A stretch of 37,882 nucleotides of DNA from an uncultured Solirubrobacteraceae bacterium. Lineage in GTDB: Bacteria; Actinomycetota; Thermoleophilia; Solirubrobacterales; Solirubrobacteraceae. The DNA lies in NCBI GenBank assembly GCA_902806175.1, contig CADCVQ010000011.1, positions 1 through 37,882 of the forward strand, given 5' to 3'. The notes under the pieces are model-generated. The model ran no database searches. It saw nothing but the letters and a program-made list of their open reading frames with translations, and was not told where the DNA came from. The translations under genes were made by a program, and so were the position numbers. How positions within the stretch are numbered: position 1 is the stretch's first letter; every line of letters starts with the position of its first letter. This document shows positions 1 to 37,882 of the stretch, piece by piece.

Positions 1-34
1 GGATGGCTCCCTGGCGCGGCGCACGCAACCACAA

Positions 35-64
35 AGCGATAAGTCGTTATAAAATGATATCGCT
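35..64. promoter_or_regulatory. AT-rich inverted repeat, possible operator
   Basis: Seven-base arms AGCGATA (35-41) and TATCGCT (58-64) are separated by 16 bp in a markedly AT-rich patch within GC-rich DNA. The spacer contains TATAAA-like sequence, so a regulated promoter is plausible. The regulated gene is unknown: it could run off the left edge on the minus strand. The 16-bp spacer equals that of the repeat upstream of the MarR gene, but the arm sequences differ. Confidence 0.35.
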
Positions 65-97
65 ATGATTGCGAGGCGCTTCGATGAGAATGCGGCG

Positions 98-187
98 TCA
101 GACCAGCAGGAGGCGCACGATCTGGATCACCGCGGCGAGGGCCGCGAGCAGGAGAACAATCCGCCCGAGCTTTTCAGGAGAGGGCAC
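98..187 (-). CDS. possible 29-residue hydrophobic peptide downstream of MarR gene
   Basis: A GTG-initiated ORF of 29 codons starts about 9 bp after the MarR stop on the same strand. It reads as a short charged N-terminus followed by an almost uninterrupted Leu/Ala/Val/Ile stretch, as in a single membrane-spanning peptide. No convincing ribosome binding site is visible. It could be a chance ORF, although hydrophobic single-span composition right after a regulator gene is suggestive. No function can be assigned. Confidence 0.25.
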   Translation of the reverse strand: MPSPEKLGRIVLLLAALAAVIQIVRLLLV

Positions 188-196
188 GGGGCGCGG

Positions 197-682
197 TCAA
201 GCGGCGTTCGGCCTGGTTTCACGGTCCAGCACGGAGCGCAGCAGGGCTTTCAGGTCCATCGCCTCCATCTCCGGGAAGCGGGCGAGGACGGTGGTTTCGT
301 GCTGACGGGCGGCTTCGATGAGTTCCTTGGCCAAGCCCTCCCCTTTGGGGGTGAGCGCCACGCGGACGACGCGGCGGTCCCGCGCGTCCTGGGTGCGCGT
401 CACCAGCCCGTCCCGCACCATGCGATCCAGCAGCTTGGTCATGGTGGGCTGCTGGAGCAGGCACACCTCGGCCAAGCCCGTCACCGTCTCGCCCTTGCTG
501 CCGGAAAGGCTGGCCAGCACGCGCCAGACCGGCACGCCGACGCTGCGGCGGCGGAGTTGGTTGTGGAACTCGCCCGAGAGGACGTGTGACACCCTCGCCA
601 ACAGGTAAAGGAGATAATCCTCCACGAAGGCGCCGGTGCCGACGCGCTTCGGCGATGCTGACGAGCTGTGATTCACGCCCAT
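197..682 (-). CDS. MarR family transcriptional regulator
   Basis: A 161-residue winged-helix repressor of the MarR type. The central part reads as a typical DNA-binding domain: a helix ending in the VWRVLASL region, the recognition-helix region around QQPTMTKLLDRM, and a wing with the DARDRRVVRVALT pattern that is highly characteristic of MarR proteins. MarR dimers usually repress themselves and a neighbouring gene and are released by small phenolic or oxidised ligands; the ligand here is unknown. The ATG at 682 is chosen because GGAG lies just upstream, and because the longer ORF start at 811 would run through an AT-rich region holding an inverted repeat that looks like the operator. A tiny hydrophobic ORF follows 9 bp later. 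Confidence 0.85.
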   Translation of the reverse strand: MGVNHSSSASPKRVGTGAFVEDYLLYLLARVSHVLSGEFHNQLRRRSVGVPVWRVLASLSGSKGETVTGLAEVCLLQQPTMTKLLDRMVRDGLVTRTQDARDRRVVRVALTPKGEGLAKELIEAARQHETTVLARFPEMEAMDLKALLRSVLDRETRPNAA

Positions 683-697
683 TCTCCACGAGCCGAT

Positions 698-731
698 TGT
701 TCCGAAACCAATATGGTATGACTTCGGAACA
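698..731. promoter_or_regulatory. inverted repeat operator upstream of MarR gene
   Basis: Nine-base perfect arms, TGTTCCGAA (698-706) and TTCGGAACA (723-731), are separated by 16 bp. The spacer carries AT-rich -10-like sequence (CATATT or TACCAT on the minus strand). It lies 16 bp upstream of the MarR start codon, the usual place for an autoregulatory MarR operator. Direct binding is inferred from position and symmetry. Confidence 0.6.
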
Positions 732-828
732 TTTGCTAGCGGTAAATAAGCGAGACTTGTGTATATTTTTGCACAGGCCCGTGAGCGATGGAGGTGATTG
801 GAAGTAATCAAATAGGTGGCAAGGCGCC

Positions 829-915
829 TCAGAACAGCAGCGAGGACGCAATAAAGACCACGACGAGGTTCACCAGTATGGCGCAGGCGATGAGCGCCAG
901 CAGAAGTGATCGCAT
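829..915 (-). CDS. possible 28-residue single-span membrane peptide
   Basis: An ATG-initiated ORF of 28 codons: two N-terminal residues after Met are polar or charged, and the rest is almost entirely Leu/Ile/Val/Ala, enough for one transmembrane helix. It lies between the MarR promoter region and the divergent ECF sigma gene. Ribosome binding sequence is weak. It is too short to assign to a family and could be chance, but the hydrophobicity is striking for a GC-rich intergenic stretch. Confidence 0.25.
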   Translation of the reverse strand: MRSLLLALIACAILVNLVVVFIASSLLF

Positions 916-934
916 GACTTCGTTACACCGGCCC

Positions 935-960
935 GCACGTTCCCGTTCCCGGGAACGTGC
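935..960. promoter_or_regulatory. 26-bp palindromic element at the sigma-factor start
   Basis: Perfect ten-base arms GCACGTTCCC (935-944) and GGGAACGTGC (951-960) flank a six-base spacer. A nested perfect 12-bp palindrome GTTCCCGGGAAC occupies 945-956. The right arm overlaps the GTG start chosen for the sigma gene. There is no T-run, so an operator or translation-control hairpin is likelier than a terminator. GGAAC at 952-956 also resembles the -35 element of many ECF promoters. Confidence 0.5.
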
Positions 961-1559
961 GCGCGGTCGACGGTGTAGAGCTTGCAGTTCTGTCTGCACC
1001 GACCCAGACCGAAGCCGTCCTGCTCGCGCGCGCCCGTGAGGGGGATCTCGACGCCTACGAACAGCTCGTGCGCCTTCATCAGCAGCTCGCGTTTCGCACC
1101 GCGCTCGTGCTCGCGCGCAACGTCGCCGACGCCGAGGAGGCCGCGCAGGATGCCTTCGTCAAGGCATGGCGCGCACTGCCGCGCTTTGATCCCTCGCGGC
1201 CGTTTCGCCCGTGGCTGCTGACGATCGTCGCCAACGAGGCGCGCAACCGGCGGCGCTCCGCGGGGCGGCGAGAGGCGCTCGCGCTGCGCGCGGCGGCGTC
1301 GCGGCCGGCGGACGCCGAGCGCCTGCCCTCGCCGGAGCTCGCGCTGCTCGTCGCCGAGCGGGATGCTGCGCTCGCCGCCGCGCTGGAGCGGCTTGACGAC
1401 CGCGATCGCCAGGTGATCGCTTGCCGCTACCTGCTCGACCTGAGCGAGGCCGAGACGGCGGCCGCGCTCGGCTGCCGCGTCGGGACCGTCAAGTCGCGCC
1501 TGTCGCGCGCGCTGGAGCGCCTGCGCGCGCAGGCCGCAACGGAGGCGCTGCATGCCTGA
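957..1559 (+). CDS. ECF-type RNA polymerase sigma factor
   Basis: A 200-residue sigma-70 family protein of the extracytoplasmic-function group, which directs RNA polymerase to a small stress or envelope regulon. Region 2 is at about residues 24-95 (YEQLVRLHQQLAFRTA, then the ADAEEAAQDAFVKAWRAL and PWLLTIVANEARNRRR signatures). Region 4 is at about 137-190 (LDDRDRQVIACRYLLDLS, then a helix-turn-helix ending in VGTVKSRLSRALERLR). The two regions are joined by an Ala/Arg-rich linker with no extra domain. The start is uncertain: the GTG at 957 lies inside a palindrome and lacks a clear ribosome binding site. The gene overlaps the next by 8 bp, as is typical of sigma/anti-sigma pairs. Confidence 0.9.
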   Translation: MRAVDGVELAVLSAPTQTEAVLLARAREGDLDAYEQLVRLHQQLAFRTALVLARNVADAEEAAQDAFVKAWRALPRFDPSRPFRPWLLTIVANEARNRRRSAGRREALALRAAASRPADAERLPSPELALLVAERDAALAAALERLDDRDRQVIACRYLLDLSEAETAAALGCRVGTVKSRLSRALERLRAQAATEALHA

Positions 1560-2256
1560 GCTGCACGACCGCTTGGAGCAACTGGCCGGCAGTGCGCGCT
1601 GGCCGCCGACGCCGGACCTTGCGGCCGGGGTGCGTGCCAGGATCGAGCCGGCGCCGGCGCCCCGCCGTCGTTCTCGTCGCCCGCTGCTGGCTGCGGTGCT
1701 GGCGCTGGTCGTGGGCGGGGGGGTGGTTGCGTCGCCGGGGGTGGGATCGGAGCTGTTGCAGCGTCTCGGTCTACGCGGCGCGACGGTGACGCAGGTTCGC
1801 GAGCTGCCGCCGGCGTCGCTCGGCGGGCCGCTCGCGCTGGGGAAGCGCTACTCGCTCGCGGATGCGCAGCGGCTGGTGGACCATCGGCTGGTGCGCCCGC
1901 GCACGCTCGGTGCGCCCGCCGAGGTGTACGTCGATCGCGATGCCGTGACGTTCGTCTACCGCGCGCGCTCCGGTCGTCCGATCCTCTTCTCGCAGGTTCC
2001 CGGCAGCACCCGGCGCTACGTCCAGAAGCTCGTCACCGCGCGCACGCGCCGCGTGCGCGTCGGCGGCCGGCCGGGGCTGTTGTTGCGCGGGCGCCACGTC
2101 GTGCTGTTCGACCGTCCTGGCGGCGGCATGGCCGTCGCCGAGCCGCGCCTGGCAAAGAACACGCTGCTGTGGGAGCGCGGCAGGTTGCTGCTGCGGCTGG
2201 AGGCCGAGCAGCCTGCGGGCGAGCTGTTGCGAATCGCGCGGTCGGTGGTGGAGTGA
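1552..2256 (+). CDS. membrane-anchored protein, probable anti-sigma partner
   Basis: A 234-residue protein whose ATG overlaps the sigma-factor stop by 8 bp, implying coupled translation. About 40 N-terminal residues are predicted cytoplasmic, followed by an Arg-rich stop and one membrane span near residues 44-63. An outside domain of about 170 residues rich in Val, Arg and Leu follows. The position, topology and size match anti-sigma factors. However, the sequence has no cysteine and lacks the HxxxCxxC zinc anti-sigma motif, so assignment rests on context. The C-terminal half contains DUF4367-like features (a TFVYRAR strand and a LLLRGRHVVLF strand), but I do not claim a domain match. Confidence 0.65.
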   Translation: MPELHDRLEQLAGSARWPPTPDLAAGVRARIEPAPAPRRRSRRPLLAAVLALVVGGGVVASPGVGSELLQRLGLRGATVTQVRELPPASLGGPLALGKRYSLADAQRLVDHRLVRPRTLGAPAEVYVDRDAVTFVYRARSGRPILFSQVPGSTRRYVQKLVTARTRRVRVGGRPGLLLRGRHVVLFDRPGGGMAVAEPRLAKNTLLWERGRLLLRLEAEQPAGELLRIARSVVE

Positions 2257-2283
2257 GCTGAGAAGAAGGGGCTGATCGCGCTC

Positions 2284-2332
2284 GTGGTCGTGGCGCAGTT
2301 GCTGCGGTATGCGCGGCTTTGGCGCCGCGACC
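2284..2332. repeat. two-tier hairpin repeat, copy A1
   Basis: First copy of a 49-bp element repeated with an exact 60-bp period. The outer stem pairs GGTCGTGGCGC with GCGCCGCGACC (one G.T wobble) and the inner stem pairs GCTGCG (2301-2306) with CGCGGC (2312-2317). It lies between the convergent ends of the sigma-partner gene and xylB. Related copies occur at 19544 and 19606. Confidence 0.85.
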
Positions 2333-2343
2333 GGGTCGCGGGC

Positions 2344-2392
2344 GTGGTCGTGGCGGGGTTGCTGCGGGATGCGCGGCTTTGGCGCCACGACC
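2344..2392. repeat. two-tier hairpin repeat, copy A2
   Basis: Second copy, differing from A1 at four of 49 positions. The outer stem GGTCGTGGCG (2346-2355) with CGCCACGACC (2383-2392) is perfect. The G-to-A change relative to A1 in the right arm turns the wobble of A1 into a Watson-Crick pair. The element may serve as a bidirectional terminator, an mRNA 3'-end stabiliser or a REP-like mobile repeat; the sequence alone does not decide. Confidence 0.85.
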
Positions 2393-2449
2393 GGGCGCCG
2401 GCGCGCGAGTCGACGAGCACCCCGCCGGGGTCGCCCAGCAGGACGGGCT

Positions 2450-3883
2450 TCACGCAACACCGCGCAGCGCCGGGTACAGCGCGACGAACCGCTCGCGCGC
2501 GTCGCGGTAGCGCTCGACCCACTGCGCGACCGGCTCGACGATCTCTGCCGGCCGCACGCACGCCGCCACCGCCTCGTGGACGTCGGCGAACGCTCCCGCG
2601 GCGACGCCGCCGAGCAGCGCCGCGCCGAAGGACGCGCCCTCGTCGACCGCCGTGCGCTGCAACGGCAGCTCCAGCACCGACGCAAGGATCTGCAGCCACA
2701 GCCGGCTGCGCGCGCCCCCGCCCGAGACCCGGCCGAGATCGGGGCGCCCGGACAGCTCGGAGACGAGATCGAGGACGTCGCGCAGGCCGAAGGCGACGCC
2801 TTCGAGCACCGCGCGCACGAGCGCGCCGCGGTCGTGGCGCAGCGACAGCCCCGTGAACGCTCCGCGCGCGTCGGGATCGGCGTGCGGCGTGCGCTCGCCG
2901 GCGAGATATGGCAGGAACGTCAGGCCCTCGACGCCCGGCTCCCAGCGCTCGGCCTCGGCCAGCAGCGCGGCGAAGTCGCCGCCCGGCGCGACGGCGTCGC
3001 GCAGCCAGCGCAACGAGCCGGCGGCCGACAGCATCACGCCCATGCTGTGCCACGCGCCCGGCACGGCGTGGCAGAAGGAGTGCACGCGCGCAGCGCGATC
3101 GGCGGCGAACGCGTCCGACGCGGCGAACACGACGCCCGACGTACCGAGCACCACCGACGCGGGCCCCGGCCGGTCGACGCCGACGCCCAGCGCGCCCGCG
3201 GCCTGGTCGCCGGCGCCCGCCGCGATCGGCGTCCCGGCGGACGTCACGCCGCTGCACGCCGGCGACTCGAGCGCGCGCGGCAGCCAGCCCGGATCGACGT
3301 CGAGCGCCTCCACCACGGCATCGCTCCAGCGCCGCTGCGCGACGTCGAAGAGCAGCGTTCCCGAGGCGTCGGCGACGTCGGTCGCGTGCTCGCCGCAGAG
3401 GCGCAGGCGGACGTAGTCCTTGGGCAGCATGATGCGGTCGATCTGCGCGTAGAGCTCCGGCTCGTGGCGCGCGAGCCACACGAGCTTCGGCGCCGTGAAC
3501 CCCGGCAGCGCGCGGTTGCCGGTCTGGGCGATCAGCGCGTCGAGGCCGACACGCTGCTCGATCTGCGTGCACTCGGCGCCCGTGCGGCCGTCGTTCCACA
3601 GCATCGCCGGGCGCAGCACGCGCCCACTCGCGTCGAGCGCCACGAGGCCGTGCATCTGCCCGCTCAGCCCGATGCCCGCGATCGCGCCCGCCTCGCGCAG
3701 CGCGCCGAGCACGACCTGCGCGCCGGCCCACCAGTCCTCGGGGTCCTGCTCGGCCCAGCCCGGGCGCGGCGTCGACAGCGGATGCTCGGCCTCCGCACGC
3801 GCGACGACCGTCCCGTCGGCGGGATCGACGAGCAACCCCTTGACCGACGACGTGCCGATGTCCAGGCCCGCCAGCAGCGTCAC
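2450..3883 (-). CDS. xylB: xylulokinase
   Basis: A 477-residue FGGY-family carbohydrate kinase that phosphorylates D-xylulose with ATP, feeding xylose into the pentose phosphate pathway. It begins with the phosphate-binding LDIGTSSVKGLLVD motif and carries the XylB signatures GLSGQMHGLVALD, LRPAMLWNDGRT, GFTAPKLVWLARHEPE and LPKDYVRLRLCGE. A C-terminal nucleotide site lies at VSGGGARSRLWLQILAS. Length matches known xylulokinases. The GTG at 3883 is chosen because it overlaps the upstream isomerase stop by four bases (GTGA); the longer ORF start has no conserved sequence. It is the last gene of the operon, followed by the A1/A2 hairpin repeats. Confidence 0.93.
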   Translation of the reverse strand: MTLLAGLDIGTSSVKGLLVDPADGTVVARAEAEHPLSTPRPGWAEQDPEDWWAGAQVVLGALREAGAIAGIGLSGQMHGLVALDASGRVLRPAMLWNDGRTGAECTQIEQRVGLDALIAQTGNRALPGFTAPKLVWLARHEPELYAQIDRIMLPKDYVRLRLCGEHATDVADASGTLLFDVAQRRWSDAVVEALDVDPGWLPRALESPACSGVTSAGTPIAAGAGDQAAGALGVGVDRPGPASVVLGTSGVVFAASDAFAADRAARVHSFCHAVPGAWHSMGVMLSAAGSLRWLRDAVAPGGDFAALLAEAERWEPGVEGLTFLPYLAGERTPHADPDARGAFTGLSLRHDRGALVRAVLEGVAFGLRDVLDLVSELSGRPDLGRVSGGGARSRLWLQILASVLELPLQRTAVDEGASFGAALLGGVAAGAFADVHEAVAACVRPAEIVEPVAQWVERYRDARERFVALYPALRGVA

Positions 3884-4878
3884 GCGCCGAGCGCCGCGTA
3901 CACGAGCTCGTAGGCACCGATCGCGTCCTTGCGCCCCTGCGCCTCGCGCAGCGCCTGCTCGTCGATCCGCGACGCGGCGCCGTCGATGAAACGCCACTGC
4001 AGCACGCTGCGCTTGACGACGTCGACGGCGTCCTCGGTGTACGGGTACAGGTCAAAGCCCAGCCGCTCGCCACGGGCGCCGTACTCCGCTCGGCGCAGCT
4101 CGACGGCGAGCTCGAGCGTCTCCATGAACGCCGTCGCGCCGACCATGTTGTCGTCGTCGAACGTGCCCCAGCCGGAGTTCGCGTGCTGGTGGCCGAGCAG
4201 CCCCTCCGCCGCGAGCAGCGCGGCGTACTCGGCGAGGTTCTCGCCGTTCATGATCAGGTGCTGCCAGTCCATGTTGACCTGCACGTTGTGGATCCCGCGC
4301 GCGCGCAGCGTGTGGATCACGTGCAGCGTCATCCCGACGTTGCCCATGTGGATCTTCATCGCGGGCTCGGAGTTCTTGTGCTCGAGCAGCAGGATCTGGT
4401 CGAACTCGGCGAGCTTCCTCGCGGCCTCGCCGATGCCGTCGATCAGCCGCGCCCAGCTGGTCGCGTACGGCGTCTGGAAGGGGTAGTTGTAGCCCTCGAT
4501 GCCGGGCCAGATGATCATCCGCGCGCCGAGCCGGCCGGCGAACTCGGCGCAGGTGACGGTCTGCCGCACGGCCTCCGCACGGATCGCGTCGTCGGGCGAG
4601 GAGAGGCCGCCGCGGGCGAAGCGGTTGTCGAGGTGCATCCCGCTGGCGATCGCGTAGACGCCGTGGCCGTCGAGTGCTTCGCGCACGTCGTCGAGGTTGT
4701 CGTCGGAGAGCTCCTGCGGGAAGTGAAACTCGTAGTCGTCGATCAGTCCCTCCAGGCCCGCGACGGCGGTGCGCACGTGCTCGGCGGTACTCAGTCCGGC
4801 CAGCTCGGGCTTGTAGCCGCCGGGGTTGAAGCGGGTGACCATCGGGCCCATCGCCCAGATGCCAAGGCTTGTCTTCAT
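3880..4878 (-). CDS. xylose isomerase-like TIM-barrel protein
   Basis: A 332-residue sugar isomerase of the xylose isomerase-like (AP endonuclease 2 type) TIM-barrel superfamily, probably converting the transported aldose to the ketose used by the adjacent kinase. It is shorter than classical XylA (about 390 residues), yet a comparable metal site can be read: E166/K168 in LLEHKNSEP, D204/H207 in VNMDWQH, H232 and D241-D243 in the HANSGWGTFDDDN segment, and an Asp in GFDLYPYTEDA. Asp replaces the Glu usual at the second position. The start at 4878 has a strong GGAGGAAG ribosome binding site and overlaps the preceding stop as ATGA. Substrate is inferred from xylB and the XylF-type transporter. 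Confidence 0.85.
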   Translation of the reverse strand: MKTSLGIWAMGPMVTRFNPGGYKPELAGLSTAEHVRTAVAGLEGLIDDYEFHFPQELSDDNLDDVREALDGHGVYAIASGMHLDNRFARGGLSSPDDAIRAEAVRQTVTCAEFAGRLGARMIIWPGIEGYNYPFQTPYATSWARLIDGIGEAARKLAEFDQILLLEHKNSEPAMKIHMGNVGMTLHVIHTLRARGIHNVQVNMDWQHLIMNGENLAEYAALLAAEGLLGHQHANSGWGTFDDDNMVGATAFMETLELAVELRRAEYGARGERLGFDLYPYTEDAVDVVKRSVLQWRFIDGAASRIDEQALREAQGRKDAIGAYELVYAALGA

Positions 4879-5945
4879 GACGCTTCCTCCTGCGTAGACA
4901 TCTCGATCACCTCTGCGCTCCGCGCGCTGCGCCGCGCGGCCTCGATGACGCGCAGCGCGGCGACGCTGTCGCGCGCGTCGACGGGCATCGGCGTCGCGTC
5001 GCGCAGGGCGTCGCGGACGCCCGCGTAGAACCTCTCGTAGGCGCCGGGCTCGATCTCGCGCGTGCGCGCGCCGGACGCGTCGACCCAGCGCGCGGGTTCG
5101 CCCGCCCCCCAGCCCGCGGCGCCCGGACGCAGCCCGGCGGCGAGCTGGTCCTCCTGCGGATCCAGGCCCGGCGTCTCGATCCCGGCGCGCGTCCCGCTCG
5201 CGCGCAGCGAGCGCCCGCCGACAGGCGCGATCGCGCTCATCCACAGATGCGATCGCACCCCGCCGGCATGCTCGAGCGCGACGAAGACGTCGTCGTCGAC
5301 CTGCGCGCCGCGTCGCCGCGCGGCGATCTCGGCGTAGACGCGCTGCGGGTAGCCGAACAGCGTCAGCGCCTGGTCGATCAGGTGCGCGCCGAGGTCGAGC
5401 AGCAGCCCGCCGCCCTCGTCCGCGGCGGCGCGCTCGCGCCAGGCGTCGGGATCGACCGCGGGGCGGAAGCGCTCGTAGCGCGACTCGAAGCGCGTGATCG
5501 GCCCGAGCTCGCCGGCGTCGACGATCCGCTGCACCGTCAGGAAGTCGCCGTCCCAGCGCCGGTTCTGAAAGACCGTGAACGGGACTGCGGCAGCGTGGAA
5601 GTCGTCGACGAGCGCGGCCGCGGGCGCCGCCTCGGCGGCGAGCGGCTTGTCCATGACGACCGCGATGCGGTGCGTGAGCGCGCTGCGCGCGATCGGCACG
5701 TGCAGCCGGTTGGGCGTCGCGACGACGAGCAGGTCGAGGTCGCCCGCGCGCCGGCGCAGCAACTCGTCGGCGTCGGCGTACACGTCGACATCGCGGTAGG
5801 CCTCCCGCGCGCGCGCCGCGCGCGCGGGGTCGGACGTGGTCAACGCGACGAGCGAGAGCCCTTCGGTGGCGGCCACGAGCGGGGCATGGAAGACCTCGCC
5901 GGCCAGGCCGTAGCCGGCGATCGCGACGCGCAGTGGGCGGCTCAT
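4875..5945 (-). CDS. Gfo/Idh/MocA family oxidoreductase (first of two)
   Basis: A 356-residue NAD(P)-dependent dehydrogenase of the Gfo/Idh/MocA family, which oxidises or reduces sugars and inositols. The N-terminal Rossmann fold starts at VAIAGYGLAGEVFHAPLV; the catalytic-site lysine motif occurs as VMDKPLA (an EKP variant). The C-terminal substrate domain has GGGLLLDLGAHLIDQAL, where Asp and His are typical active-site residues. Start at 5945 overlaps the upstream stop (ATGA), and its stop overlaps the isomerase start (ATGA). Its exact sugar substrate is unknown; the operon suggests a pentose or derivative. Confidence 0.85.
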   Translation of the reverse strand: MSRPLRVAIAGYGLAGEVFHAPLVAATEGLSLVALTTSDPARAARAREAYRDVDVYADADELLRRRAGDLDLLVVATPNRLHVPIARSALTHRIAVVMDKPLAAEAAPAAALVDDFHAAAVPFTVFQNRRWDGDFLTVQRIVDAGELGPITRFESRYERFRPAVDPDAWRERAAADEGGGLLLDLGAHLIDQALTLFGYPQRVYAEIAARRRGAQVDDDVFVALEHAGGVRSHLWMSAIAPVGGRSLRASGTRAGIETPGLDPQEDQLAAGLRPGAAGWGAGEPARWVDASGARTREIEPGAYERFYAGVRDALRDATPMPVDARDSVAALRVIEAARRSARSAEVIEMSTQEEAS

Positions 5946-6931
5946 CCGACCGCCACCGCGCAACCTTCGGCGGCCGCGCGATAGAGCGCGTGTATCGCGC
6001 GCGATTGGCCGAGCGCGTCCTCGCGCCCGAGCAGCGGCGGGCGGTCGTCGCGGATCGCCGCGGCCATGTCGTGAAGCTCGAGGCGGTAGCTGTCGGCGCG
6101 CTGCACCTCCACGATCTCCTGCCCGGAGCCGCGCTCGACGACGATCTTCGGGTCGATGCAGTGCCACGGGTCGCCGAGCACGATGCGCCCCTCGCTGCCG
6201 GCGATCTCGAGCTCGCTGCGGCTCGTTACATCCAGGCCGCAGTCGACGATCGCCAGCACGTCGCCGTCGAAGCGCAGCAGCCCGGTCAGGCGCAGGTCGA
6301 CGCCCGTCGGCCCGGTCACGACCTGCGCCGCGATGCTCGTCGGCTCGCCGCCGGCGACGAGACGCACGCCGCTCACCGCGTAGCAGCCGACGTCCATCAG
6401 CGCGCCGCCGTCGAGCGCCGGGTCCAGGCGCACGTCGGGGTCGCGGTCGAGCACGAACGAGAAGCTCGCCCGGATCAGGCGCACGGCGCCGATCGCGCCG
6501 TCATCGAGCAGCGCGCGCAGCGCCAGCGTCTGCGGATTGTGGCGCCACATGAACGCCTCGCTGAGCACGAGCCCGCGCTCCTGCGCCAGATCGAAGGCCT
6601 GCACGACCCGCTCGGGCCGGCGCTCCATCGGCTTCTCGCAGAGCACGTGCTTGCCGGCCTGCAGCGCGCGCAGCGTCCAGTCGACATGCATGCTGTTGGG
6701 CAGCGGGATGTAGACCGCCTCGACGGCGCGATCGGCCAGCAGCGCGTCGTAGGAGCCGTGCGCGCGGGGGATGTCGTGCGTCTCGGCGAACTGCTGCGCC
6801 GCGGGCTCGTTGCGACTGGCGACCGCGACGATCTCGGCCCGATCGGTCTGGCGCGCGCCCTCGACCAGGCGCGCGCCGATGCGCGCGGTCGACAGGATGC
6901 CCCATGCCACCGGCCCATCCTCTATCCCCAC
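5942..6931 (-). CDS. Gfo/Idh/MocA family oxidoreductase (second of two)
   Basis: A 329-residue protein with the family opening WGILSTARIGARLV, typical of the NADP-dependent D-xylose dehydrogenase/dihydrodiol dehydrogenase branch. The catalytic lysine is in VLCEKPMERR; ALMDVGCYAVSGVRLV supplies the Asp-x-Gly-x-Tyr catalytic pattern seen in that branch. It could oxidise xylose to xylonolactone, but substrate specificity cannot be read reliably. The GTG at 6931 overlaps the SDR stop by 10 bp; an in-frame GTG seven codons later just before AWGIL is an alternative. Only modestly similar to the neighbouring paralogue, so not a recent duplicate. Confidence 0.85.
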   Translation of the reverse strand: MGIEDGPVAWGILSTARIGARLVEGARQTDRAEIVAVASRNEPAAQQFAETHDIPRAHGSYDALLADRAVEAVYIPLPNSMHVDWTLRALQAGKHVLCEKPMERRPERVVQAFDLAQERGLVLSEAFMWRHNPQTLALRALLDDGAIGAVRLIRASFSFVLDRDPDVRLDPALDGGALMDVGCYAVSGVRLVAGGEPTSIAAQVVTGPTGVDLRLTGLLRFDGDVLAIVDCGLDVTSRSELEIAGSEGRIVLGDPWHCIDPKIVVERGSGQEIVEVQRADSYRLELHDMAAAIRDDRPPLLGREDALGQSRAIHALYRAAAEGCAVAVG

Positions 6932-7641
6932 GAGGCCTCGCCCATGGGCCGGAACGTCGTCGTCATGAGCCGCATCGAGCGCGGCCGCGTGAGCGCGAAC
7001 ATGACGACCTCGGCGACGTCGTCGGCGCTCATCATCTGCGCGAGCTCGGGCATGTCCGCCGTGCGTCCCGTGCCGATCGCGAAGTCCGTCGCGACGCCGC
7101 CGGGGCAGATGTTCGAGCAGCGCACGCCGTGCTCGCGCAGCTCGATGTCCAGCGACCGCACGAAGCCGACCTGCCCGAACTTCGACGCGTTGTAGACCGC
7201 CTCGCCCGGAAACGCGTTGACGCCCGCCACCGACGCGAGCGACACGAAGTCGCCGCCGCCGCCCGCGACGAGGTGCGCCAGCGTCGCGCGCGCGGTGTAC
7301 AGCACGCCCTTGAGGTTGACGTCGATCATGAGCTCGAGCTGCTCGGGATCGAGCTCGAGAAACGGCCCGTACGCGCCGACGCCGGCACTGGCGACGACGA
7401 TGTCCAGGCGGCCGTGCGCCTCGATCGTCGCCGCCACGAGCGCCTGGACCTGCGCGGGATCGCGGACGTCGGTGCTCATGGATACAGCTCCGCCGATCCC
7501 GAGGTCGTCGCCGCTGCGGGAGGCGAGCCCGAGCGCGACGCCGGCGCCCGCCAGCCGGCGCGCGACCGCGGCACCGATGCCGCGGCTGGCGCCGGTGACG
7601 ATTGCGACCTTTCCGTCGAGGCCCTCCGTGGCCCCGCTCAT
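6922..7641 (-). CDS. short-chain dehydrogenase/reductase (SDR)
   Basis: A 239-residue classical SDR. The NAD(P)-binding motif is VTGASRGIGAAVARRL near the N-terminus, the NNAG-equivalent appears as VASAGVGAYGP, and the catalytic Ser, Tyr and Lys are in SLASVAGVNAFPGEAVYNASKFG (Tyr-Asn-Ala-Ser-Lys). The C-terminus has the CPGGVATDF loop. It probably oxidises a sugar or polyol in the same pathway as the flanking oxidoreductases. The ATG at 7641 overlaps the permease stop as ATGA. Confidence 0.88.
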   Translation of the reverse strand: MSGATEGLDGKVAIVTGASRGIGAAVARRLAGAGVALGLASRSGDDLGIGGAVSMSTDVRDPAQVQALVAATIEAHGRLDIVVASAGVGAYGPFLELDPEQLELMIDVNLKGVLYTARATLAHLVAGGGGDFVSLASVAGVNAFPGEAVYNASKFGQVGFVRSLDIELREHGVRCSNICPGGVATDFAIGTGRTADMPELAQMMSADDVAEVVMFALTRPRSMRLMTTTFRPMGEASWG

Positions 7642-8870
7642 GCTCTGCCCGATTGCGCCCGCCCGCGGCGCGAGAACGAGTCGACGGCGACGGCCAGCAG
7701 CAGCACGAGCCCGGTCACGACGAACTTCGTCCCGGAGCTGAGGCCGAGCAGGCCCAGGCCGTTGTCGATGCTCGCGATCACGAGCGCGCCCAGCAGGGCC
7801 GCCTTGATGTGGCCGCGGCCGCCGAACAGGCTCGTGCCGCCGATAACGGCGGCGGCGATCGAGTACAGCAGGATCGCGCCGCCGCCCGCGTTCGTGTCCA
7901 CCGAGCGCAGCCGAGAGGCGAGCACGATGCCGCCCACGGCAGCCATCAGCGACGCGATCGCAAAGCAGATGATCTTGATCCGGTCGACGTTGATGCCCGC
8001 CCGCCGCGCCGCCTCGGCGTTGCCGCCGACGGCGTAGACGTGGCGCCCGAAGCGCGTGCGCCGCAGGACGTAGGTCCAGAACACGAGCAGCACGCCGACG
8101 AGGACGGCCACGTACGGCAGGCCACGGTCCTGGTTGACGACGTACACCACGCAGGCCAGCGCGACGAAGAGGCCGAGGATCCGCAAGCCCACGATCAGCA
8201 GCGGGTCGTTGGACAGCCCGGCCGCCGCGCGCTTGCGCAGGCCCCACAGCTGGACGCCGGCGTATGCGCCGACCGCCAGCAACATGAGCACCCAGGCGGC
8301 TCCCTCGCTGAGGAAGTCGTTGGCAAAGCCGATGACGAAGTCGTCCTGCAGCACGACGGTGCCGCGGCTGCCGATCAACAGCAGCACGACGCCGTTCCAG
8401 GCCAGCAGGCCGGCCAGCGTCACGACGAACGACGGGATCCCGATCTTCGTGATGACCAGCCCGTGCAGCGTGCCGATCAGCACGCCCGACCCGAGCGCCG
8501 CGGCGATCGCGACCGCCGTCGGGACCGACGAGCCGTCGGGCAGCAGCAGCAGCGCCGTCAGGACGCCCGCGACGCCGCTGACGTAGCCGACGGAGAGGTC
8601 GATCTCGCCCAGCAGCAGGACGAACACGATCCCCATCGCGACGAGCGCGAAGGCCGCGCCCTGCACCATGAGGTTGACGAAGTTGCCGGCCGTCAGGAAG
8701 CGGTCGTTCTGGACCTGGAAGACGACGCAGATGATGAGCAGGCCGAGGATGATCGGCAGGCTGCCGAGCTCTCCGCCGCGCACGTTCTCCGCCCAGCGCC
8801 TGGCGTAGGCGCCGATCGTCGCCGTCGGCGCCGCCGCGGGCGTCGGGAGTGGGGGAGTGATCGCGCTCAT
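7638..8870 (-). CDS. xylH: XylH-type sugar ABC transporter permease
   Basis: A 410-residue integral membrane permease of the BPD_transp_2 (ribose/xylose) family. Many hydrophobic segments start near residue 40 (LPIILGLLIICVVF), with the family sequence GIVFVLLLGEIDLSVGYVSG and, later, the cytoplasmic coupling region GGNAEAARRAGINVDRIK. It would form the membrane channel with the ATPase and binding protein encoded just upstream. The length (about 400 residues rather than 330) matches XylH-like permeases. Start at 8870 overlaps the ATPase stop as ATGA. Xylose as substrate is inferred from the adjacent xylB. Confidence 0.87.
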   Translation of the reverse strand: MSAITPPLPTPAAAPTATIGAYARRWAENVRGGELGSLPIILGLLIICVVFQVQNDRFLTAGNFVNLMVQGAAFALVAMGIVFVLLLGEIDLSVGYVSGVAGVLTALLLLPDGSSVPTAVAIAAALGSGVLIGTLHGLVITKIGIPSFVVTLAGLLAWNGVVLLLIGSRGTVVLQDDFVIGFANDFLSEGAAWVLMLLAVGAYAGVQLWGLRKRAAAGLSNDPLLIVGLRILGLFVALACVVYVVNQDRGLPYVAVLVGVLLVFWTYVLRRTRFGRHVYAVGGNAEAARRAGINVDRIKIICFAIASLMAAVGGIVLASRLRSVDTNAGGGAILLYSIAAAVIGGTSLFGGRGHIKAALLGALVIASIDNGLGLLGLSSGTKFVVTGLVLLLAVAVDSFSRRGRAQSGRA

Positions 8871-9685
8871 CGGACGTGCGCCTCCTCGGCACCGGGAACC
8901 GTCGACAGCTTGCCCGCCGTGATGGCCTCGACGACCTCGCGCTGGTTGGTCTCCTTGGTGTTGAAGCGCGCGACGTCCTGGCCCAGGCGCAGGACCGTGA
9001 TGCGGTCGGCGACCTCGAAGATGTCGTGCAGGTTGTGCGACACGAGCATGACCGCGAGCCCCTGGTCGGCAAGGCGCCTGACGAGGTCGAGCACCTGCCG
9101 CGTCTGCGCGACGCCGAGCGCCGCGGTCGGCTCGTCGAGGATCACCAGGCGCGAGTTCCACATGACGGCCTTGGCGACGGCGATCGACTGGCGCTGACCG
9201 CCCGACAGGCCCGCCACCGTCTGGCGCACCGAGCGGATCGTCGTCACAGACAGCGAGCTGAGCGTCTCCTTGCAGCGGCGCTCCATCTTCGTCTCGTCGA
9301 GCGCGTGGAAGGGGGTGATCTCCTCGCGCCCGAGGTACATGTTCTGCACGACGTCGAGGTTGTCGGCGAGCGCGAGGTCCTGGTAGACGATCTCGATCCC
9401 CAGCGCCGCGGAGTCCTTCGGGCCGTGGATCTCGACGGGCCTTCCCTGCCAGAGGATCTCGCCGCTGTCGATCGGATAGATGCCGGCGATGCACTTGATC
9501 GTCACGGACTTGCCGGCGCCGTTGTCGCCGACGAGCGCTGTCACCTCGCCGGGCGTCACGTCGAAGTCGACTTCGTGGAGTGCCTGCACGGCGCCGAAGC
9601 GCTTGGAGACTCCCTTGAGCTCCAGGATCGGCCCCGCGCCGGGGGACCGCTCGCGCGGTCCCCCAACGTCGGTGGTCACGGTCAT
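8867..9685 (-). CDS. xylG: XylG-type sugar ABC transporter ATPase, single domain
   Basis: A 272-residue ATPase with Walker A GDNGAGKS at residues 53-60, Q-loop in IVYQDLALADN, signature LSGGQRQ, Walker B LVILDEPTAAL and the switch His in LVSHNLHD. Enteric XylG and RbsA carry two fused ATPase domains (about 500 residues); this protein has one and presumably works as a homodimer. The start at 9685 was preferred over the upstream GTG (9706) because it overlaps the binding-protein stop as ATGA, like the other junctions. Confidence 0.88.
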   Translation of the reverse strand: MTVTTDVGGPRERSPGAGPILELKGVSKRFGAVQALHEVDFDVTPGEVTALVGDNGAGKSVTIKCIAGIYPIDSGEILWQGRPVEIHGPKDSAALGIEIVYQDLALADNLDVVQNMYLGREEITPFHALDETKMERRCKETLSSLSVTTIRSVRQTVAGLSGGQRQSIAVAKAVMWNSRLVILDEPTAALGVAQTRQVLDLVRRLADQGLAVMLVSHNLHDIFEVADRITVLRLGQDVARFNTKETNQREVVEAITAGKLSTVPGAEEAHVR

Positions 9686-10809
9686 GACAAGCCGACCGCC
9701 TGGCACTTGCCGGCGAGCTTGCCGGCGCAGATCTCCTCCTGCTTGGGGAAGTCCGGCTCGCCGATGTACTCCTTGATGTTCTCCTTCGTGACCGCGACCG
9801 GCTTGAGCAGCACGGACGGGACGTCACGGTTCTCGTTGTTGACCGAGCCGGTCACGCCGGTCGGCTCGTCGCCCTTGGCGAGCGAGATCGCCAGCGCGGC
9901 AGCCGCGTCGGCCTCCTTCTTGATCGCCTTGTAGACGGTCATGCACTGATCGCCGTTGACGATGTTCTGGACGCCCTGCAGCGTCGCGTCCTGGCCGGTG
10001 ACCGGGATCTGCTCGAGCTTGCGCTGCTTGAGCGCCGAGATCGCGGCGTTGCCGAGGCCGTCGTTGGCAGCGAGCACGCCGTCGACCTTGTTGGAGGACT
10101 TCTGCAGCATCTGCTCGAAGATCGTCAGCGCCTTCTGGTTGTCCCAGTCGGGCACGGACTGATCGGCGACCTCGGTCCACTCGCCGGACTTGAACTTCGG
10201 GTTGATGACCGAGTCATAGCCCGCCTTGAACAGCGTCGCGTTGTTGTCGGTCGGCGAGCCGTTGAGAACGGCGACAGCCGGCTTGGTCTCGCCCTCGAGG
10301 CAGTCGACGAGGCCCTGGCCCTGCAGGCGCCCGACCTCTTCGTTGTCGAAGGAGACGTAGTAGTCCGAATCGCCCTTCAGCGTCAGGCGGTCGTAGTCGA
10401 TGACCTTGACGCCCTGCGACTTGGCGTTGGCGGCGATCGCCGCACCGCTGCCGGAGTCCAGGTTGACGAGCAGCAGCACCTTCGCGCCGTTCGTGATCGC
10501 CTGCTCGGCCTGCTGCTGCTGGGCGGACTTGTCGCCCTCGGCGTTCTGGATCTCGGCATCCACGCCGGCCTTCTCGAAGGCCTGCTTCAGAAACGGCCGG
10601 TCGACGGTCTCCCAGCGCACGGACGACTTCGAGTCCGGCAGCAGGACCGCGACCTTGCCGGCCTTCGCATCGCCTGACGACGACGAAGCGCTCTCGCCGC
10701 CGTCGTCGTCGTCGCCGCAGCCGGCGACGAACAGTGCCAGTGCCGCAGCACCGGCAGCCATCGTCAGCGGCACGGCTCGACGACGGGTTCCTCCTTGCAT
10801 GACCTTCAT
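9682..10809 (-). CDS. xylF: XylF-type sugar-binding lipoprotein
   Basis: A 375-residue periplasmic-binding-protein of the ribose/xylose family, anchored outside the cell. Residues 1-31 are a lipoprotein signal: Arg-rich n-region, hydrophobic core and lipobox VAGC with lipidated Cys31, then an Asp-rich linker. The mature part begins VAVLLPDSKSSVRWETVDRP, a XylF-like opening, and continues with VKVIDYDRLTLKGDSDYYVS. The start overlaps the ROK repressor stop as ATGA; an ATG three codons on (10800) is an alternative. A GAGGAAAGG stretch upstream could serve as ribosome binding site. It delivers the sugar to the adjacent permease/ATPase. Confidence 0.88.
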   Translation of the reverse strand: MKVMQGGTRRRAVPLTMAAGAAALALFVAGCGDDDDGGESASSSSGDAKAGKVAVLLPDSKSSVRWETVDRPFLKQAFEKAGVDAEIQNAEGDKSAQQQQAEQAITNGAKVLLLVNLDSGSGAAIAANAKSQGVKVIDYDRLTLKGDSDYYVSFDNEEVGRLQGQGLVDCLEGETKPAVAVLNGSPTDNNATLFKAGYDSVINPKFKSGEWTEVADQSVPDWDNQKALTIFEQMLQKSSNKVDGVLAANDGLGNAAISALKQRKLEQIPVTGQDATLQGVQNIVNGDQCMTVYKAIKKEADAAAALAISLAKGDEPTGVTGSVNNENRDVPSVLLKPVAVTKENIKEYIGEPDFPKQEEICAGKLAGKCQAVGLS

Positions 10810-12038
10810 GTGACTGCCTTTCCTCTGTGTGGTCGGTTGACCGTGGTGGGCGCCGCCGGAGCTGCGACGTCCGATTGCCGTGCTGCGAGCTCGAGCGCGC
10901 CGAGAACCTCGGCACGGTCGCCCAGCACGCCGCGGGTGATGCGAACGTCCTGCGCCGCCGAGGGGATGGCGTAGCGGTGGACCGCTTCCCGAAGTGGGTC
11001 GAGCAGCACGTCGCCGGCGCCGCTGAGGTCGCCACCGACGATCACGAGCTCGGGGTTGAAGGCGTTGACGATCGCGGCGACCGAGCGGCCGAGCACGCGG
11101 CCGGCGTCGGCGATCGCACGGCGCGCGCCCGAATCGCCCTCCTCGACGAGCGCGATGACCTCGTCGAGCGTGAGGTCGTCGCCGTGGCTGGGGCGCAGCA
11201 GCTCGATGATCGCGCGCCCGCCGGCCATCATCTCCAGGCAGCCGCGGTTGCCGCAGCGGCAGATCGGGCCGGTCTCGTCGACGAGGACGTGGCCGAGCTC
11301 GCCCGCCGTGCCGCCGGTGCCGCGATACAGCTCGCCGCCGAGGATCAGGCCGGCGCCGACGCCGCCGGAGACCATGATGTAGATCGCGTCGCGCGCGCCG
11401 ATGCCGGCGCCGAGCGTGACCTCCGCCAGCGCGCCGAGGTTCGCGTCGTTGTCGAGGTGCACGTGCAGGCTCAACCGCGCGGCGAGCTCGTCGACCGGCC
11501 GCACGCCGGCCCAGCCGGGCAGGATCTTGCCGGCGTGGACGGCGCCCGCGGCGACGTCGATCGGGCCCGACAGGCCGACGCCGGCGCCGAGGATGCGGTC
11601 GCGCCCGACGTCGGCGGCCTCGACGACCTCGTCGGTCAGCCGCACGGCCGCCGCGAGGGCCTGCACCGCCGAGCGATCGACGTCGAGCTCGTGGACGCGC
11701 TCGGCGAGGATCGTGCGCGACAGGTCGGCGATCGCGACGTGCACGCGCTCGTGGCCGAAGTCGATGCCGAGCACGAGACCCGCGGAGCGATCGAGCGTGA
11801 GCAGCGTCGGGGGCCGGCCCTGCTGCGATACGCGCCCGTCGCCGCCGGGCTCGCGCTCCACGACGAAGCCGCTGACCTGCAGCTCGGAGATCAGCGTCGA
11901 GACGGTCGACCGCGACAGCCCCGTCAGCCGCGCGAGGTCCGCGCGACTGGCGCTGCCGTGGCGGCGCAGCGTGGCGAGCAGCTCACGCCGGTTGCGCTCC
12001 CGGAGTGACTCGAGCGAGCCTGATCCGACAGGTTGCAT
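10806..12038 (-). CDS. ROK-family transcriptional repressor (XylR/NagC type)
   Basis: A 410-residue regulator with an N-terminal winged helix-turn-helix (residues about 10-75, SRADLARLTGLSRSTVSTL) and a C-terminal ROK sugar-binding domain: VLGIDFGHERVHVAIAD nucleotide-like loop, LHLDNDANLGALAE-like segment, and the zinc cluster GPICRCGNRGCLE. It probably represses its own operon and is released by the sugar. First gene of the nine-gene unit. The ATG at 12038 lies 7 nt after a -10-like hexamer, suggesting a leaderless transcript; its stop overlaps xylF as ATGA. Confidence 0.9.
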   Translation of the reverse strand: MQPVGSGSLESLRERNRRELLATLRRHGSASRADLARLTGLSRSTVSTLISELQVSGFVVEREPGGDGRVSQQGRPPTLLTLDRSAGLVLGIDFGHERVHVAIADLSRTILAERVHELDVDRSAVQALAAAVRLTDEVVEAADVGRDRILGAGVGLSGPIDVAAGAVHAGKILPGWAGVRPVDELAARLSLHVHLDNDANLGALAEVTLGAGIGARDAIYIMVSGGVGAGLILGGELYRGTGGTAGELGHVLVDETGPICRCGNRGCLEMMAGGRAIIELLRPSHGDDLTLDEVIALVEEGDSGARRAIADAGRVLGRSVAAIVNAFNPELVIVGGDLSGAGDVLLDPLREAVHRYAIPSAAQDVRITRGVLGDRAEVLGALELAARQSDVAAPAAPTTVNRPHRGKAVT

Positions 12039-12045
12039 CGGAGCA

Positions 12046-12075
12046 ACTGTGCCCGAAGCGACGATGTTTTGTCAA
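12046..12075 (-). promoter_or_regulatory. promoter of the sugar operon
   Basis: On the minus strand a consensus TTGACA (12070-12075) is followed after 18 bp by CACAGT (12046-12051), and the ATG of the repressor begins 7 nt further on. Transcription would therefore start at or almost at the initiation codon. Confidence 0.6.
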
Positions 12076-12089
12076 GACTCTGGCAAAAC
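12066..12089. promoter_or_regulatory. ROK repressor operator
   Basis: An imperfect palindrome with arms GTTTTGTCA (12066-12074) and TGGCAAAAC (12081-12089), matching at 8 of 9 positions across a 6-bp spacer. It completely overlaps the TTGACA -35 box, so binding would block polymerase. The TTTTG/CAAAA core resembles NagC/Mlc-type operators. Autoregulation is inferred. Confidence 0.65.
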
Positions 12090-12193
12090 TAGTGCGGTTC
12101 ATGGCAGCTTTTGTCCGAGACTCGGCCATTCGCGATGGGCGCGCCGGGAGCCCTCGTCCGCGGCGCGATGACGCGCTCGTGGCGGACGACCGC

Positions 12194-12412
12194 TCAGCGC
12201 GTGCCGCGCGAGTAGTCGCGGCGGGCGACGTCGCGACCGATCGTGCTCGGGATCTCGGCGCCGGGAGCGTCGCCGGAGCCGTTGTTGTACGGGCGCTGGT
12301 TGATCGCGCTGCCGCTGCGCGTGTAGTAGCCGTGCGAGATCGCGAGAAAGAGCAGCACGACGAAGCCCAGGAACAACCAGGTCCCGCCGGCGAACACGAA
12401 GGCGATCGGCAT
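12194..12412 (-). CDS. small single-span membrane protein
   Basis: A 72-residue protein: an N-terminal membrane helix (about residues 4-26, AFVFAGGTWLFLGFVVLLF) and a polar, Gly/Asn/Arg-rich C-terminal tail predicted in the cytoplasm. No family recognised. It diverges from ftsW. The ATG is preceded at 6 nt by CATATT, matching the leaderless promoter pattern seen elsewhere in the window. Hydrophobic-then-polar organisation and the promoter make it a likely real gene rather than a chance ORF. Confidence 0.65.
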   Translation of the reverse strand: MPIAFVFAGGTWLFLGFVVLLFLAISHGYYTRSGSAINQRPYNNGSGDAPGAEIPSTIGRDVARRDYSRGTR

Positions 12413-12418
12413 GCCTCA

Positions 12419-12424
12419 AATATG
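12419..12424 (-). promoter_or_regulatory. -10 element for the small membrane protein
   Basis: CATATT on the minus strand ends 6 nt before the ATG at 12412, the spacing expected for a leaderless transcript. Confidence 0.4.
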
Positions 12425-12562
12425 GCACCTCGCCGTACGGGCGCTGCGTGACGACCGACACGGACCGGCCGCCCGGGCGCGGCCACCGTTCGCCCGCGGC
12501 GCCGCGAGCCGTGACGTAAACCCGTCCAAGGGCCGAGGAATCGCCGCGCGCGCGTCGAAAGC

Positions 12563-12580
12563 GCGGGGGATGGCCCCCGC
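12563..12580 (+). promoter_or_regulatory. hairpin enclosing an alternative ftsW start codon
   Basis: GCGGGGG (12563-12569) and CCCCCGC (12574-12580) form a perfect seven-pair stem with the four-base loop ATGG, so the in-frame ATG at 12570 sits exactly in the loop. It may restrict initiation or simply be a GC-rich coincidence. Confidence 0.35.
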
Positions 12581-12590
12581 CGCCCGGCCG

Positions 12591-13871
12591 ATGAGCGTCT
12601 CCGCTGTGCCGAAGTCCCGGCGCAAGCCCAAGCCGGTCGAGTACAACATCCTCTTCACCGCGACGCTCTGCCTGCTGGCCGCCGGAGCCGTCATGGTCTA
12701 CAGCGCCTCGTCGGCGCGCACGCTGCTCGAAGGCCAGGGCGACGGGACGGTGTACCTCGTCAAGTACCTCGGCTTCGGCGCGGTCGGCCTCGTCGTGATG
12801 CAGCTGCTCGCCCGCGGCGGCCTGGAGCTGCTGCCGCGCGTCACGCCGGCGCTGCTGGGCTTCTCGTTCGTGCTGCTGGTCGCCGTGAAGATCCCCGGCA
12901 TCGGGATCGAGGTCAACGGCGCGCGGCGCTGGCTCGGCGTCGGCCCGGTGCAGTTTCAGCCGTCGGAGCTCATGAAGCTCGCGCTCGTGCTCTACGCCGC
13001 GGGGCTGCTCGCGACGACGCCCGGACGGCTGAAGACCGTCAAGGGCGTCACCGGGCCGCTGCTGCTCGTCGCCGCCGCCGCGATGGCGCTGATCGCGACG
13101 CAGCCGGACCTCGGCACGTCGCTCGTCATCGCCTTCACGCTCGGCGCGCTGCTGCTCGTGGCCGGGATCCCGCTGGGCCTGATCGGCAAGATCGCCGCCA
13201 TCGGCGTCGTGCTCGTGATGCTCTTCATCCTGATCGAGCCTTACCGCGCGGCGCGGCTGACGGCCTTCATCAACCCATGGGCGCACGCCGACTCGATCGG
13301 CTTTCAGTCCGTCCAGGGCCAGATCGCGCTCGGCTCGGGCGGCTTCTTCGGCGTCGGGCTCGGCGAGTCGGTGCAGAAGGTCTTCTATCTGCCCGAGGCG
13401 CACACGGACTTCATCCTCGCCGTGATCGGCGAGGAGCTCGGGATCGCCGGCGTCTGCGGCCTGCTCTTCCTCTACGGCCTGATCGGCTACGCCGGGCTGC
13501 GAACGGCCAAGACCGCGGCCACGCGCTACGCCCAGCTGCTGGCGGCGGGGCTGACGGCGCTGATCATGTGCCAGGCGCTGCTGAACATCTTCGCCGTGCT
13601 CGGGATCGCGCCGCTGACGGGCGTGCCGCTGCCGTTCATCTCGTCGGGTTCGAGCTCGCTGCTGGTCCTGCTCGCGACGATGGGGCTGCTGCTGAACATC
13701 GCCGCGCGCAGCACGAGCCATCTCGTCGCGCTGCCCGGCGAGCCGGCCGGCCGACGCGAGGATGCGCAAGGATCAGGCGGTGCTGAAAGTGTTGATCGCA
13801 GCGGGCGGGACGGCCGGCCACGTCGTTCCGGCGCTGGCGGTGGCCGAGCGGCTGAGGGCGGCGGGCGCTGA
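12591..13871 (+). CDS. ftsW: lipid II polymerase FtsW (SEDS family)
   Basis: A SEDS-family integral membrane glycosyltransferase that polymerises septal peptidoglycan with a class B penicillin-binding protein. About ten membrane spans start at YNILFTATLCLLAAGAVMV. The FtsW/RodA signatures are present: QFQPSELMKLALVLYAA, QPDLGTSLVIAF, the long extracytoplasmic PEAHTDFILAVIGEELG loop, and GVPLPFISSGSSSL near the end. Start is uncertain: ATG codons at 12570 and 12591 and a GTG at 12606 are possible, none with a good ribosome binding site, and the 12570 codon sits in a hairpin loop. The Gly/Arg-rich C-terminal tail overlaps murG by about 92 bp in another frame. Confidence 0.92.
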   Translation: MSVSAVPKSRRKPKPVEYNILFTATLCLLAAGAVMVYSASSARTLLEGQGDGTVYLVKYLGFGAVGLVVMQLLARGGLELLPRVTPALLGFSFVLLVAVKIPGIGIEVNGARRWLGVGPVQFQPSELMKLALVLYAAGLLATTPGRLKTVKGVTGPLLLVAAAAMALIATQPDLGTSLVIAFTLGALLLVAGIPLGLIGKIAAIGVVLVMLFILIEPYRAARLTAFINPWAHADSIGFQSVQGQIALGSGGFFGVGLGESVQKVFYLPEAHTDFILAVIGEELGIAGVCGLLFLYGLIGYAGLRTAKTAATRYAQLLAAGLTALIMCQALLNIFAVLGIAPLTGVPLPFISSGSSSLLVLLATMGLLLNIAARSTSHLVALPGEPAGRREDAQGSGGAESVDRSGRDGRPRRSGAGGGRAAEGGGR

Positions 13872-14853
13872 CGTCGTCTTCGTCGGCGGCGAGCGGGCCG
13901 AGGCCGAGCTCGTTCCCGCCGCCGGCTATGAGCTGCGCACGATCCGCGTCGAGGGGCTGAGCCGGACCAACCCGCTGCGCGCCGCGCGCGCCGCGCTGCG
14001 GGCGAGCGCCGCGGTCGGCGTCGCCCGTGCGATCCTGCGCGAGTTACGGCCGGCGGCGGTGCTCGGCGGCGGCGGCGACGTCGCGGGCCCGGTCGGGCTG
14101 GCGGCGCTCGCGCGGCGCGTCCCGCTCGTCCTGACCGAGGCCGACAGCCACCTGGGCATGGCGAACCGGCTGCTCGCGCCGCGCGCGCGGCGCGTCTGCC
14201 TCGCGTTCCCGATCGACGGCCGCGACGGGCCGCGCTACCGCGTCACCGGCCGGCCGGTGGCGCCCCCGGCCAGCGACGTCGACGCGGCGCGAGCGCGCTT
14301 TGACCTGCGCGACGGCGATCAGTGCGTGCTCGTGTTCGGCGGCTCCCTCGGTGCGCGCACGATCAACGAGGCCGCTGTCGAGGCGTTCGCGGCCGCGCCG
14401 TTTCGCGTCCTGCACGCGGCGGGAACGCGCGACTACGACGCGCTCGCGGCGCGCGTCGACGGCACGCACTACGACCTGCGCCCGTACATCGACGACTTCG
14501 GCGAGGCGCTGGCGGCCTGCGACCTCTGCGTCGCCCGCGCCGGCGGCTCGATCTTCGAGATCGCGGGCGCCGGCAAGCCCGCGATCCTCGTGCCCTATCC
14601 GCACGCGAGCGCCGACCACCAGACCGCCAACGCGCGCTGGATGCAGCAGGCCGGCGCGGCGGTCGTCGTGCCCGACGGCGAGCTGACGGCGGCGCGCCTG
14701 GGCAGCGTGGTCGGCGCGCTGCTGGGCGACCCGTCGCGGCTGGGAGCGATGGCCCGCGCGTCGGCGGCGCTCGCGCGCCCTGACGCCGCGCAGGCGGTCG
14801 CCGACGAGGTGCTCGCCGCTGCCGGCGCGGTTTCGGCGAGCCGCTCGCGATGA
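13780..14853 (+). CDS. murG: MurG, lipid I N-acetylglucosaminyltransferase
   Basis: A 357-residue GT28 glycosyltransferase that adds GlcNAc from UDP-GlcNAc to lipid I at the inner face of the membrane. The N-terminus has the first glycine-rich loop VLIAAGGTAGHVVPALAVAERL; a second is VLGGGGDVAGP. The donor domain begins VLVFGGSLGARTINEA and contains the nucleotide-sugar signature CVARAGGSIFEIAGAGKPAI and PYPHASADHQTANA. GTG 13780 is chosen because AAGGA lies 7 nt upstream and the protein then begins as other MurGs do; an ATG at 13762 is possible. It overlaps the ftsW 3' end and its stop overlaps murC as ATGA. Confidence 0.94.
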   Translation: MLKVLIAAGGTAGHVVPALAVAERLRAAGADVVFVGGERAEAELVPAAGYELRTIRVEGLSRTNPLRAARAALRASAAVGVARAILRELRPAAVLGGGGDVAGPVGLAALARRVPLVLTEADSHLGMANRLLAPRARRVCLAFPIDGRDGPRYRVTGRPVAPPASDVDAARARFDLRDGDQCVLVFGGSLGARTINEAAVEAFAAAPFRVLHAAGTRDYDALAARVDGTHYDLRPYIDDFGEALAACDLCVARAGGSIFEIAGAGKPAILVPYPHASADHQTANARWMQQAGAAVVVPDGELTAARLGSVVGALLGDPSRLGAMARASAALARPDAAQAVADEVLAAAGAVSASRSR

Positions 14854-16208
14854 ACGACTGGAAGGGGCGGCGGCTGCACTTCGTCGGCATCGGCGGGGCC
14901 GGGATGAGCGGCCTGGCGCTGATCGCCGGGGAGCTCGGTGCCACCGTCACGGGCTCGGACGCCGTCGACACGCCGTACCTCGTGCATGTCCGCGCGCGCG
15001 CGATCGCGCCGGTGATCGGCTACGACGCAGCGAACGTGCCCGTCGGCGACGACGTCGAGATCATCGTGTCGACGGCGACGGCGTTCGAGAACCCGGAGCG
15101 CGCGGCCGGGCGCGAGCGCGGCTTGAGCGAGATCCACCGCGGCGCGCTGCTCGGCGAGCTGAGCCGCCTGCGGCGGACGATCGCTGTCGCCGGGACGCAT
15201 GGCAAGACGACGACCGCGTCGATGGCGGCGCACGCGCTGCTGTCGCTCGGCTGGGAGCCGACGTTCGTCATCGGCGGCGAGCTGCGCCCGCCCGGAGATT
15301 CGGGCTCGGGCGGCCCCGGCACGAACGCCGCCTACGGGGCGGGCGAGTGGCTCGTGGTCGAGGCCGACGAGTCCGACCGCTCGTTTCTGCAGCTCTCGCC
15401 GGAGATCGGCGTCATCACGAACATCGAGCTCGACCACCACACGACCTACGCGTCGCACGTCGAGCTCGAGCACGCGTTCGGCGAGTTTCTGCGCAGCGCG
15501 CTGCGCCGCGTCGTCGCTGACGAGCCCGCGGCCGAGTCCTTCCTGGACCGCGTCGGCATCGCCGAGGCCGCCTTCTCCGGCGCGTCGCAGATCGAGCTGA
15601 GCGCCGGCGGATCGCGCTTCGTCTGGGCCGGGCAGCTCGTGAGCCTTGTCGTGCCCGGCGCGCACAACGTCGCCAATGCCGCGGCCGCGCTGACGGCGTG
15701 CACGATCGCGGGTGCGCCGCGGACGCAGCTCGCCGGCGCGCTGGCCGACTTCCGCGGCGCCGGCCGGCGCTTCGAGCGGCTCGGCACGACGGCGTCCGGC
15801 GCGCTCGTCGTCGACGACTACGCCCACCACCCGACCGAGCTGCGCGCGACGATCGCCGCCGCCCGCACGCTCGGGCACCGGCGCGTCGTCGCGGTCTTCC
15901 AGCCGCACCTCTTCTCGCGCACGCAGCTGCTCGCGCGCGAGTTCGGCGCCGCGCTCGCGCAGGCCGACGCCGCCGTCGTGCTCGACGTCTACCCGTCGCG
16001 CGAGCGCGCCGCCGACTATCCGGGCGTGACGGGGCTGCTGATCGCCGAGCACGCCGCCGACGCCGCGCGCGGGCGCCCCGTCGCGTGGGCCGTCGACTTC
16101 GACGCCGCCGAGCGGCTGCTGCGCGCCACGCTGCGCGACGGCGACCTGTGCCTCGTGCTCGGCGCGGGCGACGTCGACGCGCTCGGGCGCCGGCTCGTGG
16201 CGGGCTAG
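14850..16208 (+). CDS. murC: UDP-N-acetylmuramate--L-alanine ligase MurC
   Basis: A 452-residue Mur ligase that adds L-Ala to UDP-MurNAc with ATP in the cytoplasm. The N-terminal UDP-binding domain starts FVGIGGAGMSGLA. The ATP loop is VAGTHGKTTTASM near residue 115. The central domain has VEADESDRSFLQL and TNIELDHHTTY, and the C-terminal domain DDYAHHPTELRATI. Length is that of typical MurC. ATG 14850 overlaps the murG stop, forming an ftsW-murG-murC unit that ends here, facing murB on the opposite strand. Confidence 0.95.
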   Translation: MNDWKGRRLHFVGIGGAGMSGLALIAGELGATVTGSDAVDTPYLVHVRARAIAPVIGYDAANVPVGDDVEIIVSTATAFENPERAAGRERGLSEIHRGALLGELSRLRRTIAVAGTHGKTTTASMAAHALLSLGWEPTFVIGGELRPPGDSGSGGPGTNAAYGAGEWLVVEADESDRSFLQLSPEIGVITNIELDHHTTYASHVELEHAFGEFLRSALRRVVADEPAAESFLDRVGIAEAAFSGASQIELSAGGSRFVWAGQLVSLVVPGAHNVANAAAALTACTIAGAPRTQLAGALADFRGAGRRFERLGTTASGALVVDDYAHHPTELRATIAAARTLGHRRVVAVFQPHLFSRTQLLAREFGAALAQADAAVVLDVYPSRERAADYPGVTGLLIAEHAADAARGRPVAWAVDFDAAERLLRATLRDGDLCLVLGAGDVDALGRRLVAG

Positions 16209-16259
16209 CCGGAGGTCGGTGCCGGCACGGCGCGCCCGGGGCGGCCCGCGGCGCCGAGC

Positions 16260-17321
16260 TCACCAGTCGTGCCCGACGAACACCGGCTCGGGCACGAGCT
16301 GCACGCCGAAGACCTCGTGCACGCCGGCGGCGATCTTGCGCGCGAGCGCGACGAGCTCCTGCGTCGTCCCCGCGCCGCGGTTCGTGAGCGCCAGGGTGTG
16401 CTTGGAGGAGATCGCGATCCCGTCTGGGTTGCCGTGCCCGCGGGTGAAGCCCGCGCGCTCGATCAGCCACGCCGCCGACGTCTTCACCAGGCGCTCGGCG
16501 ACCGGCCACGCGGGCGGGCGGACATCGGCGCCGAGGTGCTGCGCCGCACGCTGCGCGAAGGCATCGAAGTCGCGCGTGCGCAGGATCGGGTTCGTGAAGA
16601 AGGACCCCGCGCTGACCGTGTCGGGGTCGTCGCCGTCGAGCACCATCCCCTTGGCGCGCCGCAGCGCCAGGACGCCGTCGCGGACCGCGCGCAGCGGCGC
16701 GCGGGCGCCCTCCGCGATGCCCAGCCGGCGCGCAAGCTCGGCGTAGCGGACGGGCTCTGACTCGGGCGTGCGCTCGAGCGCGAAGCGCACCCGCAGCACG
16801 AGCCAGCGGCCGGGGTCGCGCTTGAAGACGCTCGAGCGGTAGTCAAAGAGGCAGGCCTCGTTGTCGAGGTCGTGGATGTCGCCCGTCAGCCGGTCCAGCG
16901 CCCGGACGCCGACGAGGACATCGGCGACCTCCTGGCCGTAGGCGCCGACGTTCTGGATCGGCGTCGCGCCGACGCTGCCCGGGATCCCCGACAGCGCCTC
17001 GATGCCCGACAGCCCCTGCTCGACGCAGGCGGCGACGAGCGCGTCCCAGTTCTCGCCGGCCGCGACATCGAGCTGCAGCCGGCCGTCGCTCATCTGAAAG
17101 GAGTGCACGCCGCGCGTCAGGACGCGCACGACCGTGCCGGCAAATCCGGCGTCGGCGACGACGACGTTGCTGCCGCCCGCGAGCAGGAGCAGCGGGTCCT
17201 GCGCGGCGTCCGCGAGGCGGACGGCCTCCAGCAGCGTGTCGTCGTCCGCGGCGTCGACGATCCGCTCGGCGGGACCGCCGAGGCGCAGCGTCGTCAGCTC
17301 GGAGAGTGGTGTGGTCGCCAT
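16260..17321 (-). CDS. murB: UDP-N-acetylenolpyruvoylglucosamine reductase MurB
   Basis: A 353-residue FAD flavoenzyme that reduces enolpyruvyl-UDP-GlcNAc to UDP-MurNAc with NADPH, the step before MurC. FAD-binding sequence includes LLLAGGSNVVVADAGF and SGIPGSVGATPIQNVGAYGQEV; substrate-binding FDYRSSVFK; catalytic Ser in VSAGSFFTNPIL; and the C-terminal EPVFVG Glu. The DYRSSVF/long C-terminus arrangement resembles E. coli-type (type I) MurB. It lies between murC and ftsQ but on the opposite strand, so it is uncoupled from the rest of the cluster. A TAGGGT hexamer 9 nt before the ATG suggests its own promoter, divergent from ftsQ. Confidence 0.94.
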   Translation of the reverse strand: MATTPLSELTTLRLGGPAERIVDAADDDTLLEAVRLADAAQDPLLLLAGGSNVVVADAGFAGTVVRVLTRGVHSFQMSDGRLQLDVAAGENWDALVAACVEQGLSGIEALSGIPGSVGATPIQNVGAYGQEVADVLVGVRALDRLTGDIHDLDNEACLFDYRSSVFKRDPGRWLVLRVRFALERTPESEPVRYAELARRLGIAEGARAPLRAVRDGVLALRRAKGMVLDGDDPDTVSAGSFFTNPILRTRDFDAFAQRAAQHLGADVRPPAWPVAERLVKTSAAWLIERAGFTRGHGNPDGIAISSKHTLALTNRGAGTTQELVALARKIAAGVHEVFGVQLVPEPVFVGHDW

Positions 17322-17330
17322 CGGCAGGCC

Positions 17331-17336
17331 ACCCTA
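17331..17336 (-). promoter_or_regulatory. -10 element of murB
   Basis: TAGGGT on the minus strand, 9 nt before the murB ATG, consistent with a very short or absent leader. Confidence 0.45.
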
Positions 17337-17402
17337 CGGGGCCGACCACTCGTGGGCCGTCCTGGACGGCCCACCGAAGTTGGTGGGGAAGGGTCCGGCG
17401 CC

Positions 17403-18164
17403 GTGGCGGCGAACTCCTCAGCGATGGCCCCGTTCGCCCGCCGCCGCACGCGCGTGGTCCTCGGCATCACCGTGCTGCTCGTGGTGCTCGCCCCGCTCGC
17501 GCTGTGGCTTCGCAGCAGCTCCCTCGTGCGCGTCGAGACCGTCACCGTCAAGGGCATCGAAGGTCCGCAGGCCGAGCAGATCCGGCGCGCGCTCGTCGCC
17601 GAGGGGATGGACATGACGACGTTCAACGTGCGCGAGAACGCGCTGCTCGGTGCGGTCTCGCAGTACCCGGTCGTGCGCAGCCTGCGCACCGAGACCGACT
17701 TCCCGCACGGACTGCGGATCGTGATAAACGCCTACGAGCCCGTGGCGGCGCTGCGCACGTCGGGCGGCAACGCGACGGCGGTCGCCGGCGACGGCACGCT
17801 GCTGCGCGGAGCCACCACGCGCGACCTGCCGATCGTCGGAGTGCGCTCGACGCCCGGTGGGAGCCGCCTCGCGCGCGGGGAGACGCTCGGTGCGGTCCGT
17901 CTGCTCGGCGCGGCACCGCGCGCGCTGCGCGCGCGGATCGACCGCGTGTACCGCGGCCCGCGTGGGCTGGCGGCCACGGTGGCCGGCGGGCCGAAGCTCT
18001 ACTTCGGCGGCGCGGCGCAGCTCAAAGCGAAGTGGGGAGCGGCCGCTGCGGTGCTCGCGCACCGGACGTCGCGCGGCGCCTCGTACGTCGACCTGCGCGT
18101 TCCCGAGCGGCCGGTGGCCGGTGGTCTACAGCCCCGACCGGCATACACTGAACCTCAGCTTTAG
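17403..18164 (+). CDS. ftsQ: cell division protein FtsQ/DivIB
   Basis: A 253-residue bitopic division protein that links FtsL/FtsB to the septal synthase. A short cytoplasmic Arg-rich N-terminus is followed by a membrane span (about residues 15-36, VVLGITVLLVVLAPLALWL). A POTRA domain begins with the strand VRVETVTVKGIEG and includes YPVVRSLRTETDFPHGLRIVI; the beta domain follows. GTG 17403 is chosen because GGGGAAGGG lies about 11 nt upstream; ATG 17424 is the alternative. It precedes ftsZ, as in most dcw clusters, and diverges from murB. Confidence 0.88.
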   Translation: MAANSSAMAPFARRRTRVVLGITVLLVVLAPLALWLRSSSLVRVETVTVKGIEGPQAEQIRRALVAEGMDMTTFNVRENALLGAVSQYPVVRSLRTETDFPHGLRIVINAYEPVAALRTSGGNATAVAGDGTLLRGATTRDLPIVGVRSTPGGSRLARGETLGAVRLLGAAPRALRARIDRVYRGPRGLAATVAGGPKLYFGGAAQLKAKWGAAAAVLAHRTSRGASYVDLRVPERPVAGGLQPRPAYTEPQL

Positions 18165-18248
18165 GTTGATGGCAGCGAGGAGTCGATTCTCCTGCTCAGG
18201 TCGAGACTCCTGCGTTCTGCAATCATTCTTGCGCGGGTAGACTTCACG

Positions 18249-18278
18249 TTGACATCCGTTCTCGCCCGTGCTTACTGT
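18249..18278 (+). promoter_or_regulatory. ftsZ promoter
   Basis: TTGACA (18249-18254), an 18-bp spacer, then TACTGT (18273-18278). The best sigma-70-like promoter of the window, in the 181-bp ftsQ-ftsZ gap, gives a leader of about 60 nt. Upstream an imperfect region holds inverted AGGAGTC (18178-18184) and GACTCCT (18205-18211). Confidence 0.65.
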
Positions 18279-18345
18279 GGTTTGCGCAGGATCGGGCCGG
18301 AGAGCAAAATCTCTCAACGCTAACTCAAGGGTCGGACGCGTCCAC

Positions 18346-19434
18346 ATGGAATCCAGCAGCAGCTATCTCGCGGTCATCAAGGTCGTCGGCGTCGGCGGCG
18401 GCGGCACGAACGCCGTCAACCGCATGGTCGACGCCGGGCTGCGCGGCGTGGAGTTCATCTCGGCCAACACCGACGCCCAGGCCCTGCAGATGACGGACGC
18501 CGACATCAAGCTCAACATCGGCCACCAACTGACCAAGGGCCTGGGCGCCGGCGCCAGCCCCGAGGTCGGCTTCGGCGCTGCGGGCGAGTCGCGCGACGAC
18601 ATCAAGGAGGCGCTCAAGGGTGCCGACATGGTCTTCGTCACCGCGGGCGAGGGTGGCGGCACGGGCACCGGTGCAGCACCGGTCATCGCCGAGATCGCCA
18701 AGAACGAGATCGGCGCGCTGACGGTCGGCGTCGTCACGAAGCCGTTTGAGTTCGAGGGCAGCCAGCGGACCCGTCAGGCCGAGGAGGGCATCGATCGCCT
18801 GCGCGAGGTCGTCGACACGCTGATCGTGATCCCCAACGAGAAGCTGCTGTCGGTCGTCGAGCGCCGCACGACGATGCTCGACGCCTTCCGCGAGGCCGAC
18901 AACGTCCTGCGCCAGGGCGTCCAGGGCATCACCGACCTCATCACGATCCCGGGCCTGATCAACCTCGACTTCGCCGACGTGCGCACGATCATGCAGGACG
19001 CCGGCTCGGCGCTCATGGGCATCGGCACCTCCAACGGCGAGAACCGCGCCGCCGAGGCCGCGCGCATCGCGATCTCCAGCCCGCTCATCGAAGAGGACGT
19101 CGAGGGCGCGACCGGGATCCTGCTGAACATGACCGGCGGCAAGGACCTCGGCCTGTTCGAGGTCAACGAGGCCGCCGAGATCGTGCGCGAGGCGGCGGCG
19201 CCGAACGCGAACATCATCTTCGGCGCGGTGATCGACGAGGCACAGGGCGACGAGGTCCGCGTGACGGTCATCGCGACCGGCTTCGACCACGGGCGCGCCC
19301 GCCCGCGCACCGCGCGCGAGGAGACACGCCAGAGCGCCCGGCGCATGGATCGCAACCCGCGTATCGACGATCGCCAGCGCTCCTCGCTGGAGATCCCCGA
19401 CGACGACATCGAGATCCCGCCGTTCCTGAGGTAG
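18346..19434 (+). CDS. ftsZ: cell division GTPase FtsZ
   Basis: A 362-residue tubulin homologue that polymerises into the Z ring. The GTP-binding domain has [15 protein letters not shown] near the start and the tubulin signature [16 protein letters not shown]; the synergy loop contains [16 protein letters not shown] short linker rich in Arg leads to the conserved C-terminal peptide [11 protein letters not shown] that binds FtsA/SepF-type partners. ATG 18346 is chosen because the fold begins about ten residues later and because the promoter is just upstream; the AAGG upstream is a weak ribosome binding site. It is the last gene of the cluster; paired hairpin repeats follow. Confidence 0.97.
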
Positions 19435-19543
19435 GTGGCAGGCGCGCGCATCGAGCGTGGGCGGTTGGTGTGAGCCTTGGCGCGGTCGCCGTTGGCGGCC
19501 GGTAGCTGGTTGTGGACGTGATCACCCGCGAGGCGGCGATGGC

Positions 19544-19590
19544 GGTCGTGGCGCGGTTGCTGCGGATGGGGCAGCATCGGCGCCACGATC
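19544..19590. repeat. two-tier hairpin repeat, copy B1
   Basis: Related to copies A1/A2 at 2284. The outer stem GGTCGTGGCGC (19544-19554) pairs with GCGCCACGATC (19580-19590, one wobble); the inner stem pairs GCTGC with GCAGC. It is followed by GCGCGTGC. The copy lies between the convergent ftsZ and DUF5996 genes. Confidence 0.85.
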
Positions 19591-19605
19591 GCGCGTGCCT
19601 TGGGT

Positions 19606-19652
19606 GGTCGTGGCGCGGTTGCTGCGGTTGGCGCAGCATCGGCGCCACGATC
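19606..19652. repeat. two-tier hairpin repeat, copy B2
   Basis: Tandem copy 62 bp after B1 and also followed by GCGCGTGC. The outer stem is the same, while the inner stem is now a perfect six pairs (GCTGCG with CGCAGC). The rest of the 19435-19683 gap shows no convincing gene. Confidence 0.85.
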
Positions 19653-19683
19653 GCGCGTGCGTGCGCTCAGCCGGAAGGCGCGC

Positions 19684-20604
19684 TCAGTCGACCGGCGGCG
19701 GAACTCCCTCTGCACTTGCCGCCAGCGCCTGGTCCCAGGCGCACGCCAGGCAGGCGTGCTGGAAGGCCGAGCGAGCGAACTGCACCGCCGCCGCGTGCGG
19801 GTCGTCGGCGGCGATCACGTCGTCCCAGTCCAGGATGTACTCGCCGAGGTCGCCGTCCCAGCGTGCGGCGTCCGGCGCCAGCGTCGCACCCGCAAAGCCC
19901 TCCGGGGCCGGGTGCGCATACGCGTAGAACGCGGCCTTCGGGTAGTCCGGGCCGCCCGGCCACCAGCCGATCGCGACCTCCTGGGCGTCCATCGCGTTGC
20001 GCACGATGAAGTCGTCGGACGGCGGCTTGGCGGACAGCCCCGAGAAGAGGTTGACGGCGAGGTCGAAGGAGCCCCACCACGCGTTGACCGGCGTCGAGCG
20101 CCCGCGGTAGGGCGCGCGGAAGGCGCTCAGCGCGAGCGCCACGCGCGTCGCGGCGGCGAAGTAGGTCCGCACCTGGTCGCGGTCGTAGGACGCGTGCTCG
20201 GTGTCCTCGTCCAGCGCGGTCTTCCACGGCGTCTCCTGCGGCGTGAGGTTGATCTCGGCCGGCCCGCCGAGCGAGCGCACTGCCGCGAGCATCTCCCGCG
20301 TGACCTCGCCCACCGGCCGATCGGGCGCGAGCGCGACGCGCTGCACGCGCCCGTCGCTGTGCTCCGCGAGCCCCTCGTGCGTGCGCAGGTCAAGGGCGAC
20401 GACGAGCACGCCCGAACCATCGGGCGCTGGCAGCGGCTGTGTCTCCCAGCCGCGCGCCGTGAGCCGCAGCGCCGCGTGCTGCAGTTGGGGCTCGGGCGGC
20501 GCGAGCGTCGCGGCGAGCTTGCCGAGCACCTGCGTGTGCGCGTGCAGCGTCTCGCAGGTCTCGCTCCAGGCGTCGTAGGGAAGGGCGGGCCAGGTTGCGG
20601 GCAT
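19684..20604 (-). CDS. DUF5996 family protein
   Basis: A 306-residue protein of the uncharacterised DUF5996 family: the opening LPYDAWSETCETLHAHTQVLGKL is the typical W...TLH.hTQ..GK pattern. Later come HASYDRDQVRTYF, AFRAPYRG, WWGSFDLAVNLFSG, GWWPGGPDYPKAAFYAYA and GEYILDWDDV. Conserved Trp, His and Asp residues suggest an enzyme or ligand-binding fold, but no function is known. No signal peptide or membrane segment. Start at 20604 fits the family N-terminus and lies 7 nt after TAGCGT; the longer ORF would overlap the divergent gene. Confidence 0.85.
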   Translation of the reverse strand: MPATWPALPYDAWSETCETLHAHTQVLGKLAATLAPPEPQLQHAALRLTARGWETQPLPAPDGSGVLVVALDLRTHEGLAEHSDGRVQRVALAPDRPVGEVTREMLAAVRSLGGPAEINLTPQETPWKTALDEDTEHASYDRDQVRTYFAAATRVALALSAFRAPYRGRSTPVNAWWGSFDLAVNLFSGLSAKPPSDDFIVRNAMDAQEVAIGWWPGGPDYPKAAFYAYAHPAPEGFAGATLAPDAARWDGDLGEYILDWDDVIAADDPHAAAVQFARSAFQHACLACAWDQALAASAEGVPPPVD

Positions 20605-20611
20605 GCGCCGG

Positions 20612-20617
20612 ACGCTA
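20612..20617 (-). promoter_or_regulatory. -10 element of the DUF5996 gene
   Basis: TAGCGT on the minus strand ends 7 nt before the ATG at 20604, consistent with leaderless transcription from the short divergent gap. Confidence 0.45.
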
Positions 20618-20638
20618 CTGGTCACGCACACTGCCCTA

Positions 20639-21142
20639 ATGGACACCCACATTGAGCAGCTCTGGCGCGACGGGGCGCCGCCGTTTGACGGGCTGACGCT
20701 CTGGACGCCCCTGCTGCCCACGGCGCGCCTGCGCGAGGCGCTGGAAGTCGTCGTCGCCGTGCTCGAGACCTACGTCGAGCAGCGCGCGCTGCAGACGGCC
20801 GAGGACTGGCACGAGCACGACGGCTACATCTCGATGGCCTACGAGGCGACGTGGGATCAGCTGCTCGGTGCGCTGAGCGACGACCAGACGCTACGGCGCT
20901 CGAGCCCCGAGGACGACCTCGTCCGCCGCGCGTGGCGCGACCAGAACGACATCTTCTACCTGCGGTGGTTTCACTACGAAGACGACGATTCCGGCGAGGA
21001 CGAGCCGCCGGCCGGCGGCGCCGCCGACCTCACGGCCCCGCGGGCGGTCGTCGACGCCACGCTGCGCCAGCTCGCCGAGATCGGGCTCGACGTCGAGGTC
21101 GGCCCGGCGCGCGACTTCTTCGCCGATCGCTGGGCCGGCTGA
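20639..21142 (+). CDS. conserved hypothetical acidic protein
   Basis: A 167-residue soluble protein rich in Asp, Glu, Trp and Leu, with a highly acidic insert (YEDDDSGEDE) in the second half. No family recognised and no signal peptide. The ATG at 20639 was chosen since an earlier in-frame ATG (20603) would overlap the start of the divergent DUF5996 gene. CACACT lies 6 nt upstream, a weak -10-like element. Divergent pairing with DUF5996 across 34 bp may mean shared regulation; the function is unknown. Confidence 0.65.
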   Translation: MDTHIEQLWRDGAPPFDGLTLWTPLLPTARLREALEVVVAVLETYVEQRALQTAEDWHEHDGYISMAYEATWDQLLGALSDDQTLRRSSPEDDLVRRAWRDQNDIFYLRWFHYEDDDSGEDEPPAGGAADLTAPRAVVDATLRQLAEIGLDVEVGPARDFFADRWAG

Positions 21143-21157
21143 TGCGCCGGCCGCTTG

Positions 21158-21661
21158 TTACTTCACGAAGCGGATCGTGAGCGGGTAGCGGTAGGCGGCG
21201 CCCTGCCCGGCCTTGACCGCCGCGATCACGGTGAGGACGAGCCACGCGACGAACAGCGGGATCAACAGCAGCCACACGAGGAACCCGACCACCACGATCA
21301 GCAGCACCAGCCCGGCGACTACGAGAACGACCGCGTAGAGCAGGATCGAGAGGTTGAAGTTCAGCGCCTCGGCGGCATGCGCGCGCACGAACGGGTCGTC
21401 CTTCTTGATGAGCCAGATCACGAGCGGGCCGATGAACGGAAGGCCGACGAAGAGGGCCAGCAGCGCCGAGAGGTGCGCGCCGAGCGCGAAGTTGCGCGAG
21501 TCGTCGCGCGCGTTCTGCGGGCCGGCGGGCGGGATCGCCGAGGACAGGGCGTCCGTCCAGCGCGTGCCGTCCCAGTAGCGGTGGCTGCCCGAGCCGCCCG
21601 GGTCGGGGTACCAGCCGGCGGCGGCGGGCGGCGGGGCGTCGGGCCTGCCGAAAGGGTCCAT
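21158..21661 (-). CDS. DUF2510 and DUF4870 domain membrane protein
   Basis: A 167-residue membrane protein. The N-terminal DUF2510 motif AGWYPDPGGSGSHRYWDGT (residues about 14-36) is an actinobacterial cytoplasmic module found on many membrane proteins. The rest is a DUF4870 (Tic20-like) domain with AHLSALLALFVGLPFIGPLV, the conserved charged DDPFVRAHAAEALNFNLS segment, and further membrane spans. Localisation is the inner membrane; function unknown. TAGAGT lies exactly 6 nt before the ATG, so the mRNA is probably leaderless. Confidence 0.88.
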   Translation of the reverse strand: MDPFGRPDAPPPAAAGWYPDPGGSGSHRYWDGTRWTDALSSAIPPAGPQNARDDSRNFALGAHLSALLALFVGLPFIGPLVIWLIKKDDPFVRAHAAEALNFNLSILLYAVVLVVAGLVLLIVVVGFLVWLLLIPLFVAWLVLTVIAAVKAGQGAAYRYPLTIRFVK

Positions 21662-21667
21662 CGCCTC

Positions 21668-21673
21668 ACTCTA
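21668..21673 (-). promoter_or_regulatory. -10 element of the DUF2510/DUF4870 gene
   Basis: TAGAGT on the minus strand with 6 nt to the ATG at 21661. Confidence 0.5.
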
Positions 21674-21739
21674 CGGGGGCCGATGAAACCGCGCGCGATG
21701 TTGAGCGTTCACGTGCCTGGGGAGCGCCGAGCGCTCCGC

Positions 21740-21745
21740 TAGCCT
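21740..21745 (+). promoter_or_regulatory. -10 element of the gcv operon
   Basis: TAGCCT followed by 7 nt and the GTG of gcvT. No glycine riboswitch is visible, and this spacing would leave no leader to hold one. Confidence 0.5.
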
Positions 21746-21752
21746 CGTACGC

Positions 21753-22832
21753 GTGACCACGCCGACGCTCAAGCGCACGCCGCTCTTCGCGGCGCACGTC
21801 GCCGCAGACGCCAAGCTCGTGCCGTTCACCGGCTGGGAGATGCCCGTGCAGTACGCCACCGGCATCCGCAGAGAGCATGATGCAGTGCGCGATCGCGTCG
21901 GCGTCTTCGACGTGTCGCACATGGGCGAGATCGAGGTCTGCGGCCCCGATGCCGAGCCCTTCCTGCAGCACGTCTACTCAAACGACGTCGAGCGCCTGGC
22001 CGTCGGCGGGGCGCAGTACGCGCTGATCTGCAACGAGGACGGCGGCATGCTCGACGACGTCTTCACCTACCGGCTCGCGCCCGAGCGGTATCTGACCGTG
22101 ACGAACGCGGCGAACCACGACCGCGACGTCGCGTGGCTGCGCAGCCACGCCGGCGGGTTCGATGTCGAGATCGTCGATGCCGCCGACCGCTACGCGATGC
22201 TCGCGGTGCAGGGACCGCGGGCGCGCGAGCTCGTGCAGGCAATCGCCGACAAGCCGCTGCCCGAGCGCATGCAGGCCGACACGCGGATCATCCTCGGCCG
22301 CGAGGCGCTCGTCTGCGGCACCGGCTACACGGGCGAGGACGGCGTCGAGCTGCTGCTCGACCCCGACGACGCACCCGCGGTGTGGGACGAGCTGCTGCGC
22401 CGCGGCGCGACGCCGTGCGGTCTGGCCGCGCGCGACACGCTGCGCCTGGAGGTCAACTACCACCTCTACGGCAACGACCTGTCGGCCGACCGCAACCCGA
22501 TCGAGGCCGGCCTCGGCTGGGCGTGCGCCGAGCGGACGGGCTTCATCGGCTCGCGCGCGATCGCCGCCGCGCGCGCCGACGGCACCGCGCAGAAGCTCGT
22601 CGCCTTCAAGATCGACGGACCGGGCATTGCGCGCCAGGGCAATCTCGTCGTGGGCGGTGGCGAGGTCACGAGCGGCACGATGTCGCCGAGCCTGGGCGTC
22701 GCGATCGGCATGGCCTACCTGCCCAGCGAGCGCGCGGCCGTCGGCGAGACGTTCGAGATCGATGTGCGCGGCAAGCGGCGATCGGCCGTCGTCGCCTCGC
22801 GGCCCCTCTACTCCAAGGAGAGCGATGGCTGA
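21753..22832 (+). CDS. gcvT: glycine cleavage system T protein (aminomethyltransferase)
   Basis: A 359-residue tetrahydrofolate-dependent enzyme that takes the aminomethyl group from lipoylated H protein, releasing ammonia and making 5,10-methylene-THF. It opens [26 protein letters not shown] and continues with [40 protein letters not shown] and the folate-site Glu region. Length is normal. GTG 21753 is supported by the -10 hexamer 7 nt upstream. First gene of gcvT-gcvH-gcvPA-gcvPB; it overlaps gcvH by 8 bp. Confidence 0.95.
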
Positions 22833-23208
22833 CGCCAGCTATCCGGACGACCTGCTGTACCACCCCGACCACGACTGGGCGCGAATCCAAGACGGCGTCG
22901 CGACGTTCGGGATCACCTGGTTTGCGCAGGACGCGCTCGGCGAGGTCGTCTTCTTCGATCCCCCCGAGGTCGGATCTTCGGTGACCGCCGGCGAGTCCTA
23001 CGCGGAGGTGGAGTCCGTCAAGGCGGTCTCCGATGTCATCGCGCCGCTGACCGGCGAGATCGTCGAGGTCAACACCACGTTGGCAGACGCGCCGGAGGCG
23101 ATCAACGACGATCCCTACGGCGCCGGCTGGATGGTGCGCGTGACCCTCTCAGATCCCGCCCAGGCCGACGGCCTGATGGACAGCGAGACCTACGTGGGGA
23201 CCCTCTAG
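22825..23208 (+). CDS. gcvH: glycine cleavage system H protein
   Basis: A 127-residue lipoyl carrier that shuttles the aminomethyl group between P, T and L proteins. The lipoylated lysine is Lys66 in the AEVESVKAVSDV motif; the HPDHDWARI opening and DDPYGAGWMVRV C-terminal region are typical. ATG 22825 has AAGGAG just upstream inside gcvT. Its stop shares one base with the gcvPA GTG. The L protein (dihydrolipoyl dehydrogenase) and lipoyl synthesis genes are not in the window. Confidence 0.95.
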   Translation: MADASYPDDLLYHPDHDWARIQDGVATFGITWFAQDALGEVVFFDPPEVGSSVTAGESYAEVESVKAVSDVIAPLTGEIVEVNTTLADAPEAINDDPYGAGWMVRVTLSDPAQADGLMDSETYVGTL

Positions 23209-24590
23209 TGGCCGGCTACACCGCAGTCACCGCCGAGGACCTGGCGATCATGCTCGACGCGATCGGCGTCGGCTCGATCGCTGAGCTCTTCGAGGCGATT
23301 CCCGCCGGCGTTCGCCTGGAGCGGCCGATCGACCTGCCGCCCGGCGAGCCCGAGCAGGCCGTCTACGCCGAGCTGCGCCGGCTCGCCGAGCTCAACACCT
23401 CGGCCGAGGACGAGATCACCTTCCTCGGCGGCGGGATGTACGACCACTACGTGCCCGCGATCATCGACATGCTCATGTCGCGCTCGGAGTTTCTGACGCC
23501 GTACACGCCCTACCAGCCCGAGGTCAGCCAGGGCGGCCTGCAGATCATGTTCGAGTATCAGACCGCGATCTCCGAGCTCACCGGGCTGCCCGTCTCCAAC
23601 GCCTCGGTCTATGAGGGTCCGAGCGCGGTCGGCGCCGCGGCGTACCTCGCCAAGCTCACGAACAAGCGCCGGAAGGTGCTCGTCAGCCGCGGCGTGCATC
23701 CGCACAGCCGCGCGACGCTCGACACGCTCGCCGTCGGCTATGGGATGGAGGTCGTCGAGGTCGGTCTCGACGACGCCCTGACGGACCTCGGCGCGCTGCG
23801 CGGCGCGCTGTCGGATGACATCAGTGCGGTCATCCTGCAGCAGCCGAACTTCCTCGGCGCGATCGAGGACGTGCAGGCGATCGCCGATGCCGCCCACGAG
23901 CACGGCGCGCTCGTCGTCTGCGCCGCCGACCCGCTGACGCTCGGCGTGCTCGAGGCGCCGGGCCACCAGGGCGTCGACGTCGTCGTCGGCGAGGGCCAGT
24001 CGCTCGGCAACCGCCTGGACTTCGGCGGACCGTCGTTCGGCTTCTTCGCCGCGACCGAGAAGCACCTGCGCTCGATGCCCGGCCGGATCGCCGGGGAGAC
24101 GACCGACGCCGACGGCCGGCGCGGCTTCGTGCTGACGCTGCAGACGCGCGAGCAGCACATCCGCCGCGAGAAGGCGACGTCGAACATCTGCACGTCGCAG
24201 GCGCTCAACGCGCTCGGCGGCGTCGTGTACCTCAGCTGGCTCGGGCGGCGCGGGATCGTCGAGCTCGGCGAGCTCATGCTGCAGCGCACCCACTACGCGC
24301 GCGAGACGCTGGCGGCGCTGGACGGCGTCGACAAGCTCCACGAGCGCCCGGTCGTGCGCGAGTTCGCGCTGCGGCTGGACGCCGACGTCGGCCGTGTCCT
24401 CGAGCGCTGCGCGGCAGCGGGCGTCAACGCCGGGTACGCCCTCGGGCGCTCCTATGACGAGTACGGCGACGGACTGCTCGTCGCGATCACCGAGCAGCGC
24501 TCGCGGGCGGACATCGACCGGCTGGCCGAGGTGCTCGCGGCGGCGGTCGCGGCCGAGCGCGCGGGCGCGGGCGCGGAGGTGGCGGCATGA
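23208..24590 (+). CDS. gcvPA: glycine dehydrogenase (decarboxylating) subunit 1
   Basis: A 460-residue alpha subunit of the split P protein, which decarboxylates glycine with PLP. It lacks the PLP lysine, which is on subunit 2. Family regions include FLGGGMYDHYVPAIIDMLMS, TPYTPYQPEVSQGGLQIMFEYQ, SNASVYEGPSAVGAAAYLA and NICTSQALNALGGVVYLSWLG. GTG at 23208 overlaps the gcvH stop by one base. The stop overlaps gcvPB as ATGA, consistent with equal production of both subunits. Confidence 0.95.
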   Translation: MAGYTAVTAEDLAIMLDAIGVGSIAELFEAIPAGVRLERPIDLPPGEPEQAVYAELRRLAELNTSAEDEITFLGGGMYDHYVPAIIDMLMSRSEFLTPYTPYQPEVSQGGLQIMFEYQTAISELTGLPVSNASVYEGPSAVGAAAYLAKLTNKRRKVLVSRGVHPHSRATLDTLAVGYGMEVVEVGLDDALTDLGALRGALSDDISAVILQQPNFLGAIEDVQAIADAAHEHGALVVCAADPLTLGVLEAPGHQGVDVVVGEGQSLGNRLDFGGPSFGFFAATEKHLRSMPGRIAGETTDADGRRGFVLTLQTREQHIRREKATSNICTSQALNALGGVVYLSWLGRRGIVELGELMLQRTHYARETLAALDGVDKLHERPVVREFALRLDADVGRVLERCAAAGVNAGYALGRSYDEYGDGLLVAITEQRSRADIDRLAEVLAAAVAAERAGAGAEVAA

Positions 24591-26167
24591 GCGCACCGGA
24601 CGCATCGCAGACCAAGCAACAGCGCGAGCGCGCGACGACGATCTTCGAGAAGGGCGCGCCGGGGCGGCGGGCGTTCCGCGCGCCCGATCTGGACGTGCCG
24701 CAGGTCGACGGGCTGATCCCGGAAGGGATGCGTCGCGCCCAGCCGCCGCGCCTGCCGGAGGCATCCGAGCCGGAGCTCGTGCGCCACTACGTCAACCTCT
24801 CCAAGCGTAACTTCGACCTCGACTCGGGCTTCTATCCGCTCGGTTCGTGCACGATGAAGCACAACCCGCGCCTGCATGAGCGCGTCGCGGCGCTGCCCGG
24901 GCACGCGCGCCTGCATCCGCTGCAGGATCCGCGCCGCGCGCAGGGCGCGCTCGAGCTGATGTTCAACCTGCAGGAGTCGCTCGCCGAGATCGCCGGGCTG
25001 CCGCACGTCTCGCTGCAGCCGTCCGCCGGCTCGCACGGCGAACTGGCGGGCGTGCTGCTCACGCGCGCCTACCATGCCGACCGCGGCGAGCAGCGCACGA
25101 CGGTGCTGACGCCCGACTCGGCGCACGGCACGAACCCCGCGACGGTGACGATGGCCGGCTATGAGGTCGTCAAGGTCGCGCTCGACGCCGCCGGCGGCGT
25201 CGACGTCGACGACCTGCGCGCGAAGGCCGACGACAGCGTCGCGTGCCTCATGCTCACGAACCCGAGCACGCTCGGCATCTTCGATCCGAACATCGAGGAG
25301 ATCGCGTCGATCGTGCACGGCGTGGGGGCGACGCTGTACTACGACGGCGCCAATCTCAACGCGATCATGGGCTACTCGCGGCCCGGCGACATGGGCTTTG
25401 ACATCGTGCACTTCAACCTGCACAAGACATTCACCCAGCCGCACGGCGGCGGCGGCCCGGGCGCCGGCCCGATCGCCGTCAGCGACCGGATCGAACCCTA
25501 CCTGCCGCGCCCGCAGGTCGTCCGGCGCCCGCCCGGGGCACAGAACGGCTCAAACGCGTTGCACGAAAACGGCGCCGACGGCCGTTTGGTCGGTGGGCCG
25601 CCGATCTTCGACCTCGACGAGGACCGGGGTGGCCGCGACTCGAAATCGATCGGGAAGCTGCGCGGGTTCCAGGGCAACTACGGCGTCTTCGTGCGCACGT
25701 ACGCGTACATCCGCTCGCTCGGGGGCGAGGGCCTGCAGGACGTCTGCGAGGTGGCGGTGCTGAACGCCAACTACCTGCTGGCGCGGCTGCGCGAGAAGGT
25801 CGGCGACCGTCTGCCGCTCGCCTTCGGCGAGCGCTGCATGCACGAGTTCGTCCTCTCAGGCGCGCCGATGAAGAAGGAGCTCGGCATCCGCACGCTGGAC
25901 CTCGCCAAGCGCCTGCTCGACCACGGCTTTCACCCGCCGACCGTGTACTTCCCGCTCGTCGTCGACGAGGCGCTGCTGATCGAGCCGACCGAGACCGAGA
26001 CGCGCGAGACGCTCGACGCGTTCGCCGACGCGATCGCGGCGATCATCGCCGAGGCCGAAGCCGACCCGGAGATCGCGCGCAACGCGCCCTACACGACACC
26101 GGTGCGGCGCTTGGACGAGGCCGGCGCCGCGAAACGCCCGCGGGTGCGCGAAGTCCTGCCGCAGTAG
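24587..26167 (+). CDS. gcvPB: glycine dehydrogenase (decarboxylating) subunit 2
   Basis: A 526-residue PLP-binding subunit of the split P protein. The PLP Schiff-base lysine is Lys280 in FNLHKTFTQPHGGGGPGAGP; upstream YPLGSCTMKHNPRL, LQPSAGSHGELAG and SAHGTNPATVTMAGYEVV are diagnostic. The protein is slightly longer than many GcvPB at both ends. Last gene of the operon. Together with gcvT, gcvH and gcvPA it makes all pathway-specific parts of the glycine cleavage system. Confidence 0.95.
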   Translation: MSAPDASQTKQQRERATTIFEKGAPGRRAFRAPDLDVPQVDGLIPEGMRRAQPPRLPEASEPELVRHYVNLSKRNFDLDSGFYPLGSCTMKHNPRLHERVAALPGHARLHPLQDPRRAQGALELMFNLQESLAEIAGLPHVSLQPSAGSHGELAGVLLTRAYHADRGEQRTTVLTPDSAHGTNPATVTMAGYEVVKVALDAAGGVDVDDLRAKADDSVACLMLTNPSTLGIFDPNIEEIASIVHGVGATLYYDGANLNAIMGYSRPGDMGFDIVHFNLHKTFTQPHGGGGPGAGPIAVSDRIEPYLPRPQVVRRPPGAQNGSNALHENGADGRLVGGPPIFDLDEDRGGRDSKSIGKLRGFQGNYGVFVRTYAYIRSLGGEGLQDVCEVAVLNANYLLARLREKVGDRLPLAFGERCMHEFVLSGAPMKKELGIRTLDLAKRLLDHGFHPPTVYFPLVVDEALLIEPTETETRETLDAFADAIAAIIAEAEADPEIARNAPYTTPVRRLDEAGAAKRPRVREVLPQ

Positions 26168-26228
26168 GCCAATCGGACGACGCGGATCGCGGCGGCGCGC
26201 CACGCTCACGCTCCCAGCAGGTTCATTC

Positions 26229-26257
26229 TTGCCGCGGCTGCGGCGCGTGCGTATGGT
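26229..26257 (+). promoter_or_regulatory. promoter of the subtilase gene
   Basis: TTGCCG (26229-26234), 17 bp, TATGGT (26252-26257) in the 118-bp gap after gcvPB. The start codon lies 28 nt downstream with GGGGAG as ribosome binding site, so this gene has a conventional leader. Confidence 0.5.
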
Positions 26258-26285
26258 CCGCCGCCAGCGATTGGGGAGCTGAAAC

Positions 26286-27548
26286 ATGAAGCGCGCCATC
26301 TCGATTGGCATCACCGCACTGCTGGCCGGCCTGGCGTGTGCGTCCGCCGCGAACGCGGCATCCGCCCGCTACGACGCCCGCACGGTGATCGTCAAGTACG
26401 CCGACCGCGCGTCGTCGTCGCAGCGTTCGCTCGCGGGCCGGCTCGCCGGCTTGGGCGAGACGCTCGGAAGCATCCGCGGAGTCGGGGCGCAGGTCGTCCG
26501 CGTCGCGCGCGATCCGGCCGCGGTAGCCGCGCGCCTGAACCGTTCGAAGGCCGTTGCGTACGCCGAGCCGAACTACATCGCGCGCGCCACCGGGATCCCG
26601 AACGACCCGCGCTTCGGCGAGCTCTACGGGCTGGACAACAACGGCCGGGCGGGCGGGACAGCCGACGCCGACATCGACGCCCCCGAGGGCTGGACGGCGC
26701 TCTTCGGCGCCAGCGCGTTTCCGAGCACCGGCGGTGCGAAGATCGGCATCGTCGACACCGGCGCGCGGGCCGGACACGAGGACCTCGCGGGCAAGGTCGT
26801 CAACTGCGCCGGCGTGCGCTCCTTCGGCATCGACGTCCTCGGGCTCCTCAACCTGCCGCTCCTCGCCGACCCGACGATCGTCGACGGGCGCTGCGGCGAT
26901 GACAACGGCCACGGCACCCATGTCGCCGGTATCGCGGCGGCACGCGCCAACAACGGGCGCGGCGTCGCCGGCGTGGCGTTCAACTCGCCGCTGGCGATCT
27001 GCAAGGCGCTCGATCGGCTCGGCGCAGGCGCCGTCGCGGGCATCGCCAACTGCATCGGCTACCTCGCTGCCACCGGCGCGAAGGTGATCTCGATGTCGCT
27101 GGGCACGGCGGTCGATTCGACCACGTTGCGAGCCGCGATCAGCGCGGCGAGCAGCGGCGCCCTGATCGTCGCCGCCGCCGGCAACGGTGGCAACGCGGTC
27201 GCGAACTACCCGGCGTCCTACGCCGAAGTCGTCTCCGTCGCGGCGACCGACAGACTCGACCAGCGCGCGCCGTTCTCGACGTTCAACGACGACGTCGAGG
27301 TCGCGGCCCCCGGCGTCAACATCCTCTCGACCTGGAACGACGGCGGCTACAAGGTGATCTCCGGCACCTCGATGGCGACGCCGCACGCAGCCGCCGTGGC
27401 GGCGATCATCGCGGGGCGCTACCCGTCGCAGACGCCCGCGTTCTGGCGCGCAAAGCTCGTCGCCGGCGTCGACGACGTCACGGCCCCGGGCCGCGACCCG
27501 CAGACCGGCTTCGGCCGGGTAAACCTGCTGCAGGCCGCGACGGAGTAG
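26286..27548 (+). CDS. secreted S8 family serine protease (subtilase)
   Basis: A 420-residue exported subtilisin-like protease. Residues 1-24 form a Sec signal peptide (MKRAISIGITALLAGLACA, cleavage near ANA). Residues about 30-100 are an I9-like inhibitory propeptide ending AYAEPNYIARA, as in thermitase-type enzymes. The catalytic triad is Asp157 (IVDTGA), His209 (NGHGTHVAG) and Ser362 (GTSMATPH), with Asn300 in AAGN as oxyanion-hole residue. No C-terminal anchor, so it should be secreted free. Four cysteines in the catalytic domain (C174, C203, C239, C256) may make disulfides. GGGGAG precedes the ATG. Confidence 0.93.
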   Translation: MKRAISIGITALLAGLACASAANAASARYDARTVIVKYADRASSSQRSLAGRLAGLGETLGSIRGVGAQVVRVARDPAAVAARLNRSKAVAYAEPNYIARATGIPNDPRFGELYGLDNNGRAGGTADADIDAPEGWTALFGASAFPSTGGAKIGIVDTGARAGHEDLAGKVVNCAGVRSFGIDVLGLLNLPLLADPTIVDGRCGDDNGHGTHVAGIAAARANNGRGVAGVAFNSPLAICKALDRLGAGAVAGIANCIGYLAATGAKVISMSLGTAVDSTTLRAAISAASSGALIVAAAGNGGNAVANYPASYAEVVSVAATDRLDQRAPFSTFNDDVEVAAPGVNILSTWNDGGYKVISGTSMATPHAAAVAAIIAGRYPSQTPAFWRAKLVAGVDDVTAPGRDPQTGFGRVNLLQAATE

Positions 27549-27610
27549 CTCCTGCACTGATTCGTCACGTTCGCGGGGTCTTCGGACGCAATCGATGCCA
27601 CGCTCAGGAC

Positions 27611-27860
27611 GTGTCCCACGTTGCCCGCGCATACCACCGAGAAGGTGGCGAACCCCCGGTCGGGCGCAAGATCGTCAACCTCGCGGCGCGGCAGGGCGGC
27701 GCGATCTCGCGTGGGCAACTGCGCGCGCTAAGGCCTCGACGACGACCGCAGCCACCGGGCCGTCAGGGCCGGCTGGCTCGTGCGGGTGCACCTCGACGAC
27801 CGCCCCGCCGAGCTCGCGGGCGACGTGTGGGCGCTGCTGCGCGACGCGAGGGTAGCCTGA
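27611..27860 (+). pseudogene. decayed AbiEi-type antitoxin N-terminal domain fragment
   Basis: The only gap of more than 300 bases (27549-27866) holds coding-like remains. In one frame from 27611 the product ends IVNLAARQGGAISRGQLRAL, the usual opening helix of AbiEi-family type IV antitoxin N-terminal domains. The expected continuation GLDDDRSHRAVRAGWLVRVH is read in another frame from 27732, after one extra base near 27729-27731. The fragment stops at 27860 after a short unrelated-looking tail, so the nuclease/toxin-linked C-terminal part is missing. The family assignment is from pattern memory. Confidence 0.55.
27853..27858 (+). promoter_or_regulatory. -10 element of trpS
   Basis: TAGCCT with 8 nt to the trpS GTG at 27867; it overlaps the stop codon of the pseudogene fragment. 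Confidence 0.45.
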
Positions 27861-27866
27861 TCTGCC

Positions 27867-28871
27867 GTGGCAGTCATCTTCAGCGGCATCCAGCCCACGG
27901 GTCGCAAGCACCTCGGCAACTACATCGGCGCGATCACGCAGTACGTCGCTGGTCAGGATCGCGGCGATCCCGCGATCTACTGCATCGTCGACCTGCACGC
28001 CACGACGGTGCCCTACGCGCCTGCCGAGCTGCGCGAGCGCGTGCACGACACGACCGCGGTGCTGCTCGCCGCCGGCCTCGACCCCGAGCGCTGCATCCTC
28101 TTTCGCCAGGGCGACGTCAGAGAGCACACGGAGCTGTGCTGGCTGCTGACGTCGGTCAGCGCCCTCGGCGAGCTCAACCGGATGCACCAGTTTCGCGACA
28201 AATCCGCGGCACAGCGTGAGCTCATCTCTGCGGGCCTGCTGCTCTACCCGGTGCTGCAGGCCGCCGACGTGCTCGCCTACCGCGCGCATGAGGTGCCCAT
28301 CGGCGAGGACCAACGCGAGCACCTCGAGCTGATGCGCAACATCGCCGAGCGCTTCAACGCGCGCTTCGGCGAGAACACGCTCGTCGTCCCAGAGCACCGG
28401 ATCCCCGCGGTCGGCGCGCGGATCCGCGACCTGCAGGAGCCCGAGCGCAAGATGTCGACGACCGCCGGCACGGAGCAGGGCACGGTCTACCTGCTCGACG
28501 AGCCCGACGCGATCCGGCGCAAGTTCAAGCGCGCCGTCACCGACTCCGACGACCCGCCCGTCCTGCGCCGCGGCGACGACAAGCCGGGCGTCACGAACCT
28601 CATCGACATCCTCGCGTCGGTGCGTGGCGTGTCGCCGCAGAGCGTCGAGCAGGAGCTTGCCGGCGCGCGCGGCTACGGCGACCTCAAGGTCGCGGTCGGC
28701 GAGGCCGTCGTCGAGGCGCTGGGACCGCTGCAGGAGCGCTATCGCGCGCTACGCGAGGACGAGTCGGCGCTCGAGGACGCCCTGGCGCAGGGCGCCTCGA
28801 AGGCGCGCGCGATCGCCGCGCGCACGCTGGCGGACGTTCGCGCTGTGATGGGCATAGGCGCAGTGCCGTGA
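27867..28871 (+). CDS. trpS: tryptophanyl-tRNA synthetase
   Basis: A 334-residue class I aminoacyl-tRNA synthetase charging tRNA-Trp. The HIGH-equivalent is in GIQPTGRKHLGNYIGA (about residues 7-22) and the KMSKS-equivalent is KMSTT at 195-199. Other TrpRS landmarks are VDLHATTVPY, LTSVSALGELNRMHQF, LLYPVLQAADVLAYRA and VPIGEDQREHLELMR. Length is standard. GTG start supported by the upstream -10 element and by the family N-terminus. Confidence 0.95.
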   Translation: MAVIFSGIQPTGRKHLGNYIGAITQYVAGQDRGDPAIYCIVDLHATTVPYAPAELRERVHDTTAVLLAAGLDPERCILFRQGDVREHTELCWLLTSVSALGELNRMHQFRDKSAAQRELISAGLLLYPVLQAADVLAYRAHEVPIGEDQREHLELMRNIAERFNARFGENTLVVPEHRIPAVGARIRDLQEPERKMSTTAGTEQGTVYLLDEPDAIRRKFKRAVTDSDDPPVLRRGDDKPGVTNLIDILASVRGVSPQSVEQELAGARGYGDLKVAVGEAVVEALGPLQERYRALREDESALEDALAQGASKARAIAARTLADVRAVMGIGAVP

Positions 28872-28886
28872 ATGGCGCAAAACCGC

Positions 28887-28892
28887 TAGGCT
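28887..28892 (+). promoter_or_regulatory. -10 element of the 33-residue peptide gene
   Basis: TAGGCT, then 7 nt, then the ATG at 28900. It lies in the 28-bp gap after trpS and matches the leaderless pattern. Confidence 0.45.
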
Positions 28893-28899
28893 CGCGCCA

Positions 28900-29001
28900 A
28901 TGAACGCAAACAACGAGAACGGCTTTGAGACGCTTGACGTCATCTTCATCCTGCTGGTCATCTTCCTGCTGCTCGGCGTGATGTTGATCATCTTGTTGTA
29001 G
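28900..29001 (+). CDS. 33-residue single-span membrane peptide
   Basis: A 33-codon ORF, ATG to TAG, between trpS and scpA. The first 13 residues are polar and acidic (MNANNENGFETLD); the remaining 20 are nearly all Ile, Leu, Val and Phe, making one transmembrane helix that runs to the C-terminus. A -10 hexamer sits 7 nt before the ATG, in register with the promoters of trpS and scpA on either side. No family recognised. It may be a small membrane regulator or tail-anchored peptide; too short for ordinary gene finders. Confidence 0.6.
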   Translation: MNANNENGFETLDVIFILLVIFLLLGVMLIILL

Positions 29002-29043
29002 ACGACGAGGGGCGCGCCCCCGATGGACGTCTTGCGCCGTCGT

Positions 29044-29049
29044 TAGCCT
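29044..29049 (+). promoter_or_regulatory. -10 element of scpA
   Basis: TAGCCT with 7 nt to the GTG of scpA. A GGGGCGCGCCCC palindrome at 29009-29020, just upstream, may separate this unit from the preceding one. Confidence 0.45.
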
Positions 29050-29056
29050 GCGCGCT

Positions 29057-29809
29057 GTGACCGTCGCCTCGCTCGAACTGGACCTCGATGTGTTCTCAGG
29101 GCCGTTTGATCTCCTCCTGACGCTCGTGCTGCGCGAGGAGATCGACCTGCTCGAGGTGCAGCTCGCGGAGATCGTGATCTCCTACCTCGACCATCTCGAG
29201 TCGCGCGGCGAGCTCGACCTCGAGGTCGCGACCGAGTTCCTCGTGTTGATCGCCGCGCTGCTGGAGCTCAAGTCGCGGCTCATGCTGCCGCGCGAGGACG
29301 ATGAGCTGCCCGACTTCGAGCCCGGCGAGGCCGCCGAGGAGCTGCTCGCGCGCATGCTCGAGGCGCAGCGCTACCGGCGTGCCGCCGAGCACCTCGCGGC
29401 ACGGCTGGCGGGGGAGGATGGCGTGCGCTACCGCTGCGCCCCGCTGCCGCCGGCGCTGCGGCGCACGAACCTTGCCGAGGCCGGCGCCGTCTACGACCCG
29501 CGCCGGCTGGGCGCCGCCTTGGGCGGCCTGCTGCGCGTGCCGCCGCAGCTGGCGCTCGGCCACCTCACGATCCCGCGGGTCACCACGGCCGATCGGCTCA
29601 GGCACCTGCGCGACCTGCTGCGCCGCGGCGCGACGACGTTCGACGAGGCGGTCCGCGGCGCCGATCGCGTGACGGTCGCGGTGACGCTCTTCGCTCTGCT
29701 CGAGCTCTACAAGCAGGGCGAGGCGACGTGGACCCAGGACGAGCCGTTCGGCGACATCGCGATCGCGCCGGCGAAGCGGAGCGCCCACCTGCAGGCGCTC
29801 GCGTCATGA
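29057..29809 (+). CDS. scpA: segregation and condensation protein A
   Basis: A 250-residue kleisin that bridges SMC heads in the bacterial condensin. N-terminal LDVFSGPFDLLLTLVLREEIDLLEVQLAEI is diagnostic, followed by SRGELDLEVATEFLVLIAALLELKSRLMLP. An acidic middle and a C-terminal winged helix (AVTLFALLELYKQGEATW) follow. GTG start. Its stop overlaps scpB as ATGA. The SMC gene is not in the window. Confidence 0.93.
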   Translation: MTVASLELDLDVFSGPFDLLLTLVLREEIDLLEVQLAEIVISYLDHLESRGELDLEVATEFLVLIAALLELKSRLMLPREDDELPDFEPGEAAEELLARMLEAQRYRRAAEHLAARLAGEDGVRYRCAPLPPALRRTNLAEAGAVYDPRRLGAALGGLLRVPPQLALGHLTIPRVTTADRLRHLRDLLRRGATTFDEAVRGADRVTVAVTLFALLELYKQGEATWTQDEPFGDIAIAPAKRSAHLQALAS

Positions 29810-30390
29810 GCGAGCTCGCGCGGGTCGTCGAGGCGCTGCTGTTCCTCTCGCCCGAGCCCGTCAGCGTCGCCGACCTCGCCGAGGCGGCGGCGTGCGATGC
29901 CGACGAGATCGCCGCCGCGGTCGCCGAGCTTGACCGCGAGTACGCGCCCGGGCAGCGCGGGCTGCAGCTCAAGCGCGTGGCCGGCGCGATCGCGCTGGCG
30001 ACCGACCCCGTCGCCGAGGAGGCGGCGCGGCGTCTGCTCGCCAAGCCGCGCACGCCGCCGCTGACGCCGGCACAGGCCGAGACGCTCGCGATCGTCGCCT
30101 ACCTGCAGCCGGTCTCGCGGCCGGAGATCACGCGCATCCGCGGGGTCGCGGCGGAGTCGGCGAGCTCGACGCTCGAGGAGCGCGGCTTCATCGAGCAGGC
30201 GGGCCGCTCGCAGTTCGGCGCCGTCCTGTACCGCACCACCGATCTCTTCCTCAAGCTCTTCGGCCTGGCGTCGCTGAAGGGGCTGCCGAGCGTCGCCGAG
30301 TGGGACCCCTCGCCGGAGGAGGAGGCCGACCTGCGCGACCGCCTGCTGCGCGCCGGCGAGCAGCGCTCAGGCGACGCCGCCGCCGTCTGA
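29806..30390 (+). CDS. scpB: segregation and condensation protein B
   Basis: A 194-residue protein with two winged-helix domains that dimerises and binds ScpA. It starts LARVVEALLFLSPEPVSVADLAEA; the second domain has LTPAQAETLAIVAYLQPVSRPEITRIRGV, highly typical of ScpB, and FGAVLYRTTDLFLKLFGL. ATG 29806 overlaps the scpA stop. It is convergent with rlmN, 16 bp away. Confidence 0.94.
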   Translation: MSELARVVEALLFLSPEPVSVADLAEAAACDADEIAAAVAELDREYAPGQRGLQLKRVAGAIALATDPVAEEAARRLLAKPRTPPLTPAQAETLAIVAYLQPVSRPEITRIRGVAAESASSTLEERGFIEQAGRSQFGAVLYRTTDLFLKLFGLASLKGLPSVAEWDPSPEEEADLRDRLLRAGEQRSGDAAAV

Positions 30391-30406
30391 GCGCGCCTGG
30401 AGCGAG

Positions 30407-31387
30407 CTACGCCCGCGCGGCCGCGAGCTGCCCGCAGGCGGCCGCGATGTCGCGCCCTCGCGTGAGTCGCACGGTCGCGCGCAGCCCCTGCTCCTCGAGC
30501 ACCGCGCGGAACGCGTCGATCGCGTCGGGTCCCGAGCCGTCGTAGGAGCCGGTCGGGTTGTACGGGATGAGGTTGACCTTGAAGACCTTCGGATCCAGCA
30601 GCTCGGCGAGCGCGACCGCCTGCTCATAGCGGTCGTTGACGCCCGCGAGCATCACGTACTCCACGAAGACCGGCCGGCGCTTGGCCTCGTGGAAGCGCAC
30701 GCAGGCAGCGAGCACGTCGGCGAGCGGGTAGCGGTCGTTGACGGGCATGATCTGCGAGCGCAGGGCCGTGTCGGCGGCATGCAGCGAGAGCGCGAGGCGG
30801 ATCGGCATCTCGCACCGGGCGAGGCGGTCGATGCCGGGAATCCAGCCGACGGTCGAGATCGCGGTGCGCCGGTGCGTGATGCCCACGTCGGGCAGCCGCG
30901 CGCAGGCGGCGAGCACGTTGTCGAGGTTCATCATCGGCTCGCCCATGCCCATGAAGACGGCGTGGTCGACCTCCTCGATGCGGCGAAAGTGCAGCGCCTG
31001 GTCGAGGATCTCCGAGGCCGTGAGGTTGCGGCCGAACTTCATCGCGCCGGTCGCGCAGAAGGTGCAGGTCAGCGGGCAGCCCGACTGCGAGGACAGGCAC
31101 AGCGAGCGGCGGCCGTCGCGGTAGCGCATGAGGACCGCCTCGACCGCACGCCCGTCGGCCGTGTGGAAGAGCGACTTGACGGTGCCGTCCTTGGCGTGCG
31201 CCTCGTCGGCGAGCGTGAGCGTCGAGAACGCCACCGCGTCGGCCAGCCGCGCGCGCAGCGCGGCCGGCAGATCGGTCATCGCGTGATAGCTGCCCGCCCC
31301 CCGCGCCGCCCACGCCCACACCTGGCGCGCGCGGAAGGTCGGCTCGCCGGCATCGGCGAGGGTGCGTCGCAGCAACTCGAGGTCCAC
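30407..31387 (-). CDS. rlmN: dual-specificity 23S rRNA/tRNA methyltransferase RlmN
   Basis: A 326-residue radical SAM enzyme methylating C2 of adenine 2503 in 23S rRNA and of A37 in some tRNAs. The [4Fe-4S] cysteines are C104, C108 and C111 in GCPLTCTFCATG. The second catalytic Cys is C318 in the DIAAACGQL C-terminal motif, and FMGMGEPMMN and the SMF-like STVGWIPGI strand are present. GTG at 31387 is chosen because TAGATT ends exactly 6 nt before it; no longer start is possible without passing this element. The cfr alternative is unlikely given the AACGQL end and context. Confidence 0.93.
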   Translation of the reverse strand: MDLELLRRTLADAGEPTFRARQVWAWAARGAGSYHAMTDLPAALRARLADAVAFSTLTLADEAHAKDGTVKSLFHTADGRAVEAVLMRYRDGRRSLCLSSQSGCPLTCTFCATGAMKFGRNLTASEILDQALHFRRIEEVDHAVFMGMGEPMMNLDNVLAACARLPDVGITHRRTAISTVGWIPGIDRLARCEMPIRLALSLHAADTALRSQIMPVNDRYPLADVLAACVRFHEAKRRPVFVEYVMLAGVNDRYEQAVALAELLDPKVFKVNLIPYNPTGSYDGSGPDAIDAFRAVLEEQGLRATVRLTRGRDIAAACGQLAAARA

Positions 31388-31393
31388 ATGTTC

Positions 31394-31399
31394 AATCTA
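31394..31399 (-). promoter_or_regulatory. -10 element of rlmN
   Basis: TAGATT on the minus strand with 6 nt to the GTG, the textbook spacing for a leaderless mRNA. Confidence 0.5.
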
Positions 31400-31539
31400 A
31401 TGGGCGCGGCCGGAACTCCTGCGAAACCGCAAACTCGGGGCTGGGTCCACCAGCCCGCGCGGTGTCGTTCAGCTGCTGTCGGCGCGCTGATCGGCAGGCC
31501 ATGCGTGAGCCTGGCCGGGCGGCTCACGTGGCCCCTCCG

Positions 31540-31567
31540 GCGCACGGTCCTTGCCAGGACCGTGCGC
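31540..31567 (-). terminator. strong hairpin after the secreted-protein gene
   Basis: A perfect 12-pair stem, GCGCACGGTCCT (31540-31551) with AGGACCGTGCGC (31556-31567), and four-base loop. It begins 17 bp past the 3' end of the gene at 31585. There is no U-run, so it may be a Rho-assisted terminator or mRNA stabiliser. A second, weaker hairpin (GTGAGCC/GGCTCAC, 31505-31527) follows. Confidence 0.6.
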
Positions 31568-31584
31568 GGGGTGAGGCGTCCGCC

Positions 31585-32310
31585 CTACGCGGTGGGGACC
31601 GTCGGGTCGCTGAAGCTGCCTCGCGCCTGGAAGACGGCTTCGGAGAAGGCACCCAGGTCGGCACAGCTTGTCGCCGCGTTGCGCGTCAGCGTCGAAGGCA
31701 GGCACGTGAGCAGCGTCCGGAACGATCCCTGGCCGGAGATGTCCTCAAACCTTCCCGTGCCCTCGGTGATCGTGAACCGGCCGTTGAGCGCGAGGCCGCC
31801 GGTGGTCTGGATCGTGCCGCCGCGAAGCCTGACCTCGCGGGGGGACGTCGGACGGAACCTCGAGGTGAACGAGATGACGATCTGGTCTGTCTCCTCGCCG
31901 TTCTCGCAGAGGAAGCTGGTGATGGTCCCTTCGATCCGGCCGCGGTCGTTGGTCGTCGTATCGGTGACCGTGCCCTCGACGACGGACCGGATCGGGGCGG
32001 GATCCTCGAGGCCCGGGAAGTCGCGGTTGAAGTCCAGACCCTTGTCGTTGAAGGGCGCCGGGCCGCTGGAGCATTCGATCGAGGAGTAGCTGAACTCGGC
32101 GCCTTCGGTGACGGGAATCCTCAGCGGTGTCGTCTGGACCAGCGTCGGCCTCCCGGTGGGAGTCCCGAATTCGGAGCTCAGGGCGAGCCCCTCCAGCGAG
32201 ATGCTTCCCCGGGCGCCGTCTCGAGCCTTGTCCGGCTTCGCCCCCGCCGGCGCAGTCGCGACGAGGAGCGCGACGAGCGCCATCACGGGGAACAGGGCTT
32301 TGCGGGTCAT
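31585..32310 (-). CDS. secreted protein, possible allene oxide cyclase-like barrel
   Basis: A 241-residue protein with a Sec signal peptide (residues 1-24, MTRKALFPVMALVALLVATA). The mature part is predicted mainly beta: alternating strands with the segment LNGRFTITEGTGRFEDISGQGSF near the C-terminus, a pattern that recalls bacterial allene oxide cyclase barrel-like proteins. Four cysteines, one near residue 80, one in FLCENGEE and two near the C-terminus, may form disulfides. Function unknown. GAAAGG lies upstream of the ATG. A strong hairpin follows the gene. The 213-bp upstream gap shows only short palindromes such as CCGCAG/CTGCGG at 32350-32370. Confidence 0.7.
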   Translation of the reverse strand: MTRKALFPVMALVALLVATAPAGAKPDKARDGARGSISLEGLALSSEFGTPTGRPTLVQTTPLRIPVTEGAEFSYSSIECSSGPAPFNDKGLDFNRDFPGLEDPAPIRSVVEGTVTDTTTNDRGRIEGTITSFLCENGEETDQIVISFTSRFRPTSPREVRLRGGTIQTTGGLALNGRFTITEGTGRFEDISGQGSFRTLLTCLPSTLTRNAATSCADLGAFSEAVFQARGSFSDPTVPTA

Positions 32311-32523
32311 ATCGGGACCTTTCGACGCGTTTGAGGGATCAGGCCCTCGCCGCAGTACCCCGATCTGCGGCCCTCCGATCAGTCCGACCGAGAAATGGTG
32401 CGCCGGGAGGACTTGCGTCCCGTTCGGCCCGCGACGGTCGGCGATGCGTCCGACGCACCGCCGACCTCCGCGCTGCTGCTCGCAACACCGTCCGGGCAGC
32501 GGCCAACCCGCGGTACCAGCCGC

Positions 32524-33267
32524 CTAGGGCAGGCGGGCGAAGAGCTCCTGTACCTCGGCCGGGCAGCTGACGATGAACGGGCTTGCCGCTGCGAAGATCT
32601 CCGACGGTGGCTTGCCCTGGTCGAACGCGGTCGGGAACGGCGAATCGCCATTGATCATGTTCAGGTAGGCGGCATGGCGCGCCTCGACCGTGGCGATCTC
32701 TGCGCCGGCCTGCAGGTTGTCGCCGGCGTCGACATAGCGGATCGCGCCGTCATACGCCATGACGCCGGTGTTCTCGAGCACCTGCGCGGTCCCGAGGAAC
32801 GAACCGACGCTTCCCAGCGCTCCGGAGAACTTGAACGTGCACGGGCTCACAGCCGCGGATCCCAGGGCGCCCACGAGGAACTCGACATGCGTGACCTCGT
32901 GGTCGCGGATATCGGTCAGGAGGTCATACGCGTTGCTGCGGATGCGCCCGCCGAAGCCTTTGAACTGCTTGGCCCCGGTGATCGCACCGCGGCTGAAGTG
33001 CCCCCTGCTGGAGGGCACGCCGGTCGTGCCCGCGCCGCCCAGTGCCTGGGTGTAGAACGTCGCCTCCAGGTACTCCAGCGTCAACGCGTAGTTGAGGATG
33101 TCGACATCCGGGATCGAGTCTGAGTGGCCCGCGAACGCCGCGCGCGGGCTGCTGAGCAGCGCGCCGCCCCCGACCAGCGCGGCGCCTCCCAGCCCCGCTT
33201 TGCGCAGAAACCCTGCGCGAGTGTCTCCACTTTCGAGGACGTCGGTCGACAGCGTGGACCTGCTCAT
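32524..33267 (-). CDS. exported ferritin-like domain protein
   Basis: A 247-residue protein of the ferritin-like (Ferritin_2, desiccation-related) group. Residues 17-47 form an export signal resembling a Tat leader (RAGFLRKAGLGGAALVGGGAL, without a twin Arg) with cleavage near AFA. The mature helices carry likely metal ligands: LEYLEATFY, DHEVTHVEFL (Glu-x-x-His), VLENTGVMAYDGAIR and ATVEARHAAYL (Glu-x-x-His). The ligand set is complete, so iron or oxygen chemistry outside the membrane is plausible. ATG 33267 has AGGGAGA at the right distance. The longer upstream ORF is not conserved-looking. Confidence 0.82.
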   Translation of the reverse strand: MSRSTLSTDVLESGDTRAGFLRKAGLGGAALVGGGALLSSPRAAFAGHSDSIPDVDILNYALTLEYLEATFYTQALGGAGTTGVPSSRGHFSRGAITGAKQFKGFGGRIRSNAYDLLTDIRDHEVTHVEFLVGALGSAAVSPCTFKFSGALGSVGSFLGTAQVLENTGVMAYDGAIRYVDAGDNLQAGAEIATVEARHAAYLNMINGDSPFPTAFDQGKPPSEIFAAASPFIVSCPAEVQELFARLP

Positions 33268-33387
33268 ATGGTTTCTCCCTGCTTCGCGTGGACGATCGGG
33301 CTCGCCAACCGGGCCCGTCCGGGGCGGATTCCCCAGATTCCTGCAAGGTGACGCGGCCATGCCGGTGGCTACGCGCCAACGTCAGGC

Positions 33388-33963
33388 TCAGTCGAGATCG
33401 GCGAACTCGAAGATCGCCGACCCGGCCGACGAGAGCATCGGCACGCCGCCGGCCGCGAGGTCGTGGGCGCCGGTCGTGTGCCAATGGTCGGAGACGTACT
33501 TGCGCCGCCGGCCGTCGGGGTCGACCGCCCAGGCGCCGCGGTGCATGTCGTCCGCCGACTTGCGCACGAGCCCGACCCACCAGCGCAGCGCCTCGACGTC
33601 GCCCATCTTCGAGGCCAGCGCGGTCGCTCGCAGGCCGTCGTCGGAGAGCGGCTCGAGCACGATCGTGAAGCTCTCGCGGTTCATCGCCTGGTGCTGGACC
33701 TGGTTGACCGCGACGATGTCAAACGGTTCGCGGCGCAGGCAGATCCGCCGGACCGGGTGAAGCTCGGCGAGGGCCGCCTCCAGATCGGCTCCGGGCGGGA
33801 CCGCACCGACGAGGTAGTCCGGAAAGAAGCGCTCGACCGAGATGTGCAGCTCGTGCTCGTCGGCCCAGCCGATCGCGATCTCGATGAGCTCCTCGCGCGT
33901 CGCGTGCAGCGGGAGCGCGAAATGCATCATCTCCGGATAGAACGGGTTGGGCTCGGCGGGCAC
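33388..33963 (-). CDS. conserved hypothetical protein
   Basis: A 191-residue cytoplasmic protein without recognised domain. It is rich in Trp, His and Asp, with segments MMHFALPLHATREELIE, LHISVERFFPDYL and RRKYVSDHWHTTGAHDL. No signal peptide or membrane segment. GTG 33963 is supported by TACGAT 8 nt upstream; an ATG pair at 33930 is the alternative. It diverges from rluB over 17 bp. Confidence 0.7.
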   Translation of the reverse strand: MPAEPNPFYPEMMHFALPLHATREELIEIAIGWADEHELHISVERFFPDYLVGAVPPGADLEAALAELHPVRRICLRREPFDIVAVNQVQHQAMNRESFTIVLEPLSDDGLRATALASKMGDVEALRWWVGLVRKSADDMHRGAWAVDPDGRRRKYVSDHWHTTGAHDLAAGGVPMLSSAGSAIFEFADLD

Positions 33964-33971
33964 CTGCGACC

Positions 33972-33977
33972 ATCGTA
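33972..33977 (-). promoter_or_regulatory. -10 element of the hypothetical gene at 33963
   Basis: TACGAT on the minus strand, 8 nt before GTG 33963, in the gap shared with rluB. Confidence 0.4.
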
Positions 33978-33980
33978 TGC

Positions 33981-34676
33981 GTGCGCCTGGCCAAGTTCCT
34001 CGCCCATGCCGGTGTCGCGTCGCGGCGTGGCGCGGAGGAGATCATCCGCGCGGGCCGGGTGACGATCGCCGACAAGATCGTCACCGACCCCGCCCGCGAC
34101 GTCGACGCCGACAGCGGCGTCGCGGTCGACGGGCGCTACCTCGAGGGACCGGAGGAGCGCATGGTCTTCGTTCTCAACAAGCCCGTCGGCGTGCTGTCGA
34201 CCGCGGCCGACACGCACGGGCGCCGCACCGTCGTCGACCTCGTCCCGTCGCGCGGCGCGCGGCTGTACCCCGTCGGTCGCCTGGACGCCGACAGCTGCGG
34301 GCTCATCCTCGTCACGAACGACGGCGACCTCGCGCAGCGCCTGACGCACCCCTCCTTCGAGGTTCCGCGGACCTATCGCGCCACCGTGCGGCCGGTGCCC
34401 GTCTCCGAGCACGCGCTGCGCACGCTGCGCGAGGGCGTCGAGCTCGACGACGGCCGCACCGCGCCGGCGAAGGTGCGCCAGCTGCGTCCCGGCGTGCTGG
34501 AGATCACGATCCACGAGGGCCGCAACCACCAGGTCAAGCGGATGTGCGAGGCCGTCGGGCACCGCGTCAACACGCTGCAGCGCGTGCGCTTCGGGCCGCT
34601 GCGCCTGGACGACCTGCCCGAGGGCGCGCACCGGCGCCTGAAGGGGGCCGAGGTCGAGGGGCTGCGCAAGGCGTAG
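33981..34676 (+). CDS. rluB: pseudouridine synthase, RluB/RsuA family
   Basis: A 231-residue enzyme isomerising uridine in rRNA, probably 23S U2605 (RluB). An N-terminal S4 RNA-binding domain (RLAKFLAHAGVASRRGAEEI) is followed by the catalytic domain with FVLNKPVGVLST and the catalytic Asp102 in GRLDADSCGL. The ending LTHPSFEVPRTYRATV and HEGRNHQVKRMCEAVGH are family hallmarks. RluB, RluE/F and RsuA are hard to separate by motif; length and lack of extensions favour RluB. GTG start; a clear terminator follows. Confidence 0.9.
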   Translation: MRLAKFLAHAGVASRRGAEEIIRAGRVTIADKIVTDPARDVDADSGVAVDGRYLEGPEERMVFVLNKPVGVLSTAADTHGRRTVVDLVPSRGARLYPVGRLDADSCGLILVTNDGDLAQRLTHPSFEVPRTYRATVRPVPVSEHALRTLREGVELDDGRTAPAKVRQLRPGVLEITIHEGRNHQVKRMCEAVGHRVNTLQRVRFGPLRLDDLPEGAHRRLKGAEVEGLRKA

Positions 34677-34682
34677 CGGCCG

Positions 34683-34708
34683 CGACGGCGTGTCCGTCGT
34701 CAGTTTTT
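34683..34708 (+). terminator. intrinsic terminator after rluB
   Basis: CGACGG (34683-34688) pairs with CCGTCG (34694-34699) over a 5-base loop, followed two to three bases later by a run of five T (34704-34708). It is the only hairpin plus T-run terminator seen in the window. Confidence 0.75.
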
Positions 34709-34714
34709 CTGATT

Positions 34715-34743
34715 TTGACGAGCGCGGGATTTACCGTTAGCGT
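34715..34743 (+). promoter_or_regulatory. promoter of the proline-rich mini-ORF operon
   Basis: TTGACG (34715-34720), a 17-bp spacer, then TAGCGT (34738-34743). A GTG at 34752 follows after 8 nt, which suggests a leaderless message beginning with the mini-ORF. Confidence 0.65.
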
Positions 34744-34751
34744 GTCGTCAG

Positions 34752-34919
34752 GTGAGGTGGGAACGCGCCGGCTTACCCGGGAAGTCAAACCCCGTGCGGG
34801 TCGAACCGCTCGCGCCGCCCGCGCCGCCCCAGCCCGCCACGCGCCCTCAGCGCGACGCGCCGCAGCCCCATCGTGCCCCGCCTCCCCCGCCGCCGCCGCG
34901 CGAACCGGTTCCCGCATGA
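34752..34919 (+). CDS. 55-residue proline-rich mini-ORF
   Basis: A GTG-to-TGA ORF of 55 codons that starts 8 nt after a good -10 element and ends on the ATG of the next gene (ATGA at 34916-34919). The N-terminal part is mixed and basic (RWERAGLPGKSNPVRVEP); the rest is Pro-rich, with a run of seven prolines near the C-terminus. A second frame is also open here, so coding is not proven. However, the promoter, start and stop spacing make a leader peptide coupling translation of the downstream gene plausible: consecutive prolines can stall ribosomes and would need EF-P. Confidence 0.5.
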   Translation: MRWERAGLPGKSNPVRVEPLAPPAPPQPATRPQRDAPQPHRAPPPPPPPREPVPA

Positions 34920-35497
34920 CAGTGGCGGTGCCGATGTTCGTGCAGCCGGTGATCGGCTTTCGCGTGTGGAGGCTCGGCGCCGACGGCCTGCTGCTGCCGC
35001 GCGCCGTCTCGGCGCTCGAGCGGCTTGCGGCCGAGCCGTGGCGGCCGGGCCGCAACGACGCGCGCTGCATGTACCTCGGCCGTTCGCGCGCCCTGCATCG
35101 GTCGCCGCGCGCCGACTGCGACTGCGGCCTGTACGCCTACCACGAGGTCGCGCGGATGGCGCGCGCGGCCCGCGCGGAGGACTGCATCGGCGGCGCCGTC
35201 GCAGCCTGGGGAGATCTCGAGGTCCATCGCACCGGATTTCGCGCGCAGCATGCGCAGGTGATCGCGCTGGCGCTGCCCGACGAGGCGAAGCTGGTCGCGT
35301 CCGCGCAGCTGGCCGCAGCGCGCTACGGCGTGGCGCTGGTGCCCTGTGACGAGCTGCACGGCCGCGCCGCGGCCGCCGGCGCGCCGCTGCCGGAGTCGGC
35401 GCGCCCGGCGCGCCGGCGCCTGTGGACATCTGCGAGGAGGGAGTCGTCGGACGCAGATGCTCCGGCCCGCTCGGAGGGCGGGCGGGCCGTGGCGTGA
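34916..35497 (+). CDS. conserved hypothetical protein
   Basis: A 193-residue soluble protein that I recognise only as an uncharacterised type common in actinobacteria. Landmarks are VIGFRVWRL, WRPGRNDARC, the Cys/His-containing stretch ADCDCGLYAYHEV, and GGAVAAWGDLEVHRTGFRAQ. Four cysteines around residues 44-65 and nearby His could bind metal. The last 50 residues are low-complexity Ala/Arg. ATG 34916 lacks a ribosome binding site but overlaps the stop of the proline-rich mini-ORF (ATGA), implying reinitiation. Confidence 0.72.
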   Translation: MTVAVPMFVQPVIGFRVWRLGADGLLLPRAVSALERLAAEPWRPGRNDARCMYLGRSRALHRSPRADCDCGLYAYHEVARMARAARAEDCIGGAVAAWGDLEVHRTGFRAQHAQVIALALPDEAKLVASAQLAAARYGVALVPCDELHGRAAAAGAPLPESARPARRRLWTSARRESSDADAPARSEGGRAVA

Positions 35498-35531
35498 CGG
35501 GGATCATGGCAACATCGTGAGGTAGGGGAAC

Positions 35532-36443
35532 ATGACGTACACCATCCCGTTCGGGCGAGCCCGCTGGTCGCGGACGCTGCAGCTGGGTCTGGCGGCGTCG
35601 GCGCTGGCACTGCTCGTCGACGCGGGCATCGAGCCATGCCTACCGTCCAGCTCCGGGGCGGGCGCGCCGAGCGTTCACGAGGAGCTACGGCGCGCACTGA
35701 ACGTCGCTGGTCAACCGCCGCCGACCGCACGGGCGCCTGGCGTGCGGATCGCGCCGCACGCGCACTCTGGCGTCGCGCTGGCGACCGGCCCCGGCGTACG
35801 CCTGACGGTCGGCCTGCCCGCGACGGGCGCGGGCCACAGGATCGGCGAGACGATGCTGTACCAGGGCCGCGGGCCGGCCAACCGCATCGCCGCTCAGCCG
35901 ACGGCATCCGGCGCGCGCGTGCTCGTCCTCCTGTCGGGCGCGTCCGCTCCGCAGCGCTACCGGTTCCCGGTGAGCGGAGCCGCCGCGCTGCGCCACCGTC
36001 CCGACGGCGGCGTCTCGCTGCTGGGCGCCGGCGGCCGCGAGCTCGGCGTGATCGCGGCGCCCTGGGCGCGCGACGCCGCCGGCCGCGCCGTCCCGACGCG
36101 CTATGCGATCGAGGGCAGGACACTGGTCCAGGTCGTCGAGCACGCTGGGCGCGGCGTGACGTATCCGATCGTCGCCGATCCGAACATCTGGAGAATCCTG
36201 AAATGCGCGGGCTCGATCGTCGCGGCGATCGTGAGCGTCGCCATTCCGGCCGCGAAGGTCATCCAGCTCGTGAAGTTCGTCAAGGCGGTCGGAGGCGTCA
36301 GGGAGGCCGCGAAGCTGCTGCTCGGAGCGACTACCAAGGCCGAGAAGCTCAGGGCGATCAGGAAGGCGGTCGGGGCGAAGTCCGCCACTGCGGTCGCCGC
36401 GGCATTGCTCGGCATCCCCGGCGTCCGCGACAATTGCTTCTGA
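35532..36443 (+). CDS. exported protein with cationic hydrophobic C-terminal tail
   Basis: A 303-residue protein. Residues 1-30 hold an Arg-rich start and a hydrophobic stretch (LQLGLAASALALLV), a signal peptide or anchor. About 30-208 is a Gly/Ala/Arg-rich beta-type region ending in VTYPIVADP (209-217), a motif seen before the C-terminal domain of many exported actinobacterial proteins. Residues 218-303 are an 86-residue tail predicted as amphipathic and hydrophobic helices, Lys/Arg-rich and acid-poor, with Cys225 and Cys302 near its two ends. That layout resembles leader-plus-bacteriocin proteins, but the activity is not shown by sequence. A GGTAGGGGAAC ribosome binding site precedes the ATG. 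Confidence 0.7.
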   Translation: MTYTIPFGRARWSRTLQLGLAASALALLVDAGIEPCLPSSSGAGAPSVHEELRRALNVAGQPPPTARAPGVRIAPHAHSGVALATGPGVRLTVGLPATGAGHRIGETMLYQGRGPANRIAAQPTASGARVLVLLSGASAPQRYRFPVSGAAALRHRPDGGVSLLGAGGRELGVIAAPWARDAAGRAVPTRYAIEGRTLVQVVEHAGRGVTYPIVADPNIWRILKCAGSIVAAIVSVAIPAAKVIQLVKFVKAVGGVREAAKLLLGATTKAEKLRAIRKAVGAKSATAVAAALLGIPGVRDNCF

Positions 36444-36483
36444 GCGACATGCCGCAGTACGTGCCGGGGCCCGTTCGCCCGCC

Positions 36484-36894
36484 ATGACCACCATCTACCT
36501 CATCATCCTGTGCCTCGCGCTCGCGATGACGCTGGCGTTCGTCGTCGCGTGGCTGCACGACGCCTACGTGGCGCGGCGCTCGGGAGGCGGTCGGGCCGGC
36601 GCCGTGCCGGCCGCCGAGCGCTGGTATGACGCCACGATCGACCGGCTGGTCGCGATGTTCCCGATCGCCGCCGCCGGGCTGCTGCTCGGGCTCCTGCTGT
36701 CGGGCGAGGACATCGACGTCCTCGACCTCGGCGCCGAGGCGATGCTGCTTGCCGCCGGGGTGACCGCCGGCGAGCGGCTCGTCGTGCGGCGGCGCGGCGC
36801 GGCAGGCGAGCGGGGGCGGCGGCCGGCCTCGGCGCTGCTGGCGCTGGCGGCGGGCGCCGGCCTGCTCGGCGGGCTCGCCGGGCTCGGCGCCTGA
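36484..36894 (+). CDS. small polytopic membrane protein
   Basis: A 136-residue membrane protein with about three to four helices: residues 3-24 (IYLIILCLALAMTLAFVVAW), 58-74, 80-92 and a C-terminal Ala/Gly/Leu-rich helix. An Arg-rich loop lies between. No family recognised. It follows the exported cationic-tail protein by 40 bp on the same strand, an arrangement seen for immunity proteins as well as for unrelated genes. No ribosome binding site is evident. Confidence 0.6.
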   Translation: MTTIYLIILCLALAMTLAFVVAWLHDAYVARRSGGGRAGAVPAAERWYDATIDRLVAMFPIAAAGLLLGLLLSGEDIDVLDLGAEAMLLAAGVTAGERLVVRRRGAAGERGRRPASALLALAAGAGLLGGLAGLGA

Positions 36895-36917
36895 ACCCGG
36901 ACGTCGGCCTCGGCCAC

Positions 36918-36923
36918 TAGCAT
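36918..36923 (+). promoter_or_regulatory. -10 element of aroH
   Basis: TAGCAT with 9 nt to the ATG of aroH. Confidence 0.4.
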
Positions 36924-36932
36924 CGCCCCGCG

Positions 36933-37298
36933 ATGCGGCTCTTCGCCCTGCGCGGGGCCTCGTCGGTGGACCGCAACGACGCCCAGGCGATCCTCGGGGC
37001 GACCGAGTGGCTGCTGCGCGAGATCCTCAAGCTCAACGACCTGCACCCCAGCGACGTCGTCAGCTGCATCTTCACGCTGACCGACGACCTCAACGCCGAG
37101 TTCCCGGCCGTCGCCGCTCGAAACATGGGCTTCTCGCAGGTGCCGCTGCTGTGCTCGCGCGAGGTGCCGGTGCCCGGCGCGATGCCGCGCGTCATCCGGG
37201 TGCTCATGCACTACTACGCGCCCGACCAGCACGTCGCGCGCCACGTCTACCTCGGCGAGGCCCGCGCGTTGCGCCAGGACCTCGAGGGCGCGCAGTAG
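36933..37298 (+). CDS. aroH: chorismate mutase, AroH class
   Basis: A 121-residue monofunctional chorismate mutase of the Bacillus AroH (trimeric, alpha/beta) class, converting chorismate to prephenate for Phe and Tyr synthesis. Residues corresponding to the B. subtilis active site are visible: Arg7 in LFALRGASSV, Glu78 and the following Arg89 in the REVPVPGAMPRVIRVLMHYY region, and Cys74 beside Glu78. Length is that of AroH. It is followed after 9 bp by an unrelated membrane protein gene. Confidence 0.92.
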   Translation: MRLFALRGASSVDRNDAQAILGATEWLLREILKLNDLHPSDVVSCIFTLTDDLNAEFPAVAARNMGFSQVPLLCSREVPVPGAMPRVIRVLMHYYAPDQHVARHVYLGEARALRQDLEGAQ

Positions 37299-37307
37299 CG
37301 AGGCGGG

Positions 37308-37742
37308 ATGGGGCGCCTGAGGAAGCTGTCGCAGGGAGAGCGAATCGTCCTCGTCGCGGGCGTGCTGCTGATCGCCGACCTGCTGATCCTGCCCTGGCAC
37401 GACATCGAGCTCGGCGGCCGCCTCGAGGGGCTGGTCGACACGACGCTCTCCGCCGTGCAGGAGCCCTACGCCGGCTACGGCATCGCCGCGGTGGTCCTCA
37501 CGGCGGTCATGGTCGTGCAGATCGTGCTCACGAGGTTGCTGTCGGTGCGCCTGCCCGCCCCACCGGTGCCCTGGTCGCAGATCCACCTGATCCTGGGGAT
37601 CTTCGTCGCCGTCGTGCTCGTCATCAAGCTCGTGCGGCTGACCGACTCGCTCGGCTACGGCGCCTACAGCGGCGTGCTCGCCGGGATCCTCGTCGCCTAC
37701 GGCGCCTGGAGCATGAGCCGCGAGGGCGAAGAGCCGCTGTAG
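37308..37742 (+). CDS. four-helix membrane protein
   Basis: A 144-residue integral membrane protein with four helices at about residues 14-31, 57-78, 90-107 and 117-133, and a basic N-terminus (MGRLRKLSQGERIV). No family recognised and no catalytic motif. GAGGCGGG lies just upstream of the ATG; it probably shares the aroH transcript. Confidence 0.7.
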   Translation: MGRLRKLSQGERIVLVAGVLLIADLLILPWHDIELGGRLEGLVDTTLSAVQEPYAGYGIAAVVLTAVMVVQIVLTRLLSVRLPAPPVPWSQIHLILGIFVAVVLVIKLVRLTDSLGYGAYSGVLAGILVAYGAWSMSREGEEPL

Positions 37743-37882
37743 GTGGCGCTAGTGGCCGCCCCCGCAAATACGCACCCTGCCAGGCAGCCGCTGATCACCG
37801 CCTGGCGGCGTCCTCGCTCAGTCATGGGCCTAGAGGCCCACTTCTTCACTGCGTCCTTGCCAGCCGGCGCCAGCGACCCCCC
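37743..37882. other. non-coding tail with nested repeats and hairpins
   Basis: After the last gene: inverted arms GCCAGGC (37779-37785) and GCCTGGC (37800-37806), then a perfect palindromic stem TGGGCCT/AGGCCCA (37825-37831, 37834-37840) that could be a terminator. A 10-base direct repeat GCGTCCT(C/T)GC flanks the stem at 37808-37817 and 37851-37860. No ORF is convincing here. Confidence 0.5.

Follow-up and report, generated by a model that had tools for sequence, protein, structure and literature searches.

The window analysed here, a stretch of 37,882 nucleotides from an uncultured Solirubrobacteraceae soil bacterium, contains four copies of a 47-bp two-tier hairpin. By its FtsZ relatives, the genome falls within Solirubrobacterales. 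These copies probably belong to a lineage-specific, non-autonomous family of REP/BIME-like dispersed palindromic repeats, which is tolerated at gene ends and spread by a putative trans-acting factor. Copies of the family are intergenic, favour gene 3´ ends and convergent gene pairs, mostly form head-to-tail arrays, follow a consensus particular to each species, and are missing from the corresponding sites of a sister species.

The four units form two pairs, locus A and locus B, and each pair is located between convergent genes (Table 1). The unit-to-unit period at locus A is exactly 60 bp, as a preliminary description of this DNA had stated, and the second pair that it placed at 19544-19652 is locus B, where the units are 62 bp apart. 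Each unit is an imperfect palindrome that, in single-stranded form, folds into an outer stem of 10–11 bp, GGTCGTGRCG(C)/(G)CGYCACGACC, followed inwards by a small internal loop and then by an inner stem of 6–7 bp that closes a loop around GGAT. The window units fold at −32 to −37 kcal/mol (z −4.5 to −7.2 against dinucleotide shuffles). When up to three mismatches are allowed, a 23-base pattern of the arm matches the window at exactly these four units, where 0.00 matches are expected from shuffles, and a search of the window against Rfam gave no match. The family unit is sharply bounded at 47 bp. Beyond these positions the conservation profile of 49 aligned units drops to ~0.25–0.3 bits or less, with the exception of a C at position 0 (0.38 bits) and a G at +12 (0.33 bits). 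Both pairs of units exist as first described, but the 49-bp frame given for them adds two unconserved bases. The count of four differences between A1 and A2 was correct, and the outer-stem difference said to keep pairing does so (T.G versus T-A); another, C to G, costs A2 an eleventh outer pair, which shows that pairing does not survive every change in the stems.

Table 1. Units, spacers and neighbouring genes of the two window loci. Units are oriented by the convention that the GGAT loop lies on the window + strand.
Feature	Position	Strand	Details
Unit A1, 47-bp two-tier hairpin	2286..2332	+	−35 kcal/mol, 11 outer and 6 inner pairs (fold of the 49-nt frame 2284-2332); R3 50.4 bits
Locus A spacer, 13 bp, GGGTCGCGGGCGT	2333..2345	+	Length kept family-wide (13–15 bp), sequence not
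Unit A2, 47-bp two-tier hairpin	2346..2392	+	−32 kcal/mol; R3 53.1 bits
Unit B1, 47-bp two-tier hairpin	19544..19590	+	−36.3 kcal/mol; R3 61.4 bits
Locus B spacer, 15 bp, GCGCGTGCCTTGGGT	19591..19605	+	
Unit B2, 47-bp two-tier hairpin	19606..19652	+	−37.1 kcal/mol; R3 63.0 bits
ECF sigma factor gene preceding the ORF upstream of locus A	957-1559		Sigma70_r2/r4 match
ORF upstream of locus A, 3´ end towards element	1552..2256	+	Gene call (caller's start 1786); no Pfam match
FGGY carbohydrate kinase (xylulokinase-like), locus A, 3´ end towards element	2450..3883	−	Gene call and domain match
ftsZ, locus B, 3´ end towards element	18346..19434	+	Gene call and domain match
DUF5996 protein gene, locus B, in the segment absent beside ftsZ in relatives	19684..20604	−	

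Pattern and covariance searches, with 30 fetched loci, identified at least 72 units in ~30 intergenic clusters of the host genome, consistent with the dispersed paired element that had been proposed. This count is a lower bound because at most 150 candidates were scored per genome. An exact-arm search of the same genome returned 19 matches, compared with 0 for a reversed-pattern control. Two interior types, that of the window and the GGTGCGGATATCGC type, are combined with a common outer stem and sometimes occur together in one array. The largest cluster (L084 3999-4808) comprises ~ten units of both types in 0.8 kb, together with a repeated CTTGAACAGCATCAnnGAGAGG stretch. Counting of 13-mers revealed no other repeat common to the clusters above the GC-rich background.

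Adjacent units are arranged head-to-tail in 37 of 41 pairs. Their spacings are primarily 60–62 bp (n = 23) and 69–72 bp (n = 11), with few others, and 34 of the 38 spacings below 90 bp fall within these two ranges. The intervening spacers measure 13–15 or 23–25 bp and differ in sequence. Between loci, the 14-bp spacers are as similar as shuffled sequences (0.452 versus 0.447) although the spacing is fixed, which indicates that the distance between units is kept while the spacer sequence is free; the 24-bp spacers are slightly more alike than shuffled ones (p 0.011). Spacings of 61 and 71 bp differ by approximately one helical turn, and this difference may reflect functional phasing or the trace of a duplication mechanism. 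Unit identity is 0.826 inside one array and 0.741 between loci. Since array mates are more alike than units of different loci, local duplication does contribute, and spacers inside the larger arrays resemble one another.

The clusters are intergenic, and their units stay clear of genes, with a preference for gene 3´ ends. In the host genome, convergent gaps account for 14 of 32 clusters compared with 39 of 246 other gaps (odds ratio 4.1, p=5e-4), and in G002 and G003, two relatives of the same genus, for 13 of 34 clusters compared with 13 of 88 other gaps (odds ratio 3.6, p=0.007); gene calls were obtained with a simple codon-usage caller written for this analysis. The relation to gene orientation suggested by the window is thus found in both sets. 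Over half of the clusters are not convergent, and 4–6 per set are divergent. The flanking genes are diverse housekeeping genes. A scan of 58 flanking proteins gave 98 families, the 25 most frequent of which include no transposase, and no excess of transposases was observed in the flanks. Two clusters (L074 3849-4479 and L080 3867-4016) adjoin tRNA-Ser genes, and one of them, with four units, is located between two divergent tRNA-Ser genes; the link to tRNA genes was discarded as not general.

Rich families occur in at least three species of the genus, the host included, and the remaining members are sparsely occupied. G002 and G003 each carry a rich family with its own consensus of exactly 47 bp and a spacing of 60–61 bp when tandem, and one to a few matches were found in each of G001, G004, G005 and G006. 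Among 146 genomes of the host's family, matches at E <= 1e-4 were confined to the host's genus and one other (G067, G069), and 23 further genera gave none at this threshold. In G067 of the second genus, the inner stem is different (TGACGGC/GCCGTCA) and the spacing is 70 bp; the consensus differs from species to species, and the stems are compensated in each. An exact pattern scan of 84,980 genomes, a set from which records near the host genome have possibly been left out, yielded 0 matches. A 37-bp palindrome of G050, from another family of the order, was considered (L065, L230) and rejected as unrelated to the 47-bp family; this perfect palindrome, TGGCGCTTTTGTGGCGCTATGCGCCACAAAAGCGCCA (L230 1989-2025), has ~ten similar matches and apparently represents an independent palindromic repeat family.

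Comparison with ~2 Mb of G001, a relative with few contigs, revealed empty sites. At all 11 clusters with both flanks colinear in G001 (11/11), the unit is absent, and the gap in G001 is 17 bp against 322 bp in the host genome at L072 and 49 bp against 1118 bp at L084. The extra DNA at closely aligned occupied sites always exceeds the element (~160 to 1070 bp), and neither a target-site duplication nor a minimal insertion was seen at these sites; transposition itself is for these reasons only inferred. The region of locus B (window 19435-21158) comprises ~1.7 kb that contains the units, the DUF5996 gene and a small ORF between ftsZ and a DUF4870 gene, and it is present in the host genome only. 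In relatives, ftsZ directly faces the DUF4870 gene at a distance of 10–36 bp (G005, G002, G003), 86 bp (G006) or 288 bp (G001). The family accounts for some of the intergenic expansion by which close species of the genus differ. One weak match (L100) aligns through in a relative with an equal gap and was rejected as ordinary conserved sequence. Locus A (window 2257-2449) is a synteny break: in the relatives examined, the upstream ORF and the kinase gene do not lie next to each other, and in G002 ~4.9 kb separate them.

The preliminary description had expected the structure to be conserved, which holds across species and types. Within the first 24 copies of the window's subfamily, no covariation beyond shuffles was detected, so the four window copies could not have revealed it. 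In an alignment of mixed species and types, 89 double-changed cells were counted against 45.7 in shuffles, and the covariation score was 0.215, compared with 0.108 for shuffled and at most 0.091 for slid alignments. Pair 8-40 is G-C in 31 and A-U in 16 units, and pair 17-31 is G-C in 29, C-G in 21 and U-A in 2, with no break. Because the structure was partly chosen from the same sequences that were used for scoring, the double changes outweigh the percentage paired as evidence. The stems covary between species and types, which indicates that the hairpin is maintained. Outer wobbles (G.U versus A.C) occur at 12:3, 7:7 and 4:16 in three species and favour no consistent strand, so an RNA hairpin and a DNA hairpin are indistinguishable; a G.U bias as proof of the RNA strand was accordingly rejected.

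REP, REPIN and BIME repeats are known together with RAYT transposases (PMC2817692, PMC3116915, PMC3733652). The family resembles them as short imperfect palindromes in intergenic DNA, at 3´ ends and in convergent gene pairs, with regularly spaced clusters, a species-specific consensus and preserved palindromy. The unit is palindromic, intergenic and present in at least 72 copies, but spans 47 bp compared with 20–40 bp in REPs, and the flanks of the 49 aligned units lack the conserved unpaired GTAG/CGTC foot of tagged REPs. In contrast to the alternating arrangement of BIMEs, adjacent units are head-to-tail at 61 or 71 bp, with spacer sequences not common to loci. No cognate RAYT gene was found in the element-carrying genomes: a search for the Y1 transposase (RAYT-type, PF01797) gave no match in seven genus genomes (the host assembly is 97% complete) or in the two genomes of the second genus (G067 and G069), and five control genomes matched. 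A search for the Y2 (IS91) type gave no match, but neither did its control. The comparison with REP/BIME repeats drawn initially is thus valid for habitat and behaviour, and the family is REP-like in these respects and not REP by membership, for which tag, transposase and array orientation fail.

Mycobacterial MIRU/VNTR loci are likewise actinobacterial, intergenic and dispersed, and consist of short tandem arrays of 46–100 bp units. A conserved two-tier hairpin is not known to be a defining trait of MIRUs; in the present family it is the palindrome, and not the spacer, that is conserved. CGTC-tagged REPs are also intergenic palindromes without a dedicated transposase, but the CGTC tag is absent here, and this superfamily has been reported from five phyla that do not include Actinobacteria (PMC3733652). 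The view that no such element had been described for the lineage agrees with the literature searched, since neither work on REPs (PMC3733652, PMC12306157, PMC2817692) nor searches by lineage name contained a description of it. In Conexibacter woesei, 'false CRISPRs' have been noted without an explanation, and these may be related (PMC5294841).

The regular spacing would also be expected of chromosomal protein-binding sites, at which a nucleoid protein or topoisomerase binds paired hairpins or palindromes and helical phasing sets a distance of ~61 bp or, one turn more, ~71 bp. The two narrow spacing classes with spacers unrelated in sequence, the recurrence of 60–61 bp in two other species and of 70 bp in another genus, and the compensated stems are all in accordance with such sites. 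Sites with a conserved chromosomal function should persist, whereas the family is patchy even within the genus, from at least 72 units to one or a few, is not detected in the 23 other genera at E<=1e-4, and is absent at every colinear site of G001; we regard this explanation as doubtful. Somewhat less credible still is a primary role as bidirectional terminators or mRNA 3´-end stabilisers, in which hairpin clusters would end convergent transcripts, a function that has been proposed for tandem hairpins of GC-rich genomes. The convergent enrichment and the very stable folds fit this role, and closely spaced hairpins without U tracts have been reported after stop codons at transcript ends, more often in GC-rich genomes (PMC8355165). 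Those cluster-hairpin terminators are, unlike the element here, neither one repeated sequence family nor species-specific insertions (PMC8355165). Moreover, no T tract follows the units, with 0 terminator-like sites of the intrinsic type (hairpin then T run) at both window loci; the non-convergent majority, the divergent clusters, the orthologous genes that lack units in relatives and the variable wobble ratios, which fix no RNA strand, argue against the terminator role, and it leaves the dispersal of one 47-bp sequence unexplained.

Arrays of the CRISPR or integron attC kind, which combine palindromic repeats with short spacers of fixed length, are a very improbable source of the units. Integron attC sites carry the core sites RYYYAAC/GTTRRRY. 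The fixed spacer lengths and differing spacer sequences are shared with such arrays, but the consensus arms lack the attC cores, units in one array are just ~83% identical instead of near-identical, spacers of larger arrays resemble each other instead of being unrelated, the ~30 loci are dispersed and mostly hold one to four units, and no adaptation or integrase family recurs among the 25 most frequent of the 98 flanking families. That there is no dispersed family, and that the units arose by chance or by local tandem duplication of GC-rich hairpins, can practically be dismissed. The closer likeness inside arrays is what local duplication predicts, but over the 47 bp, units of different loci share 74% identity, with their 14-bp spacers at the shuffled level, the arm pattern has a chance expectation of zero in the window, and the reversed-pattern control refutes this account.

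Dispersed repeats moved in trans are the reading that we favour, although a functional protein-binding site would account for the tight spacing and the covariation as well, and the lack of a detected mobilising enzyme or of a transposase excess in the flanks counts against it. A trans-acting factor would recognise the folded hairpin and copy or move it into intergenic DNA, and further units would be added beside an existing unit at a set distance. Copies would persist where they are harmless, downstream of genes, and the hairpin there may double as a two-way transcript end or an exonuclease block; a secondary role as terminator or protein site is possible. More tentatively, the units could represent a new class of hairpin element in Thermoleophilia, not spread by Y1/RAYT, whose factor recognises this 47-nt two-tier fold and places further units a fixed distance away (a 14- or 24-bp spacer, one helical turn apart) whatever the spacer sequence. 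The best-understood REP-like repeats are those explained by a RAYT transposase. The family displays REP-like behaviour in an actinobacterial lineage with no detected Y1 transposase, and combines recent expansions at the species level with a two-tier fold that is conserved and a spacing rule indifferent to spacer sequence, which makes the multiplication of palindromes without RAYT directly testable.

In G002, many copies are embedded in longer mosaic repeats, which also include a common upstream stretch of ~100 bp. At four of its loci (L193, L196, L199 and L207), a second hairpin repeat, GGTRTGGCGAAT...TTCGCCACACC, is located ~20–70 bp downstream of the 47-bp unit.
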